Positions 1 to 64,000 of a stretch of DNA of 64,000 nucleotides are shown in pieces. Positions within the stretch are counted from its first letter, which is position 1, and each line of letters starts with the position of its first letter. The notes beneath the pieces were generated by a model. The model was not told the DNA's origin. It saw only the letters and a program-made list of their open reading frames with translations, and made no database searches. Source of the stretch: Promethearchaeota archaeon (GTDB lineage: Archaea; Asgardarchaeota; Lokiarchaeia; Sigyniarchaeales; SOKP01); NCBI GenBank assembly GCA_016839915.1, contig JAEOTH010000125.1, positions 1 to 64,000 on the forward strand, in the 5' to 3' direction. The position numbers were made by a program, and so were the translations under genes.

Positions 1-742
1 GATACATTCGTTTATATAATTTTATTGGAGATTTTAATCCAGTCATTGTAAACAAAGGAAATAGTCCGCCGAATGTATCTCTTGTAGATACAGGACAAGG
101 GATATTTTTCCTTAACTCAAAAACATCTTGCCAGACCTTCCCCATTTCAAAAGAATTTTTTGCAACCTCTTTTCCCTTTTCAGGATTATATTCATGACCA
201 GTTACCTCTGTTATAAAATCTAATAATTCCCAAAGTTGTTCAATTATATATTTCTTAAAGTACTCACGTTGTCTATTAGTTGTATTACTTACAACATGAG
301 GTACATCTATGGTAAAATGAGGTACATTTAGTCTTTCTGCTTGTACTTGAAACCAATTAACGTGAGTATCACAGATTACATCACTGGATAACATAAAAGT
401 CGGTTTTCTTGTTCCACCTACGCTCATATCAGCCTGACTCAATACCGCACCAACGTTCGTTTTAAAGTATGAACATAAATCATAAGAAAATCCTTCTGCT
501 TCTGCTAATTCTATGAAGTCTTGAGACTTCTTTAAGGCGGCTGAGATAGTCGCTGAATTTTCTGGTAACATTGGTTGTACGTCCATAGTATACAAAAATT
601 CAACTGGCGTCCCGGCTGTTGCCCATGCGGTAGGTTTTCCATCTCTATAAGCTTGCTCAATAGCTAAGAAATGTCTTCCCATCTCATTTTTTAATTTATT
701 TGTAGCGTTTAGCATTTTTCCTGTTTTCTTGACTGCTGACAT
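1..742 (-). CDS. 2-hydroxyacyl-CoA dehydratase / benzoyl-CoA reductase family subunit (partial, runs off window start)
   Basis: Reverse-strand reading frame MSAVKKTGKMLNATNKLKNEMGRHFLAIEQAYRDGKPTAWATAGTPVEFLYTMDVQPMLPENSATISA...; family-like N-terminal pattern; AGGAGG SD upstream of ATG; adjacent to a second subunit. Confidence 0.75.
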   Translation of the reverse strand, partial: MSAVKKTGKMLNATNKLKNEMGRHFLAIEQAYRDGKPTAWATAGTPVEFLYTMDVQPMLPENSATISAALKKSQDFIELAEAEGFSYDLCSYFKTNVGAVLSQADMSVGGTRKPTFMLSSDVICDTHVNWFQVQAERLNVPHFTIDVPHVVSNTTNRQREYFKKYIIEQLWELLDFITEVTGHEYNPEKGKEVAKNSFEMGKVWQDVFELRKNIPCPVSTRDTFGGLFPLFTMTGLKSPIKLYKRMY

Positions 743-755
743 TTTTTCCCCTCCT

Positions 756-1796
756 TTAAATTATTTCTTTAAATGCTTCAAATCTTGTAATTAATTGTTT
801 ATATGATTCTCTATTGTATTCTATCTCAACAAATAGATATGGAATTTCTAATTCTTTAAACTTTTTACTAAAATAGGGATGATCATATAAAACTGGCTCA
901 CAGAATTTCTGAGCAATATTTATGACTCCATCAACATTATATTTTTTAGCTAAATCTTTTATATTTTCAAATCTTTTATAAGAAGGAAATTTAGTAGAAT
1001 ATATCGGCTTATTCAAATGATACTCTGCCAAAGCCTTGAGAGGTTCCTCAGTTTCATTAACATTTTTCCAAAAATATTTTGTTCCTATGCAGAGATCATC
1101 AATTACAATATGAAACCCTAGACTTTCGAGAAACTTGATGAATTCTGTATCATCTATTACCGAACCCGTTAATAAGATTTTTTTTAAGTTCTTATCTAAA
1201 TGTGGTTTCTGTGTTTTTAAAGCTTCAAGTCTAGATAAAAGCATCTCTAAAGCTTCATTTTTATCCATTTGTTGCACTCTCTTAACTAAAGAATGAAATT
1301 CAGAACCGTTCAATATCATTTTTATTCTGTACTCAGAAATTTCTCTTAATACTTCCCTAATTTGGTTCATTTTTTTTATTGCTTCACTAATTTTCTCTGA
1401 TGTTATATCCACATTAAAAGCTTCTTCCAATTGATAAATTAATTCTTTCATATCAGCAATAAAAAATTTTAGAGCAGCTTCATTGCGTTTCAAGGGAGCA
1501 TTGAGGAAAAATAAAAACTCAAGATCTATACATTCTAACCATATATCAAACTCTCGATTAGTACAATCACATCCATGCGTAGTGATAACCCCTTTGATTT
1601 CATCTTTAAACCCTTTAATTGCCTGTTCTAAAATATTTTTCGCCCATATACAATGATTTGGGGGGATATGCTCGTTAGCTTTATCAACTCCTATTGTAGG
1701 ATCTCCAAATAATCTAACAGGAACCATATCAGCAGCTATAATAATTTCTTCTGGGGTTTCAACGGAAGCATCAAAATATGCAATTTTTTCGATAAT
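756..1796 (-). CDS. 2-hydroxyacyl-CoA dehydratase family subunit; start uncertain (listed ATG at 1727, conserved frame extends upstream to about 1796)
   Basis: IAYFDASVETPEEIIIAADMVPVRLFGDP resembles the HgdB/BcrB-type N-terminus; tandem with the preceding CDS. Confidence 0.7.
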   Translation of the reverse strand: MIEKIAYFDASVETPEEIIIAADMVPVRLFGDPTIGVDKANEHIPPNHCIWAKNILEQAIKGFKDEIKGVITTHGCDCTNREFDIWLECIDLEFLFFLNAPLKRNEAALKFFIADMKELIYQLEEAFNVDITSEKISEAIKKMNQIREVLREISEYRIKMILNGSEFHSLVKRVQQMDKNEALEMLLSRLEALKTQKPHLDKNLKKILLTGSVIDDTEFIKFLESLGFHIVIDDLCIGTKYFWKNVNETEEPLKALAEYHLNKPIYSTKFPSYKRFENIKDLAKKYNVDGVINIAQKFCEPVLYDHPYFSKKFKELEIPYLFVEIEYNRESYKQLITRFEAFKEII

Positions 1797-1924
1797 TTTT
1801 TCACCTAGACAATTATTATCCCAAAATCCTATACTTCTAAATCTTGAAATATTTAAAAAAATATTTATTTAATCCTTCTATTTAAACCTTATATTTAGAA
1901 TAATTTTAAGGAGTTTTCATTTAG

Positions 1925-2233
1925 ATGTCTCAGCAAACCATTCATAGAACTTTATCAAAAGCAATCTTAAAACCATCAGTAAGAATTAAGTTAAAGATTT
2001 GGAATACTTACTTAACCGGTAAACTTGCTAAGTTCGATAATTATATGAATCTTATTGTCAAAGATGCAAAGGAGATTTATTTTGGACGTGGTGGAAAACG
2101 AAGTAAAGATTTAGGAACAGTAATGATTCGGGGCGCCTCAATAATCTTTGTAGCTCAAGATCGTGAAAAATTAATATTTGCTGATACTGATGAAGAAAAG
2201 TTATTGCATAGGGAAGAAGTTGACGAAGGATAA
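1925..2233 (+). CDS. Archaeal LSm (Sm-like) RNA-binding protein
   Basis: LTGKLAKFDNYMNLIVKDAKE...GTVMIRGASIIFV Sm1/Sm2-like motifs; immediately upstream of L37e, the usual archaeal pairing. Confidence 0.9.
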   Translation: MSQQTIHRTLSKAILKPSVRIKLKIWNTYLTGKLAKFDNYMNLIVKDAKEIYFGRGGKRSKDLGTVMIRGASIIFVAQDREKLIFADTDEEKLLHREEVDEG

Positions 2234-2253
2234 TCAAGAAGAGGTAATTGAAA

Positions 2254-2454
2254 ATGGGAAAGGGAACACCAAGCAAGGGAAAGAAAAATAAAGCAGCATC
2301 TCATAAAACTTGCAGAAGATGTGGAAGACATTCCTACCATCGTCGAAAAAGATTTTGTGCTTATTGCGGATTTGGAAAAACTGCTAAACTTCGAACCCCC
2401 AGTTGGAGAAATAGACATAGACATTTTAATGGAAATAAAGGTTTCTATAGATAA
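2254..2454 (+). CDS. rpl37e: Ribosomal protein L37e (start at ATG 2254; the track starts at TTG 2248)
   Basis: [54 protein letters not shown]. Confidence 0.95.
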
Positions 2455-2552
2455 GTAACTCAATTCTAAAATTTTAAATACATTTGCCTTATTTTCTAAT
2501 TTTAAGTTATATAGTTAAAATCAAAATTCTTTAGAGTAATAGTTATAACAAT

Positions 2553-2936
2553 ATGATAATCAATGATACAATAATAATCAATAAACTTAATAAAGAACTT
2601 GAAAGATTAGAAAATTTTGGAGAAATTGTTGGCTCTGCGATTGTAAACCGTAATGGGTTGCTAATATCTTCAAGATTACCTAGAGAGATTGATGGGAGAA
2701 AATTAGCATCAATGGCGGCAATTATGTACGCAAGCATCGAAACTGCTACTTCAAGTTTTAAAACTAATGAACTTAAGAATGTAACTGTGGATTATCAAGA
2801 TTATAAACTTACAGTTGTAACAATAAATGATGACGTAATTATAGTCTCATTATTTGATATAAATGCTAATTTAGGTTTAGTATTTATCGAGATTGAAGAG
2901 TGTATTAAAAATATTAAAGAAATCATTAAGATGTGA
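2553..2936 (+). CDS. Roadblock/LC7 domain protein
   Basis: LNKELERLENFGEIVGSAIVNRNGLLISSRLP...LASMAAIMYASIETATS...VTINDDVIIVSLFDINANLGLVFIEIEE fold pattern. Confidence 0.85.
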   Translation: MIINDTIIINKLNKELERLENFGEIVGSAIVNRNGLLISSRLPREIDGRKLASMAAIMYASIETATSSFKTNELKNVTVDYQDYKLTVVTINDDVIIVSLFDINANLGLVFIEIEECIKNIKEIIKM

Positions 2937-2942
2937 TGTATT

Positions 2943-3680
2943 ATTTTAACCGATAGCCAAAAGAAAAGATATTCAAGGCAGATAATATCACCTTCGATTG
3001 GGGAGGATGGCCAAGAGAAAATCTCGAATTTAAAAGTGCTTCAAATTGGTACAGGAGGTTTAGGAAGCCCTTTTGCTTTGTATTTAACAGCTGCAGGGGT
3101 TGGTGAATTGACTATTATTGACAATGATATTCTAGATATCTCAAATTTACAAAGACAAATCCTATATAATGAAACTCAAATTGGCGAAGCTAAGGTTAAG
3201 TCAGCTAAATCAATATTGAATAAGCTTAATTCAGATGTTAAAGTTAACGCTTATAGAGATTATGTTGATGAAAATTCCATAAAGAAATATCTGAAAGAAA
3301 AACATTATGATTTTATTGTAGATTGTAGTGACAACTTTAAAACTAAGTTTTTAGTAAATCAAATTGCTATTAAAAACAATCTAAAGTGTGTGATTGCTGG
3401 AATCAAGGATTTCTATGGGCAAATCATTACGATTAATCCCAAGATAAGCGCTTGTTATCACTGTGTTTTTTCATCTATTGAAACGCCTTCAGATAAGAGT
3501 CCCTTACCAGTAATTGGGGTTACTCCTGGAATATTAGGAACTCTAGAAGCTTTGGAAGTTATCAAGACTACGTTAGGCCTTCCAAACTTGGAAAATAAAA
3601 TTTTGATGGTTAATCTAATAGATTTGAGGTTTAATATAGTAGATATCATAAAAAATGAGAAGTGTTTTTGCTCTCAATAA
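2943..3680 (+). CDS. E1-like ThiF/MoeB/HesA family adenylyltransferase; apparent non-canonical start
   Basis: RYSRQIISPSIGEDGQEKISNLKVLQIGTGGLGSPFALYLTAAGVGELTIIDND...NLQRQILYNETQIGEAKVKSA; CYHC and CFC zinc pairs. Track start GTG 3036 would delete the conserved RYSRQI segment. Confidence 0.85.
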   Translation: MLTDSQKKRYSRQIISPSIGEDGQEKISNLKVLQIGTGGLGSPFALYLTAAGVGELTIIDNDILDISNLQRQILYNETQIGEAKVKSAKSILNKLNSDVKVNAYRDYVDENSIKKYLKEKHYDFIVDCSDNFKTKFLVNQIAIKNNLKCVIAGIKDFYGQIITINPKISACYHCVFSSIETPSDKSPLPVIGVTPGILGTLEALEVIKTTLGLPNLENKILMVNLIDLRFNIVDIIKNEKCFCSQ

Positions 3681-4234
3681 GTTTTAAAAGTGGAATAATC
3701 TGGATTTTTTTGAAAGAAATCTTTAAACCTTTTACCATTATTTACATAATCACCAGCAGTCTTCTCACCTATTAATTCTTCCTCTTCAGGAAAGGTTTTT
3801 AACAATTTAGCTGGAACTCCAGCCCATAATTGCCTAGCTGGTACTTCTTTATTTGTAATTACAGCACCCGCAGCGATCATCGACCCGTCATTCATTTTTG
3901 TGTTATGAAGTACATTACTCCCAATACCGATCAAGCAACCATCTCCTATTTCTACGGGGCCATGAATCATGGCATGATGTCCAATTATGCATTTTGAGCC
4001 AATAGAAACAGATGATCCTATTTCCATATGAATTGTAACATTTTCCTGAATACTAGTATTCTTATCAATTTTAATTGGACCCGAATCTCCTCTTAGAACA
4101 GCTCCAAACCAAATATTACTCAATTCTCCAATTGTTACATCTCCGATGATAACAGCAGTGGGAGCAATATATACAGATTCATGAATTTTCGGTTTTTTTC
4201 CCGTTCTTGGACATGGCATTATAATTGGCATCAT
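3674..4234 (-). CDS. Gamma-carbonic anhydrase-like left-handed beta-helix (hexapeptide repeat) protein
   Basis: Hexapeptide repeats ...VYIAPTAVIIGDVTIGELSNIWFGAVLRGD...VTIHMEIGSSVSIGSKCIIGHHAMIHG...WAGVPAKLLKTF. Confidence 0.88.
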   Translation of the reverse strand: MMPIIMPCPRTGKKPKIHESVYIAPTAVIIGDVTIGELSNIWFGAVLRGDSGPIKIDKNTSIQENVTIHMEIGSSVSIGSKCIIGHHAMIHGPVEIGDGCLIGIGSNVLHNTKMNDGSMIAAGAVITNKEVPARQLWAGVPAKLLKTFPEEEELIGEKTAGDYVNNGKRFKDFFQKNPDYSTFKTY

Positions 4235-4250
4235 AAATTTTCACCCTGAA

Positions 4251-5924
4251 TTAATTAAATAAATTAGCTTCTTTTATTATTTTTTTATGATCAAATGCTA
4301 ATTCGATATCTTCTAATTGTTCTTTTGAGATAAGTTCTACATCCTTTGAGTCATCACCACTTCTCATTGTAGAAGTATCATAAACAATGCATTTATATGC
4401 TGTAGAATGAATGATACCTCGAGGATCACGTCCTTCTTCATCAAATACTCCTATTTTCTCTATTATTTCTACATCTAAATTTGTCTCTTCTTTTACTTCT
4501 CTGAGTAATGCTTGTTTTGGTTTTTCACCTGATTCTATAAACCCTCCTGGAAGTGCATAGAATCCTTGAAATGGTGGGTATTTGCGTTTTATTAATACTA
4601 AATTTCCACTTTTATCTTCTATCACAGCATCGACTGCATGAGCAACTTTCACTTTTTTAACTTTAATCCTCATGTAAATATTAAAAATTATAGTAGCAGT
4701 TAAAATACTTGATATAATTAATGTAATTATAAAATTTATAAATATAGAAGCAAAATCACCTTCTTGAATGCTAAAGGCAATTAAAATAACTCCACCTAAA
4801 TCTGCTAGAATCCCTGCTCCAAATAAAAGATTTAGAAGATTAAGACCTTTTACTGTTACTTTTTGAATTTCTTCATTTTTCTTCTGATATAATTGTTGCA
4901 TTGAGTCATAGATGATATTAAATTTCTCATTAATCCTGTTTACAATCCGTTCAATTTCAAATTCTCTTAAGAGATGTTTTAATACTGTTGTATAATGTTG
5001 TCTTCTATTGTAGTCCAATTCATTATAAATTGCGCTTAATTTAGTCTGAATTAAGCCTCTCAAAAATCTTAAATTTCTTATTTTGTTTTCAATAGTTTCT
5101 ACATCCATAAACTCCTCTGATTGTACTTTCAAAAATAATAAGTCAAGTGATTCATTAATCAACCTTAAGGCAAACAATACTGTTCTCATTTTTGGCGTTG
5201 GTGCCAGAACATATTCTTTCATATAGGATTCAAAGAAATCTTCATAATTTTCCTTTGCCATATATATAAATCCAGAATTTCTACGAATGAAGTGTAACTC
5301 AGAAAGTCGATTTGATAAATTATTTTCAATACGTCTACTATAAAGATCTTCGGAATAATCTTCCCATTGCCCAGAATATATTTCTGTCCAATATCCAATA
5401 CTTTTTTTAAATTTGCTAATATTTTCTCTAGTCCATTCGATGTTTTCTGTTTTAGCTTTATTAGAAGTTACAAATACATAAATAGGACTTTCTAGATCGA
5501 AGATGATACCTCTATTTTCTTCTTTTTTAGCATAATCTTTCATAAGTGCTAATAAAATCTGTGGTATCTGTTGAATAAAGTTTGATTTAATATTCTCTTT
5601 TTTGGATGGCTCATTTTTAAAATATTCAACATCAAATTGAAAAAATCCAAGTGTATCATATTTCCTTTGGCTATTTTCATCCTCATAAGGAAAGTTCTCT
5701 AAATATGGCACCCATTTACAAGATATTGATACATTTTTCGCCAGCTCCATTATGTTATTGCCAAATTCTTCCCTAATTTTATAATAAATATCCTCTTTTT
5801 TGAGATTATTCAAATTTTCTTTAACGTAATCCTCGATTTCCTGGCTTTTTTCGTTCCCATCAGCCAATGAGGTGTTTAAAAAAGTGCTAATAAACCAGAA
5901 CTCTTCTTTATATATAAAATCCAT
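4251..5924 (-). CDS. Membrane-anchored protein: uncharacterised N-terminal region, two TM helices, C-terminal Nudix hydrolase domain
   Basis: Nudix box GGFIESGEKPKQALLREVKEETNLDVEI; hydrophobic segments LLFGAGILADLGGVILIAFS and FINFIITLIISSILTATIIFNIYM. Confidence 0.8.
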   Translation of the reverse strand: MDFIYKEEFWFISTFLNTSLADGNEKSQEIEDYVKENLNNLKKEDIYYKIREEFGNNIMELAKNVSISCKWVPYLENFPYEDENSQRKYDTLGFFQFDVEYFKNEPSKKENIKSNFIQQIPQILLALMKDYAKKEENRGIIFDLESPIYVFVTSNKAKTENIEWTRENISKFKKSIGYWTEIYSGQWEDYSEDLYSRRIENNLSNRLSELHFIRRNSGFIYMAKENYEDFFESYMKEYVLAPTPKMRTVLFALRLINESLDLLFLKVQSEEFMDVETIENKIRNLRFLRGLIQTKLSAIYNELDYNRRQHYTTVLKHLLREFEIERIVNRINEKFNIIYDSMQQLYQKKNEEIQKVTVKGLNLLNLLFGAGILADLGGVILIAFSIQEGDFASIFINFIITLIISSILTATIIFNIYMRIKVKKVKVAHAVDAVIEDKSGNLVLIKRKYPPFQGFYALPGGFIESGEKPKQALLREVKEETNLDVEIIEKIGVFDEEGRDPRGIIHSTAYKCIVYDTSTMRSGDDSKDVELISKEQLEDIELAFDHKKIIKEANLFN

Positions 5925-6096
5925 CTCTTTCCTCTCCCTTTTCTCTCCCTTCTCTTCTCTTATCTAATTTCGTTGAACTCTACTGCATCTAACTAAATTT
6001 CAATATCAATCTCATCATATTCATAATGAATTAAAAAACTTATTTGTATTTAATTCTTTTAATGACATAGTCTGATTACAATCTTAATAATTTAAA

Positions 6097-7038
6097 ATGA
6101 CAGTTAAAGAATTACTACAAGAAATTCTTAAATTAAAGCAAGAAAAAGATGTTCTTATCCTCGCTCATTATTATCAACCAATAGAAATACAAGAAATTGC
6201 TGATTATGTAGGTGACTCACTTGGACTATCTCGTACGGCCAGGAAAACTAATACGGAATATATAATATTCGCGGGTGTAGATTTTATGGCCGAAACCGCG
6301 TCTATAATAAATCAAGATAAGCATGTATTAATTCCAAATTATGAGTCTTGTTGTCCAATGGCGGCTTTTCTTACTCCCGAAATCGTTAAAACATATAAAA
6401 AAGAACATCCTGGACTTCCAGTTGTAGTATATGTTAATTCAACGGCAGCAGTTAAAGCAGAATCTGATATTTGCTGTACCTCTTCAAATGCGGTCAAAAT
6501 AGTAGAAAAGATTAGTAAAGAATTTAATACGGAAGCCGTATTATTTGGACCAGATGCAAACCTCGCAGATTACGCAGAACAACTATCTGGCGTTAAATGC
6601 TTGAAAATGCCAGATGTAGGCCACTGTTATGTGCATTCCCAGATTAAACCAGAGCATATCATAAACGTACGAGATATATATCCTAAAGCAAAGCTTCTCG
6701 TTCATCCTGAGTGCAAACGAGACGTTAGAGAACTCTCGGACTTTGTAGGATCAACAGCACAAATGTATAATAGAGTTAAGAATAGTCCTTCTGAGGAAAA
6801 GGAATTTATTATTGGAACTGAAATTGGACTCTTAGAAAGAATGGCCCAAGACTTTCCAAATAAGAATTTTTACCCTGTTATGGATAAAGTGATCTGCTTT
6901 AATATGAAGAAGCATTCTCTGGAACTTATTAAATACGTGTTAGAGCATTTAGATGATAAAGCCTTTGAGATTAAAGTTCCTCCAGAAATTGCAAAACGTG
7001 CAATAACACCAATTATGAGGATGTTAGATTATTCATAA
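6097..7038 (+). CDS. nadA: Quinolinate synthase NadA
   Basis: LAHYYQPIEIQEIADYVGDSLGLSR...AGVDFMAETASIINQDKHVLIPN...VHPEC...GTEIGLLERM. Confidence 0.95.
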   Translation: MTVKELLQEILKLKQEKDVLILAHYYQPIEIQEIADYVGDSLGLSRTARKTNTEYIIFAGVDFMAETASIINQDKHVLIPNYESCCPMAAFLTPEIVKTYKKEHPGLPVVVYVNSTAAVKAESDICCTSSNAVKIVEKISKEFNTEAVLFGPDANLADYAEQLSGVKCLKMPDVGHCYVHSQIKPEHIINVRDIYPKAKLLVHPECKRDVRELSDFVGSTAQMYNRVKNSPSEEKEFIIGTEIGLLERMAQDFPNKNFYPVMDKVICFNMKKHSLELIKYVLEHLDDKAFEIKVPPEIAKRAITPIMRMLDYS

Positions 7039-7068
7039 ATTCAAAGAGATTTCTTGAGAAAGGTAGAA

Positions 7069-7863
7069 ATGGCAAATTTGATTTTTATAACTTGTTATAT
7101 TATTACAATCTTCAGTTTTGGAAGCATAATGGTTTTTATTTACATAAAAAAATACAAAGGATTACCTATTGATGTATGGAAACCGGGTGCTGCTTGGATA
7201 CGTGCATTGATCTATTTTTCCTTCTGTAATATAATTATTGCTGCTACAGGTACACTAGAACAGATAATTATAAAACCTATATTTACTACTGAAAATATTA
7301 GAAGTCCAAATTGGATAGCCTATTGCATATTTTGTTTTATCTATATTTTTCTCGCGTATTGGATTTTATGGTCTCGCATGACACTCACTTTCAACCGTAA
7401 ATATTACCTCGGTTCAGAGATAATATTGGGAGTTTTATGGGGATTCAGTACAGGAGGGTTGCTCCTTTCTTTCTATCACCTTTGGAGATTGACAGGAACA
7501 ACTGGGTGGGCAATATATTTGCTTAGTTTCATCTGCATGGGTCTTTGGCAGTATTTTATTCAAGATTATTTTTGGGATGTCTACATCAGTCCCGAACACG
7601 ATACTCCCAAGTCAATAATTATTAAAACTGTTGTTTGTCATATCCCTAATATAGCAATCTGCTTAGGATTTCTTACTATTTGGAATAATTATGCTATTTA
7701 CGTAGTACTACAGACATTCGCTTTAGTTGCATCAAGTATTTTCCAAAAATTCCCTGCTCCTTGGGCTAAGGGAGAATTTCATGCTCCCATGGTAAAACCA
7801 GGAATTGGTGGCCTCCCACACGGTTCGGGATACTTAGGTGAAAAAAACATTGAAAAGAATTAA
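7069..7863 (+). CDS. Uncharacterised multi-pass membrane protein
   Basis: Several hydrophobic helices; ATG 7069 preceded by GAAAGGT; conserved-looking soluble tail FHAPMVKPGIGGLPHGSGYLGE. Confidence 0.6.
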   Translation: MANLIFITCYIITIFSFGSIMVFIYIKKYKGLPIDVWKPGAAWIRALIYFSFCNIIIAATGTLEQIIIKPIFTTENIRSPNWIAYCIFCFIYIFLAYWILWSRMTLTFNRKYYLGSEIILGVLWGFSTGGLLLSFYHLWRLTGTTGWAIYLLSFICMGLWQYFIQDYFWDVYISPEHDTPKSIIIKTVVCHIPNIAICLGFLTIWNNYAIYVVLQTFALVASSIFQKFPAPWAKGEFHAPMVKPGIGGLPHGSGYLGEKNIEKN

Positions 7864-7879
7864 ATATAATAAATATGTA

Positions 7880-9481
7880 CTAAAAGAAAGATGTTATTCT
7901 TCTTTGATATCTTTTGTTATCTAACCATTTCTTAAAATCATTTGTTACTCTTCCTGACCATATTGCATTTTTTGAGGTTTCTTCATTAAATCTATAGATT
8001 TCCTGATATGAAAACTTATTCTGTAGCATAAGGTGTCTTATTTTTAATAACCATTCCACAAATTTTTTGTATAGCTTATTATCTGATGAAGCAACTCTAT
8101 TGTATGAATTCTCATAAAAATTTTTATCATCTTCATTATAACCTGTGAAAAATCTATAATTTTGATTCATCCAAAAAAACTTTTCTGTAGATTCAGAATA
8201 CTTTTTAATATTACAATTCCATAATTTTATCGTTTCAAGGGCGGGTAAATCGTTTAATATTTCAGGTATTTCGGTAATAGTTGGATTATTTGATAAATCA
8301 ATATGTTTTAGATTAATTAAATTTATTAGACCATCAATTTTTATAATTCTGTTATCCCTCAAAAATAATTTTTCTAATCTCTTAAGATTTTCCAATCCCT
8401 CCACTTTTGTAATTTCATTGTTATTCAATTTTAAGACGTGGATATTTGAAAATTTCTCAATCCCACTCAGATCGGATATTTGATTATTACTCAGATCTAC
8501 CTCATTAATTGCATCTAATTTCTCATTTGCATCTAGACTTGATATCTTTCGAATGTTTTGATTATTCAAATAAATTTTATCATTTCTAAAAATAGCTACA
8601 ACCCTGCCTTCATATTTTATGAAATTAAATTCAAACTTAAAATCTTTAAAATACTCAAGGTGTTTATTCACGTATTGAATCAATGGAAATTTTTGTCTAT
8701 CTCTTAGTATTTTATAAATATCTTTAACTAAACCATCTCTATAGTTTTCTGGAATTTCATTCAAGATTTTCGAAGTGATGAATGAAACATGTTCAATTCC
8801 AAAATCCCTAATTATTCTAAGGATTAAAAAATTTATTTGAGATGATAAATCTGTACCTGGATTATGTTCAATTATGGATCTTAAATCAGTTGTAACATCA
8901 CGCAAAAATGTTGGACTTAAGTCATCTAAAATACTTTCAAACTCATCAGGATTCAAATATCTTAAATATCCATTTTGAGTTAAATATTGAATTACAGATG
9001 GATGTTTACTCGCAAGTCTTATGGCAATTTCCTCGGAAAATACTCTTTTTGCCATAGGATCTCCAACTTCACTTAATCTCTTTAACAGGGGGAAAGCTAA
9101 ATTTCTATGAAGAATTCTAGTATCATAACCATTTTCCGCCCACACTTGAATATTAGAACAATGACCTTGAAACTCTTCTTCAGGAGTTATTCTCCTGGTG
9201 AAATTATTATGATGCCCTTCCATAGATCTGTCTAACTTCTCCGCTGCTTCATCAATAGATTCAATCTCATCATATTCTTCTATTCGATCAACAGAGATAT
9301 TAAGCAATAAGTACATACACTGTTGGAATCTACGGCCTTTTACATAGATATTAGTTGTTCCCCCTTCAAGTTTCAATTTAAGATACGGATTAATTTCAAA
9401 TTCTTTTACCCTATAAAGAGGCCTGATTGAAATGAAAAAAACAATAATTGAAATAATTAACAATGAAAATATCTGATACAT
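7880..9481 (-). CDS. Leucine-rich repeat protein with N-terminal TM segment
   Basis: LDAINEVDLSNNQISDLSGIEKFSNIHVLKLNNNEITKVEGLENLKRLEKLFLRDNRIIKIDGLINLINLKHIDLSNNP; N-terminal IFSLLIISIIVFFISIRPLY. Confidence 0.85.
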   Translation of the reverse strand: MYQIFSLLIISIIVFFISIRPLYRVKEFEINPYLKLKLEGGTTNIYVKGRRFQQCMYLLLNISVDRIEEYDEIESIDEAAEKLDRSMEGHHNNFTRRITPEEEFQGHCSNIQVWAENGYDTRILHRNLAFPLLKRLSEVGDPMAKRVFSEEIAIRLASKHPSVIQYLTQNGYLRYLNPDEFESILDDLSPTFLRDVTTDLRSIIEHNPGTDLSSQINFLILRIIRDFGIEHVSFITSKILNEIPENYRDGLVKDIYKILRDRQKFPLIQYVNKHLEYFKDFKFEFNFIKYEGRVVAIFRNDKIYLNNQNIRKISSLDANEKLDAINEVDLSNNQISDLSGIEKFSNIHVLKLNNNEITKVEGLENLKRLEKLFLRDNRIIKIDGLINLINLKHIDLSNNPTITEIPEILNDLPALETIKLWNCNIKKYSESTEKFFWMNQNYRFFTGYNEDDKNFYENSYNRVASSDNKLYKKFVEWLLKIRHLMLQNKFSYQEIYRFNEETSKNAIWSGRVTNDFKKWLDNKRYQRRITSFF

Positions 9482-9590
9482 CTTTCAGATAGACTAGGAT
9501 TTTTGGTGAGAAAATTAAAGATAGATTTCTTTTTCAATATTAAAACCCCAACGATTTTAAAATTTATTCTTATTTAGGGTTATTGTAATA

Positions 9591-10691
9591 TTAATTCGGA
9601 ATTAGAGTAAGCATATTAAAATTCAGATCGATATTAGAACCATCTAAAATAGCCTGCTGTATGAATTTTCCTTCTTCTGATAGTAATAAGCTTTTTGATT
9701 GAGCAACGCCTTCCATAAATTTTTCTCTCTCTATATCTAAAAAACCCATTTCTATAGCATTCTTAATAATTAAATTCAATACTAATAATTGAAATTGTTC
9801 TTGAATAGCATCCCATATTAAACCCATTTCATTTAGTTGATTAGCAATTTCTTCAGCCATAATGTCAAGATCATATATCATTTCATAGATTCCTTCTTGA
9901 AGATTAATGATTTCATCAATTAATTTATCCTTAATGAGTCTAAGTGTTGTAGTCCCCAATAAATCTTCCTCATGAAAAAAGAAATCATTCAATTCACGTT
10001 TAATTAAATAAAAACCAAAGTCATTTTTTATAAATTTAGATCTTGCTAAATAATTAATAGCTTCTCTTGAAACAGAATAAACTTCACAATACTGATCTAA
10101 ATTTAATTTGTATCCTTCAAATTTCTGAGAACTAGATTCATCAAAATGCCAATAATTTCTTGCAAAAGCACCTTGACCTAGAATGGAGTTATAGAAAATA
10201 TAAAAAAGAGACAAATATAAGTCCCTATCTTGCTGTAACTCAAAAAAATTATCTCCTATTTTGGATATAATCCTTACAATATGGATAATAAAAGGATCTT
10301 CCACATTAATTTCTTTATAAAAATCTATTAAATCCTCGAGTTTTCTTACATTCTCTTTTAATTCATTAAGCATAAATGATTCATTTTTTAGTTTTAAAGG
10401 TTCCAATCCAAGCGTTTCGATTCCAATTTCTGTAATTACATAACTTTGGTATTGTTTATTTGTTTGTCTATTTGTGATTAACCTTTGCTCTATATTTTTA
10501 TTCTTTTTGTGATGAGAAAGATACTTTGAGACTGTGGATCTACTTAGATTCGAATATTTAACTAAGTTAGTAAATCTTTGTGGCCCCAGATTTCTAAGAA
10601 TGAATAATATCCTCCTACTATTGTCTTCAATGTTCCCAGATTTTTTTAATAATTCAATCTTTAATTTTTTTGATATATTCCAACTTTCCAT
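9591..10691 (-). CDS. Winged-helix transcriptional regulator
   Basis: N-terminal wHTH ILFILRNLGPQRFTNLVKYSNLSRSTVSKYLSHHKKNKNIEQRLI. Confidence 0.7.
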   Translation of the reverse strand: MESWNISKKLKIELLKKSGNIEDNSRRILFILRNLGPQRFTNLVKYSNLSRSTVSKYLSHHKKNKNIEQRLITNRQTNKQYQSYVITEIGIETLGLEPLKLKNESFMLNELKENVRKLEDLIDFYKEINVEDPFIIHIVRIISKIGDNFFELQQDRDLYLSLFYIFYNSILGQGAFARNYWHFDESSSQKFEGYKLNLDQYCEVYSVSREAINYLARSKFIKNDFGFYLIKRELNDFFFHEEDLLGTTTLRLIKDKLIDEIINLQEGIYEMIYDLDIMAEEIANQLNEMGLIWDAIQEQFQLLVLNLIIKNAIEMGFLDIEREKFMEGVAQSKSLLLSEEGKFIQQAILDGSNIDLNFNMLTLIPN

Positions 10692-10870
10692 AATATTAAA
10701 ATGTTAGTCAACATATATAAATATATACCGTTTTTTTAGACTTAGACTTAAATGATTTTAAAATACAAATATGTTAATTTTTAGTATATAAAACAAAGAA
10801 TTATTCAAAAAATTTTAAAAATTAGAATTTAATGGAAATATAATCAAAATTAATTATAAATTTAGTAATA

Positions 10871-11068
10871 ATGGGAATAAACGAACCGAATGTATTAAAA
10901 CGGATTAAGACTATTGAAGAAAGGTTAGATAAAATCGAAGAACGTATTTCAAGCTTAGAAAATAGATTGGGTCGCTTTCCATCTCCACCATCACCAAGAC
11001 CCAGCCCGATACACCCTCCAAAACCACCTGGTCCTCCAGGAACGCCCCCAGAACCTTTTCGATTTTAA
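10871..11068 (+). CDS. Small protein: coiled coil plus proline-rich tail
   Basis: VLKRIKTIEERLDKIEERISSLENRLG then RFPSPPSPRPSPIHPPKPPGPPGTPPEPFRF. Confidence 0.6.
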   Translation: MGINEPNVLKRIKTIEERLDKIEERISSLENRLGRFPSPPSPRPSPIHPPKPPGPPGTPPEPFRF

Positions 11069-11225
11069 ATAGTTTATAAACATTCATTTTAGGCAATGAA
11101 AAAGTCAATTCGTTTTCATTTTAAACCTTAGTTCAGATTATTGGACAAAAATCCTTAATATCTCATTTTGATAATAGTTATCTAATAAAAAGTAAATTAA
11201 AAAATAAAAAAGGTTGTGATTTAAA

Positions 11226-11456
11226 ATTACCCAATATCGATTTCGGCTAACGGGTGTGCCCCCTGACCAAGCCATCAAGCTTATCGAGCTAGATCCAAAC
11301 AATTCGATAGCAGAAATTAAGAAAACTGTACAGCGTGAGTATAAGCTAAATCCAATATTAGCTATACAATTTATATTTAAAGGAAAGGTCCTACCAGATC
11401 AATTAAAGTTCGCAAAGATTGGAATCCATCCAAAGAAAGACGTTATAAAACTTTAG
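11226..11456 (+). CDS. Ubiquitin-like beta-grasp protein (track start GTG 11256; fold continues upstream to ATT 11226)
   Basis: ITQYRFRLTGVPPDQAIKLIELDPNNSIAEIKKTVQREYKLNPILAIQFIFKGKVLPDQLKFAKIGIHPKKDVIKL matches the ubiquitin pattern (FKGKVLPDQ...IGI...DVIKL); frame continues after TAG to GGY-stop. Confidence 0.7.
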   Translation: MTQYRFRLTGVPPDQAIKLIELDPNNSIAEIKKTVQREYKLNPILAIQFIFKGKVLPDQLKFAKIGIHPKKDVIKL

Positions 11457-11556
11457 AGCTTTCCTCTAAGGTATAGAACGGTCATGGCTACGCAAGCGGG
11501 TGGATACTAGTCAATAAAGCATTCGAATAGGAGATATATTTATCACGGGGTTAAAT

Positions 11557-11603
11557 GGGAGAGAATAACAATGTTATTTCTCCCTAATTAATTTTTTTTT
11601 TTT
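11557..11603 (+). terminator. Intrinsic-type terminator: hairpin plus T-run
   Basis: GGGAGAGAATAAC-AAT-GTTATTTCTCCC stem followed by TAATTAATTTTTTTTTTTT. Confidence 0.65.
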
Positions 11604-11632
11604 AATTATGAAGTTCAAACTAAGTTTGTATT

Positions 11633-12058
11633 TTAATGCTCAATAGTTTGGAAATTCATGAAATCTTCAGAATTGAGAATTTCGACAATCTTTTCAGAAA
11701 AAGTTTTAAAATTGGAGATCTCTCCATTAAAATCTTCTAAAATGTCTTTATATTGGTTAATAAAGCTCGTAAGAATAGTTTCAGATATTGATTCTAATAA
11801 TTTTTTATCAAAATCTCTGTTTTCGCATTTTAGAACTAAATGGAAAAGAGATTTATGGGTATAAAAGAAAAATATAAAACTGTCAAGTACTAAGGTTCTT
11901 AAACTTTCTTTAAAACTTTGTTTTGTAAACCGACAGATGATGTCAAAATAACTTGCTAGGGATTGTTCATCGCCTATTTTTTTTCTATCAATAAAATTGT
12001 GATAAAATAGCGCTATCCCTGCTTCATTTATAATCATTAGTTGTTGGATCATTTTCAC
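11633..12058 (-). CDS. Longin-like domain protein (candidate)
   Basis: MIQQLMIINEAGIALFYHNF...DEQSLASYFDIICRFTKQSFKESLRTLVLDSFIFFFYTHKSLFHLVLKCENRDFDKKLLESISETILTSFINQYKDIL: beta-beta-alpha-beta-beta-beta-alpha-alpha longin-like order. Confidence 0.55.
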   Translation of the reverse strand: MKMIQQLMIINEAGIALFYHNFIDRKKIGDEQSLASYFDIICRFTKQSFKESLRTLVLDSFIFFFYTHKSLFHLVLKCENRDFDKKLLESISETILTSFINQYKDILEDFNGEISNFKTFSEKIVEILNSEDFMNFQTIEH

Positions 12059-12218
12059 TAATTCTTATTGATTCCTGTTATTGGAGATTTTATATCAACT
12101 AAAAATATGTACAAATTTATTTTTAAACTTTTATTTTAAAATTTATTAAAATTAGAATAATTTTTCAATTATCTTTATTAAATATGATATGAAATAGACT
12201 TCAATGGTGATCTTTAAT

Positions 12219-12407
12219 ATGGCATGGGGGGGTTCGCTTAATGAAAATGGTTCTAAACATATTCGAATGCTCAGACAAGCAGAAAAAATTATCGAATTTT
12301 TAGAAATCCTTAAAGATGATTTAGATTTTGAGGAGCGAGCAAATCTTTCAAAAACTATAGAAATAATCACTGATTATGTTTTAAAAATTTCAGATAAAAA
12401 AAAATAA
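12219..12407 (+). CDS. Small uncharacterised protein
   Basis: GGTGAT SD 7 nt upstream of ATG 12219 (MAWGGSLNENGSKHIRMLRQAEKIIEFLEILKDD...); opposite-strand ORF 12152-12370 judged spurious. Confidence 0.5.
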   Translation: MAWGGSLNENGSKHIRMLRQAEKIIEFLEILKDDLDFEERANLSKTIEIITDYVLKISDKKK

Positions 12408-12414
12408 TAATTTC

Positions 12415-12984
12415 CTAAATTTTCTTTATCAATTCTTTTATAATTAATATTATCTCATCTGCTACTTTTTGAATACAGTTTGTGAGATTAAATTCAAAAA
12501 AGGGAAGATCTTCATTCATATTGCGTTCTTCGAGAGAATATTCACGTTCTTTATAAAATTTTAATTTTGTAAAGCCCTCAAGACTTTCTGGCACAATTCC
12601 TATCATAAAAACGTTTAAATGAGGTAATTTTTCTATTAATAAATCGATAAATATATGAATTGGAATTGTATGAGATGAAATTGGAACAGAGGCTTTTACG
12701 TTTTCTCGTTCTATTATAGCTACTGTCCCAGGAGGTTTTTTTAAGGTGCATGTGTCTATTAAAACGAGATTAGTTGCTTGAAATTCTATAATTTCATCAA
12801 TTCTACTCATAGGATCAATTCCTGCATTAATAAATAAGAATTTTCCATCTGAATAACTCAACAACTCACTAATAATATAGGGTCCAACGCCATCATCACT
12901 TAATTTTTCTTCGCCAATACCTAAAAATACTAATTTCTTAGCATCCTGCAACTTTCTGATGAGCTTAGATTGAAATTCCTTCAT
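12415..12984 (-). CDS. Hydrogenase maturation protease (HycI/HyaD type)
   Basis: LVFLGIGEEKLSDDGVGPYIISELL...NLVLIDTCTL...SSHTIPIHIFIDLLIE...VFMIGIVPESLE. Confidence 0.85.
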   Translation of the reverse strand: MKEFQSKLIRKLQDAKKLVFLGIGEEKLSDDGVGPYIISELLSYSDGKFLFINAGIDPMSRIDEIIEFQATNLVLIDTCTLKKPPGTVAIIERENVKASVPISSHTIPIHIFIDLLIEKLPHLNVFMIGIVPESLEGFTKLKFYKEREYSLEERNMNEDLPFFEFNLTNCIQKVADEIILIIKELIKKI

Positions 12985-13225
12985 TGATAAAAATTTATTT
13001 TTATTAAATAATTGATGTCTTTTTTTGTATATGACAGTGAAACGACTTATTTATATTATGAAAAACTAATTAACTTGTAGATTAATATTTTTATATTTAA
13101 AAAACATCAAACTAAATTTATTTAGATATTTATATAGATCATTCAAAATTACGCTTATATTATAAATGATGAGTTTCTTCACTATAGAATCAAATTTAAA
13201 AAAAATACTTATGAGTGGATGATAT

Positions 13226-15088
13226 TTGGATATCAAGAATAACGAAGAAGCTCTAGATACTAAGAAATTTCAAGAGATAATAAATAATTTAGATATAGCA
13301 TATTTCAGAGGAGTATTCAAAGGTAAATTAATAATTCATAATACAGCTCTTAATAGAATCTTAGGTTTAGATCCATCAATAGTTTTAACCAGATCTCAAG
13401 CATCTCAGTTTTTTTCTGATCCTGAAGTCCAGCAGAAATATTATGATGAATTAGAAAAAAATGAATTTATTAAAGATTTCATTGCGTCTATAAAGAAACC
13501 TGATGGTTCAACACGCTATCTGCAAATTAATTCTCACCTAATTACAGGCGAAAACCAAAAAAATAAAATTGTAGAAGGAACTGCTATTGATGTTACAGAG
13601 AAATTTAAACTAGAGCGAGAATTAAAGGAAGCAGAAAGAAAATTTTTACTGATTTCAGAAAATGCTAATGATTTAATTGCAATTTTGGATAACACTTTTA
13701 AACATGTGTATATCAATAAAAAAGCTTATTTAAATGTATTAGGATATACTGAAAATGAGGTTCTTGGAAAGTTAGTAAGAAATTTTACTCATCCTGAAGA
13801 CATAAAACGAGTTTCTATAGCTACAAAAAGGGGATTACTTAGGGGAGAGATGCTTGAGGAATTTAGAATTCAACATAAAAAGGGGCATTATATTTGGGTA
13901 GAATGTAAGGGGAGTTTCATAAAAGAAAACGGAAATATTATTGGAGCCATATTTATATCAAGAGATATAACAGAAAAGAAAGAAGCGGAACAAAGATTAA
14001 AAGAATCTGAAAATAAATACCGTACTTTATTTGAATCTAGCACTGATGGAATTTATTCAACAGATATGGAAGGGAACTTCATTGAATTTAATGAGGCTTT
14101 CCTTAAAATGCTCGGATATACAAGGGAAGAGCTTTTAACTAAAAATGTTCGGCAAATAACTCCATCAAAGTGGTATGAAAAAGAGGATGATATTGCTTTT
14201 ACACAATATTCAGAAGAAGAAAGTATTATTTATGAAAAAGAATTTATTCGAAAAAATGGGTTAGATTTACCGGTTAATGTGAGATTTTGGGTTTTACTAG
14301 ACGAGCAAGGAGATCCATATAGAATTTGGGCAATTATAAGGGATATTGCAGAGAGAAAAAAAATGGAAAATGAACTAAAGGAGATTAATAGATTAAAATC
14401 TGAATTTTTAAGAAGAGCTTCTCATGAGTTAAAAACCCCACTTGTATCTATTAAAGGTTTTTCCAATTTAATTTTATCAAAATATTCTGAAGATTTAAAT
14501 CCCAAAATAATTTCAAACTTGGAAGAGATAAATGATGGATGTGAAAGATTGCAGATTATAATAAATAACCTTTTACAAACATCCAAAGTAGATTCAGTTG
14601 AGTTAAAACCTAAACTTGAAAGAGAGGATTTAACATTCCTAATTAATTACTGTGTTGAGGAATTGCACCCTCTCGCAGCTAAAAGGGAACATTCGATTAA
14701 TACAGAAATTCAAGGGCCAATAATGACCTTTTTTGAAAAAGAAGAAATTCACGATGTAATTTCAAATTTACTAATAAATGCGATAAAATACACTCCACCG
14801 AAAGGTTGGATTGATATTACAGCTGAAATCAAAGAGGATTTTGTAATTGTCTCAATTAAAGATAACGGAATAGGTTTCACAAAAGAGGAAAAGGGCAATT
14901 TATTTAAGCAATTTGGAAAAATTGAACGATATGGACAAGGTCTTGATTTAGATATTGATGGAACTGGATTAGGTTTGTATATATCAAAAAAAATTGTAGA
15001 ATCTCATGGTGGGAAAATTTGGATGGAATCTGAAGGAAAAAGTAAAGGAAGTACTTTTTATTTTTCATTACCACTTGTTAAAGAATAA
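13226..15088 (+). CDS. Multi-PAS sensor histidine kinase
   Basis: Three PAS/PAC-like units; HisKA SEFLRRASHELKTPLVSIKGF; HATPase NLLINAIKYTPP...IKDNGIGF...GTGLGLYISKKIVESHGGKIW. Confidence 0.92.
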   Translation: MDIKNNEEALDTKKFQEIINNLDIAYFRGVFKGKLIIHNTALNRILGLDPSIVLTRSQASQFFSDPEVQQKYYDELEKNEFIKDFIASIKKPDGSTRYLQINSHLITGENQKNKIVEGTAIDVTEKFKLERELKEAERKFLLISENANDLIAILDNTFKHVYINKKAYLNVLGYTENEVLGKLVRNFTHPEDIKRVSIATKRGLLRGEMLEEFRIQHKKGHYIWVECKGSFIKENGNIIGAIFISRDITEKKEAEQRLKESENKYRTLFESSTDGIYSTDMEGNFIEFNEAFLKMLGYTREELLTKNVRQITPSKWYEKEDDIAFTQYSEEESIIYEKEFIRKNGLDLPVNVRFWVLLDEQGDPYRIWAIIRDIAERKKMENELKEINRLKSEFLRRASHELKTPLVSIKGFSNLILSKYSEDLNPKIISNLEEINDGCERLQIIINNLLQTSKVDSVELKPKLEREDLTFLINYCVEELHPLAAKREHSINTEIQGPIMTFFEKEEIHDVISNLLINAIKYTPPKGWIDITAEIKEDFVIVSIKDNGIGFTKEEKGNLFKQFGKIERYGQGLDLDIDGTGLGLYISKKIVESHGGKIWMESEGKSKGSTFYFSLPLVKE

Positions 15089-15206
15089 TTTTGAAAGTAT
15101 TATCTTAAAAAACAAACATTCCAACCAATCTTTTATATTTCTATTTACCCTTATTTAAAACTAGAGAAAAGTACATTAATTATAATTAATTCATATTTAA
15201 TGTTAT

Positions 15207-15824
15207 ATGACGGAAGATTTGGCTGAAAAAACTGAGAAAATTCAATTAGAGGGAATAATTGAAAAAGATAAGGTTATAATTTCTGATAAGAATGGGATTG
15301 AAGAATTTTATAATACATCTTATATAGGAACAATAAAGAAACATAGTAAAGGTCAAGAATTTTTAATGCTTGAGCCAACAGAAGTATTGCTTCTATGTGA
15401 ACGGAACCGTATATTAGTATGGGAAGATAATGATAAAAATCAGAAATTACATGATTTTGAGAGTCTGCTCACTTATTTCACTCAATATGATGATAGGCTT
15501 TGGCAAAAGTACATAATTTATATGGATTTACGAAAAAGAGGCTATATTGTCCGTACTGGTTATGGAGACGGATTAGATTTTCGAGTATATAAAAGGGGAG
15601 CTGATTTTGAAAAAGATTCAGCGAAGTTTCTAATATTCCCTGTATTTGAAGGGGGTCCCATTGAACTAAGAGATTTAGATAAAATGTCTAGAGTTGCCCT
15701 GAGTTCTCGAAAGGATTTGATTGTTGCTACCGTAGATAGATTAAGTAAACCAATTTATTACAGTGTTAAAAAGTTCCAGATTTTAAATAGAGGAGAGGAT
15801 ATTGATATAGATAATGCCAGATAA
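15207..15824 (+). CDS. endA: tRNA-splicing endonuclease
   Basis: YIIYMDLRKRGYIVRTGYGDGLDFRVYKRG...KFLIFPVFEGGPIELRDLDKMSRVALSSRKDLIVATVD. Confidence 0.9.
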   Translation: MTEDLAEKTEKIQLEGIIEKDKVIISDKNGIEEFYNTSYIGTIKKHSKGQEFLMLEPTEVLLLCERNRILVWEDNDKNQKLHDFESLLTYFTQYDDRLWQKYIIYMDLRKRGYIVRTGYGDGLDFRVYKRGADFEKDSAKFLIFPVFEGGPIELRDLDKMSRVALSSRKDLIVATVDRLSKPIYYSVKKFQILNRGEDIDIDNAR

Positions 15825-17472
15825 ATTCGTATGTGACACGTCTATTATTTTTAATGGCCAGATTCTTAACCTAATCGAGAAAGGAGAATTAGGGGATAAA
15901 CCTGAAATATTTATCTCAAATATAGTTATCGCTGAGGTTGAATATAGAACTAACATTCACAAAGAAATTGGTTTCTTCGGATTAAATGTTCTAAAACAAT
16001 TAAGACAATTCCATGATGAAGGTGTGATCACGCTTCATGTTATAGGCAAAAGACCATCTAGAGAAGAGATAAAAATGGCTCCGGGTGGAGAATTAGATGC
16101 TTTAATTAGAGAATCTGCTTTGGAAAACAGTGCGGTTCTCATCACTGCTGATAGAATTCAGGGCGATGTTGGAGTTTTCGAGGGTTTAGATGTATTATTT
16201 GCTTGGGAAAAGAAGATTCTGAAAGAAAAAGAACCTCTTTCACTAAAATTGATTGATTATTTTGACGAAACTACTATGAGTGTTCATTTAAAGCGAAATT
16301 TAGCCCCTTATGCAAAAAAAGGTTCTCCAGGGAATTGGAGACTTGAAAAGGTAGATAATGAACAAATTAGTCCTCAGATGATCGAAGATATAGCTTTGGA
16401 GATAATAGAAAATGTACGAGACGATGAGCATTCCTTTATTGAAATTGAAAAAGAAGGAGCTGTTGTCGCGCAATTACGTGAATTTAGAATAGTGATTACT
16501 CGCCCTCCTTTTTCAAATGATGTAGAAATCACTGCAGTACGACCTCTTGTAAGTTTAAGCTTATCTGATTATTCGATTGATAACAGATTACAGAAAAGAT
16601 TGCAAAAAGCAGAAGGTATTCTTGTAGCAGGTTCGCCAGGAGCAGGAAAATCAACATTTTCGGCAGCATTAGCTAATTATTATTTGAGTCAAGATAAAGT
16701 GATTAAAACACTTGAAAGTGTTAGAGATTTACAAGTAGAGCCTGAAATAACTCAATATACTAAACTAGAGGGAAACCTTGAAAATTCAGCAGATATCCTT
16801 TTACTTGTAAGACCTGATTATACTATTTTTGATGAAGTGAGAACCACAAAAGACTTTGAAATCTATTCAGATTTCCGCTTATCTGGTGTAGGCATGGTGG
16901 GGGTGGTTCATTCATCATCTGCTATAGACGCAATTCAAAGGTTTATTGGTCGTATAGAACTTGGAATGTTACCTTCTATAATTGATACGATTATCTTTAT
17001 TGAAGGTGGTGATATTTCAAGCGTTTTAATAATTAAAATGACTGTTAAAGTTCCTTCAGGATTTAGAGATAGAGATCTTGCTCGACCGGTGGTAGAAGTA
17101 AGGGATTATAAAACTAGGCAATTAGAGTATGAAATCTATTCCTTTGGTCAAGATATCGTAATAAATCCTATAAAGCCTCAGAAACCAAGATATAAATCAG
17201 ATCAGTATAGAGAGTTAACTAGATATGGAAAAAAGAAAATTGAAAAGGAAAGAATTAAACTTGACATAGAAGTAATATCAGATAAGATTATCCTAAAAGC
17301 AACACCGGAATACGCTAGTAAAAATATTGTTATATATTCTGGACAAGAAGAAATATTTACTGGTTCATTAAGCCGGAAAGGTGAAATTAATCTAGCATTA
17401 TCTAATAAAGAAGGAAGAAAAATTCTAAAAGAATTTGATAGAAATAAGGATATTTATGCAAAGATAAAATAG
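15814..17472 (+). CDS. PIN domain plus PilT-like ATPase (PIN-ATPase-KH family)
   Basis: PIN start KFVCDTSIIFNGQILNLI; Walker A AGSPGAGKSTFSAALA; overlaps endA by 11 nt. Confidence 0.88.
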   Translation: MPDKFVCDTSIIFNGQILNLIEKGELGDKPEIFISNIVIAEVEYRTNIHKEIGFFGLNVLKQLRQFHDEGVITLHVIGKRPSREEIKMAPGGELDALIRESALENSAVLITADRIQGDVGVFEGLDVLFAWEKKILKEKEPLSLKLIDYFDETTMSVHLKRNLAPYAKKGSPGNWRLEKVDNEQISPQMIEDIALEIIENVRDDEHSFIEIEKEGAVVAQLREFRIVITRPPFSNDVEITAVRPLVSLSLSDYSIDNRLQKRLQKAEGILVAGSPGAGKSTFSAALANYYLSQDKVIKTLESVRDLQVEPEITQYTKLEGNLENSADILLLVRPDYTIFDEVRTTKDFEIYSDFRLSGVGMVGVVHSSSAIDAIQRFIGRIELGMLPSIIDTIIFIEGGDISSVLIIKMTVKVPSGFRDRDLARPVVEVRDYKTRQLEYEIYSFGQDIVINPIKPQKPRYKSDQYRELTRYGKKKIEKERIKLDIEVISDKIILKATPEYASKNIVIYSGQEEIFTGSLSRKGEINLALSNKEGRKILKEFDRNKDIYAKIK

Positions 17473-17542
17473 AATCCTACTATCAAGAATAAGTATAATG
17501 AGCCCTTTTTTTCAAGTTTTTTCTTTATCAATAGTATTCTTT

Positions 17543-18481
17543 CTATTTTTTTCGTTTTTGAAAGCATTTGCTGTTAATTAGTTTTCTGATTTCCCCATTA
17601 TTCTCCATTTCTAATTTTTTTTTGAGATTTTCAGTAAGCAAATTTAATTTATTTGCAGTAACCGTTATCTCCTCCATTGAAGTACTTTGTTCTTCTGAAG
17701 AGTTACTAATATCATCCATATCTGTTGACATTTCTTCAATATTTTTAATAATTTCATTTACTTTTCTACTAGTGTTCAATACGGCTCTTTTAGACTCATC
17801 TGCTAACTTTCTTACTTCGTCTGCTACAACAGCAAACCCTTTACCAAGCACACCAGCCCTTCCCGCCTCTATACTTGCATTTAGCGCAAGCAAGTTAGTC
17901 TGATTTGAAACATCTGTTATTATCTTCATTATCTCTTGAATATTTCCAGTCGAGGCCATAACTTCTTGACTTCTATCAGCAAGTCTTTGAGTATTCAAAG
18001 AAATCTCTTCTGCTGATGCACTAACTTCATTAGCACTCGCCGCTAATTCTGTTGTAATATTCGCTATATCTATAGATGCATCCGAGCTAGCTTTTATAAC
18101 ATTTTCGACAAGATTTTTCAATTGCTTGGTTTTACTTTTTATAGTTCGAATAGTATACCAACCGCTAAAAAACATAAAAGGTATCCCAATTGCTATCATA
18201 CTGAGAAAAATTAATGGATTATTTGGATCAATATTCTGAGATAGAACAACCATGAAAGCTGTTGAAGCTAATCCTAATACGGCCACTCGATATTCTAAGG
18301 ATTTTATTTTTCTATCTGCCATAACCCAATAGGCAATTGACATACAAGCAATAAAACCAACAATTATTAAGGGATTTACTTTAGTGATTCCTTGATAAAA
18401 CATAATTAAATTTTTTATTAAGTAGTCAGAAACTAGTTTAATGTCAATAATTTTTATATTTAAAGTTAACTTTTTAAACAA
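17543..18481 (-). CDS. Methyl-accepting chemotaxis-like signalling protein
   Basis: [44 protein letters not shown]; two N-terminal TM segments, no obvious sensor domain. Confidence 0.88.
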
Positions 18482-18570
18482 AATTTTTCCAAAATAATTG
18501 AATAAAAACTAAAAATCAACTAATCCATGTAAAGGAAGGAGATTTTCAAATTTTTATTAATGAGGATAAA

Positions 18571-19380
18571 TCAATTAGATTTTACTAATTCTTTTACATT
18601 TTCCATAATTGATGGAAGTACTTCTTCAATTAAATTGTCAAATCTTATATCTGCCACGTGATCATATGGAGTATCACCTTTATTTAAAATAATAAGTTTA
18701 GCTCCATTTTCCTTTGCATACCTTGGCATATTTGCTGCGGGTGTAACTACTAAGGATGATCCAATTACAAAGAACACATCAGATTTTTGAGATCGTTGTA
18801 TCGATTCTTCAAGTTCATCATAGGGTAATGGATCACCAAAATTTACAATACTAGAGATTAATCTTCCCTCACAATGAGGACAGGTTGGTTGACCTTCTCG
18901 AATAGGATATGTTCTATATCCTGGACCCCATTTACTTTGGTCCCAACCGGCTTCCTCGAATAACATTTTTTTATTGCATGATAAACACTTCATAAAAAAT
19001 TGATTCCCATGAAGTTCCGCTAGAATATCAAAAGGAATTCCCGATTTAGCATGAAGTCCATCTACATTTTGAGAGATGAGATAATACAGTTTTCCCATTT
19101 CCATGAGTTCCACAATCGCATAATGATTAGAGTTTGGTTTCACTTGATCCCAAGCTATTCTTGGTTTAGGGGGTGGTAATCCCTTATCACGGCGAGTCCA
19201 TACACCATCAGGGCCTCTATAGTCAGGTAATCCACTTCCAGTAGAAATTCCTGCACCAGTAAATATTACTAATCGTTTTGATTCAGCTATCCATTTAGCT
19301 GCTAAGTCAATTTTTTCTGCTAAATTCATAAAAGTCATAAAAAAAGAAGGCTTTAAAAGATTTTTGTTATGTCTATTCAA
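18571..19380 (-). CDS. Sir2-family NAD-dependent deacylase
   Basis: IFTGAGISTGSGLPDYRGPDGVWT...LISQNVDGLHAKSG...ELHGN...SCNKK...CPHCEGRLISSIVNFGD...VIGSSLVVTPAA. Confidence 0.95.
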   Translation of the reverse strand: MNRHNKNLLKPSFFMTFMNLAEKIDLAAKWIAESKRLVIFTGAGISTGSGLPDYRGPDGVWTRRDKGLPPPKPRIAWDQVKPNSNHYAIVELMEMGKLYYLISQNVDGLHAKSGIPFDILAELHGNQFFMKCLSCNKKMLFEEAGWDQSKWGPGYRTYPIREGQPTCPHCEGRLISSIVNFGDPLPYDELEESIQRSQKSDVFFVIGSSLVVTPAANMPRYAKENGAKLIILNKGDTPYDHVADIRFDNLIEEVLPSIMENVKELVKSN

Positions 19381-20638
19381 TATCGCTTAAATTCACACCT
19401 TTCGTTTCCTTTAAAAATCTAAGAACTAGAAAAAACACAACAATGAATAATAAACTAAATATTAAAAAAGACACTGCTAATCCTTTATTGAATGTAATTA
19501 TACTACTTAATATGAGTCCGACTGTAATCCCAACTGAACTTGCTAACGTTTTTAATCCTACTCCAGTCCCTCTTGATTGAGTAGGTATAATTTCTAACGC
19601 CATGATACTAATTAATATTCGTAAGCCCCAGTATGATAAGTTCGCGAAAGCAGCCCCTATCGTAACCAATGTCAAAGCTCCCTCAGAAAGATTAACTCCT
19701 AAAACAATAAGTAATATAGAAAGTGGAAATATAATTGAAAATATGTAACATAAAGATTTCCTTCCTATTTTATCTGCCGTTGCCCCTGTTATAAAATAAC
19801 CTATTATTGAAGCAATACCCATAACCCACACTATCATATCGACATCATCTGCAGTAAAACTATCAGATAGAAAATCTTCTCCAACTAAAATGAAAACATT
19901 ATTCAATCCAACAATCAAACTTATAATTAGAATTATTATGAATTCTCTTCTTCTTGTGGACTTAAATATTGTTTGGAGATTTTCTTTGAAAATTTTTCGC
20001 TTTTCTTTTACTATTGAGTTATCCATTTTTATTTCTAAATATTTTGAAGTTTCTTTAAAACTAAAGAAGATAATTAAGCTTAATGGAATTCCTAATATAA
20101 TAGCGAAATATGTCATACCTCTCCAATTAATAACAATATCATGAAAAACAGGTATGAGTAATGCCCCAACTACTCCACCGACCAATACAAGGTTAGTATA
20201 TAAAGCTCTTTTGTCAGACGGACTCTCCTCATTAATATAAATAACCCAAATATCTGAATTAAAGAAAAAATATAATAAAAACAAAAAGATAGTATAAACA
20301 ATAATATTATTCGCGAAATTAATGAATAGTGAGGCAATACCCATCCCAAAAACAGTAAAAGCTAAAAGAAGTTTTCTTCCCACTTTATCTGCTAGATATT
20401 GGTTAAGAAAGACAAAATACATACCTAATGTTGCTATTGCCACAAAAATTTGAAAAAATGAGATAGCTGCATTTGGTAATAAATATGGGAAAAATTCGCT
20501 TGATATTTCAGAAACTACAACATTCAAACTATTAGTAGTGTAGGTATCGAGAATTTCAACGAATATTAAGATAAAAATCATATATTTAAAATATGAGAAG
20601 AATTGTCTTTTCACTGGTTTTAATTTATGATCACTCAT
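19373..20638 (-). CDS. MFS transporter
   Basis: About 12 TM segments; NQYLADKVGRKLL and ATADKIGRKSL motifs; overlaps the Sir2 gene by 8 nt. Confidence 0.9.
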   Translation of the reverse strand: MSDHKLKPVKRQFFSYFKYMIFILIFVEILDTYTTNSLNVVVSEISSEFFPYLLPNAAISFFQIFVAIATLGMYFVFLNQYLADKVGRKLLLAFTVFGMGIASLFINFANNIIVYTIFLFLLYFFFNSDIWVIYINEESPSDKRALYTNLVLVGGVVGALLIPVFHDIVINWRGMTYFAIILGIPLSLIIFFSFKETSKYLEIKMDNSIVKEKRKIFKENLQTIFKSTRRREFIIILIISLIVGLNNVFILVGEDFLSDSFTADDVDMIVWVMGIASIIGYFITGATADKIGRKSLCYIFSIIFPLSILLIVLGVNLSEGALTLVTIGAAFANLSYWGLRILISIMALEIIPTQSRGTGVGLKTLASSVGITVGLILSSIITFNKGLAVSFLIFSLLFIVVFFLVLRFLKETKGVNLSDIE

Positions 20639-20844
20639 GTTTACTTATTTCTACCTTGATAAATTAAAATCTTCTTCTTTTTATAATTTCAAAAATAGCG
20701 CATTTTAAATAATTATAGTCAAATAAAAAATAGCTAGATACTAAGTGTCAGCAAATAGAATGGTTAATATAAGACCTTATAAGTTTTTGCATTAATCAAT
20801 ATTTAAATAAAAAATATTTGATCATTGAATTAGTATAACAAAGG

Positions 20845-21249
20845 TTGAGGATCATTTTATCATATAGAATTAATTTTGATATGGAAGCTTTAAAAACGAC
20901 AGAAGCTAATTATGTAAAAGTAAAATATACATTAGAACAGAGTAAATTAATTGAAGATATATCTAGGGTATTATGTATAATTATCCAAATTTCAGAAGTG
21001 GCAATGAGAGGTATTGTTTGGAATGCTCTAAGAGAATGGCAATTAAAAAACAATAAAATTATTGCGGAAATAGCAGAAATGCCTATTGCGAGACGCTTAA
21101 ATGCTGTGAAAGAGATATTTTATCTAGGAAACAAAATATTAAAAAGAATGTTAAGACAACCAAAATCTAAAAATGAAATTATCCTTGACATAGCATTTGA
21201 AAAATCATTCAAATATTACCTTAATTATATAAGTAAAGATTCTCGATAA
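20845..21249 (+). CDS. Uncharacterised helical protein (start uncertain; ATG at 20881 possible)
   Basis: Single ORF in an otherwise empty interval; alpha-helical composition. Confidence 0.45.
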   Translation: MRIILSYRINFDMEALKTTEANYVKVKYTLEQSKLIEDISRVLCIIIQISEVAMRGIVWNALREWQLKNNKIIAEIAEMPIARRLNAVKEIFYLGNKILKRMLRQPKSKNEIILDIAFEKSFKYYLNYISKDSR

Positions 21250-21280
21250 TCATTTGTTTATTAAATGTTACTTAAAAAAA

Positions 21281-22033
21281 TTAAATCGAGATTTCTTGTT
21301 TATTCTTGTATTTAAAATCAAGTAAGTTAATGAGAATATCAAAATTTCTTTCGAGATTATAATATTTAATCATTTCGAGGGGTTCTCCGTAATTATCCAG
21401 GGATTTAAGGTTATGTGAATCACATCCAATACCAACCGGGATTTCATATTCTCTTAATTTATCAAAAAATCTTTTATATTTAGGAGAATAAAATGAAGGA
21501 TAGCTGGAGTTAAATTCAAAATATATATTATATTCTTTGAGAAATCTCATTAAAACATCAAGGTTAGTTAATATGAAATATGAAGGATCAAAATGTGCTA
21601 AACCTAAAACCGGGAATTTATTCTTATCAATTATTTGCTTTTTCCAATGATGAACTATATTTTTTACAAAAGCAATTGTCTCATAACTTTGAAGATATTC
21701 AAATAAAATCAACTCAAATCTATCTGCTTTCAGACGCTTTTTAATAAATTGTTCTGTACTTGCAAGATCTATTTCAATGCCTTTAAGCAGTGTTAAATGT
21801 TTATGATTTCTTATTAAATGGTTTTGACAAATCGAAATTTCTCTTAAATATTCTGTAATAATCTCGTTATTATTTAGTTTAGAAACCCATGCTTTCCATG
21901 AGTTTGTAAAATGATCTGTTATTGCGATATACTCTAATTCAAGTTTAAGTGACTTATCGACAATTTTAATAATAGTTTGTTTTCCATCAGAATAATTCGA
22001 ATGTATGTGTAAATTTAATTTTGGGAATTGCAT
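21281..22033 (-). CDS. PHP-domain phosphoesterase
   Basis: LNLHIHSNYSDGKQTI...IAITDHF...LGLAHFDPS...PVGIGCDSHN. Confidence 0.88.
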   Translation of the reverse strand: MQFPKLNLHIHSNYSDGKQTIIKIVDKSLKLELEYIAITDHFTNSWKAWVSKLNNNEIITEYLREISICQNHLIRNHKHLTLLKGIEIDLASTEQFIKKRLKADRFELILFEYLQSYETIAFVKNIVHHWKKQIIDKNKFPVLGLAHFDPSYFILTNLDVLMRFLKEYNIYFEFNSSYPSFYSPKYKRFFDKLREYEIPVGIGCDSHNLKSLDNYGEPLEMIKYYNLERNFDILINLLDFKYKNKQEISI

Positions 22034-22050
22034 ATTTAATTAAAATCCTT

Positions 22051-23919
22051 TTAAATTCCGAGAGTTTTATTCTCTTTATTTAAAAATAAACTAAAAATAC
22101 CACCAAATAATAGCGTAGTAGCAAGAAAAACTAAGATCGCGCCAAATATGTATTCTGCCGCTATTTGAGTTATAATTGTTCCACCAAAAATAAATGGATC
22201 TATAGAAATTATATTTATTGCAAATAAGGAGACTAAAATGAAAATAAATGATGAAGAGACAATTTGGATTATATTAATGACGATGTTAATATTATAAATT
22301 AATTTCGCTTTGCTCTTTTTCAACTCAATAATCTGTCCGATTCCAATATCAATAGCTACTTCCTTTTTATTGACTTTTTTAATAAAGAAGTACACTACTT
22401 CTTTTAATGGGATTATGTCAAAAAATATGGTCCCTAATGCAAAAATACAGAAAAATATGAGAATACGAATTAAAGTAGATGAAAAGATTGAAGAAAAGCT
22501 ACTAAGATTGTTTAAAACCCAAATGAAAATTCCCATAAGTACAACTGCAAAAAATTTCAATCCGGCTAAAGTTAAAATAACTGAATGACGATCTGCGATT
22601 GTTAATAAATAATATGTTATTCCAATGACCAATATAATCAGACCTAGAAGTATAGCATTTGGATTTAACACAAAACTTATAATTAAACATGTGGAGCCAA
22701 CAATTACAGGCAAATAAGGAAAAAATGGTGCTTTAAAGGGGCGATCTAATTCTTTTCTTTTATATCTTAGAATAACAGCAGCAAAATTAACAAAAGCCAA
22801 TCCAAAAAAATATATAAAAGTTGTGATATTCGCTGTAAATCCAATATTTGCAAAGAGAATTGCCAAGACAGTAAAAAATATCGCTATAACTGTTGATACA
22901 ATTATTACTAAAGTAGGTACCTTTGCTTTTTTACTTACCTTTAAAAATCTTTTTGGAATATAATTATCTCTTGCTAGAGCATACATTACAGCCACAGCAG
23001 AACCTAAAGAAGCATTCATTGCGATAAATATTGAAATTGTTGCTGCGATACCCATCAACAAATACCCTGGAAAACCTAATACATTATTCATTATTAATGC
23101 TAATAATATTGGAGATTCATCTAACCCTGTTGTGTCAGAACCAATATTAATCATTACAACAATAGTCATAGATAAGTAAATAAATAGCGTTATTAGAATG
23201 GCAAAGATATTAGTTTTAGGTATATTTTTTGATGGGTTTTTCAAATTTACATTTAAATAAGCTAGATTCGAAGTAATACTAGTAAAAAATATGAATAATG
23301 ATGAGAACCAAACAATAACGGCAAAGAAGTTAGTTTCAGAAAATAAAAAACTTGGATCAAAGTTAGATAAATTAGTAGTAGGAGCAATAAAAAAACCTGC
23401 AAATATAAAAAATCCAAAAATAATTAACAAAACAATTGTAAGTAAAATAAGAGTTCTCAACGCAAATTTATGAGTTCTGAAGATCACTATTGCTGTAAGA
23501 AGAATTGCCAAAATTGCTATTGGAATAAATAATGTTTGAATAATTGTACTAGGAAAAAAGGCCCCTAATACGACTGTAAAAGCTTGAGCTGAAAATGAGA
23601 ATGTTGCGATATTAGCTATCCATAAAAAGAAACCAGTTATAAACGCTAAAAATCCTCCTAAAGCTTGTTTACTAAAGTTGTAAGCTCCACCAGATATGGG
23701 CAAGCTAGTAGATAATTCACTATAGTTTAGAGCAGTAATAAATATTAATACACCACCTAGAATAAGACTAATCAACACTCCAGATTGAGCGTCGTAAATA
23801 GCATCCCCTAAAAGGATAAAAATTGAACCCCCAATACCACATCCAATTCCATACAAGATCCCTGCCAACAATCCCACATGTCGAGTCGGAAGTGCTTGTT
23901 CTTGATCTTTTTCAGTCAA
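22051..23919 (-). CDS. APC-superfamily amino acid permease
   Basis: GLLAGILYGIGCGIGGSIFILLGDAI...ELSTSLPISGGAYNFSKQALGG; about 14 TM segments. Confidence 0.9.
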   Translation of the reverse strand: MTEKDQEQALPTRHVGLLAGILYGIGCGIGGSIFILLGDAIYDAQSGVLISLILGGVLIFITALNYSELSTSLPISGGAYNFSKQALGGFLAFITGFFLWIANIATFSFSAQAFTVVLGAFFPSTIIQTLFIPIAILAILLTAIVIFRTHKFALRTLILLTIVLLIIFGFFIFAGFFIAPTTNLSNFDPSFLFSETNFFAVIVWFSSLFIFFTSITSNLAYLNVNLKNPSKNIPKTNIFAILITLFIYLSMTIVVMINIGSDTTGLDESPILLALIMNNVLGFPGYLLMGIAATISIFIAMNASLGSAVAVMYALARDNYIPKRFLKVSKKAKVPTLVIIVSTVIAIFFTVLAILFANIGFTANITTFIYFFGLAFVNFAAVILRYKRKELDRPFKAPFFPYLPVIVGSTCLIISFVLNPNAILLGLIILVIGITYYLLTIADRHSVILTLAGLKFFAVVLMGIFIWVLNNLSSFSSIFSSTLIRILIFFCIFALGTIFFDIIPLKEVVYFFIKKVNKKEVAIDIGIGQIIELKKSKAKLIYNINIVINIIQIVSSSFIFILVSLFAINIISIDPFIFGGTIITQIAAEYIFGAILVFLATTLLFGGIFSLFLNKENKTLGI

Positions 23920-23982
23920 TTTTTTCTCATTAAAGTTATAATAAGAATTATAATTTAATTGTTAATTTAAAAAGTCGAAATA

Positions 23983-25437
23983 TCAAGACTTTTCCAAATG
24001 GAATATACCCGAGATAATTGATAAAATAGCTCCAATTAATAAGAATAAACCCATTATATAATTGTTTAAATTTCCTAAATTCATAAAATTATAAAATACT
24101 CCTAGAGACCAGATAATAAAAAAAACACCCATCCCTATTAAGATCCCTCCAAAGAATTTAGACGCTCGATAAATAGCAGATAAAACTTCTAATCTATGTA
24201 TTCTGCTTTCCTTATCTCTGATTTCTTTTTCTTGACTTTCTAATTCTAATTTTAGTTTTTGTAAGATTGTTCTTGAATCATTGGTGCTAGTTTCAATAGC
24301 ATCTTTTGCCTTATTCAATTTATCATGTTCTGCGTCCATATGTTTTAATTTTTCAGTTAATGCTTCTAATCTTTCTTCTCTTTGAATATATTCTGTGTTT
24401 GATGTTTCAATATCTTTTTTTAGGTCTAGTATCCTTTTTTCGTTAGCTTCAATGAGGTTCTCTTTAGCAATAATTTGTTCAATCAGGGAATTTGTGGAGT
24501 CATTCAATTCTTGTATTCGAGATTCAATCTCAATCAATTGTTGCTGTTTATCAGTTAATTGTATTTTATATTTAGCAAGGAGTTCTTCATAGGTTTCTCT
24601 TTGTTTTTCCATTTCAGGAAATCCTTCTTTATATTCTTCTAATCTTAATTCGATTTCTTTAATTCTGCTACCTTTTTTATCAATTTGCTCGGTTAAAAGC
24701 TTTTTTTCTTCTTCCTTTGCTTCAATTTCTGAATTTGAGTGTTCTAATTCAAGCTTATTTTTGCTTATTGTGACTCTTAAAGTCTCATTTTCGGCTCGTT
24801 GACTCTTTAGTTTTTTTTCTAATGCTTCTGCTTCTTCCCTCTGTTTTACAAGTAAATCCTCGTTAGATTGTATTTCTTGATTCATTTTTGAAATTTTATT
24901 ACGAAGTTCTTCTTGAGTAGTAATTTTCTCCTTAATCGAGTCAGTAAGTACAATTAAATCCACTTGTCTGGTCTCGTATGCTTTTACTAATTGTTCATTG
25001 TTTTTCAAAAGTTCCATATATTCTTGCTCTAAATTTTCTTTACTTTCTGTTGTAATATTTAGTCTCTCCTCGACATTATTCATCTCTTCTGTTTTATGGA
25101 TATGCTTCTCTTCAAGCTGCTTGATCGTCTCTTCAATTGCAGTAAGATAATCTTCTTTATCATCAATCTTTTTATTAATACTATCAAGCTTTTGTTGAGC
25201 TTCTTTTATTTCTCCGCTAATCTCTTCTATAGCTTTCTTCTCGGTTTCTTTTTCTTCTGCTGTTTCTCCATTAGTTATGGTTTCTGATATATCTTCAATA
25301 CTATTTTCGAAGGTTCTTAGTTTTTTATCTATCATATCTCTTGAGTTTTTAGCTTTAGATAAGTATTCCTTATCTACTCTATCATCTTCCCTTTCCGATT
25401 TAGTTTCCTTTTCTTCTCCTTTAAATTCGTCCGTCAT
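23983..25437 (-). CDS. Long coiled-coil protein with two C-terminal TM helices
   Basis: About 400 aa heptad-rich E/K/Q sequence then FFGGILIGMGVFFIIWSLGVFYNF and YIMGLFLLIGAILSIISGIFH. Confidence 0.8.
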   Translation of the reverse strand: MTDEFKGEEKETKSEREDDRVDKEYLSKAKNSRDMIDKKLRTFENSIEDISETITNGETAEEKETEKKAIEEISGEIKEAQQKLDSINKKIDDKEDYLTAIEETIKQLEEKHIHKTEEMNNVEERLNITTESKENLEQEYMELLKNNEQLVKAYETRQVDLIVLTDSIKEKITTQEELRNKISKMNQEIQSNEDLLVKQREEAEALEKKLKSQRAENETLRVTISKNKLELEHSNSEIEAKEEEKKLLTEQIDKKGSRIKEIELRLEEYKEGFPEMEKQRETYEELLAKYKIQLTDKQQQLIEIESRIQELNDSTNSLIEQIIAKENLIEANEKRILDLKKDIETSNTEYIQREERLEALTEKLKHMDAEHDKLNKAKDAIETSTNDSRTILQKLKLELESQEKEIRDKESRIHRLEVLSAIYRASKFFGGILIGMGVFFIIWSLGVFYNFMNLGNLNNYIMGLFLLIGAILSIISGIFHLEKS

Positions 25438-25803
25438 TTTATGAATATTGGATTATAATATTTTATACCTCATATAGAATTAGAATTGGAAGGTTTATTT
25501 AATTTCTGCAAAAGCAAAATATTTGATTAAACAAGTGTCGATTTAAATAATTAATCATTAACTCATACACTTCTTAAAACTGTTTTATGAAATATTAAAA
25601 TTACAGATATTTAAATTTTGATTTTTCTCTTTTTTTATTTTGATATTAGGATGAAATAAATGAATAAATTTATATATGATTATGTTTTAAATGGTGATTT
25701 GAATTTACTTGAGAAATTTAATCAATATATATGGGATTAGAGTATCTTTTGACTTGAATGAAAGATATCGGTGATATTAGTTTAGCGGAGCTAATAGACA
25801 TAT

Positions 25804-26784
25804 TTACAATAAATTTTTTTTCATTAATAGCATTACATCCTCATATGAAGTATCAGCCATAGGCCCAAAAGATTCAACTTTTAGTGCTCCTGCAGTATTT
25901 GCAAATTGTGCAATTTTTAGAAGATCCCAACCTGCTAAATATCCTATGATAAATGCTCCTCCAAAGGAATCACCTGCTCCAGTAGGATCTTTTTCAATAA
26001 CTTTATAACCTTTTACTTTTAATCCCTTTGATTCATCTGTTGTAAAAACTGTACATCCTTTCTTTCCCTGTTTTAATACAATTATTTTTGGTCCCATCTC
26101 AAGTAATTTTTGACAAGCATTTTCAGATCCTTTTATTCCAGACAACATTTCAGCTTCTTCTCCACTTGGAAGCAAAATTTCTGTGGTCTCTAAAACAGGT
26201 TTACATATTTTTAATATTGTTTCTAAGTTTAACATTTCAGGTCTAAGATTTGGATCAAATGATATTATTACATCTGGATTATGCTTTTTTGCAATCTTGA
26301 TTGCTTTATAGCATGCCTCTCGAGATTTCTTGCTAATTGAGAGAGCACTCCCCGTTATGTGGAGATTTTTAATATTCGAAAAATATTCTGTTTTAATATA
26401 TTTAGGTGATGTATCTCCAGCAGCACCTTTAGCAAAAATAAATTTACGGGATCCATTAGAATTATATTGATTAAATGCAATTCCCGTAGTCAATTCTTCT
26501 GTAAATTTTACTTGAGAGATATCAACATTATCTTTTTTTAATTTTTCAATTATACAATTACCAAAGTTGTCTTTGCCTATTACTCCAATAAATCCAGTAG
26601 ATAAATTAAATGGTTTTCCCATGCGAGAAGCGGAGTCAATAAAGATAGCAGGTGCCCCACTTGGAAAGGGTCCTCTATAAATTGCGCCAATCTCTCCATG
26701 TGGGGTATCTAATTTATCACGCATTATTTCAACTAATAATTCCCCTAATGAAATAATATCAGGATACTTTTTTTCCATTATCAA
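25804..26784 (-). CDS. PfkB-family carbohydrate kinase
   Basis: GELLVEIMRD...GFIGVIGKDNFG...VLKQGKKGCTVF...DPTGAGDSFGGAFIIGYL. Confidence 0.92.
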   Translation of the reverse strand: MIMEKKYPDIISLGELLVEIMRDKLDTPHGEIGAIYRGPFPSGAPAIFIDSASRMGKPFNLSTGFIGVIGKDNFGNCIIEKLKKDNVDISQVKFTEELTTGIAFNQYNSNGSRKFIFAKGAAGDTSPKYIKTEYFSNIKNLHITGSALSISKKSREACYKAIKIAKKHNPDVIISFDPNLRPEMLNLETILKICKPVLETTEILLPSGEEAEMLSGIKGSENACQKLLEMGPKIIVLKQGKKGCTVFTTDESKGLKVKGYKVIEKDPTGAGDSFGGAFIIGYLAGWDLLKIAQFANTAGALKVESFGPMADTSYEDVMLLMKKNLL

Positions 26785-26884
26785 TTTTTCTGTTGCATCA
26801 TGTAATTATTATAAAATAATTTGAAATTCAAAAAATAGTTTCTTTAAGTTTTTGAATGAATAACAAAAAGTTTTGAAAAAAGAA

Positions 26885-27766
26885 TTACTTTACAAATTTC
26901 TGTTTAAATGAGTTGATAGTGCTTGAAATTTCATTGATATGAAGTTTTAATTCTTTTGGGTGCATATCCTTTAACTTATCTAAATTACCAATAATTTCTT
27001 TTAATTCTTCAATCCATAAATTCATAAGAATTTCTTTTTCTTTGTTCTTGCATACTAATTTTATTTCATCAGTAATCCATTCTTTTGCATTTTCTCTTAT
27101 TTGTTTTTTCAGCACATCCACAGTTATTTTTACTAAATCTTGTTCACTTTTAAGGTTCTCTAGGACAGGGTTAAGACTATTTTTAAACTCAATGTTCTCT
27201 TCATTGTATTTTTTAATCATATCTCTAAGAATCTCTTCTTTCGTATTAAATTCTTCTTTGAAATTACTTAAATTGGTTGAAAAATCTGTATTCATATCTT
27301 TTATATTCTTTATAAGAGATTTTATCTTATTCTCGAGATTACTTACATTATCATCTAACTTCTGATCAATTATTTTCAATTTATTTTCAATGTCTAAATT
27401 AAGGGTCTTAATATTTTCATCTAATTTAGTAGAAAGAGTAGTGAATTTATCTTTTAATTCCCTTTCAAACATATTTGCTAGATCTTCGATTTTCTTATTC
27501 ATTGAGTCTCCTTGATCTCTTGATTTTTCATTTACTTTTTCAAGTTGATCAGTTGATTTCCCATCAAGATTAGCAACTTGTTCATTTAGATTTTTTTCAA
27601 GTTTTTTGATTTGATCAGATAATTTCTTTTCTAAATTGTTTATTTGTTCACTTCCTTTTTGCTCAGATTTTTTTAATTGATCATTCAGTTTATTTTCTAA
27701 CTTACTAACTTGTTCTTTTAATTTCTGGAAATCCTTTAAAGAAATTTCTTCTGAAATTTTGTCCAC
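26885..27766 (-). CDS. Coiled-coil protein
   Basis: Heptad-like repeats QINNLEKKLSDQIKKLEKNLNEQVANLDGK... Confidence 0.7.
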   Translation of the reverse strand: MDKISEEISLKDFQKLKEQVSKLENKLNDQLKKSEQKGSEQINNLEKKLSDQIKKLEKNLNEQVANLDGKSTDQLEKVNEKSRDQGDSMNKKIEDLANMFERELKDKFTTLSTKLDENIKTLNLDIENKLKIIDQKLDDNVSNLENKIKSLIKNIKDMNTDFSTNLSNFKEEFNTKEEILRDMIKKYNEENIEFKNSLNPVLENLKSEQDLVKITVDVLKKQIRENAKEWITDEIKLVCKNKEKEILMNLWIEELKEIIGNLDKLKDMHPKELKLHINEISSTINSFKQKFVK

Positions 27767-27803
27767 CTTTTTTCTATTTAAATTTCGATTAATTATGAGT
27801 AAA

Positions 27804-28817
27804 TTACTCGCTAGATTGATTTATTAATTCTAGTCGATTTTCTTTAGCTTTAGAGATAATCTTAACTAATTCAAATTCTTCTCTATTCAATTTTTCTATT
27901 AAGTCAACGCTTTTTTCAAAGTCTTTCTTGGATGGTATAAAAAGTCCTTTCAAATTATCAATTAAATCAATCGCCGATTTAGAGTGAGATTTCTGTATGT
28001 GTTTAATAGTTTTATCAAGTTCAGAGATATCAATTAAAAATTGATCTAGAACATCGTTTTTTTGAGCTTCGTTTACTTCTAACTCTTTTTTAAGGAAATC
28101 ATAATATTTTAATTCTTTAATTTCCTTTTCTTCTATACTTTCCTCTTTATCTTTTGGTTTTACTACGTACTCTTTCAATACAGAATCTAAATTAGTGATA
28201 CTTACAAGTAGAGCTCTCAATTCTTTTTCTTTTTTTCCAATTAATTCTAAAAATTCATTAGCAGTATCTTCAAGGACAACATCAGGATCCATTACTTCTG
28301 CTTTTCTCAAGAAAGTGTGGATCAGTAATTCAAAGCATTCATTTATATTTTCTTTTGTTTTTGTTGATGTAAATAATATATGATCTCTTTTACCTAGAAA
28401 GTGATTCATAGCATTTTTAAGTTTATTTCCGTCTGTTAATAAATCTAATTTGTTCCCCACAATAATAGAGATAAAATCTTCAGAATAATTTTGAACGTTT
28501 TCTAAATATTCTTGCTTGATGTTCTTTAGCGTCTCATTTGGTTTAGATAAATCGAAGACAAATATAGCAACATCAATATTCTTAAAGAACGCTGGATTGA
28601 AAGGATTAAATGATCTTTGACCTCCGAAATCCCATATATTTACTTTGATTGTTGTTGGTTGTTTTTTTAATTCATAATCTTTTCTTAAAGTATTACTTCC
28701 TATAGTCGGAAGATATTCACTAGAAATCTCATTATTTATAAAAGTATTAACTATTGAAGTCTTTCCGACTCCTCCTTCACCAAGAAGGATGAACTTTAGA
28801 TCAATAGTTTTTTTCAA
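27804..28817 (-). CDS. Ras/Arf-like small GTPase with long C-terminal coiled-coil extension
   Basis: G1 GEGGVGKTS, G2 PTIGSN, G3 WDFGGQ, G4 NKLD; about 160-aa helical tail. Confidence 0.9.
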   Translation of the reverse strand: MKKTIDLKFILLGEGGVGKTSIVNTFINNEISSEYLPTIGSNTLRKDYELKKQPTTIKVNIWDFGGQRSFNPFNPAFFKNIDVAIFVFDLSKPNETLKNIKQEYLENVQNYSEDFISIIVGNKLDLLTDGNKLKNAMNHFLGKRDHILFTSTKTKENINECFELLIHTFLRKAEVMDPDVVLEDTANEFLELIGKKEKELRALLVSITNLDSVLKEYVVKPKDKEESIEEKEIKELKYYDFLKKELEVNEAQKNDVLDQFLIDISELDKTIKHIQKSHSKSAIDLIDNLKGLFIPSKKDFEKSVDLIEKLNREEFELVKIISKAKENRLELINQSSE

Positions 28818-29097
28818 ATTAAATTACCTGCAATTTTAATAAGAAATCTAGCACTTACTCAAAATTTTAATTCTTAAAATCTAAATAGGATACATATATT
28901 TAAATTTATTTTTAACAAGCTCTCGTTATTACTTTAGATTATTTTAAGTTATTATCAATTAACAGAAATAAAAAAAAGTAAAATATGATATACATTTGAA
29001 CTCCTTATAAATGACTATAAAATTTTTTATAATCTCTATATTTTATCCAATTAATATTATTAAAAATATTAATCAAGGAGTGTAGTGGTATAAGTAT

Positions 29098-30135
29098 ATG
29101 GTATTAAAAACAAATATAACAGAAATGTTAGGAATTAAGCATCCGATTATTTCTGCTCCAATGGGACCATTTTACACAAAAGAATTAACAGTAGCGGTTT
29201 CTGAAGCTGGCGGTCTGGGAGTATTAAGTCATACCAATCTATTTGGGAAAAATAGTTTAGCAGAAATGAAATCAGATATGGAGTATGTAGTTGAACATAC
29301 AGATAAACCCTTTGGGTTTAATATTAGAACATCAAGATTACAACTTGATGCTCCAGGTCTCTGTCGTGGGATATCAAGATTTATCATGGATAATCCAAAA
29401 ATAAAAGAACAATGTGTATATGCGGTTACTAGCGCAGGATCTCCAAAAACATTACCAAAAGCTAAGACATATCAAAGATTAAAAGAAAGTGGTTCTAACA
29501 TTAAGCATTTCCATGTAGCGCCTGCTTTATGGCTTGCTGATAAATGTGTAACATCTGGAGTTGATGGTATGGTTGTTACTGGTTGGGAGGGTGGAGGACA
29601 TCAAAGTTATGAAAAAATCAGCACCCTAGTTTTACTACAACAAGTTACTAAGAAATATTCAGAGACTCCAATAATAGCATGCGGAGGTTTTAGCACTGGA
29701 GAAGGTTTAGCTTCAGCTTTAGCTATGGGGGCAGGAGCAATTGCGATGGGTTCAAGATTTATTGCTTCAAAAGAAAGTGAATTCCATGATAAATATAAAA
29801 ATATTGTTCCATCTGGAAAAGCGGATGATACATTATGGGTTACTGGAGTTCTTGGTCCAATTCGTCTCTGGAAAAACAATTATTCCTCACACCATGGGGT
29901 TGTAACAAGTAAAGAGGAAAAGATGGCTATGGAAGCGCAGATAACTCCACAGATAGCTATGGAAGACCAAAAACATTATGAAATGACTTATGCTGGCAAT
30001 ATCGAGGATGGGGCTGTTCTATTAGGTCAAAGTATTGGTGTAATTAATTCTATAGAAAGTGTTAAAAACATTGTTGATGATATTATAAAAATTGCAGAAA
30101 AAAGACTAAAAGAAGCAAATAATTATATTTTATGA
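29098..30135 (+). CDS. NAD(P)H-dependent flavin oxidoreductase / nitronate monooxygenase family
   Basis: GIKHPIISAPMG...VTGWEGGGHQ...IIACGGFSTGEGLASALAMGAGAIAMGSRFIASKES. Confidence 0.9.
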   Translation: MVLKTNITEMLGIKHPIISAPMGPFYTKELTVAVSEAGGLGVLSHTNLFGKNSLAEMKSDMEYVVEHTDKPFGFNIRTSRLQLDAPGLCRGISRFIMDNPKIKEQCVYAVTSAGSPKTLPKAKTYQRLKESGSNIKHFHVAPALWLADKCVTSGVDGMVVTGWEGGGHQSYEKISTLVLLQQVTKKYSETPIIACGGFSTGEGLASALAMGAGAIAMGSRFIASKESEFHDKYKNIVPSGKADDTLWVTGVLGPIRLWKNNYSSHHGVVTSKEEKMAMEAQITPQIAMEDQKHYEMTYAGNIEDGAVLLGQSIGVINSIESVKNIVDDIIKIAEKRLKEANNYIL

Positions 30136-30265
30136 TTTTATGCAATCCTTATATTTTTTTTTTTCTTATTTTATTATATTTTAATTAGAACTGCTTAATT
30201 AGAAATGAATTCAAAGAAAAAAATGCAATTAATGGATGGTATAATAAGGGGTCCTTATATTAAAT

Positions 30266-30496
30266 ATGGAGGTGTTTGTTATGAGTAAATATGATGCTGA
30301 AGATTATGTTTATTGTAAAAATTGCGAGAAAGAAATACTCCAAGATAAAGCAATTTATGTAGGTGGAAAACCCTATTGCAAAAATTGTTATCGTGATGCT
30401 GAAGAGTATGAGACCATTGATGTATATAATGATGAGGAGGAGGATAACGATGAGGATGAAGATGAGGAGGATGAAGATGAGGATGAAGATGATTAA
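30266..30496 (+). CDS. Small LIM-like zinc-binding protein with acidic C-terminal tail (ATG 30281 also possible)
   Basis: YCKNCEKEILQDKAIYVGGKPYCKNCYRDAEEYE then DEEEDNDEDEDEEDEDEDEDD. Confidence 0.75.
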   Translation: MEVFVMSKYDAEDYVYCKNCEKEILQDKAIYVGGKPYCKNCYRDAEEYETIDVYNDEEEDNDEDEDEEDEDEDEDD

Positions 30497-30578
30497 ACTT
30501 TTTTACATTGACTTATGACAATTTTTGATAAGAAATAGATAATATTGATAATATATTTTGTTAAGAAATATTATAAAA

Positions 30579-31055
30579 ATGTCAGGAACTAGGCAAGAAA
30601 TTGGGCCATATGAATATATGGATCATTTTAAGAAGAATACAGCGTTAATTGTCTCGATGGATAAAGAAGGAAAGCTCAATGTTATGGCTCTAGATTGGAA
30701 GACTATAGAAGAATTAGACGGTAACTCTGTTATTAGAGCACAAGTAGCATATACACGATATACATATGAATTACTTACTGAAGGAGTAAATGAATTTACT
30801 GTAAATATACCTTCAAATGAAATTAATCATGCAGTGGATATAGCAGGTTCCTATTCGGGAAGAAATATCGATAAAATTAAAGAAGCAAGATTAGAAACGA
30901 TTCCAGGAAAACGAACAAAAGTACCAACCATAAAAAATAGTTTACTAAGTTATGAGTGTCAAATTGTTCATTCATGTAAATCAGATATGAGTAGTCACCA
31001 CTATTTTTATGGTAAAATTTTAATCGCTTATGCTTCTGATGACATAACTAAATAA
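30579..31055 (+). CDS. Flavin reductase-like FMN-binding split-barrel protein
   Basis: TALIVSMDKEGKLNVMALDWKT...YELLTEGVNEFTVNIPS; ATG 30579 MSGTRQEIG. Confidence 0.75.
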   Translation: MSGTRQEIGPYEYMDHFKKNTALIVSMDKEGKLNVMALDWKTIEELDGNSVIRAQVAYTRYTYELLTEGVNEFTVNIPSNEINHAVDIAGSYSGRNIDKIKEARLETIPGKRTKVPTIKNSLLSYECQIVHSCKSDMSSHHYFYGKILIAYASDDITK

Positions 31056-31168
31056 CTATTATTATTTCTAATTATCAAAAGCAATCATTAGAGTTTATTG
31101 TAAATTAATTTTATAAAGACTGAAAAATTCAAAAAACTAGGAACAAATATTAAAGGCGATAAAAAACA

Positions 31169-31753
31169 TTGAAAAATGAAGAAGAAACAGCCCCAAATGA
31201 CTATAAAGGGCGCTTCTCACCGCGCATAATTTTAAACCTTTCACTAATAGGAGTATTTTCTGCCCTTATTTGTATATTAACAATGGTAATATCAATCCCC
31301 ATTCCAGCTACTCAGGGCTTCATTAATATTGGAGATGCTGGAGTAATGATTTGCGGTTTGTTATTTGGTCCGATAATAGGGGGTTTTTCTGGAGGAATTG
31401 GTTCATCTTTAGCTGATATCTTTTTAGGGTTTACTATATATGCCCCTGGAACTTTAATAATTAAGGGTTTAGAGGGTTTTTTAGTAGGAATCATCGCCAA
31501 CCCTAAAAAATATTATAAAAAATTAAATTATAGAGACATTTTGGCTGTTTTAGCCGGAGGTTCAATAATGGCATATGGTTATTTTTTATATGAGGTATTC
31601 GTTTTTGGTTTACAAGCTGCATTATATGAACTCCTGTTAAATGGTTTAATTCAATTTGGATTAGGAGGATTGATCGCGCTGATATTTATAAGTACTGCAC
31701 GAAAACCTATAATTGATAATTTACCACAAGTGTTCGATAAAATCTTTATGTAA
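31169..31753 (+). CDS. ECF transporter S component-like membrane protein
   Basis: MVISIPIPATQGFINIGDAGVMICGLLFGPIIGGFSGGIGSSLADIFLG...APGTLIIKGLEGFLVG. Confidence 0.88.
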   Translation: MKNEEETAPNDYKGRFSPRIILNLSLIGVFSALICILTMVISIPIPATQGFINIGDAGVMICGLLFGPIIGGFSGGIGSSLADIFLGFTIYAPGTLIIKGLEGFLVGIIANPKKYYKKLNYRDILAVLAGGSIMAYGYFLYEVFVFGLQAALYELLLNGLIQFGLGGLIALIFISTARKPIIDNLPQVFDKIFM

Positions 31754-31778
31754 TACAAGAAATTAAAAAAAAATAGGT

Positions 31779-32735
31779 TTAAAAGTTAGAATAAGTCATA
31801 AATTTATTTCCAGACCCTAAACTGTATAGTTCAAATTTTGATCCTCTCTTTGTCTCACAGAACATTTGAATCATTGGAAATAAGTAAATTTGAGTGGTAA
31901 TTTGGGCATCATTATCTTTTTCATGTTTTTTATGATCGTTTCTCGCGGCTCCAATAGTCTTACTTATATTTTTGTTCATATACCCAAGCGAAGCCTCTGC
32001 CTTGGACTCCAATTCTTTAAAATCATTGAATCTAATTCCTTCTACCTCTTCAATCATTTTATGAAGATCTTCTCCAATTTCTTTTTCATATTTCGTTTGG
32101 GCACTACTATGTAGTATTGGGACTCCTGTTACTACTGTTTTGAATGGTACGGGAAGAATTTCATATTTATACATGTTTTTGTGACCCTCACACTCTTTAC
32201 ATGGCTCAGTTTTATTTCCGGTTCCATAGCAGGCGCCACATGGATAAGAGAATGGTTTCTTCTCTTTATTTTGTTCTTCACCTACTAAAACCGTAAAAGT
32301 TTCCTCTATTTTTCCAGTTCCTTTACAAGTCTTACATTTATTTTCTAAATACCCTTTACCTCTACAATTCTTACAGGGAACTGCTTGAATTGACTCAAAT
32401 TGAGGGCCTTTTTCATCGCCTTTCCAATTTTCTTTATTTATCTTTGTAGCACCTTTAAAGGAATAGAATTGTTCTCTACCCACTCTTGGGGCAGAAACTA
32501 AATTTTCTTCTTTCCCTGTTGGAGCGGGACCAAGAGATTTTTTAACAGCAAAATATATTGCTGCTTCTTTCATAGTATCCTTAACATATTCTGCTGCGCT
32601 TATAGCGTCTAAAGAAAAAACTGCTCCTTTAGTCCCAAACTGCTTTTCCATCTTCTTTTTATCAGTTCTTGCGGCTTTCTGCTTCCATTTTAGCCATATT
32701 TCATCAAGATTGGGGGTTTTAATCCTTGTTGACAT
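31779..32735 (-). CDS. DnaJ-type zinc-finger (CxxCxGxG) protein lacking a J domain
   Basis: CKNCRGKGYLENKCKTCKGTGKIEE...CGACYGTGNKTEPCKECEGHK; no HPD J domain. Confidence 0.8.
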   Translation of the reverse strand: MSTRIKTPNLDEIWLKWKQKAARTDKKKMEKQFGTKGAVFSLDAISAAEYVKDTMKEAAIYFAVKKSLGPAPTGKEENLVSAPRVGREQFYSFKGATKINKENWKGDEKGPQFESIQAVPCKNCRGKGYLENKCKTCKGTGKIEETFTVLVGEEQNKEKKPFSYPCGACYGTGNKTEPCKECEGHKNMYKYEILPVPFKTVVTGVPILHSSAQTKYEKEIGEDLHKMIEEVEGIRFNDFKELESKAEASLGYMNKNISKTIGAARNDHKKHEKDNDAQITTQIYLFPMIQMFCETKRGSKFELYSLGSGNKFMTYSNF

Positions 32736-32885
32736 TTTCCTCTCATTTTAAAATTTTAATTAAAATTTCATTAACTTTATTTAATTGATTTAGAATTATA
32801 AAAATATAAAATAGAATGATTTATAATCTTTATATAGAAGAAAATAATTAATAGAAACAAATAAAAGAGAAAAGTCGAATTAATA

Positions 32886-33047
32886 ATGTCTGCTGAAGAA
32901 CGTCAATCAGTTGATTACTTCTTACAATGGATTCAACAGGGTGGCTTAGGTCAATGGTTGGAGCATTTCCTAAATCAAGGGGATGAAGCAAAACTTAGAC
33001 AAATTAAAGAGGTTTATGATAAAATAAAACGGATATTTGGGTTTTAA
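32886..33047 (+). CDS. Small ORF, 53 aa, below the ORF-track cutoff
   Basis: MSAEERQSVDYFLQWIQQGGLGQWLEHFLNQGDEAKLRQIKEVYDKIKRIFGF; isolated in the gap between annotated genes. Confidence 0.5.
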   Translation: MSAEERQSVDYFLQWIQQGGLGQWLEHFLNQGDEAKLRQIKEVYDKIKRIFGF

Positions 33048-33162
33048 TTTTTAAATTCTTTTTATTATCTATTTTTCTGAATACTCTACTTTAAATTAGA
33101 AAATTTGATTTGGTAGCTTTCATTTTTTCTAACAATATTTAAATAAATTAATGGTTTCATAG

Positions 33163-35829
33163 TTGAGTATTCCTTTAAGAAATTTTTTTATAGTTCTTGA
33201 TAGAAATCGTGATCGTAAGAAAGAAATGATTTTTAATATCAATTTCTTCTATCTTAAATCATTTAAAAAAAAAAAGTTTACTTTTTCTTATGTAAATGAA
33301 CCATTTTTTAGAGGAACAGCTATTTTTGGTTTAGATTTTAAAAATAAGATAAGAACATTAAATTTTAACAAAATTGAGAAAGATGGGAGCTCACAACCAA
33401 TTAATCCACATTTATTAAGAAAGTTCATACTATCAGATAATAATAAATTTATTGCTTTTTCAAGCCAAACTTCCTCCAAAGACGTTTCTCCTGTGAAAGA
33501 AATGCTAAAAAGTTTTCATTATAACACGGATAGTATTGTTACTTTAACCTTGTGTAATTCTTGTATGGAAAAACATAAATTTACTTTATTAAATAAAAAA
33601 TTGCAGATTAAATCTTACAAAAGTCAAATCATTTGTTCTGAATGTGCTTTTGAAATAATATTAAATAGAATTAAACTTTCCGGGCTAATTTGCCAAGAAA
33701 AAATAAGCCCTAAATTAAAGAATTTTATAATGCATTTAATATTCAAATTTAGAGACATTAGAAAGGTATTAGAAGCATTTAAGCCCGATTTTGATCCTGT
33801 AATCAATAGAGAAATAACCCTGTATGATATTGAAAAAACTCCTTTAATTAATCAGAAATTTCTTAATCAAAAAATTGAGGATTTAGATATACCACTGAAT
33901 TTTAAAAATGTATTAACACGTTTGAAGTTAGAAACTTTATTGCCAATCCAAGCTATTTCCATTGAAAATGGGTTGTTAACAGAACGCAAAAATCAATTAA
34001 TTATGGCACCTACAAGTGGAGGAAAAACTTTAGTAGGAGAATTAGCGGGAATTTCAAATGTTTTAAATGATAGAAATGCGAAATTGTTGTATCTAGTACC
34101 AATTGTCGCTTTAGCGAACATAAGAACTGAAGAATTTAAAGAAAAATATGAATCAATAAGATTAAAAATCATTAAGAGAATTGGAGAATCTCTATTTGGT
34201 AAAAAAGAGGAAGTTAATATTGAAGATTTAGCTAATGCCCACGTTATTATTGCAACTTATGAGGCAATTGACTATATTTTAAGAAGTGGTAAAAAAGAGC
34301 TCTTAGGTAATTTTGGTACGATAGTTATTGATGAAATTCAAACTTTGATCGATTCAGAACGAGGTTTTTTATTAGATGGGTTGATTTCTAGATTAAAAAC
34401 ACAATTTAATTCTCAATTTCTATATTTAAGTGCAACCTTGGGAGAGCCAGATTTATTAGCTGGAAAATTAAATTGTGAATTAATTAAGTATAATAATCGC
34501 CCAGTTCCGATTGAACGCCATTTATTATTGTGTCAAAATGAAGCTCAAAAGCAAAAATATATATCGAGATTAATTAGAGCAACTTTTTCTGTGAACTCAG
34601 AATATGGCTACAAAGGTCAATCTATTGTATTTACAAATACTCGTAAAAAGTGTGAATCAATATCAGCATATCTGCAAAAGAAAGGTATAAATGCATTAGC
34701 TTATCATTCAGGTTTAACAAATGAAGAAAGAAAAGTTATAGAAAAAAAATTTCAAACTCAGATAATAAGTGGTGTGGTAGCAACTGCAGCTTTAGCAGCA
34801 GGTGTAGATCTTCCAGCTCGTCAAGTAATCTTTGAATCCCTAGCAATGGGAATAAACTGGTTAAGTGTAGCGAGCTTTGAACAGATGTTAGGACGTGCTG
34901 GCAGGTTAAAAAAACATGAAAAGGGTCTAGTATATATAATGGTTGAACCCGGTAAAATATATTCTCCTAAAATGAAAATTACTGAAGAAAATATAGCAAT
35001 AAAATTATTAGGTGGGAAAATTAAAGATTATGAGCTCATCCCTGATGAAGATAGGTCTCAAACAGAAATTCTTGCCTTTATTTCTATGTTTAACCATTGG
35101 ATTTCAAAAAAAAAAATCTATGAATTCTATAATTACTTAATTAATACAGATTTCAATTTAGAGGAAATTATTAAAAATCTAATTTCTCTTAATTTGATTC
35201 GAATTAAAGAAGATTTGAAAATTAAAATAACTCAATTAGGAAAAGCAATTGCTAATTCTTTTTTAAGTGTAAATGAAAGCCTTGAAATAATAAATAAACT
35301 AAAATCTAAATTGCAAAAGCCTATAGAGATTGCTTTAGAATTAAACACTCTCAGAAATGTATATTTATCTAAAAAAGTAGTGGCAGATTTATCCGCCAAC
35401 GTTAATATGAAATATTTCTCAAATAACTTATTCAGTGCAAGTGTACTATCTTTAATGAATGCTGAGTATGTACGGAAGAGAAAATCATTTTCACGTGATT
35501 TTATAGATTTTATAATGAAATTAACTTCTGATATTTTTAATTGCAATTGTAAAGATAATCCCTATTGCGATTGCGGACGATTGAATCTTGAAAAACTGAT
35601 ACTAAATTTGAGAGTAAGAAAAAACATGACTATTGAAGAAATTTCGAATTATTTATCTGAACAATATAGGATATTGGTTTTTAAAGGAGACCTTATTGAT
35701 TACTTAGAAAATTTAATTTACAATATGGAAAGTATTAAAAATATTGCTGATGGTATATCCTATTTAGGCGAGAATTATAAAATGGAAGTTAAAGAAATTC
35801 CCTTTTTAATAGAAAAAATCAAATATTAA
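33163..35829 (+). CDS. Ski2/Hel308-like SF2 helicase with N-terminal zinc-ribbon region and Cys-rich C-terminal segment
   Basis: MAPTSGGKTLVGELAG, DEIQ, YLSATLGEPD, VFTNTRKKCES, AALAAGVDLPARQVIFE, EQMLGRAGRLKKHEKG; CNSC/CSEC and CNCKDNPYCDC. Confidence 0.9.
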   Translation: MSIPLRNFFIVLDRNRDRKKEMIFNINFFYLKSFKKKKFTFSYVNEPFFRGTAIFGLDFKNKIRTLNFNKIEKDGSSQPINPHLLRKFILSDNNKFIAFSSQTSSKDVSPVKEMLKSFHYNTDSIVTLTLCNSCMEKHKFTLLNKKLQIKSYKSQIICSECAFEIILNRIKLSGLICQEKISPKLKNFIMHLIFKFRDIRKVLEAFKPDFDPVINREITLYDIEKTPLINQKFLNQKIEDLDIPLNFKNVLTRLKLETLLPIQAISIENGLLTERKNQLIMAPTSGGKTLVGELAGISNVLNDRNAKLLYLVPIVALANIRTEEFKEKYESIRLKIIKRIGESLFGKKEEVNIEDLANAHVIIATYEAIDYILRSGKKELLGNFGTIVIDEIQTLIDSERGFLLDGLISRLKTQFNSQFLYLSATLGEPDLLAGKLNCELIKYNNRPVPIERHLLLCQNEAQKQKYISRLIRATFSVNSEYGYKGQSIVFTNTRKKCESISAYLQKKGINALAYHSGLTNEERKVIEKKFQTQIISGVVATAALAAGVDLPARQVIFESLAMGINWLSVASFEQMLGRAGRLKKHEKGLVYIMVEPGKIYSPKMKITEENIAIKLLGGKIKDYELIPDEDRSQTEILAFISMFNHWISKKKIYEFYNYLINTDFNLEEIIKNLISLNLIRIKEDLKIKITQLGKAIANSFLSVNESLEIINKLKSKLQKPIEIALELNTLRNVYLSKKVVADLSANVNMKYFSNNLFSASVLSLMNAEYVRKRKSFSRDFIDFIMKLTSDIFNCNCKDNPYCDCGRLNLEKLILNLRVRKNMTIEEISNYLSEQYRILVFKGDLIDYLENLIYNMESIKNIADGISYLGENYKMEVKEIPFLIEKIKY

Positions 35830-37034
35830 GTAGTGTGGATTTCTACAATATCATAATCTTTTAATCTATAATCTAAGCCAACTTTTTTACGCTTCTGACG
35901 GACTCCTTCACGTATAATAACTGCATGATCAAAATTTTCATAAAAACTTCTGTGAATCTTCTCAGCTGTCTCCTTTACAGTTGTTCCTTCATCCATAAGT
36001 AATGGTTTTTTAGCTACAATACCCCCATTCATAGTATATATCCTTATTTTATTTAAAAATTTTAATATTGTTTCACCAAGATCTTTAGGAAAATTTTTTT
36101 TATGGAAACTTGTTCCTAAGATTATAGGAAATTTATTTGAGTATTTTCCCTCTAATATTTCAAAATTCTCCTGTGTGTGAGGAAGATCTCCTTTAGTTCC
36201 TAAAATTATCACTTTTTTATATACTACAGACGGAGTTAAAACGTCAATAATATCATCAAGGTTTATTTCTCCAAAAATTTTTACTATACCATTGCGTATT
36301 CCATTTTCATTTACAATATCCTTAATTTTTTCCGATAACTCTTCTAAATTATCACTAAATTTTGCTTCTCTATTCATATATAGGACTTGGATTTTATTTG
36401 CACCTGTTTTCTCAATTGTCAGAGGTGGTGGAGATTGATTTATCCGAATATCTGCTTTAGATAATTCTTTTAATAATAATCCCATCTGTTCTATAACATT
36501 TCCTGATAAATCTACACATATACATAATAGATCCGCAGATCGAAGTTGTGAAAGAATTTCTTTTCCATTTCCAACTCCTTCAGAAGCACCTTCCATAATG
36601 GAAGGCATATCCACAATCTGAAATCTAATGTTTTGGTAGTTATAAATACCTATTTCTGGAATAGGAGTGAATCTACCAATCTTATCAGTAGCGGCTCCTG
36701 TTAAATAATTTAGAAGAGTTGTTTTTCCTACACCAGGAGTATTAAAATTACTAATGAGTATAATTTGAATTCCTTCTTTTTTTATTGAAAATGGACTAGC
36801 AATTTTTTGAGTGCTTTTCTGTTTTTGTCTCCGCGCTTCTTGTTCCCTTTTCATCTTTGCTAAACGAGATTTATTAAGAGCAACAATTTTCTCTGTTGCT
36901 TTATGTTTAGGAACTAGTGATAAAAATTCCTCTAATTTTTTGATTTTCTCTTCTGTAGAACCAGAATCAAGATACTCTTGATATTTCGCTTTTGCTGCGG
37001 GAGGTAAATTAGAACTCAAAAGAAAACACATCAA
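35826..37034 (-). CDS. DRG/Rbg-like GTPase with C-terminal TGS domain
   Basis: GVGKTTLLNYLTGAATDKIGRFTPIPEIGIYNYQNIRFQIVDMPSIMEGASEGVGNGKEILSQLRSADL; C-terminal TGS-like VKETAEKIHRSFYENFDHAVIIREGVRQKRKKVGLDYRLKDYDIVEIHT. Confidence 0.88.
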   Translation of the reverse strand: MMCFLLSSNLPPAAKAKYQEYLDSGSTEEKIKKLEEFLSLVPKHKATEKIVALNKSRLAKMKREQEARRQKQKSTQKIASPFSIKKEGIQIILISNFNTPGVGKTTLLNYLTGAATDKIGRFTPIPEIGIYNYQNIRFQIVDMPSIMEGASEGVGNGKEILSQLRSADLLCICVDLSGNVIEQMGLLLKELSKADIRINQSPPPLTIEKTGANKIQVLYMNREAKFSDNLEELSEKIKDIVNENGIRNGIVKIFGEINLDDIIDVLTPSVVYKKVIILGTKGDLPHTQENFEILEGKYSNKFPIILGTSFHKKNFPKDLGETILKFLNKIRIYTMNGGIVAKKPLLMDEGTTVKETAEKIHRSFYENFDHAVIIREGVRQKRKKVGLDYRLKDYDIVEIHTT

Positions 37035-37041
37035 TATTAAT

Positions 37042-37497
37042 TTAAAATAAAGAACGGAATCTATCTTCTGTTTTTAGTTTTAAATCTCCTAAAATTTCAT
37101 TAATTCGACTCTCAAATTGCTTGAAGTATTTAGGTTTTTTCGAAAAGATGTCATTAAGAGGATACCGATTGAGAAAATAATTGATTATTTGACTTAACTG
37201 TTCTTTTACTATTGAGGCATCTGTTTCTTTTTCTATAATTGCATATGATAATAAAGGTTGTTTATTGTTTTCATCATCTGATGGTAACATTATCATCTCA
37301 CAATAGCATACTAACTTAAAACTCGCTAGACTGATGACATTTATATTATCTCCAAAGACTTCTGAGGTGAATGACTCCAGAGCTGTTAGGAAACCAGCAC
37401 GTAAATTTGGATCCAAGACATCATCTGAGGATAAATAATATTTAATCTCAACTAAATTGTTCATGCCTAAGTTTATTCCTACTTCAAGAATAGCCAT
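37042..37497 (-). CDS. Longin-like domain protein (candidate), in an apparent operon with the DRG GTPase
   Basis: VEIKYYLSSDDVLDPNLRAGFLTALESFTSEVFGDNINVISLASFKLVCYCEMIM...SYAIIEKETDASIVKEQLSQIINYFLNRYP. Confidence 0.55.
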   Translation of the reverse strand: MAILEVGINLGMNNLVEIKYYLSSDDVLDPNLRAGFLTALESFTSEVFGDNINVISLASFKLVCYCEMIMLPSDDENNKQPLLSYAIIEKETDASIVKEQLSQIINYFLNRYPLNDIFSKKPKYFKQFESRINEILGDLKLKTEDRFRSLF

Positions 37498-37707
37498 TTT
37501 AAAATAGTTAGTTTATAAAAAATCTAGATTGTTAATTGTTATTGTAATATTTTACTTATTATTTCTATTTTTCTTTAAAACCATTATATAATATAATTTT
37601 AATTGTTTTTTAAAATGATAAAGAATATTATTGAAAAAATTTTTTTGGATTATCCTATTTTAGATTACTAGTTAATTTCTAATTTACTAGAGTTATTTAA
37701 AAAGATA

Positions 37708-38571
37708 TTAAGAAGCCTCTGTCTGTTTTTTATACAGAGTAAATGTATTTTCACAAAGCATTGCAACTGTCATTGGGCCAATACCTCCAGGGACTGGAGT
37801 TATTTTTCCACATTTGTCTAAAACATCTTCAAAATCCACATCACCACATAGTTTACCTTCAATTCTATTTATACCAACATCTATAATAATTGCCCCCTCT
37901 TTAATTCTTTCTTTAGTTATGAATTTTGGTTTTCTTACAGCAACAATTATTATATCTGCTTTCTGGATATACCTGTCAATATCTTTTGTAGAAGTGTGAC
38001 AAATAGTTACAGTCGCGTTGCGTTTCAATAACATAAAAATTAAGGGTTTTCCTACTAGATTTGAACGATTAATAATTACTACATCTTTCCCTTTTAATTC
38101 TATATCATTATGCTCTAGAATAGATATAATACCTTTAGGAGTACAAGGACCAGATTCTTCAATATAATCAAAAAGTTTTCCTTTATTAATTGGATTTAGG
38201 CCATCTACATCTTTCAGTGGTGAGATTTTCTCCAATAACTCAGGAACATCATTTTTTAAACTTTCTGGGAGAGGTATTTGTAGTAGAATTCCATGTATAG
38301 ATGGATCATTATTAAGTTTATCAATTTCATTTAAAATCATTTCCTTAGAGATATGCTTGTCTAACTCAACGATTTTAGAATTGATACCAACTTCCTTGCA
38401 TGTTCTATGTTTAATATTTACATATACTTTCGATGCAGGATCCTCTCCTATAAGTATTGTTGCCAATTTCGGGATAATTCCTGTTTTTTCTACCGCTTCT
38501 TTGATTTTTTTTTTCAATTCTAAATTTAATTTGTTTGCTAATTTTTTTCCATCTAATATTTTATTATTCAT
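37708..38571 (-). CDS. folD: FolD bifunctional methylene-THF dehydrogenase/cyclohydrolase (likely start MNNKILDGKK)
   Basis: LATILIGEDPASKVYVNIKHRTCKEVGI...GILLQIPLPE...DVDGLNPINKGKL...PCTPKGI...VVINRSNLVGKPL...TPVPGGIGPMTVAMLCENT. Confidence 0.95.
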   Translation of the reverse strand: MNNKILDGKKLANKLNLELKKKIKEAVEKTGIIPKLATILIGEDPASKVYVNIKHRTCKEVGINSKIVELDKHISKEMILNEIDKLNNDPSIHGILLQIPLPESLKNDVPELLEKISPLKDVDGLNPINKGKLFDYIEESGPCTPKGIISILEHNDIELKGKDVVIINRSNLVGKPLIFMLLKRNATVTICHTSTKDIDRYIQKADIIIVAVRKPKFITKERIKEGAIIIDVGINRIEGKLCGDVDFEDVLDKCGKITPVPGGIGPMTVAMLCENTFTLYKKQTEAS

Positions 38572-38654
38572 GATCCTGAGTATAATAACAATTGAAATTA
38601 AAAAAAGGAAATATATTAATATCAAAATAAAAGTATATTACGATTATAAAATCT

Positions 38655-39749
38655 TTATATTCTTCTTCTTTTCCAAAGAAATATAAGTAGAGCAATACCG
38701 AATCCAATAGATCCTAATACAACCGTCAAAATCCAGTAGTTAAATTCAACCATCCAAATTTCCACGTTTAATTTAGATAGGGAGTTAAATATTCTTAAAG
38801 TCTCAAAAGCATAAAAACAAGAAATGACAGAAGATTCAATTTCTTGATATCCATCGGTATTTTCTGCAAACCCACCATCTTTATAATTTTGTCGCGATAA
38901 TACCCATTTTACTGTATCTCCAGTATTTAATTGGCTATCATCCAATATAGAAATTGATTTTGCACAATAATAAGTACTGCTTAATAAAGCGTACTCTGCT
39001 AATTCATCAGGAAGATATCCTCCATAATTATCAAGATCAGCTGAGTTGTCAACATAAAAAGCTTTGATGTAAGTTAAAGTATTGTTGAAATCAACTAAGT
39101 CATAAATGTCACCAAACCGATCATCATCCAATATAAAAACTGTAAAGCATGTAGTTAGATAATTAGACGTTGAACTTGGTTCACCACCATAACCACCATC
39201 AGTATTATTACAAGAAAGAACCCAACTCTTATGAAAGGGAATATTTTCAATAGTTTCATTGATCAATGAGTACAGCTGAATAACATAATAAGTTGAAGCA
39301 ATATTTGCTGAATCAGATGTATTTGAAAAAGAAAAACCACCAGTGATTTGCTCGGTATCATTTAAAAATTTGTAAATTCTATTCGATAAGCCCGAATCAA
39401 TTGAATGCTCTAAAATGTCGATTGATTTCATTAAAAAGTATAAATTATATAAATCAACCTCATCATCATCAAACATTTTTTTAACTCTATTTTCCAAATT
39501 AGTTTGAAGTGTTTCAACTTCTTGAGGATTTATATTGTATTTTTTTAATATATCCAAAGCATAAGCAGTTGCTTCTAAAGAAAGTTCACCGTCAACCGCA
39601 TTAGAAAAACCGCTATTCTTTAATTCACAATCTAATATAAAACTAGTTAAATATGATTGCCGCGATTTCCCTAATACACTCGGAATTGCATTTATTGTTA
39701 AAAATAATAAAAAGATAACAATGATCAAACTCCGATATTTATGTTTCAA
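38655..39749 (-). CDS. Secreted/membrane-anchored prenyltransferase/squalene-oxidase-repeat-like protein
   Basis: Signal peptide LIIVIFLLFLTINAIPSVLG; repeats ITGGFSFSNTSDSANIASTYYVIQ, NTDGGYGGEPSSTSNYLTTCFTV, YKDGGFAENTDGYQEIESSVISCFYA; C-terminal TM plus KRRRI. Confidence 0.75.
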   Translation of the reverse strand: MKHKYRSLIIVIFLLFLTINAIPSVLGKSRQSYLTSFILDCELKNSGFSNAVDGELSLEATAYALDILKKYNINPQEVETLQTNLENRVKKMFDDDEVDLYNLYFLMKSIDILEHSIDSGLSNRIYKFLNDTEQITGGFSFSNTSDSANIASTYYVIQLYSLINETIENIPFHKSWVLSCNNTDGGYGGEPSSTSNYLTTCFTVFILDDDRFGDIYDLVDFNNTLTYIKAFYVDNSADLDNYGGYLPDELAEYALLSSTYYCAKSISILDDSQLNTGDTVKWVLSRQNYKDGGFAENTDGYQEIESSVISCFYAFETLRIFNSLSKLNVEIWMVEFNYWILTVVLGSIGFGIALLIFLWKRRRI

Positions 39750-39905
39750 GTGAATTCCCTAAATCTGATATTTTAAATTTTAATCTTTAAAATTTATCTT
39801 GAAATTAAAAATTAACTATATGTTTAAAGAACTTCGAGTGATATCTCAATTTCTTATACTTCAAAAAAGGATATAATTAAAAGGAGAGAGGTTCTTGATA
39901 TTCAT

Positions 39906-41426
39906 TTAAAGAATTTCGCTGATATCTCTATAAAGTAGCTCTTTATTTGTCTGAAATTGTTCAAATGTAATAAATAATTTTCTAAAGGATTCTAAACTTC
40001 CAAGAATTGAGGCTCCATTAAAAATCGCATATTGGAGATTATCAGGAATAAATAATTTGATAATCTTACTTGCCGATTCAATGGATTCGGAGAATTCTTG
40101 AGCGGGAGATTTTTCAGCCACTTCTATCGGGACATCAATAGCCTCTAAAGTTTCTATAGGTTTACCACAATAAGGACAAAATAGTGAATCTGAATCAACA
40201 ACATCTTTCCCACAATGTGGACATTTTCCTTGATATATTTTTTTCTTACCTTGATCTGAATCCCCAATCTTAATTTCTGGTAAAACTAAAACCCCCCCAC
40301 AAGAAGGACATAAGTGTTTTCCATCACTAAGATCTACAAAGGCTCCACAATGCTGGCAAGTATCTTCTATTTTTTTTGAAATTTCAACTGCTTGGAGTTT
40401 AATTAATTCACTTTTGACTGCAGAAAGAGGTGTTACTGGTTTTGGAATTGAACCTAATTCAGAAAGAAGTAGATCTAATTCTGATTCAAAACGTTCTTGA
40501 AAACCGTTATAAGAAAGATTTCCTCCTGAAAATACTATATGAGATAAAAGATCGTACCAATAAAGACTATCAATATTTCTCACACAAGTGATTATTGCCT
40601 GCGGAAGATTCATTATATTACCATAACCGAGCATTCCCGGATTGAATATAACTTCTGGAGCTTGATAAAGAATGTAAGTTGGAACATTTATGGTTGAACC
40701 ATCTGGCATTGGGAAACTAAACATATCTCCTGATTTATGGGGTTTATTTGGATCTAACACAAAGTAACAGTTTTTTTCTTTTATATCTTGGATAATTTCA
40801 TCTGCAGCACTAGAAGCAATACTAACTCCCTCTCTCATCAAAAGGCTTTTGAGATTTTGATTGACATCAATTCCCGCTAGTGGAAGTTTCTGAACTGCAT
40901 GTTGAACTATTGTTCCATTTATTATCGGTACTATCCAAGTAAGGCCGTCACCACTTTCAATTACTAATCCTGTTGTCAAACCAACGCTAAATAGAGAAAG
41001 TAGAGGTGTGGGCATCATCATCAAGCTTCTAACCCGATGAGTCTCAAAAAAAAGTCTCGCAATATATTCTTTAGTTTCTCTTTGTATGAAGGGAGATTCA
41101 CAATAAAATACTGGATACTGACTAAGATCTTCAATTCTAAGTAAGGAATAAAAGATATAATTCAAGATCTCATAGTAGCTTTCCCAATCCATAATTTCAC
41201 CCCTTTGTACTGGGTGTTTAATTTTAAGAACGCCACGCATACGTGATACATCGTTCCCAACGTATATACTTCTAGCACTTACGTCAACCATAACAGATTT
41301 ATATTTTTCAGTTCCAGTAATACAGGGAAACACAAATCTTGGTCCAGGTTCTCCTGCAAATCCTATTTTAACGTATGCTGATCCAATATCAATTATAACT
41401 GGTGTTCCAGGTAAAGGTAGTGCCAT
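39906..41426 (-). CDS. Actin-family protein (lokiactin/Arp-like) with inserted double zinc ribbon
   Basis: VIIDIGSAYVKIGFAGEPGPRFVFP, SIYVGNDVSRMRGVLKIKHPVQRGEIMDWE, TTGLVIESGDGLTWIVPI, FSGGNLSYNGFQERFESEL, PDNLQYAIFNGASILGSLESFRKLFITFEQFQ; CQHC/CPSC and CPHC/CPYC. Confidence 0.92.
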   Translation of the reverse strand: MALPLPGTPVIIDIGSAYVKIGFAGEPGPRFVFPCITGTEKYKSVMVDVSARSIYVGNDVSRMRGVLKIKHPVQRGEIMDWESYYEILNYIFYSLLRIEDLSQYPVFYCESPFIQRETKEYIARLFFETHRVRSLMMMPTPLLSLFSVGLTTGLVIESGDGLTWIVPIINGTIVQHAVQKLPLAGIDVNQNLKSLLMREGVSIASSAADEIIQDIKEKNCYFVLDPNKPHKSGDMFSFPMPDGSTINVPTYILYQAPEVIFNPGMLGYGNIMNLPQAIITCVRNIDSLYWYDLLSHIVFSGGNLSYNGFQERFESELDLLLSELGSIPKPVTPLSAVKSELIKLQAVEISKKIEDTCQHCGAFVDLSDGKHLCPSCGGVLVLPEIKIGDSDQGKKKIYQGKCPHCGKDVVDSDSLFCPYCGKPIETLEAIDVPIEVAEKSPAQEFSESIESASKIIKLFIPDNLQYAIFNGASILGSLESFRKLFITFEQFQTNKELLYRDISEIL

Positions 41427-41582
41427 TGTTTTTCAGCTGTAAGTTTTTTTGGTTTTTCCTATTAACTATCTAAATTAATGATTTTTATAATTATTTTATA
41501 GAATTTATAAATAAGAATTCTTTTAATTATTTTTTCAATTGTTTTTTCAGAAAGTTGAGAAGAATTTTTTAAAAAATATTTG

Positions 41583-41963
41583 TTAGCTAGTTTTCATTGT
41601 TTCTCCAAGCTTCTTCTCAATTTTAATAATTTCATTCAAATATTCTTTATAAATTTTTAAAAGATAATGCCCCCAATCATTTAATTTAATCCAGCCACCC
41701 CCACCGCGACCCCCCTTACCTGTTATTACAACAGGCATTCCAGTTCTTTTCTCAATCTTTTTTAAAATGTTCCATGCATATTTATAAGAATACCCGCATT
41801 CCTTAGCAGCTAATGTTAAGGAACCTTCCTCATGGTTTTCAATTCTATCTAACAACTCAGCCCATCCAGAACCCAATATACTTCTATTTTCAAACTCTAG
41901 CCAAAATTTTATACCAAAATCTACTTTAGACTTTAAATCCTCAATATTGGGTTGATTTTCCAT
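41583..41963 (-). CDS. ModE-like winged-helix DNA-binding protein
   Basis: LLDRIENHEEGSLTLAAKECGYSYKYAWNILKKIEKRTGMPVVITGKGGRGGGGWIKLNDWGHYLL. Confidence 0.85.
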   Translation of the reverse strand: MENQPNIEDLKSKVDFGIKFWLEFENRSILGSGWAELLDRIENHEEGSLTLAAKECGYSYKYAWNILKKIEKRTGMPVVITGKGGRGGGGWIKLNDWGHYLLKIYKEYLNEIIKIEKKLGETMKTS

Positions 41964-42075
41964 ACAATTATTATTTATTTTTTGTTCATTTAATAATTTG
42001 TTTTATTTTAGAAAAGAAAAACATAAAAGTTAAGCTCATTTTATCTTTTTAAAAGAAGGTATTGCAAGAGAGATT

Positions 42076-42840
42076 ATGTTTTCTTTTAGTAGAGAATCTG
42101 AGAAAAGGGGTAAGGAAATTGTTCGAAATCTTTATTACTTTCCAGAAAATCAAATGTTAGACTGCAATCAATATATCATTGAAGATCCTGATACTAAAGA
42201 ATTAGCTTTATTTGATACTGGTAATGGAATTTCACTTAATGGTTTATTTAAGGGGATGAAACAACTCAATCTTGATCCTATTAATATTTCTAAAGTGTTC
42301 TTAACTCATGAGCATGTAGATCATACGCTGGGACTTTATCCTTTAATGGAATTTTTTAGAGAAAAACCTCCTGAAATTTTAGCATATGGTGAAACAGCTA
42401 AAATTTTAAGAGAAGGGGATATATCCCGAATATTTCCAGGAAACCTTGGAATTAAACCCAGTATGTTTGGAGTGGAAATTATTCCACTGAAAGTAACAGA
42501 TTTAGAAAGAATGAAAGAAATAGAAGTATTTTCTGAATTCAAATTCGAGATCCATTATACCCCGGGACACTCTTTAGGATCAATATCTTATTATGAACCT
42601 ACAAAAAAAATATTAATCCCAGGAGATTTAGTTTTTCAAGCAGAATTACGCTATAACATCGGTAGTTTTGGTCGTTATGATTTTCCAGGAGGATCACTTG
42701 AGACTCTAAAAAAATCAATTGAGTATGTATCTAAACTTAATGTATTAACTTTACTTCCGGGTCATATGAATATCGTAGAGGAAAATGCAGGCCAACATAT
42801 TGCTTTAGCATATAAAACAATCCAAACACTTCATTATTAG
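42076..42840 (+). CDS. Metallo-beta-lactamase fold hydrolase
   Basis: VFLTHEHVDHTLGLYPL...IHYTPGHSLGSISYYEPTKKILIPGDLVF...LLPGHM. Confidence 0.92.
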   Translation: MFSFSRESEKRGKEIVRNLYYFPENQMLDCNQYIIEDPDTKELALFDTGNGISLNGLFKGMKQLNLDPINISKVFLTHEHVDHTLGLYPLMEFFREKPPEILAYGETAKILREGDISRIFPGNLGIKPSMFGVEIIPLKVTDLERMKEIEVFSEFKFEIHYTPGHSLGSISYYEPTKKILIPGDLVFQAELRYNIGSFGRYDFPGGSLETLKKSIEYVSKLNVLTLLPGHMNIVEENAGQHIALAYKTIQTLHY

Positions 42841-42986
42841 GATTAATTAAAATATTCTCATGACCATACCTATAATGGTTTAATTCCTACTTTTATATTA
42901 GGTTAAAAACATACTAATATTTAAATAACCCTTCAGTCTATTATTTTTATAATCCTCATTAAATTTAAAAAAAGTGAAAATGTAAT

Positions 42987-43658
42987 ATGTCTGAACAAAA
43001 AAAACAACCTAAACATCCAACTGAAATCTTTTTTCGAACTTATCCCAAGGTTATATTCTTCTATCCGTTGCTTGTCACCTCCTTAATCCTCTGGTTAATT
43101 CAATCAATTATCGTAACTCCAAACCAAGTATTAGGGTATGTATGGTTTATAGTATTCTTTATAAATATATTTGTAACCGCTTTTGATTTTTCTTCTACAA
43201 AATTCTTTGTTTTAATTCTAGCAATTGTCATCATTGTTTTGATTGTCGTTTTCTTAGTTTTACCAAATTTTTCAGTATCTTTTGGAGATTTTAGTATTAA
43301 TATAGCAATGTCATATCAGTTCTACATGTTGATGTCTTTAATTCTAGCTTTTATCTTAGGGATTGTAATTCTTAGTACAAGATTCGAATACTTTAAAATC
43401 GAAAGGAATGAGATCATTCATAAAAGAGGGATATTTAGCTCAGCCGAAAGATTTCCAGTAAAAAGCCTACGATTCAAGAAAGAGATTCCTGATGTTTTTG
43501 AATTTTTCATGTTAAGAGCAGGTCGTTTTACAATCATGCCAGGTAAGGCTGATGAAGTTATGATTTTACCTACTGTTCTGAATATTAATAAAAAGGAAGA
43601 ACAGCTAGACTGGCTTTTAAGCCACGTATCTGTAGAACCAGATGAAGTAGATCTATAA
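42987..43658 (+). CDS. Membrane protein with C-terminal bacterial-PH-like domain
   Basis: Four to five TM segments then FEYFKIERNEIIHKRGIFSSAERFPVKSLRF...AGRFTIMPG. Confidence 0.55.
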   Translation: MSEQKKQPKHPTEIFFRTYPKVIFFYPLLVTSLILWLIQSIIVTPNQVLGYVWFIVFFINIFVTAFDFSSTKFFVLILAIVIIVLIVVFLVLPNFSVSFGDFSINIAMSYQFYMLMSLILAFILGIVILSTRFEYFKIERNEIIHKRGIFSSAERFPVKSLRFKKEIPDVFEFFMLRAGRFTIMPGKADEVMILPTVLNINKKEEQLDWLLSHVSVEPDEVDL

Positions 43659-43758
43659 ATTCAAATTAATTCTCAATACTTTTTTTTAATATTTTATTCT
43701 TTCTGTAATGAATATATTTTAGATAAATTTAAGTGTTAAATAGGACTTTAAAATACAC

Positions 43759-44484
43759 ATGTCTCATCTACCTATAATACTATTTGATTTTGATGGCGTT
43801 ATTATTACTCAAAAAGCTCTTGAATATACAGCGTCTAAGTTAATGAAAAATAAGTTCTATCAATGGAAAAACATAGAAAATATGAGATTAATAGATTTTG
43901 CGAGACTATTTGAAGAATCAGACTCAAAAAATAGACTAGTGGCTTTAAAACGAATAAATAAAGTCTACAAACCATTTATACATAGTATTTGGAGGAGAAA
44001 TTTATTTTTTATAAAATTTAGACGAATATATCCGAAGCTTGAAAAGTTTGAGACTTTAAAACCTAATCTTAAAGAAGTTTTAAATCAACTAAAAAAGAGT
44101 GGAATGATCTTAGGAATTGTTTCTAACACTAGTAAAAAAAGATTAGATAAATTTAGAAAAAGACTAAATTTGGATAAGTTTTTTTCTGTCTTTATTTCTC
44201 GTGATGATTCCCCTTTTAGAAAACCAAGCCCGTACCCAATTATAGCAGCATTAAAGGAACTTAAGAAAAGTATCAATTATTCAATAAATAAAGACAATGT
44301 TTATTATATTGGTGATCTTCCCGCAGATATTGAATGTGCTAAAAATGCAGATGTCAAAAGCATAGCTTTACTTTCTGGTCATGGTACAAGAGAGGGTTTA
44401 GAAAGATCTAACCCTATATTATTGGTTCCAGATGTTAAGGATATTTTGGAAATTGAGCATTTCAAAAAATTCTTATTAGATTAA
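43759..44484 (+). CDS. HAD-superfamily hydrolase
   Basis: ILFDFDGVIIT; LGIVSNTSKKRLDKF; DDSPFRKPSPYPIIAAL; YYIGDLPADIECAKNADVKSIAL. Confidence 0.92.
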   Translation: MSHLPIILFDFDGVIITQKALEYTASKLMKNKFYQWKNIENMRLIDFARLFEESDSKNRLVALKRINKVYKPFIHSIWRRNLFFIKFRRIYPKLEKFETLKPNLKEVLNQLKKSGMILGIVSNTSKKRLDKFRKRLNLDKFFSVFISRDDSPFRKPSPYPIIAALKELKKSINYSINKDNVYYIGDLPADIECAKNADVKSIALLSGHGTREGLERSNPILLVPDVKDILEIEHFKKFLLD

Positions 44485-44503
44485 ACACTCCTTAAGATTA
44501 TCT

Positions 44504-47230
44504 ATGTTTAATCTTAAAGAGTTTGAGAATAATTTAATTTTTGAAAAAGTAGATAAATTGAATAAGTATCTAAGTAAAAATAAAGTTGATAAAATTACAA
44601 AGATACTTGATGAATTTCAAAATTTATTAAACAAACAAGAATATATTGTTTCAATAACATACATCTTAAGTATTTTAGCAGAAAAAAGATTTAATCTCAT
44701 TTCTGAAGGATTAATAAAAAAAAGTGGGAGTTTCCTTCACTCCCCAAATGTGAAATTAAAACTAAATTCACTAATTATAATTGGATTTGCAATGCTTGCA
44801 AATTCTAAATATATTGACGAATACTCTCAGGATTTTTTAAAATTGCTTTTTGAAGATTCTGATGATATTAGAAATAATATACATTATTTTTTATTAAAAT
44901 TGGTTGATATAAAACCAAATTTGGCAAAAGGCAATGTAGATATTATTCTAAAAAGTCTAATTAAAGAAAAAAACAAAAATAATATAATTTCTATACTAAA
45001 TTTACTGGATTATTGCGATGAATTTGAATTTGACCAGTTATACCTCTTTAGAGATATTTCAAAATCATTAATTACCTTATTTGAAGATAAAAAAACTTCA
45101 AAAATTTATATTAAATTAATAATACTCATAAAAAAATTCTTTCCACAGCTCAACCAACTTGATCTAGAACCCCTAGATACTAAAAGAATAATAGAATTAT
45201 TGGACAATCAATTCATAATGAAAAGACATAATTTTACTAGATTAAGCAAGAATAAGGATTTAAAATTAAAGGATTATTTAAAAAACTTCATGAAATCTGA
45301 TATAAAAGATAAGAAAATCTATTTTTATGCAACGACAAAAGAAAATATAGTTTTTATCTACGAGTTAGAAAAAAGTAAGCTAAATAGATTCTTTAATGTA
45401 AAGATAAAAATATCTGATAAGAAAATTCATGAAACGTTTTCATCGGTTATCGATAATGATTCAGAACAAAAAATTTTTGTAAAAACTTTAAATAACTTAA
45501 AAATAATTGATGGGTATTATTCTAATATTGGATTTTTTTATCCTTTTGATTACTTTAAGTTAAAATTCTTAGATAATTTGCATAATAGTGGATCTATAAA
45601 TTTAAAGAATTTTAATTTCCTTCCACAGAAATTTATTGATAAGGTCATTAACTACATTTCTAAGTCTACAAATCAGATATTTTTACGAGATAAGGATCAA
45701 GAAATATATACCTCATTAAAATATATTAAAGATCGAATTAATTCTGAAGCTGCAAAAAAGAGTATAATAGAATTGAAATTATATAGAGATATATTATTAG
45801 AGGAAGATTTTATAAAGTTAATAAAGAATATGCCTAGAGAGTACTTATCCGAATTTCATAAAGGAACACAGTGGTTAACTAATTTGGGGGTCCAAAAAAT
45901 TACATATGAAGTTCAAAATTCAAAAATTGTTGGTTATTTTAATATTTCTAAAATTTCAAGAAAACTAAATATAAGTGATCTACTACTATTAGATGTATTT
46001 GATCTTCTAATAGACTATAGAAGTGGAATTTGGGACAAAAATAAAAATATTTTTTATTATTCGAAATATCTCAATGATAAAATCAATGAGATCAGTGTAA
46101 TTTCTGATGAAACTGAAAAATTTAAGCAAATTGAAATGATTTCAAATGAGTTTGACATTGATAAAAATCATATATTATCTAAAATCGATGAAAACTTACA
46201 TTTAATAGCAGAAGAAATAAAACAAAAGGATAAAATAAAAATCAGCGAATATGTTGAAAAAACAGGGATGGAAGTAAATGTTTTTTTGAAATTTATTAAT
46301 GATTTAGGTATATCATATTTCAAAAAAGCAGATTTACTGATATTTAATCCGCTAAAGATAGAAGAAGCAAAAAATGATATAAAGTATATGCTAATTGATA
46401 AATCTAAATCTGTTGATTTTATTAACTTAGGAACAATGATGTCCTCCTCAAGTATAGTCGAAGATTTAATTAAAGATTTACTAGTTGATGGGAAATTAAA
46501 GGGGATTTTTCATGAAACTGAAGGACAAGTAGTTTTTTATACCGAAAGAGGAATTATCAACTTGATGTTAGAGAATAGTGTCCTCTTCTCTTTCCATGAT
46601 TTATTTTTTGAAAAAGATTTAAATCAAGCAGAAATTGATTTGTTAAGAGATGTCTTTGATGATTTAGTAAAGAGTAAAAAACTTAGAGGTAATTTTAATG
46701 AAGAAACACTGACTTTTTCTAGTGATGAGGTAATATTTGCTAAGGATTACAATATAGTCCTATTTGAATTTGAAAAAATGGTTGGGAATTACATTAAGAA
46801 GTTTGAAACAGAATTTCAAAAGATTCAGAAGATTCTGACTAAGGAGGGAGAAACAATATTTCCACAAGAAATAAAAATTATTCAAGAGACTCTTGATAAA
46901 ATTAATGTAAAATATGTCAACTGGAGAAGTGGTTTAGAAGCTTTTATCAGAAGAACTAACAAGAAATTATTAAAAGATCAAGGGATTAATGTAAAGCAAT
47001 ATAAGAAACTGTTTTTAAAAGAAAAGAAAGAAGAAATAAAATCTTTAGAAGATGATCCTGAAGTCCATGAAATATTAAATGATTTTAACAGATGGATAAA
47101 GCTCTTCAATAAATTAGAGCTGAAGTATCCAAATGTACTTTTTTATCAAAAAAGGTTAGTTAATAACCCAAACAATAAAGAATCTCGGGAAAAATATATT
47201 GAATTATTGGAGGAACTTGATTTAAAATAA
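44504..47230 (+). CDS. 908-aa protein: N-terminal HEAT/adaptin-like helical region plus UFL1 (UFM1 E3 ligase)-like tandem winged-helix region
   Basis: N-terminal helical repeats; KIKISEYVEKTGMEVNVFLKFINDLG...LLIFNPLKIEEAKNDIKYMLIDKSKSVDFINLGTMMSSSSIVEDLIKDLLVDGKLKGIFHETEGQVVFYTERGI resembles UFL1. Confidence 0.6.
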   Translation: MFNLKEFENNLIFEKVDKLNKYLSKNKVDKITKILDEFQNLLNKQEYIVSITYILSILAEKRFNLISEGLIKKSGSFLHSPNVKLKLNSLIIIGFAMLANSKYIDEYSQDFLKLLFEDSDDIRNNIHYFLLKLVDIKPNLAKGNVDIILKSLIKEKNKNNIISILNLLDYCDEFEFDQLYLFRDISKSLITLFEDKKTSKIYIKLIILIKKFFPQLNQLDLEPLDTKRIIELLDNQFIMKRHNFTRLSKNKDLKLKDYLKNFMKSDIKDKKIYFYATTKENIVFIYELEKSKLNRFFNVKIKISDKKIHETFSSVIDNDSEQKIFVKTLNNLKIIDGYYSNIGFFYPFDYFKLKFLDNLHNSGSINLKNFNFLPQKFIDKVINYISKSTNQIFLRDKDQEIYTSLKYIKDRINSEAAKKSIIELKLYRDILLEEDFIKLIKNMPREYLSEFHKGTQWLTNLGVQKITYEVQNSKIVGYFNISKISRKLNISDLLLLDVFDLLIDYRSGIWDKNKNIFYYSKYLNDKINEISVISDETEKFKQIEMISNEFDIDKNHILSKIDENLHLIAEEIKQKDKIKISEYVEKTGMEVNVFLKFINDLGISYFKKADLLIFNPLKIEEAKNDIKYMLIDKSKSVDFINLGTMMSSSSIVEDLIKDLLVDGKLKGIFHETEGQVVFYTERGIINLMLENSVLFSFHDLFFEKDLNQAEIDLLRDVFDDLVKSKKLRGNFNEETLTFSSDEVIFAKDYNIVLFEFEKMVGNYIKKFETEFQKIQKILTKEGETIFPQEIKIIQETLDKINVKYVNWRSGLEAFIRRTNKKLLKDQGINVKQYKKLFLKEKKEEIKSLEDDPEVHEILNDFNRWIKLFNKLELKYPNVLFYQKRLVNNPNNKESREKYIELLEELDLK

Positions 47231-47237
47231 ATCCAAT

Positions 47238-47519
47238 TTACAAATTTTTTCCAATTTGAGAAAGAAAATCCTCCACATCGATTTTCTCATTCGTCAAAAT
47301 TTTATAGGTTTTAGGATTTGTTATTCCATTTAAGGTAAGAATTCCTTCTTCTTCAAGATATTTTAGGGATCTCCAAATAAAATTAATTTTAGAACGATCT
47401 GAAGATTTTATATTGTTACACCTTCTTATTCTCTTAGTGTTAACAAGAGTTATATTATTTTCTATTAATTTGTTAAGCGCTTCCACTGTATCTTTTAAAT
47501 TCTTTTGAAAAAAATCCAT
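47238..47519 (-). CDS. Small winged-helix protein
   Basis: SDRSKINFIWRSLKYLEEEGILTLNGITNPKTYKIL. Confidence 0.5.
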   Translation of the reverse strand: MDFFQKNLKDTVEALNKLIENNITLVNTKRIRRCNNIKSSDRSKINFIWRSLKYLEEEGILTLNGITNPKTYKILTNEKIDVEDFLSQIGKNL

Positions 47520-47772
47520 ATTAAAAGAGCTCCCTTAGTAATATATCTTTAAAAATACTCTCCTCATTTGAAATAAAAAATAAAAAAGTAAAATTGATTT
47601 TTTTTACGTATAATAATTAAGTTTTTTTTGATATATATAGTTTTTTTATCTCAAAAAATGCCTATATAAAAGCTTAGATCCATTAATTTCTCAAATAATA
47701 GAATGATAATTGTGAGAATAATTGCCCAGGAGCATTATTAAGTTAATAAACTTAATGTTAGAAATGTTAGAC

Positions 47773-49374
47773 TTAATGTCTAAAAACTCTTTTACCACAA
47801 AAAACTAGAGCGCAGTTTAATTCATCAGCACGCTTAACTACCATATCATCTCTAATAGATCCGCCAGGATTTATAATCGCTTTAGCACCAGATTCTACTG
47901 CTACTTCTAAACCATCTGGAAAAGGGAAAAATGAGTCTGTTCCCATAACAGAATTTTTGAGTTCTTCTTTATGGCCAAACTCTATAGCCTTTTGGGCGGC
48001 TAATATAACGACATGCACTCTACTCTGTTGTCCAGCTCCAATTCCTATAGTATTTATTCCATTATCATAAATTTGAGCAAAACATGCTGAATTCGACTTA
48101 GCCCATTTAGAAACTTTATAAGCAAATATTAATGCTTCCTTTTCGGTATTATTCACCTTTTTCTTACTTACTACATTCCATTCTTTAATAATTGGTTTAC
48201 TGTCATATTCTTGAACAACTAAACCTCCCAGTACACTTCTAACTTCAAGGTTCTTATATATATCTTCTTTTTTATCAAGGAAATCTTTAAATTCAAGTAT
48301 AATTAAATTTTTTTTTTGTTTTAGAATTTCTAAAGCCTCACTTTCGAATGAGGGTGCTATCATTACATCTAGAAATATTTTTTCTTTATTTACTATAAAA
48401 TCAGCAACATCCTTTTTTAGTTCTTTATTAAACCCCCAGATTCCTCCAAAAGCAGATAAAGGATCTGTACTAAACGCTTTCTTTACTGAGGTTAATTGAT
48501 CTTTTTTATCGATTGCTACACCATTAGGACTCGTATGTTTTAGAATTGATGTAACATAATGTTCTGGACCAAAATCTAAAAGAATTTGCATACAAGAATC
48601 GATATCTAAATAATTATTAAATGATATTTGTTTTCCACTAAGTTGTTTTAAGCTATGGAGCCCAAATTTTGATGATAAATCTCTATAATAAGCTGCTGCT
48701 TGATCCCAATTTTCACCATAGCGACAATCTTGAACTTTTTCAAAAGTTTTGATGAGATATCGTCCCATGATTAAATTGGGGTTATAAATGCTCTGTAAAT
48801 AATTGGTAATTGCTGCATTGTAATCTGCCATTATAGTGAAAACCTCTTGAGCTAATGAAGCTCTAGTTTTATCACTGATTCCTCCAGAATTTCTTAATTC
48901 CTTTAAAATTTCGTTATAATAGTTTGAACTAGGAACTACTACTACATCTAGAAAGTTCTTTGCTGCTGCTCGTATCATGGTAGGGCCCCCAATGTCGATT
49001 TGTTCCAGAGCATCTTGTAAAGTAGTATCTGGTTTTTCTATAGCCTCTTTGAAATTATATAAATTACAAACTACCATATCAATCGGAGGAATATTATATT
49101 TTTGAGCATCTTGAACATCCTTATTTATATTTCTCCGAAAAAGTATTCCTCCTTCGATTTTTGGGTGGAGAGTTTTTACTCTTCCATTAAACATCTCAGG
49201 TGATTTGGTATAGTCAGAAATTTTGATATAATTAATTCCATTTTCTTCTAATAGTTTACCAGTGCCACCTGTAGATAAAATCTCCACATTAAATTCGTCC
49301 ACTAAAGCCTTAACAAAATTAATGACACCACTCTTATCAAAAACGCTAATAATTGCTCTTTTTATCGTTTTCAT
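47773..49374 (-). CDS. purH: PurH: AICAR transformylase / IMP cyclohydrolase
   Basis: AIISVFDKSGVINFVKAL...LSTGGTGKLLEENGI...GRVKTLHPKIEGGIL...SDPLSAFGGIWGFN...GAGQQSRVHVV...DSFFPFPDGLE. Confidence 0.95.
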   Translation of the reverse strand: MKTIKRAIISVFDKSGVINFVKALVDEFNVEILSTGGTGKLLEENGINYIKISDYTKSPEMFNGRVKTLHPKIEGGILFRRNINKDVQDAQKYNIPPIDMVVCNLYNFKEAIEKPDTTLQDALEQIDIGGPTMIRAAAKNFLDVVVVPSSNYYNEILKELRNSGGISDKTRASLAQEVFTIMADYNAAITNYLQSIYNPNLIMGRYLIKTFEKVQDCRYGENWDQAAAYYRDLSSKFGLHSLKQLSGKQISFNNYLDIDSCMQILLDFGPEHYVTSILKHTSPNGVAIDKKDQLTSVKKAFSTDPLSAFGGIWGFNKELKKDVADFIVNKEKIFLDVMIAPSFESEALEILKQKKNLIILEFKDFLDKKEDIYKNLEVRSVLGGLVVQEYDSKPIIKEWNVVSKKKVNNTEKEALIFAYKVSKWAKSNSACFAQIYDNGINTIGIGAGQQSRVHVVILAAQKAIEFGHKEELKNSVMGTDSFFPFPDGLEVAVESGAKAIINPGGSIRDDMVVKRADELNCALVFCGKRVFRH

Positions 49375-49587
49375 TAAAAATCAATTTACTAATTTGCTTA
49401 TTTAATATTAGTAATAATTACAAAGAAAAGTTTACTGTTGTTAAAAATTTATTAATAGAGCTTTAATAAGTGAATTTTGAACGAAGAATTTATAATTAAG
49501 AAACAAACACTCTTTTTTGCGATTACGATACAAATGTATAAAAAGGATGTTAACATAAGAATTATCCGAAACGCATCTTATAAGCAT

Positions 49588-51054
49588 TTAAAACTTTCCA
49601 ATAAGATCGTGTGGAGATGTTTCACGCTGCCCAACAATTGAGACAATTCCTATTGATGCTTTTTTCATCTCTTCAATAGATCCCGCACCAGCATAAATCA
49701 TTCCATTAGATAATCCTTCTTTCAAAGTTGCTAAAACACCAGTTACATCTCCCACATAGGCTACATAATCACTAACACCTTCAGTTAACATTTTTGAGCC
49801 TTCAACATAACGGTCTGCTATATAACCTGACACTCTCGCATCTTTACTTCCCATCCCGCGATAAATTTTTACTTTTCTTCCAGCAATAGTATCTATAAAA
49901 CCAGGAGATTCATCTGTACCAGCAAAGAAATGACCTGACATTATTAAATCAGCACCTGCAGCAAAGGCTTTTGGTAAGTCCCCTGGCTTAGTGAATCCCC
50001 CATCTGCAATTAAAGATATTTTCGGATTATAATCTTGTATAGCATCAGCTACTTGCGCTGTAGCAAATAGAGTTGGAGCACCCACACCTGTTTGTATTGA
50101 TGTTGTGCAAATTGAACCAGACCCCATTCCAACTTTTAAACCTATGAACCGTTCCTCTACAAAATCACATTTTGTGATTAAATATTCCGCAGCTTGGTAA
50201 GTTCCAATATTCCCTAAAACAAAATCTGATTCTAAAAGTTTCATTAACTTCATTGTACCGTCGATATCATCTTTCTTATAAAAATCGGCAACGTCTATAA
50301 AAAAAATATCTACATATTTATCAATTTCTTTCAATAATTCTTGATCTTGAGAGGATTCTGGGAATTTAGGGGATAATGCTAAAGCACATAATAAATGTCC
50401 TTCATCATCTTTAGAAGCAAATGGAAATTCTGGAGCTAAATCTTTCTTTGTTATTAAACCTTTCAACAGACCATCTTTATCTATAATGGGTAACTTTTCT
50501 TTACGTGACTCGTATAAAATTTTCAGTGCTTCTTCTCTCGAAGCTCCAGGTTTGATGGAAATTACATCTTTGGTCATATAGTCTTTAATTACCCCATTTT
50601 GTATATCTTTTTCAAAAAAAGGAATGTCACGCTTAGTAAAAATGCCACATACTTTATTAGCTTCATTGACTACTACGATCCCACTGATATTATAATTGTC
50701 CATCATAAATTTCGCTTTAGAGACTTTTCCATTAGGGCTAATTGTTGCTACGTCGTCAATTACAAAAGACCTGGCTCGTTTAACAATTCTTACCATTTCT
50801 AATTGTCTTTCATATGAACAATTACGATGTAAAACTCCAAGACCACCTCGTAAAGCCATATGGATTGCCATACTTTCTTCAGTGACTGTATCCATAGCTG
50901 ATGATAATATAGGAAGTTTGAAATGATAATGACCTAAATTTGAAGATATATCAACTTCTGAAGGCGAGAAATTCGTGAATCCAGGTAGTACTAGTACATC
51001 ATCAAATGTAGCTATAAGTTCTTTTGAATGTATTTTTTCACGGAAATTCGACAT
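49588..51054 (-). CDS. guaB: IMP dehydrogenase (CBS-containing)
   Basis: TFDDVLVLPGFTNFSPSEVDISS...PILSSAMDTVTEESMAIHMALRGGLGVLHRN...GMGSGSICTT...IADGGFTKPGDLPKAFAAGADLIMSG. Confidence 0.93.
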   Translation of the reverse strand: MSNFREKIHSKELIATFDDVLVLPGFTNFSPSEVDISSNLGHYHFKLPILSSAMDTVTEESMAIHMALRGGLGVLHRNCSYERQLEMVRIVKRARSFVIDDVATISPNGKVSKAKFMMDNYNISGIVVVNEANKVCGIFTKRDIPFFEKDIQNGVIKDYMTKDVISIKPGASREEALKILYESRKEKLPIIDKDGLLKGLITKKDLAPEFPFASKDDEGHLLCALALSPKFPESSQDQELLKEIDKYVDIFFIDVADFYKKDDIDGTMKLMKLLESDFVLGNIGTYQAAEYLITKCDFVEERFIGLKVGMGSGSICTTSIQTGVGAPTLFATAQVADAIQDYNPKISLIADGGFTKPGDLPKAFAAGADLIMSGHFFAGTDESPGFIDTIAGRKVKIYRGMGSKDARVSGYIADRYVEGSKMLTEGVSDYVAYVGDVTGVLATLKEGLSNGMIYAGAGSIEEMKKASIGIVSIVGQRETSPHDLIGKF

Positions 51055-51232
51055 TTGTTAGCCTCGTTAAAGATCTACTATAATTTTCTTCTTATAACGT
51101 AAAATTATATGTTATAATATTAAAGATATTCGTATTATGACAAACTTATAAATTTTTGGTATTGACTATTTAATTAGTATTTCTAAACTAATTATGAGCC
51201 TATAGAATTAAAAAATAAGAAAAAAAATAAAT

Positions 51233-52048
51233 TTAGACGGGAATATCCCGTTTATTAAATATTATTACTGCTGATATTATTAGAACCACAGAATATGTCA
51301 AAAGAATTGCAATATGTAATCCTACATTATCCCAAATATGATTCACAAGGAGATTGGACATATCTGAATAGAAGAATATACTGATACGTTTAATTTCTTG
51401 AGCTCCTTCCGGAAAAGCTTTCCAAAATTGTCCTACTGCATAGAAAAATATTACTACTCCAAACCCAAAAGCTAATGCTCTTTTAGAAGATAAGAATGTA
51501 GAGAAGAAATACCCTGTACTTATTAGAGCAACCATAAAAATGTAACTCCACAGAAATGCAAAAAGAATTTCATTTAAAAAAATGGGAGTAACAGTTGCAG
51601 TTGGAAAAATCATAATACCTAAAAGGACACTCACCATAATACTATAGAAAATGAACAGCATTTCAATTAAGAAAGCAAAATATTTTCCTAAGGTAAACTC
51701 AGTACGTGTAATAGGTTTTGACAATATTATATCAATTGTTTTAAAATCAATCTCCTTTGGGATATTTTGCGCAGATTTTAAAATAAAATATATTCCAAAG
51801 TAGAACCAAGATATTGAAAATAGATAGATGTTAAGAAAACCACCGAATTCGCCAAGAGAAGCGAATTGCCCAACCATTAGGCGAATCGCTTCTGGATAGG
51901 CTTCAAAAGCTTCTTCTAATCCCGCAAGCATTTCCGGATCAAAAAAACTTACAAACCACATAAAGAAAATGGACATCAAAGCCGTGAAAATTAAGATGCT
52001 TTTATAATCCTTTTTCAATTCTTTCCCGATTATATGCATTACTTTCAA
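51233..52048 (-). CDS. ABC-2 type transporter permease
   Basis: Six TM segments; adjacent to ABC ATPase with 4-nt overlap. Confidence 0.85.
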   Translation of the reverse strand: MKVMHIIGKELKKDYKSILIFTALMSIFFMWFVSFFDPEMLAGLEEAFEAYPEAIRLMVGQFASLGEFGGFLNIYLFSISWFYFGIYFILKSAQNIPKEIDFKTIDIILSKPITRTEFTLGKYFAFLIEMLFIFYSIMVSVLLGIMIFPTATVTPIFLNEILFAFLWSYIFMVALISTGYFFSTFLSSKRALAFGFGVVIFFYAVGQFWKAFPEGAQEIKRISIFFYSDMSNLLVNHIWDNVGLHIAILLTYSVVLIISAVIIFNKRDIPV

Positions 52049-53001
52049 GCGATTTTACCTCCTTTTGGTTTGCCTTCATCATAATATTGTAAAAAAATAT
52101 TTTCTAGAGTGGAATGTGCGATTGAAAAGTCTTTAATAGGAAGCCCATCCCAATCTTGTTCACTTATTTCACATAAGATTTTCCGAGCTTGAATCGGTGT
52201 TAATAAAAATTCAAGCTGAGTTAGAAATTCATATTTTATTATTGATTCAGGATATTCAGATTCTAGAAATGATTTAAATTTTTTCATGCTTTCTGGAGTC
52301 TTAAAGATCAATTCTATATGTTTCAAGTTTTTTGCTTTAAGATCGTCTACATTAGATATTTCAACAATTTTACCACTTTTAATAATTGCCACTCTGCTAC
52401 AGAATTTTTCAATTTCAGAAAGCACGTGACTACAAAGAAATACTGTACATTTTGATTCCTTCTGGCGTTCTGATACAATACGATAAAACTCTGATTGCAT
52501 CAATGGATCAAGCCCAGAAGTTGGTTCATCCATTATTAAAAGATCAAATTTTCCCATAAGAGCAGATAAAACTCCTACTTTTTGTTTATTACCCTTACTT
52601 AAAACACCGACTTTTCGATTCATATCTAGTTTAAGACGTTCTGATACTTCTTCAACAAAATTCCAATCGATTTCAATATCATAGAGCTTCGCAAAATATT
52701 TTATTAATTCATTTGCTGGCATATTTTTGTATAATCCTAATTCACCAGGTAAATACCCAATTCGATTCCGTATTTTCACGTCTTTTTTAGGATTGATCTT
52801 TTCACCTAAAATTGTTATATCTCCTGCATCGGCGTTGAGAAAACCAAGTATGCATCTAATGGTGGTAGTTTTTCCAGCTCCGTTTGGTCCTAAATAACCA
52901 AATCGAGATCCCTGGGGTACTTCAAATGAAATATCATCTACAGCTTTAATTTTTCCATGGTCATAATATTTTATTAAGTTTTTAACTTCTATTGCATTCA
53001 T
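52045..53001 (-). CDS. ABC transporter ATP-binding protein
   Basis: YLGPNGAGKTTTIRCILGFL; LSKGNKQKVGVLSALMG; LLIMDEPTSGLDP. Confidence 0.95.
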   Translation of the reverse strand: MNAIEVKNLIKYYDHGKIKAVDDISFEVPQGSRFGYLGPNGAGKTTTIRCILGFLNADAGDITILGEKINPKKDVKIRNRIGYLPGELGLYKNMPANELIKYFAKLYDIEIDWNFVEEVSERLKLDMNRKVGVLSKGNKQKVGVLSALMGKFDLLIMDEPTSGLDPLMQSEFYRIVSERQKESKCTVFLCSHVLSEIEKFCSRVAIIKSGKIVEISNVDDLKAKNLKHIELIFKTPESMKKFKSFLESEYPESIIKYEFLTQLEFLLTPIQARKILCEISEQDWDGLPIKDFSIAHSTLENIFLQYYDEGKPKGGKIA

Positions 53002-53204
53002 TTTTCAATCATTTTTAATATTTTCATTTTTAATGAAATTTATTAATCTTCAGATCATTAATATGAAACTGCATATTTAAGTGTTTCACTTTGTGTGAAC
53101 TTCAGCAATTGTGAAATTCACTAAATTTAAATAATTAAAAAATAATATTATTTATAAGAATAATTAAAAAATTATGACGTTTACTACCAATTGCAGTAAT
53201 TAAA

Positions 53205-53993
53205 ATGGTTGAACAGAATAGAATTCCAAAATTGTTGGATTTAACACGCAAAATTGCTCAAAATTATTTGGAAAATAATAAAATTAGTCATATAAAACCA
53301 GTAAAAGAAAAAGTTAAAGATCTACTTACTAATCCACTATGGAATGATAAATCAATTTTTCTGTTAAAACAACTAATTGATGAGAAAGATTTATCACAGA
53401 AAGAATTTGATTCTTTATGGAATGATATAGAAGAAATCTTTGATAATTATTATCAAGATTACTTGAAAAAGAAAACCTATATCTTTCAGGGAAAAATCCG
53501 TCAATACGAAAAAAGACTTCTTGATTTTTTTGTAAAAGCAGGGAAGTTAAAAAGTCAAAATTATGTTTTAGCATCAATAATTGGGTGTTTACTTATCCAT
53601 AAATCAACCCCTTTAACTCAAGCTCAAATAAAAGAACTTACTGGACTTTCTAAAGGAGGGATATCTACAAATTTAAAATTATTAGAAATGACTCCAATAA
53701 TTAAAAAAGAATTGATTAAAGGGTCAAGAAAATATTCATATTCATTTGGTGGTGACTTATCAGAGATTGCATCAAACACAGGGCTTTATAAATATGAGAC
53801 TAATGAGATTGTGAAAAATTTCTTAAATGCAAAAGCTTTAGAATTAGAAAATTTCAAAGATAAAAATGGATATAAAATCTTGTCTCAAAGAATTAAAGAT
53901 ATCAATGATAATTTTTTGATGATTCATCGTAAATTAATTAAATTTATTATCGAATCTGATTTTATTAAATCTCTTGAGGGTTATGATTCATGA
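53205..53993 (+). CDS. GbsR/MarR-like winged-helix regulator (equivalent to the N-terminal half of 62095-63174)
   Basis: LASIIGCLLIHKSTPLTQAQIKELTGLSKGGISTNLKLLEMTPIIKKELIKGSRKYSYSFGGDLSEI. Confidence 0.8.
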   Translation: MVEQNRIPKLLDLTRKIAQNYLENNKISHIKPVKEKVKDLLTNPLWNDKSIFLLKQLIDEKDLSQKEFDSLWNDIEEIFDNYYQDYLKKKTYIFQGKIRQYEKRLLDFFVKAGKLKSQNYVLASIIGCLLIHKSTPLTQAQIKELTGLSKGGISTNLKLLEMTPIIKKELIKGSRKYSYSFGGDLSEIASNTGLYKYETNEIVKNFLNAKALELENFKDKNGYKILSQRIKDINDNFLMIHRKLIKFIIESDFIKSLEGYDS

Positions 53994-54499
53994 GTGATGT
54001 AGAACCATTTGATCTCGAAATCAAAAAAATTGAAGGAGAAATAGTTGATTTTTTACTTAGTAACCCTCTTTTCGCCCTCGAAAAATCCATAATTTCCACA
54101 ATAAAAGCATACTTCATTACAAGAAAAAATTTAACACAGGACATGATTCATAAATTAACAGGTTTTTCAAGAGGAAAAATTTCACAAGAGTTAAAAAACT
54201 TAGTAGAAATGAGTTTTATAGAAAAGACTAATATATCTAGTATGGGAGAAATTACCTATTCAATGAAGTCTGCTACAAAAGCTTTTCTTATTAACTTTTT
54301 GAATGCTCAAAAAGATATTTACGAATTTTATAATGAAATTAATGATTTAAAAACCGAAATGGAAGCAGAAAGAAGTGAATTAGAAAGTCTTTATGGATAT
54401 AAGGATCTTTATGATATTATTTCATTATTTACTATCTCATTACCGTTAACTTCTGAAATTATTAAAATATTAGAAAAAGAATTAATAGATCTAACATAA
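53990..54499 (+). CDS. GbsR/MarR-like winged-helix regulator (equivalent to the C-terminal half of 62095-63174)
   Basis: IKAYFITRKNLTQDMIHKLTGFSRGKISQELKNLVEMSFIEKTNISSMGEITYSMKSATKAFLINFL; ATGA overlap with the previous gene. Confidence 0.8.
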   Translation: MSDVEPFDLEIKKIEGEIVDFLLSNPLFALEKSIISTIKAYFITRKNLTQDMIHKLTGFSRGKISQELKNLVEMSFIEKTNISSMGEITYSMKSATKAFLINFLNAQKDIYEFYNEINDLKTEMEAERSELESLYGYKDLYDIISLFTISLPLTSEIIKILEKELIDLT

Positions 54500-54570
54500 A
54501 GTGGTAAGACCTGAATAGTTTTTAATCTAGGATATCCTTCCTATTAAAAATAAACAAATTACCTAATATT

Positions 54571-55251
54571 CTACCAAATAAGTGGAATTAATTTTTTCTT
54601 AGTTTTTTGAGCATATTCCTTATATCCGTCAAGTTCTTCATGGAGCATTCTATCTTCTAACATAGTGCGGATTATCAATCCAATAACTCCGAGTGCAGTA
54701 GGTATAAGTGAATAGAGAGAACCGAGCGCTAAACAATAAAAAACTATGAATAGAGTGAATCCTAAATACATAGGGTGACGTACAACTCTATAGGGTCCAG
54801 TTGTGATAACTGTATGTCCTCGTTCTTCTTGAATTTCTACTGCTTTTGATAAATATGTGTTTTCTTTCATAACTAAAAAGATAATTATTAATCCAAGAGA
54901 AAGTATGATAAAACCAATAATCTCAACCCAGAATGGAACGAATGACCAACTATACTTACGTTCAAATCCAGGAATGATGAATGTTGGTAAAAATCCGAAT
55001 CCCATTAATATCATGACAGCTTTATCCCATTTTTCTCTGAATTTGGGCTTAGACCTTTGTTGAAGTAATTCAGGGTCGTGCTTACTAAAATATAAAACTA
55101 CCACGGTGAAAAAGATTGTGAAAATAATTAGATAAATCCACGCTTCAAGCCATAAAAAGGTTCCAGCAGGAATAAATAATCCTACCCCAAGGAAAACAGT
55201 AACTATATAAACAGCAACTAATAATGTTGGTTTAGATATTTTTTTAGCCAT
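54571..55251 (-). CDS. Isoprenylcysteine carboxyl methyltransferase-like (PEMT/ICMT) membrane protein
   Basis: VEIQEERGHTVITTGPYRVVRHPMYLGFTLFIVFYCLALGSLYSLIP...RTMLEDRMLHEELDGYKEYAQKTKKKLIPLIW. Confidence 0.88.
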   Translation of the reverse strand: MAKKISKPTLLVAVYIVTVFLGVGLFIPAGTFLWLEAWIYLIIFTIFFTVVVLYFSKHDPELLQQRSKPKFREKWDKAVMILMGFGFLPTFIIPGFERKYSWSFVPFWVEIIGFIILSLGLIIIFLVMKENTYLSKAVEIQEERGHTVITTGPYRVVRHPMYLGFTLFIVFYCLALGSLYSLIPTALGVIGLIIRTMLEDRMLHEELDGYKEYAQKTKKKLIPLIW

Positions 55252-55464
55252 AGATAAAACTAGTTCTTATTACATTTAATAGTGTTAGTCTTTTTTAAAA
55301 AAACTAGTCAGGTTTTAATAGAGTTAGAACAATTTTAGTGCAGACTAAAAATTTGAAATCACTTATTTTTTGAAGTCTAATTTTTTTTTCTTTTTTTAGA
55401 AATTCTGTTATTCTTTTAAATTTCAGAAGTCAAAAAGTATAAAAAAAGAAATAAAAAAATGTTA

Positions 55465-56880
55465 TTATTCCGCTTCTATAGCGTTTATTAAGATTTGATG
55501 AGCTTTATCTCTGATTTTTATGATTTTTTCTGAAGATATTGATTCTTCCATGTGATTCAAAGTTATGCTTAGACTACCTCTATGTGTAACCACACCTAGA
55601 ACTAACTCGGTATAAGGAGAACATGAAGGCATCAAAATCAGATTCTTCAAAATTAATTCTCCATATTTTTCTGGAAAACCCGTCCTTCCAAGATTAGTCA
55701 TTATTTGGGCCATTGCGAATCCCTTCGAAAGTTTTTTCTTGATCATTTTATTTACTATATTTTTTTTGTCTGAGATAAATTCTTGAATTTTATCATAACT
55801 TTTTGATGTTGGAGGTATGAGGGGACCAAAAGCAGCGAAGATTTGAGCTTCAATTAATGTTGAGTTTAGTGCAAAAGCGTTTAGAGTACCTACTAATGTT
55901 TTTTTTCTTATTTCATTAGGTGTTACTTTTGTGTGAAATTTTTTAGCCATCTCCCAGAAATTGTCTTTATTGGAATATTTAAATTTTAGCTGTATTCCTC
56001 CCGCAAAAAAACCAAATTGTTCACCTACAGGGTTCTGGAGAAAATCTCTTAAATTCACAGCAAATGAGATATTCTGTAAATATTTTGGAAATTTAGAAGT
56101 TAATTGATTTTGAGCAATATTAAAAGAAATCATTAATGCTGTATTTACAGTCACCCCATATTTACGGCAAGCCATAATTAACGCCTCTGTTTGTTCCTTG
56201 GGAAGCTCATAAAAGTGTGCTTTATAAGTATAATTGTCCCAATAAACATTATGTAGAGCATAAAAATCACCATAGTCAAAAAGCAGTTCATTTTTTTCCC
56301 ATTTCTTGTTGATTGTCTTACCGAAAATTCGCATCGCCAAACTTGGTTTAATGTCAGAAGGTATATTATCTTCGTTAACCAATGGAGCAGGAGGCAATAT
56401 TTCAACTTCTTTCATAGGATCTCCTAAATACACCATTATATCTCTTGCTAAGTATGCCAAGGACATACCGTCACAAATTGTATGTTGACAAAAGATAATT
56501 AAATCTGAAATTTCAGTTGAATGAAGTAATACGAACCTAATTAGGGGCCCTTGTTCCATCTTAAAGGAGATTTTATGTTGTTGAATTATTTCATCCCTCC
56601 ATTGGTCATCCGAGTTACGATTGATAACTTTTAAGGGAATTAATAAATTTTTAGTTGCCACAAGATAGAGATCCTTTTCCTCATGTTGTAAGTGAGCATT
56701 AAGTATAGGATGACGTAGTTGCATTTTTTTTATAACCTCTTTCAAATGATCAATAGAAATATTACCAAGAATAGTTGCTATCATTGATATATTCGAATTT
56801 GGTACTTTTGAGTGCACACGCTCTCTTTGATTTAATTTCTTTTTGAAATATGTATTATTAAATTCAATCTGTTCTAACAT
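55465..56880 (-). CDS. Condensation-domain-type acyltransferase (HxxxDG)
   Basis: LIIFCQHTICDGMSLAYLARDI; PILNAHLQHEEKDLYLV; C-terminal half with NLGRTGFPEKYGEL. Confidence 0.75.
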   Translation of the reverse strand: MLEQIEFNNTYFKKKLNQRERVHSKVPNSNISMIATILGNISIDHLKEVIKKMQLRHPILNAHLQHEEKDLYLVATKNLLIPLKVINRNSDDQWRDEIIQQHKISFKMEQGPLIRFVLLHSTEISDLIIFCQHTICDGMSLAYLARDIMVYLGDPMKEVEILPPAPLVNEDNIPSDIKPSLAMRIFGKTINKKWEKNELLFDYGDFYALHNVYWDNYTYKAHFYELPKEQTEALIMACRKYGVTVNTALMISFNIAQNQLTSKFPKYLQNISFAVNLRDFLQNPVGEQFGFFAGGIQLKFKYSNKDNFWEMAKKFHTKVTPNEIRKKTLVGTLNAFALNSTLIEAQIFAAFGPLIPPTSKSYDKIQEFISDKKNIVNKMIKKKLSKGFAMAQIMTNLGRTGFPEKYGELILKNLILMPSCSPYTELVLGVVTHRGSLSITLNHMEESISSEKIIKIRDKAHQILINAIEAE

Positions 56881-56911
56881 TTTTTAAGACCTAAAAATTT
56901 ACATTATTGTT

Positions 56912-56932
56912 AAAGTGAGGTTTGCTCACTTT
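56912..56932. promoter_or_regulatory. Perfect inverted repeat AAAGTGAG-GTTTG-CTCACTTT, probable TetR operator
   Basis: 8-bp perfect palindromic arms, 5-nt spacer, in the divergent intergenic region between acyltransferase and TetR genes. Confidence 0.75.
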
Positions 56933-57009
56933 CAATAATTGTATATAACCAGAATATTTAAATGTTTTTGTGATTAATATTTAAATAAAAGTGAATAGTT
57001 TGCACAATT

Positions 57010-57585
57010 ATGTCTTCTCATAGAAAACGTTACGCGAGAGATAAGGATGAAAGGATTACCCAAGTTGTAAGAATCTCGCAAGAAATAATTGAAAATGAGG
57101 ATTATGATAATCTTTCAATGAATGTATTGCATAAACGTACAAAGATTCCTATAGGTACGTTATATAAGGATTTCCCTGATGGTAAAGAGGATGTTCTATT
57201 AGAAATATTGAAGGGTTTTAAGAATAAGTTTGATGAAAAATACAAAAAAATCGATGACGACAGTTTAAGAGATTTCTTCTACAATTCTTTAGATATTGGA
57301 CGAAAAAGAAGAAAATTCCTGATTGCGCTTCAGCTTGAAACATTGAGAAATCCAGATAGTTTTATTATGAAAGCAAGAAAATATGCTAATGACATTGACT
57401 TCAATCTATTTAAGCAAGTTATAGAATATATTTGTGGTCATTCAATAGAAAATGAGAAATTATTGGATATGCTAGCTATTTGGAAAGCTGTAATTCGTCA
57501 ACATATAATATTTAGGAATCTTTACGGTTCTGATGAAAAATTCATGAATCTGATTATTAAAATAATGAGAGGGTTAGGATCCTAA
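57010..57585 (+). CDS. TetR-family transcriptional regulator
   Basis: RITQVVRISQEIIENEDYDNLSMNVLHKRTKIPIGTLYKDFPDGKEDVLLEIL. Confidence 0.88.
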   Translation: MSSHRKRYARDKDERITQVVRISQEIIENEDYDNLSMNVLHKRTKIPIGTLYKDFPDGKEDVLLEILKGFKNKFDEKYKKIDDDSLRDFFYNSLDIGRKRRKFLIALQLETLRNPDSFIMKARKYANDIDFNLFKQVIEYICGHSIENEKLLDMLAIWKAVIRQHIIFRNLYGSDEKFMNLIIKIMRGLGS

Positions 57586-57862
57586 GATAACAAGGAATTT
57601 CAATTCTTTAGAATTAAAATCTAAGATTTAAATATCTGGTTTTAATAGAGCTAAAAAAATTTTAGTCATCATCTTAACAAAGTCTTCTTCGCAAATTTTT
57701 CTTTTATTTTTTTGATTGTGGACACAGAAATTTTTAGTTCGTGAGATGCTTACGACTATTTTTAAAATATATATTTTATTTATATTATAATCATTTTTAT
57801 TATACTACTTAGATGTAAATATAAATAATTATTTTTTTTAGTTTAAAGGATTAAGTGGAAAA

Positions 57863-59167
57863 ATGGGAACCGAAACAGAGCTTAATATTGATAATATTAT
57901 TCCATACTTGATAGAAAGAAGTAACAGGAAGATTGGTTTATTTTCTATTAATTATGTCTTAATTAATTGCACAATTAAAGAATTACTAGAATTTATTCGG
58001 GATTATGGGATATTACTTCCTGATAAACCATTTATCTCTAGATTTGAATATATAAAATATATTGTTCTACGTTTAACTAGTATTTACAACACAACTGATT
58101 GGCAAAAGAAATTTGCTGATCCTCTAGAATATTGTGGACATGCGATGATTAATTCCAAAACGTTCAGAAAGTATATATATCATTTAGATTTTATAGCAAA
58201 ACAAGATTTAATTGAGATTTTTGCAGATCATTGTGCTGATCTTGAAATAACAGTCCATAATACAACCATAGATTCTATTACACCTAAAATGGATATGTTT
58301 TTAACTGAAAAAAAGTCAAAAATAAAAACTAGTGCTGTTTTTGTTATGAATGGGATCAACATTGATACCCAGTCGTATGGAGAAATAAAAAAATCAATAG
58401 ATAAAGCTTCAAAAGTTGCTAGCTGGAAGATTTTTGTAACAACACCAATCGGTGTGCTTAAAATTGGTTTAAAAAATCTAATTTTGGATATGCGAAAATT
58501 AAATTGCTGGGTCTACGTGGTTGATCCATCAAGAAAAATAGTCTATGGAGTAATAAAAGGTAGAAAAAACGAAGACTATGATCCTGAAATTAGGAATGCA
58601 TTTATAAAAAAACTTCCAAGAGAACCTATGAGAGCACCATCCCAAGTTATTAAGTTATCAGATTATTATTTTGATGAGCAAAATTCATTTGATTCAATTA
58701 ATTTTAGACTCTTTGATATTTATAATGATTTAGAGCATAATAAATTAATGCTTAAGGAAGGCAGAACCCCAAAATATTCAGAAATATTCAGAGATTTAAT
58801 AATAATGGAAAAAACATCTGGAACACCGATTATAAATTATGCTAGTGATAACTTCAAGGAACAAGCTTTAGTATCAGGTTTTCTATCTGCAATGGATTCC
58901 TTTGTTTCTCAAATTGGAGGTTCAAAAATGGAAGAAATTAGTTATAAAGGATTCTATATTCAAGCCTCTTATGGTAAAGATATAGAATTAGTCTGTTTTC
59001 TTTTTAAACCTTCGGATTCAAGTTTTAAAGAAAGGCTTAATTATCTTACTAATCTTTTAGAAACACATTACCAAGAAGAAATTCAATTATTTAAAAAAAC
59101 TAGTGATGCTAATTTATTTAATGAAGAAGAAATTTTCTCTATTACAAAAGAAATCCTTGATATCTAG
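57863..59167 (+). CDS. Uncharacterised protein with longin-like C-terminal domain (candidate)
   Basis: C-terminal FKEQALVSGFLSAMDSFVSQIGGSKMEEISYKGFYIQASYGKDIELVCFLFKPSDSSFKERLNYLTNLLETHYQEEIQLF. Confidence 0.5.
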   Translation: MGTETELNIDNIIPYLIERSNRKIGLFSINYVLINCTIKELLEFIRDYGILLPDKPFISRFEYIKYIVLRLTSIYNTTDWQKKFADPLEYCGHAMINSKTFRKYIYHLDFIAKQDLIEIFADHCADLEITVHNTTIDSITPKMDMFLTEKKSKIKTSAVFVMNGINIDTQSYGEIKKSIDKASKVASWKIFVTTPIGVLKIGLKNLILDMRKLNCWVYVVDPSRKIVYGVIKGRKNEDYDPEIRNAFIKKLPREPMRAPSQVIKLSDYYFDEQNSFDSINFRLFDIYNDLEHNKLMLKEGRTPKYSEIFRDLIIMEKTSGTPIINYASDNFKEQALVSGFLSAMDSFVSQIGGSKMEEISYKGFYIQASYGKDIELVCFLFKPSDSSFKERLNYLTNLLETHYQEEIQLFKKTSDANLFNEEEIFSITKEILDI

Positions 59168-59220
59168 ATTTTTTTCAAATAAATTAAAATGATTATTCCA
59201 TATATCTTTTTAAATTTCTT

Positions 59221-60123
59221 CTAAGGTTTGTTGAAAATATCAAACCGAGAATAATGGCCACTAATATCTAAATTCTGGCGTTCTTGGATTGCTAATAAAG
59301 GATCTATATCAGCATAAATGATTCCTTCCTTATCTATTAATGGCCCGGCAATAGTTTTACCTGTTGGATCAACTATCATTGAACCACCATTTTGCCAACT
59401 TTTAGTACGACTCTCCATAATCTCTTTCATTGGGAAATCAGTTTCACTCAAATGAGAAAAATCAGTTGACCGGAGTAGCCCTGAAGTTGATACTGCCCAT
59501 GATCTACCTTCAAGGGCTATAAAACGGGTAATGTCTTGAGTTGTACTCAAACTTCCAGGCCATACAGCAACATGAAGGATTTCTTCTTGAAGATGTAAAG
59601 TCGCACGAGCTAAAGGAAGCCAATTTTCCCAACAGTTCAAACCTCCTACTTTGATATTTTTCAGATCGTAAGTTTTTAGGCCCAATCTATCACCATCAGC
59701 CCAAACTAGCCTTTCTTCATAAGTTGGTTTAATTTTGCGATGACGACCCAGTATCTCACCATCTTGACCAATTGTTAATAGCGTACAGTATATTGAACCC
59801 CCAAACTTTTCAGCAATTCCACCCATCATCATAATCTTGAGTTTTTTAGCTAAAGATCTCATTTCTATGATAATATCACTATTATCTAATTTTATAGCCT
59901 CCTGCCAATACTTTGCATAAACTTTCTTCTGTTGGGGATCATTAAACCTAGCACCTCCTGAAGGTGAAACCCATTGGGGATAACCTGGAATTAAGGTTTC
60001 ACCCCAAGTAACTAGATCAACATCATTAGATTTTGCGTCTACAATCTTATCAACTAACTTTTTCCATGTTTTTTGAGCATCAAGAAAAATAGGAGCAATT
60101 TGAATGCTCGCAATTCGAATCAT
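59221..60123 (-). CDS. Nitrilase / carbon-nitrogen hydrolase
   Basis: IRIASIQIAPIFLDAQKTWKKLVDKI...VTWGETLIPGYPQWVSP...GRHRKIKPTYEERLVWADGD...VGGLNCWENWLPLAR. Confidence 0.92.
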   Translation of the reverse strand: MIRIASIQIAPIFLDAQKTWKKLVDKIVDAKSNDVDLVTWGETLIPGYPQWVSPSGGARFNDPQQKKVYAKYWQEAIKLDNSDIIIEMRSLAKKLKIMMMGGIAEKFGGSIYCTLLTIGQDGEILGRHRKIKPTYEERLVWADGDRLGLKTYDLKNIKVGGLNCWENWLPLARATLHLQEEILHVAVWPGSLSTTQDITRFIALEGRSWAVSTSGLLRSTDFSHLSETDFPMKEIMESRTKSWQNGGSMIVDPTGKTIAGPLIDKEGIIYADIDPLLAIQERQNLDISGHYSRFDIFNKP

Positions 60124-60206
60124 AACTAAATATAATGGAAAAAAAGTAAAAAGGTTTTCATCAAAAAGTTACTTTTTTTTATAATCTGAAAGAATTAACT
60201 TCTCTA

Positions 60207-61952
60207 TTATAGAATAAGATTAACCCCTATTGCATTTGAAAGCACAGTAGCAAAGAATATTTGAATAATGGTAAAAGAAATTATAACAACAGGATAAAAT
60301 GATTTTATATATTGCAAGATTTTAGTATTTTGTAGAATTACCATTAGGAAAATTATGTACATAAATAAAACACTTGGAAAATGAGATATTTTCATTGTTA
60401 ATAACATCAAAATTATCATTATTATCATAGTTGCCAATATCAAAACTCTATTCTTGGAATTTTCTGCTTTTAAATAATTTAATTGTGGATAAATAACTTT
60501 TCGAAGTAAAATCTCAATTGATAAGAAGACAGGAAAAGCTAAATATCCTAAAGTAAAATGGACTACAAAATTGGATGGCCATATGAAACCAAACGGGTAA
60601 TAAAAAGAAAAAATCATGTAAATTCCTATGAAATACACTGTACATATTATTGTAAACACAATATATTTTAGCTTAAATTGAGAAGTTATTAACTCCTTTA
60701 TTCTTAGTTTACTCCGTTCATGTTTATGTTTCTTCAAGTAAACTAGTAATCTTAATACCGCATAAAAGAAGATTATGTTTAATGAACCATAAAGTATACC
60801 TTTTATGCTAAAAATCCTCTCAAATACTAGCCAATTCAATGAAAAAGAACCGACATAGAGAATTATTTTTAAAATTTGTTTTCGCTTAGTTGAAGTAGTC
60901 AACGATGTTTTATGGAGGAGCGAATCAATTTCCTTAGACTTATACGATTTTCTAAAAAATATTCGACTGGATACTGAAATCAGTGATATGATGATTATGA
61001 ATAATAAAATTATGTTCAGAAAAATTAATACATAGTTTAAATAAAATGTGATAATAACGGGTCCATTTATAGTCATAGATTTAAAAAAGTGGTTCTCAAA
61101 CCAATTAATTGAGTCGATAAGAACTATGTCTGAAAATAACTGATGCCCTCCACCTAATAGTGGTCCTCTTAATGGAATAACAGTACAATTTGTTAACTCT
61201 TGTGCTTTCAAAGCATTTTCTGTAAAATCTAATACTTCATCTTCAACATGCATTATTATTAGTAAATTATGAGTATTTTCTTCATTCAACAAATTTACAG
61301 GAAGATAATCAATAAAATCTGGCTCGTTTATACCTATAATTGCTGGATCGAAGTTAACTGCTGGAGCTAATGCCACTGTCGCTATAAAACGTGGATCTAA
61401 AGCTTGATTCAAAAGTACGACCATTCCTCCAAGTGAATGACCTATTAATCCAATCTGGGATGTATTTATGTTCAAATAAAAAGGTAAAGTTTCCAATTTG
61501 TCTAAAAGTCTTGAACAATCTTGAGCTAATGCCGGAATACCTGTTATAGGATCTATATTAGTAATTTTTCCACTGCTTTCACCATGACCTTGATAATCCA
61601 ATGAAGCAACGTAAAAACCCCTTTTAGTAAATTCAATCGGAATTCTAAGATCGAAATCTCGTTTTGAAGCAAAACCATGGCAATATATTATTAGTGGCTG
61701 CTTTTCTTGAAATTCTAACGTTTTTGATGGATAATATAAGTTAGCAAAAAGAATTGCCCCAGATGATTCAAATTGGACTCTTTCATATTTAATATAACTT
61801 TGTGCCCTATTGAAATTAAGACAAGTTAAAGTAATGATTAAAATGACAGTGAAAATCAAAATTTTTTTGAGATTCTTATGATCTCTGTGAGTCATTTCAC
61901 TAGCTATAATAAAATCAGCTTCTTCCATAACGGATGATTGATTTTTCTGCAT
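60207..61952 (-). CDS. Alpha/beta hydrolase with N-terminal TM and C-terminal multi-TM region
   Basis: LIIYCHGFASKRDFDLRIPIEFTKRGFYVASLDYQGHGESSG...IGLIGHSLGGMVVLL; multiple hydrophobic C-terminal helices. Confidence 0.88.
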   Translation of the reverse strand: MQKNQSSVMEEADFIIASEMTHRDHKNLKKILIFTVILIITLTCLNFNRAQSYIKYERVQFESSGAILFANLYYPSKTLEFQEKQPLIIYCHGFASKRDFDLRIPIEFTKRGFYVASLDYQGHGESSGKITNIDPITGIPALAQDCSRLLDKLETLPFYLNINTSQIGLIGHSLGGMVVLLNQALDPRFIATVALAPAVNFDPAIIGINEPDFIDYLPVNLLNEENTHNLLIIMHVEDEVLDFTENALKAQELTNCTVIPLRGPLLGGGHQLFSDIVLIDSINWFENHFFKSMTINGPVIITFYLNYVLIFLNIILLFIIIISLISVSSRIFFRKSYKSKEIDSLLHKTSLTTSTKRKQILKIILYVGSFSLNWLVFERIFSIKGILYGSLNIIFFYAVLRLLVYLKKHKHERSKLRIKELITSQFKLKYIVFTIICTVYFIGIYMIFSFYYPFGFIWPSNFVVHFTLGYLAFPVFLSIEILLRKVIYPQLNYLKAENSKNRVLILATMIIMIILMLLTMKISHFPSVLFMYIIFLMVILQNTKILQYIKSFYPVVIISFTIIQIFFATVLSNAIGVNLIL

Positions 61953-62094
61953 TTTTCACCAAACTTTTTATTTCTTAATTTTCAAATCTTGTGAAACTCA
62001 ATAATAGAAAAATTACCTGCATATTTAAATGTTTTTATTTTTCAAAAATTGTGAAAACATTTATATATTCATTTATGCTATATTAAATTAAGAA

Positions 62095-63174
62095 ATGACG
62101 GATGAAGAAGATCCTGAAACATATTATCGCCTATTCAACGATAAACTCCGAAAATATGAAGATAAGCTTGTAGAATTTCTTTTGGATATCGCGAAAAGTA
62201 AAAAAGTAATTCCAAAAATTTCCAAAATATCTTCTTATTTACTAATTCACGGTAAATTAACTCAGAAAGAGTTAAAAGTGTTAACAGGATTCTCAATGGG
62301 TTCAATATCTACACTTTTATCAGTTATGATAGGTACAGGAGTTTACAAAAAAGAGCGTATTCCTAAAACTCACACATATATGTATGTATTTTCCGGAAAT
62401 CTCGAGGATCTTACTACAAAGGGATTGGAAATCGCATTAAGAAGTTTTGATTCTTTTGGGATTTATCTGAAAAGTAAAAAGGAAGAATTAAAAGTACTTA
62501 TTAAACAAAATAAAAAAGGTGCGGAACATCTTTCACTAAGAATTGATGAATTGTTGGAAGTCTTTGAATTTTACAATATTTTATACCAAGTAATGATGAA
62601 AAATACTCCCGGGGAAACACAGAAAGAGGTACCCCTAGAAACATTTAGAATCATAAAAACGGAAAAAAAAAATGTAAGGAAAATTCCATTTGATGAAGAT
62701 GTTTATTTAATCGAAAGTGATATGCTAAATCAACTTGCCGCTTCCCCCATGTTTTCAAGTCGTGATCCAATGTTTATTAGGATTTTCGGGTACTTTATTA
62801 CAAGAACATATCTTACTCAAAAAACGCTACAAAAAATTACAGGTTTGTCAGCTGGGAAGATTTCTGAAGAGGTAAATATGCTCTTAGAAAATGGTTTAAT
62901 AGAAAAATCAGATATTTCACCTAAAGGGAAAATTACATATGGTGCTGAATCCGCAGGGATAACATTCCTAAAATTCACTAGAGCTGTTATTAGCAGAATG
63001 GCAAAATGGGATGTTGAGTTACATAAAATGAGATCAGAACTGGAAGAAAATAGAAATGGTTTAAAAACATTAAATGGATATGAAAGAATTTACAAAATAT
63101 TTGACTACCTTTTAGATTCAATATCGAAATATGAGGTTTTCATCGATATGATTGATAAAATTCTTAAGGTTTGA
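62095..63174 (+). CDS. Fused double winged-helix regulator (GbsR/MarR-like)
   Basis: N-half LLIHGKLTQKELKVLTGFSMGSISTLLSVM; C-half FITRTYLTQKTLQKITGLSAGKISEEVNMLLENGLIEKSDISPKGKITY. Confidence 0.8.
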   Translation: MTDEEDPETYYRLFNDKLRKYEDKLVEFLLDIAKSKKVIPKISKISSYLLIHGKLTQKELKVLTGFSMGSISTLLSVMIGTGVYKKERIPKTHTYMYVFSGNLEDLTTKGLEIALRSFDSFGIYLKSKKEELKVLIKQNKKGAEHLSLRIDELLEVFEFYNILYQVMMKNTPGETQKEVPLETFRIIKTEKKNVRKIPFDEDVYLIESDMLNQLAASPMFSSRDPMFIRIFGYFITRTYLTQKTLQKITGLSAGKISEEVNMLLENGLIEKSDISPKGKITYGAESAGITFLKFTRAVISRMAKWDVELHKMRSELEENRNGLKTLNGYERIYKIFDYLLDSISKYEVFIDMIDKILKV

Positions 63175-63205
63175 AAAAACTTAATCTAACTCTATATTTA
63201 GAGAC

Positions 63206-64000
63206 TTACATTCTTATTAGGTTTTTTCTGGGTAAGTTTTGAATTTTAGGGTCATTTATATAATAATCCAAAGTTTTTATGAACATTTCTCGATCTTCTT
63301 TTATGTTAGAAGAATCTATTGTACAATAATTAGACACATGGTCGTTAAAAACCTGAGAAGTAACGTTTTCACCTAAATTAGCTATTATATCTCTTTCTTC
63401 CTGTATATTTTCTAATGGGGTTAACAATTTAAATTCACCTGACTTCCATTCATCCCAAAGAGGAGTTCCAGGCAAAATATTCAGGGTTCGGAATCTAAAG
63501 ATAGTTGGGTTTATTTCAGTTAATACTCGTGCCGTTTCTTTCACATGATCTTCAGAATATTTATGACTACCTAAACCTAAAATGATGTATAATGATAACT
63601 GAATTCCAGCATTTAAAATTCTCTTCCCTGCTTTTATTATAGATTCAGCGTTAGTTCCTTTTTTCATTATTCTTAATATAGCATTCGAGCCACTCTCTAG
63701 TCCCATATATACAATATCTAATCCAGCTTCTGCTAACATTTTTAATTCTTCATCAGTTTTTTGTAATATATCTAAAGCTTTGGCATAAGAACTGACTCTA
63801 GTTACATTTTTTAACCTTATTCTTACATATTTAACAATTTCAACTAGATAATCTGTTGGTGCTGATGTAGGGTTTCCTCCTGCTAGAAAAACTGGGAACC
63901 CATGATAATTATTTTCCGCAGCCTTATCAATGTCATTTTTAACATCTTCTAAAGCTCTTATAGCATAATCTTGAGTTACTCCATATATACCCTTATAAGT
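63206..64000 (-). CDS. Radical SAM protein (partial, runs off window end)
   Basis: Open frame continues past the listed Met 63739: ...FPVFLAGGNPTSAPTDYLVEIVKYVRIRLKNVTRVSSYAKALDILQKTDEELKMLAEAGLDIVYMGLESGSNAILRIMKKG. Confidence 0.8.
   Translation of the reverse strand, partial: TYKGIYGVTQDYAIRALEDVKNDIDKAAENNYHGFPVFLAGGNPTSAPTDYLVEIVKYVRIRLKNVTRVSSYAKALDILQKTDEELKMLAEAGLDIVYMGLESGSNAILRIMKKGTNAESIIKAGKRILNAGIQLSLYIILGLGSHKYSEDHVKETARVLTEINPTIFRFRTLNILPGTPLWDEWKSGEFKLLTPLENIQEERDIIANLGENVTSQVFNDHVSNYCTIDSSNIKEDREMFIKTLDYYINDPKIQNLPRKNLIRM

Follow-up and report, generated by a model that had tools for sequence, protein, structure and literature searches.

The window (the whole stretch of 64,000 nucleotides analysed here) contains a gene for a ubiquitin-like protein (Ubl) whose reading frame stops before the Gly-Gly (GG) terminus and then continues to it, which raises the question of how this gene could yield a complete modifier. 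The frame at 11226-11510 translates as ITQYRFRLTG...KKDVIKL*SFPLRYRTVMATQAGGY* (asterisks denote stops). Positions 11226-11453 give ITQYRFRLTGVPPDQAIKLIELDPNNSIAEIKKTVQREYKLNPILAIQFIFKGKVLPDQLKFAKIGIHPKKDVIKL, the frame halts at the TAG at 11454-11456, and SFPLRYRTVMATQAGGY follows up to a second TAG at 11508-11510; translation thus bears out the halt and the continuation to ...TQAGGY-stop described in the earlier note, coordinates included. The first part of the ORF matches the Pfam ubiquitin family (E=3.9e-8, above the curated cut-off), and a search of the genome found this Ubl as the sole copy. The gene has no ATG, and its start is probably ATT at 11226; among 51 distinct orthologue proteins, 12 start at ATT and 32 at ATG, and AUU initiation in a conserved archaeal Ubl gene may be regulatory. 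An SD-like GTGAT lies a few bases 5′ of the ATT (11226-11228). The host is an Asgard archaeon with a draft genome of 3.65 Mb (94% complete, 221 contigs; G000), and its named relatives are mostly Lokiarchaeota MAGs.

Comparison with orthologues separates the sequence after the TAG into two parts. A six-frame search located the Ubl gene in 43 of 58 relatives; across the class, 65 of 83 genomes have it, and the GTDB collection provided 68 Ubl loci. In each of the 51 distinct complete orthologue proteins, the uninterrupted C-terminus is DVITVMATQAGG or close to it, and at most a few residues come between it and the stop; T75, V76, M77, A78, Q80, A81, G82 and G83 are invariant in the alignment. The window gene has ten codons (AAA CTT TAG AGC TTT CCT CTA AGG TAT AGA) between DVI and TVMATQAGGY, i.e., DVI-[KL*SFPLRYR]-TVMATQAGGY, and GG is reached only after removal of 30 nt. 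Because orthologues lack KL*SFPLRYR and keep TVMATQAGG, the tail that the earlier note had read as one unit is half insertion and half true C-terminus: TVMATQAGGY is genuine, and SFPLRYR belongs, with KL*, to the insertion. The suggestion of a truncated Ubl with a GG downstream by chance is excluded for the same reason, since the GG tail is the conserved orthologue C-terminus, and orthologues that stop at the same TAG without GG were sought among the 51 complete proteins and none was found. Exon 1 of the window gene (defined below) shares 95-99% protein identity with same-genus orthologues, and exon 2 keeps every residue of the close relative G010 with only synonymous differences; within the genus, the insert occurs in one genome only. 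Ubl matches that cover only part of the gene, in G005, G049 and G003:C126, lie at contig ends.

Two further Ubl loci are of interest in their own right. L038 (G048:C630:1-2600) contains a complete Ubl gene and, within an open frame of 389 codons, another Ubl sequence at 1620-1862, with an E2 match from 1949; a Ubl-E2 fusion is possible there. L034 (G007:C22:31895-32059) is a second, degraded Ubl copy in which the C-terminal half is conserved to GGY and the upstream half is broken by stops; it is possibly a pseudogene or holds a longer intron.

The earlier note had listed a small spliced intron containing the TAG among its options, and the orthologues, the geometry of the insert and a second genome (see below) strongly support such an intron of the bulge-helix-bulge (BHB) type at 11449-11478. 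The features of the putative intron and its exons are as follows, with the exon 1 border set by the orthologues together with the BHB register.

11226..11448, + strand: exon 1 of the Ubl gene, ending GAC GTT ATA A, with the Thr75 codon split after its first base
11443..11446, + strand: 5′ strand of the central helix, UUAU (exon side), 4 bp, pairing with intron AUAG at 11473-11476
11447..11449, + strand: 5′ bulge AA^A, 3 bases, predicted cut 11448/11449
11449..11478, + strand: putative BHB intron AACTTTAGAGCTTTCCTCTAAGGTATAGAA, 30 nt, holding the in-frame TAG 11454-11456 and absent from the 51 orthologues
11450..11472, + strand: intron hairpin, 9-bp stem ACUUUAGAG/CUCUAAGGU with the loop CUUUC (5 nt)
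11477..11479, + strand: 3′ bulge AA^C, 3 bases, predicted cut 11478/11479
11479..11510, + strand: exon 2, (A)CG GTC ATG GCT ACG CAA GCG GGT GGA TAC TAG = TVMATQAGGY-stop

Exon 2 matches the conserved orthologous C-terminus, and excision of 11449-11478 gives DVITVMATQAGGY, with GACGTTATAACGGTCATGG as the predicted spliced junction and an 84-residue Ubl as the predicted product. A cut 3′ of the second base in both bulges restores ...KKDVITVMATQAGGY-stop, which is exactly the orthologous protein. Three equivalent junctions lead to the same product, and only one of them has both a 4-bp helix and 3-nt bulges; in that one, exon 1 ends with GACGTTATAA, exon 2 starts with CGGTCATGG and the intron occupies 11449-11478, the central pairs being U-G, U-A, A-U and U-A. 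The predicted cuts, which separate bulge bases two and three, fall at the exon borders drawn from the comparison. The combination of 4-bp helix and 9-bp stem appears in a fraction of 7.5e-6 of shuffled inserts, and the BHB geometry arises in 1.8% of cases when the hairpin is kept and moved at random. The hairpin occurs once in the genome. The outer exon-exon helix is weak in the window (a G-G mismatch, then 3 bp), and has 3 bp in the second genome and 2 bp at the second E2 site (see below); the ViennaRNA minimum-energy fold pairs the exons otherwise (-12.9 vs -9.1 kcal/mol for the BHB form). A group I or group II intron was rejected, as the insert has 30 nt compared with the hundreds of nucleotides of a catalytic RNA and no Rfam family matches at 10700-12200. 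A motif-only scan gave 113 strict BHB-like hits in the window and 96 in the reversed sequence; such motifs are common in the AT-rich DNA of this window, and the case thus rests on comparison rather than on motif scoring. The strongest motif-only candidate, at 44437-44479, is the gap between two ordinary adjacent genes.

A second genome, from another genus of the same family (E44_bin85, SOKP01000084.1; G063, locus L129), devotes 249 nt to 73 residues at its Ubl gene and carries a 30-nt insert of another sequence, placed at the very base where the window insert lies. There, too, the same register alone forms the motif, again with the bulges AA^A and AA^C. The central helix is UUAU/AUAG in the window and UCAU/GUGA in E44_bin85, the second pair changing from U-A to C-G, and this change in the predicted helix is direct covariation between exon and intron; on the exon side it is synonymous (GTT to GTC). 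The similarity of the two Ubl introns is weakly above that of shuffles (p=0.006 for the whole, 0.06 for the interior), and a common origin at the Ubl site is thus not proven. The E44_bin85 insert has no stop, so translation through the insert is formally possible in that genome.

Nine more inserts of 30-32 nt, each breaking the gene by a stop or a frameshift, lie at three sites, two in E2-like genes and one in E1-like genes. The search for E2 in the host genome returned a match with an internal TAA, and E2 orthologues are mostly uninterrupted. E2 inserts fall between MMHV-E and PPFFNP in G000 (30 nt), G007 (30 nt) and G020 (32 nt), and between FPE and NYPF in G005 (32 nt) and G013 (31 nt); their helices covary (ACGU/GCGU, AUAU/GUGU, AUGU/GCAU). 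In G007, G008, G021 and G029, the E1-like gene (~530 residues; L187, L191, L192, L193), which lies near the E2 gene in several relatives, is broken between GVGAL and GCEIAKD, a point within the nucleotide-binding GxGxxG motif, by 30-nt stop-containing inserts. Together with the two in Ubl, this makes 11 introns, spread over four sites of three genes (Ubl, E2 and E1), nine of the 11 being in genomes other than the host. Scored over 4 central and 9 stem pairs at the best junction, the 11 introns have 130 paired positions, against 63.3 +/- 5.5 (maximum 81) for shuffled inserts (z=12). The central helix is complete (4/4 pairs) in 8 of the 11 and has 3/4 pairs in the other three, which are three of the four E1 introns. 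Between G007 and G008, dN and dS of the E1 gene are 0.075 and 0.76 for exon 1 and 0.097 and 1.27 for exon 2, and the values for G021 and G029 are similar; both exons of the intron-bearing E1 are therefore under strong purifying selection (dN/dS ~0.1 at dS ~1), which argues that the interrupted genes are functional and that their two parts most likely form a single protein.

Several observations on E1 and E2 genes stand beside this set. Within either of two genera, the E1 introns are recognisably alike in sequence. The E1 at G002:C9:790-2013 is 99% identical to the G000 E1 (other relatives, ~90% or less; a further E1 of G002, 91%), which may reflect recent transfer or a mis-binned contig for the G002:C9 copy. 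An interruption of the G009 E2 is a run of Ns, and the E1 paralogue of the operon on contig C208 has isolated stops (e.g., G002, G015) that come with no extra length; neither case is an intron.

Other explanations have to be weighed against splicing. Amber readthrough or recoding by a suppressor or pyrrolysine tRNA, which the earlier note had listed among its options, would produce a Ubl with the 10-residue insertion KLxSFPLRYR before TVMATQAGG, as the frame is open from the TAG to GG. Such an insertion would land in strand beta-5 and its residues are missing from orthologues; a search of the genome yielded no PylS above the cut-off and only weak matches, as in most control genomes; the 31- and 32-nt sister inserts in E2 shift the frame, which rules out reading through them; and readthrough does not predict BHB geometry. 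This option is thus unsupported and extremely improbable. Programmed translational bypassing, in which the ribosome would hop over the hairpin and no RNA would be spliced, would suit inserts that are short hairpins of 30-32 nt, and its chance appears equally tiny: the Ubl take-off and landing triplets differ (ATA vs AGA), a codon is split at two of the four sites, and the 4-bp exon:intron helix, the 3-nt bulges and the covariation are what EndA, the tRNA-splicing endonuclease, needs, not what a hopping ribosome needs.

A recent loss of function, by which a mutational insertion left a gene that now makes a truncated, non-conjugatable Ubl, would explain an insert with an in-frame stop in one genome of the genus only. 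Against it stand the synonymous-only divergence of exon 2 from G010, the insert that a second genus has at this very base, its helix covarying, the purifying selection on both sides of the stop-containing E1 inserts, and the fact that a genome with a retained E1-E2-Rpn11 operon yielded no other copy of this Ubl; it is highly unlikely. An assembly or sequencing artefact might be suspected in a draft of this kind, and its probability is negligible, given ten further inserts that share one architecture and sit at defined sites; nine belong to other genomes, and some have homologous intron sequence. In particular, the independent insert of E44_bin85 at the same site shows that the window insert is not an assembly error, and the sequencing error considered in the earlier note is excluded by it. 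The reading that the Ubl gene holds a 30-nt BHB intron at 11449-11478, spliced by EndA and the ligase RtcB to restore a GG-ending Ubl, is assigned a probability of about 0.9 from the sequence comparisons.

The consequences for the protein can be seen in a confident model of an orthologue (L079; pLDDT 90.5). The model adopts a ubiquitin fold in which residues 73-80 make up beta-5, and its Foldseek matches include ubiquitin, SUMO, NEDD8 and the Caldiarchaeum ubiquitin-Rpn11 complex. Codon 75, which the intron interrupts, falls inside beta-5, so the unspliced product ending at the TAG would lose most of beta-5 and GG. In the proposed splicing pathway, the Ubl transcript, once made, would fold into a bulge-helix-bulge around 11449-11478, a heteromeric endonuclease (probably the EndA alpha subunit of contig C157 with the beta-like product of 15207-15824) would cut both 3-nt bulges between bases two and three, and RtcB would join the exons. 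The spliced mRNA would encode the 84-residue Ubl with intact beta-5, GG and then one Tyr, and an Rpn11-like JAMM protease could trim this Tyr ahead of E1 activation and conjugation.

The genome encodes the enzymes for these steps, including one gene in the window.

15207..15824, + strand: EndA-family tRNA-splicing endonuclease paralogue (PF01974, 70.3 bits; TIGR00324 above the cut-off)

This gene starts 3.7 kb downstream of the Ubl gene. In an alignment with M. jannaschii EndA, its catalytic His position aligns to Ser, and its product is probably a structural beta subunit and a candidate splicing factor. A His-less EndA paralogue is also found near the Ubl gene in G010, G012, G016 and G022, and the neighbourhood is conserved. 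The EndA subunit on C157 has Tyr, His and Lys at the catalytic positions (best solved matches, 3P1Z and 3AJV chain B), and the predicted pair matches the heteromeric type, which is reported to cut relaxed BHB motifs outside tRNA (PMC2738675, PMC6379350). RtcB is encoded in the genome. Many tRNA genes of the host (L056-L070) contain introns, several apparently at non-canonical positions, and tRNA-Gly(GCC) has a 31-nt canonical 37/38 BHB intron; a strict BHB test on ARAGORN models, whose intron borders are approximate, recovered tRNA-Gly only. A high tRNA intron load has been reported in other Asgard archaea (PMC11291895). tRNA-Sec is present (L074). The E1-E2-Rpn11 operon of the host genome is on contig C208, which holds, clustered on one strand, genes for an E1-like protein, an E2-like protein, an Rpn11-like JAMM protein and a larger Cys-rich (RING-like) protein (G000:C208:39500-43600; L148/L151); judged by its predicted products, this cluster is a nearly complete ubiquitination operon without a ubiquitin gene. 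Elsewhere in the window, 44504-47230 encodes a 908-aa protein 3′ of a HAD-like phosphatase gene, which, judged by eye, may distantly resemble the UFM1 ligase UFL1.

BHB mRNA introns are a known, very rare kind, and the host gene set and lineage are unusual here. Splicing of archaeal protein-coding genes is confirmed only for cbf5 in Crenarchaeota, together with one 5′ UTR substrate in Haloferax (PMC2738675, PMC7714728), so that the introns in ubiquitin-pathway genes come as a surprise. The cbf5 pre-mRNA introns of Desulfurococcales and Sulfolobales are short (16-44 nt) BHB introns with splicing confirmed by cDNA; they are cut between the second and third bulge residues, the criterion used here for the Ubl intron, and relaxed BHB forms are known substrates of heteromeric EndA (PMC2738675). 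The cbf5 and Ubl introns are alike in being short BHB elements in a protein gene with this cut position, in hitting a conserved site between codon letters one and two and, across the Ubl pathway, in a patchy presence suggesting gain and loss and in a hetero-oligomeric EndA. Unlike those of cbf5, the present introns belong to another phylum (Asgard; Lokiarchaeia) and lie at four sites in three genes (Ubl, E2-like and E1-like), and we infer from sequence a splicing that for cbf5 was seen by cDNA. Introns of archaeal pre-tRNAs have the same geometry and expected machinery, whereas the Ubl intron is in coding sequence, with a weak outer helix and no tRNA body for recognition. The Haloferax mRNA is likewise cleaved by EndA, as is predicted for Ubl, but in the 5′ UTR, restoring no reading frame. 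In Caldiarchaeum subterraneum, Rpn11 trims ubiquitin precursor residues after GG (PMC6043591; PDB 6FNN); that ubiquitin and the window Ubl share the ubiquitin fold, GG with removable residues and an Rpn11-like protease in the genome, the Ubl model matching 6FNN among other ubiquitins at a low structural-match identity (18%), whereas the window gene carries an intron. BHB mRNA introns in Asgard archaea or in ubiquitin-system genes are unreported in the literature searched, which covered few subscription papers and preprints.

As a control for specificity to ubiquitin genes, PurH has no stop-containing interruption in 49 genomes, and no short insert breaking the gene by a stop or frameshift was found at 277 other gene places in the compared loci (some duplication) or at 123 places of a separate set. 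E2 and E1 were examined for their membership of the pathway, not for introns, and the comparison families are few and mostly neighbours of Ubl, E2 or E1 genes; because this sample of other families is small, enrichment in ubiquitin genes is a lead rather than a result. A broader reading, that the ubiquitin cascade of Lokiarchaeia is the preferred host of BHB introns and that the tRNA-splicing endonuclease gates or coordinates archaeal ubiquitination, is speculative and rather unlikely. If it were true, unspliced mRNA would make only a non-conjugatable modifier and broken enzymes, as the intron sites break beta-5 and GG in Ubl, the core of E2 and the GxGxxG motif of E1.

The window Ubl would be annotated without GG, and such an annotation would be wrong. 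With 11 introns of one architecture at four sites in ubiquitin-pathway genes of Lokiarchaeia, gene callers would mis-truncate eukaryotic-signature proteins in this lineage. Lokiarchaeia are relatives of the eukaryotic ancestor, and the introns would tie a hallmark pathway of eukaryotes to the tRNA-splicing machinery; the introns of Ubl, E2 and E1 make the gain and loss of mRNA introns in Asgard archaea directly testable.
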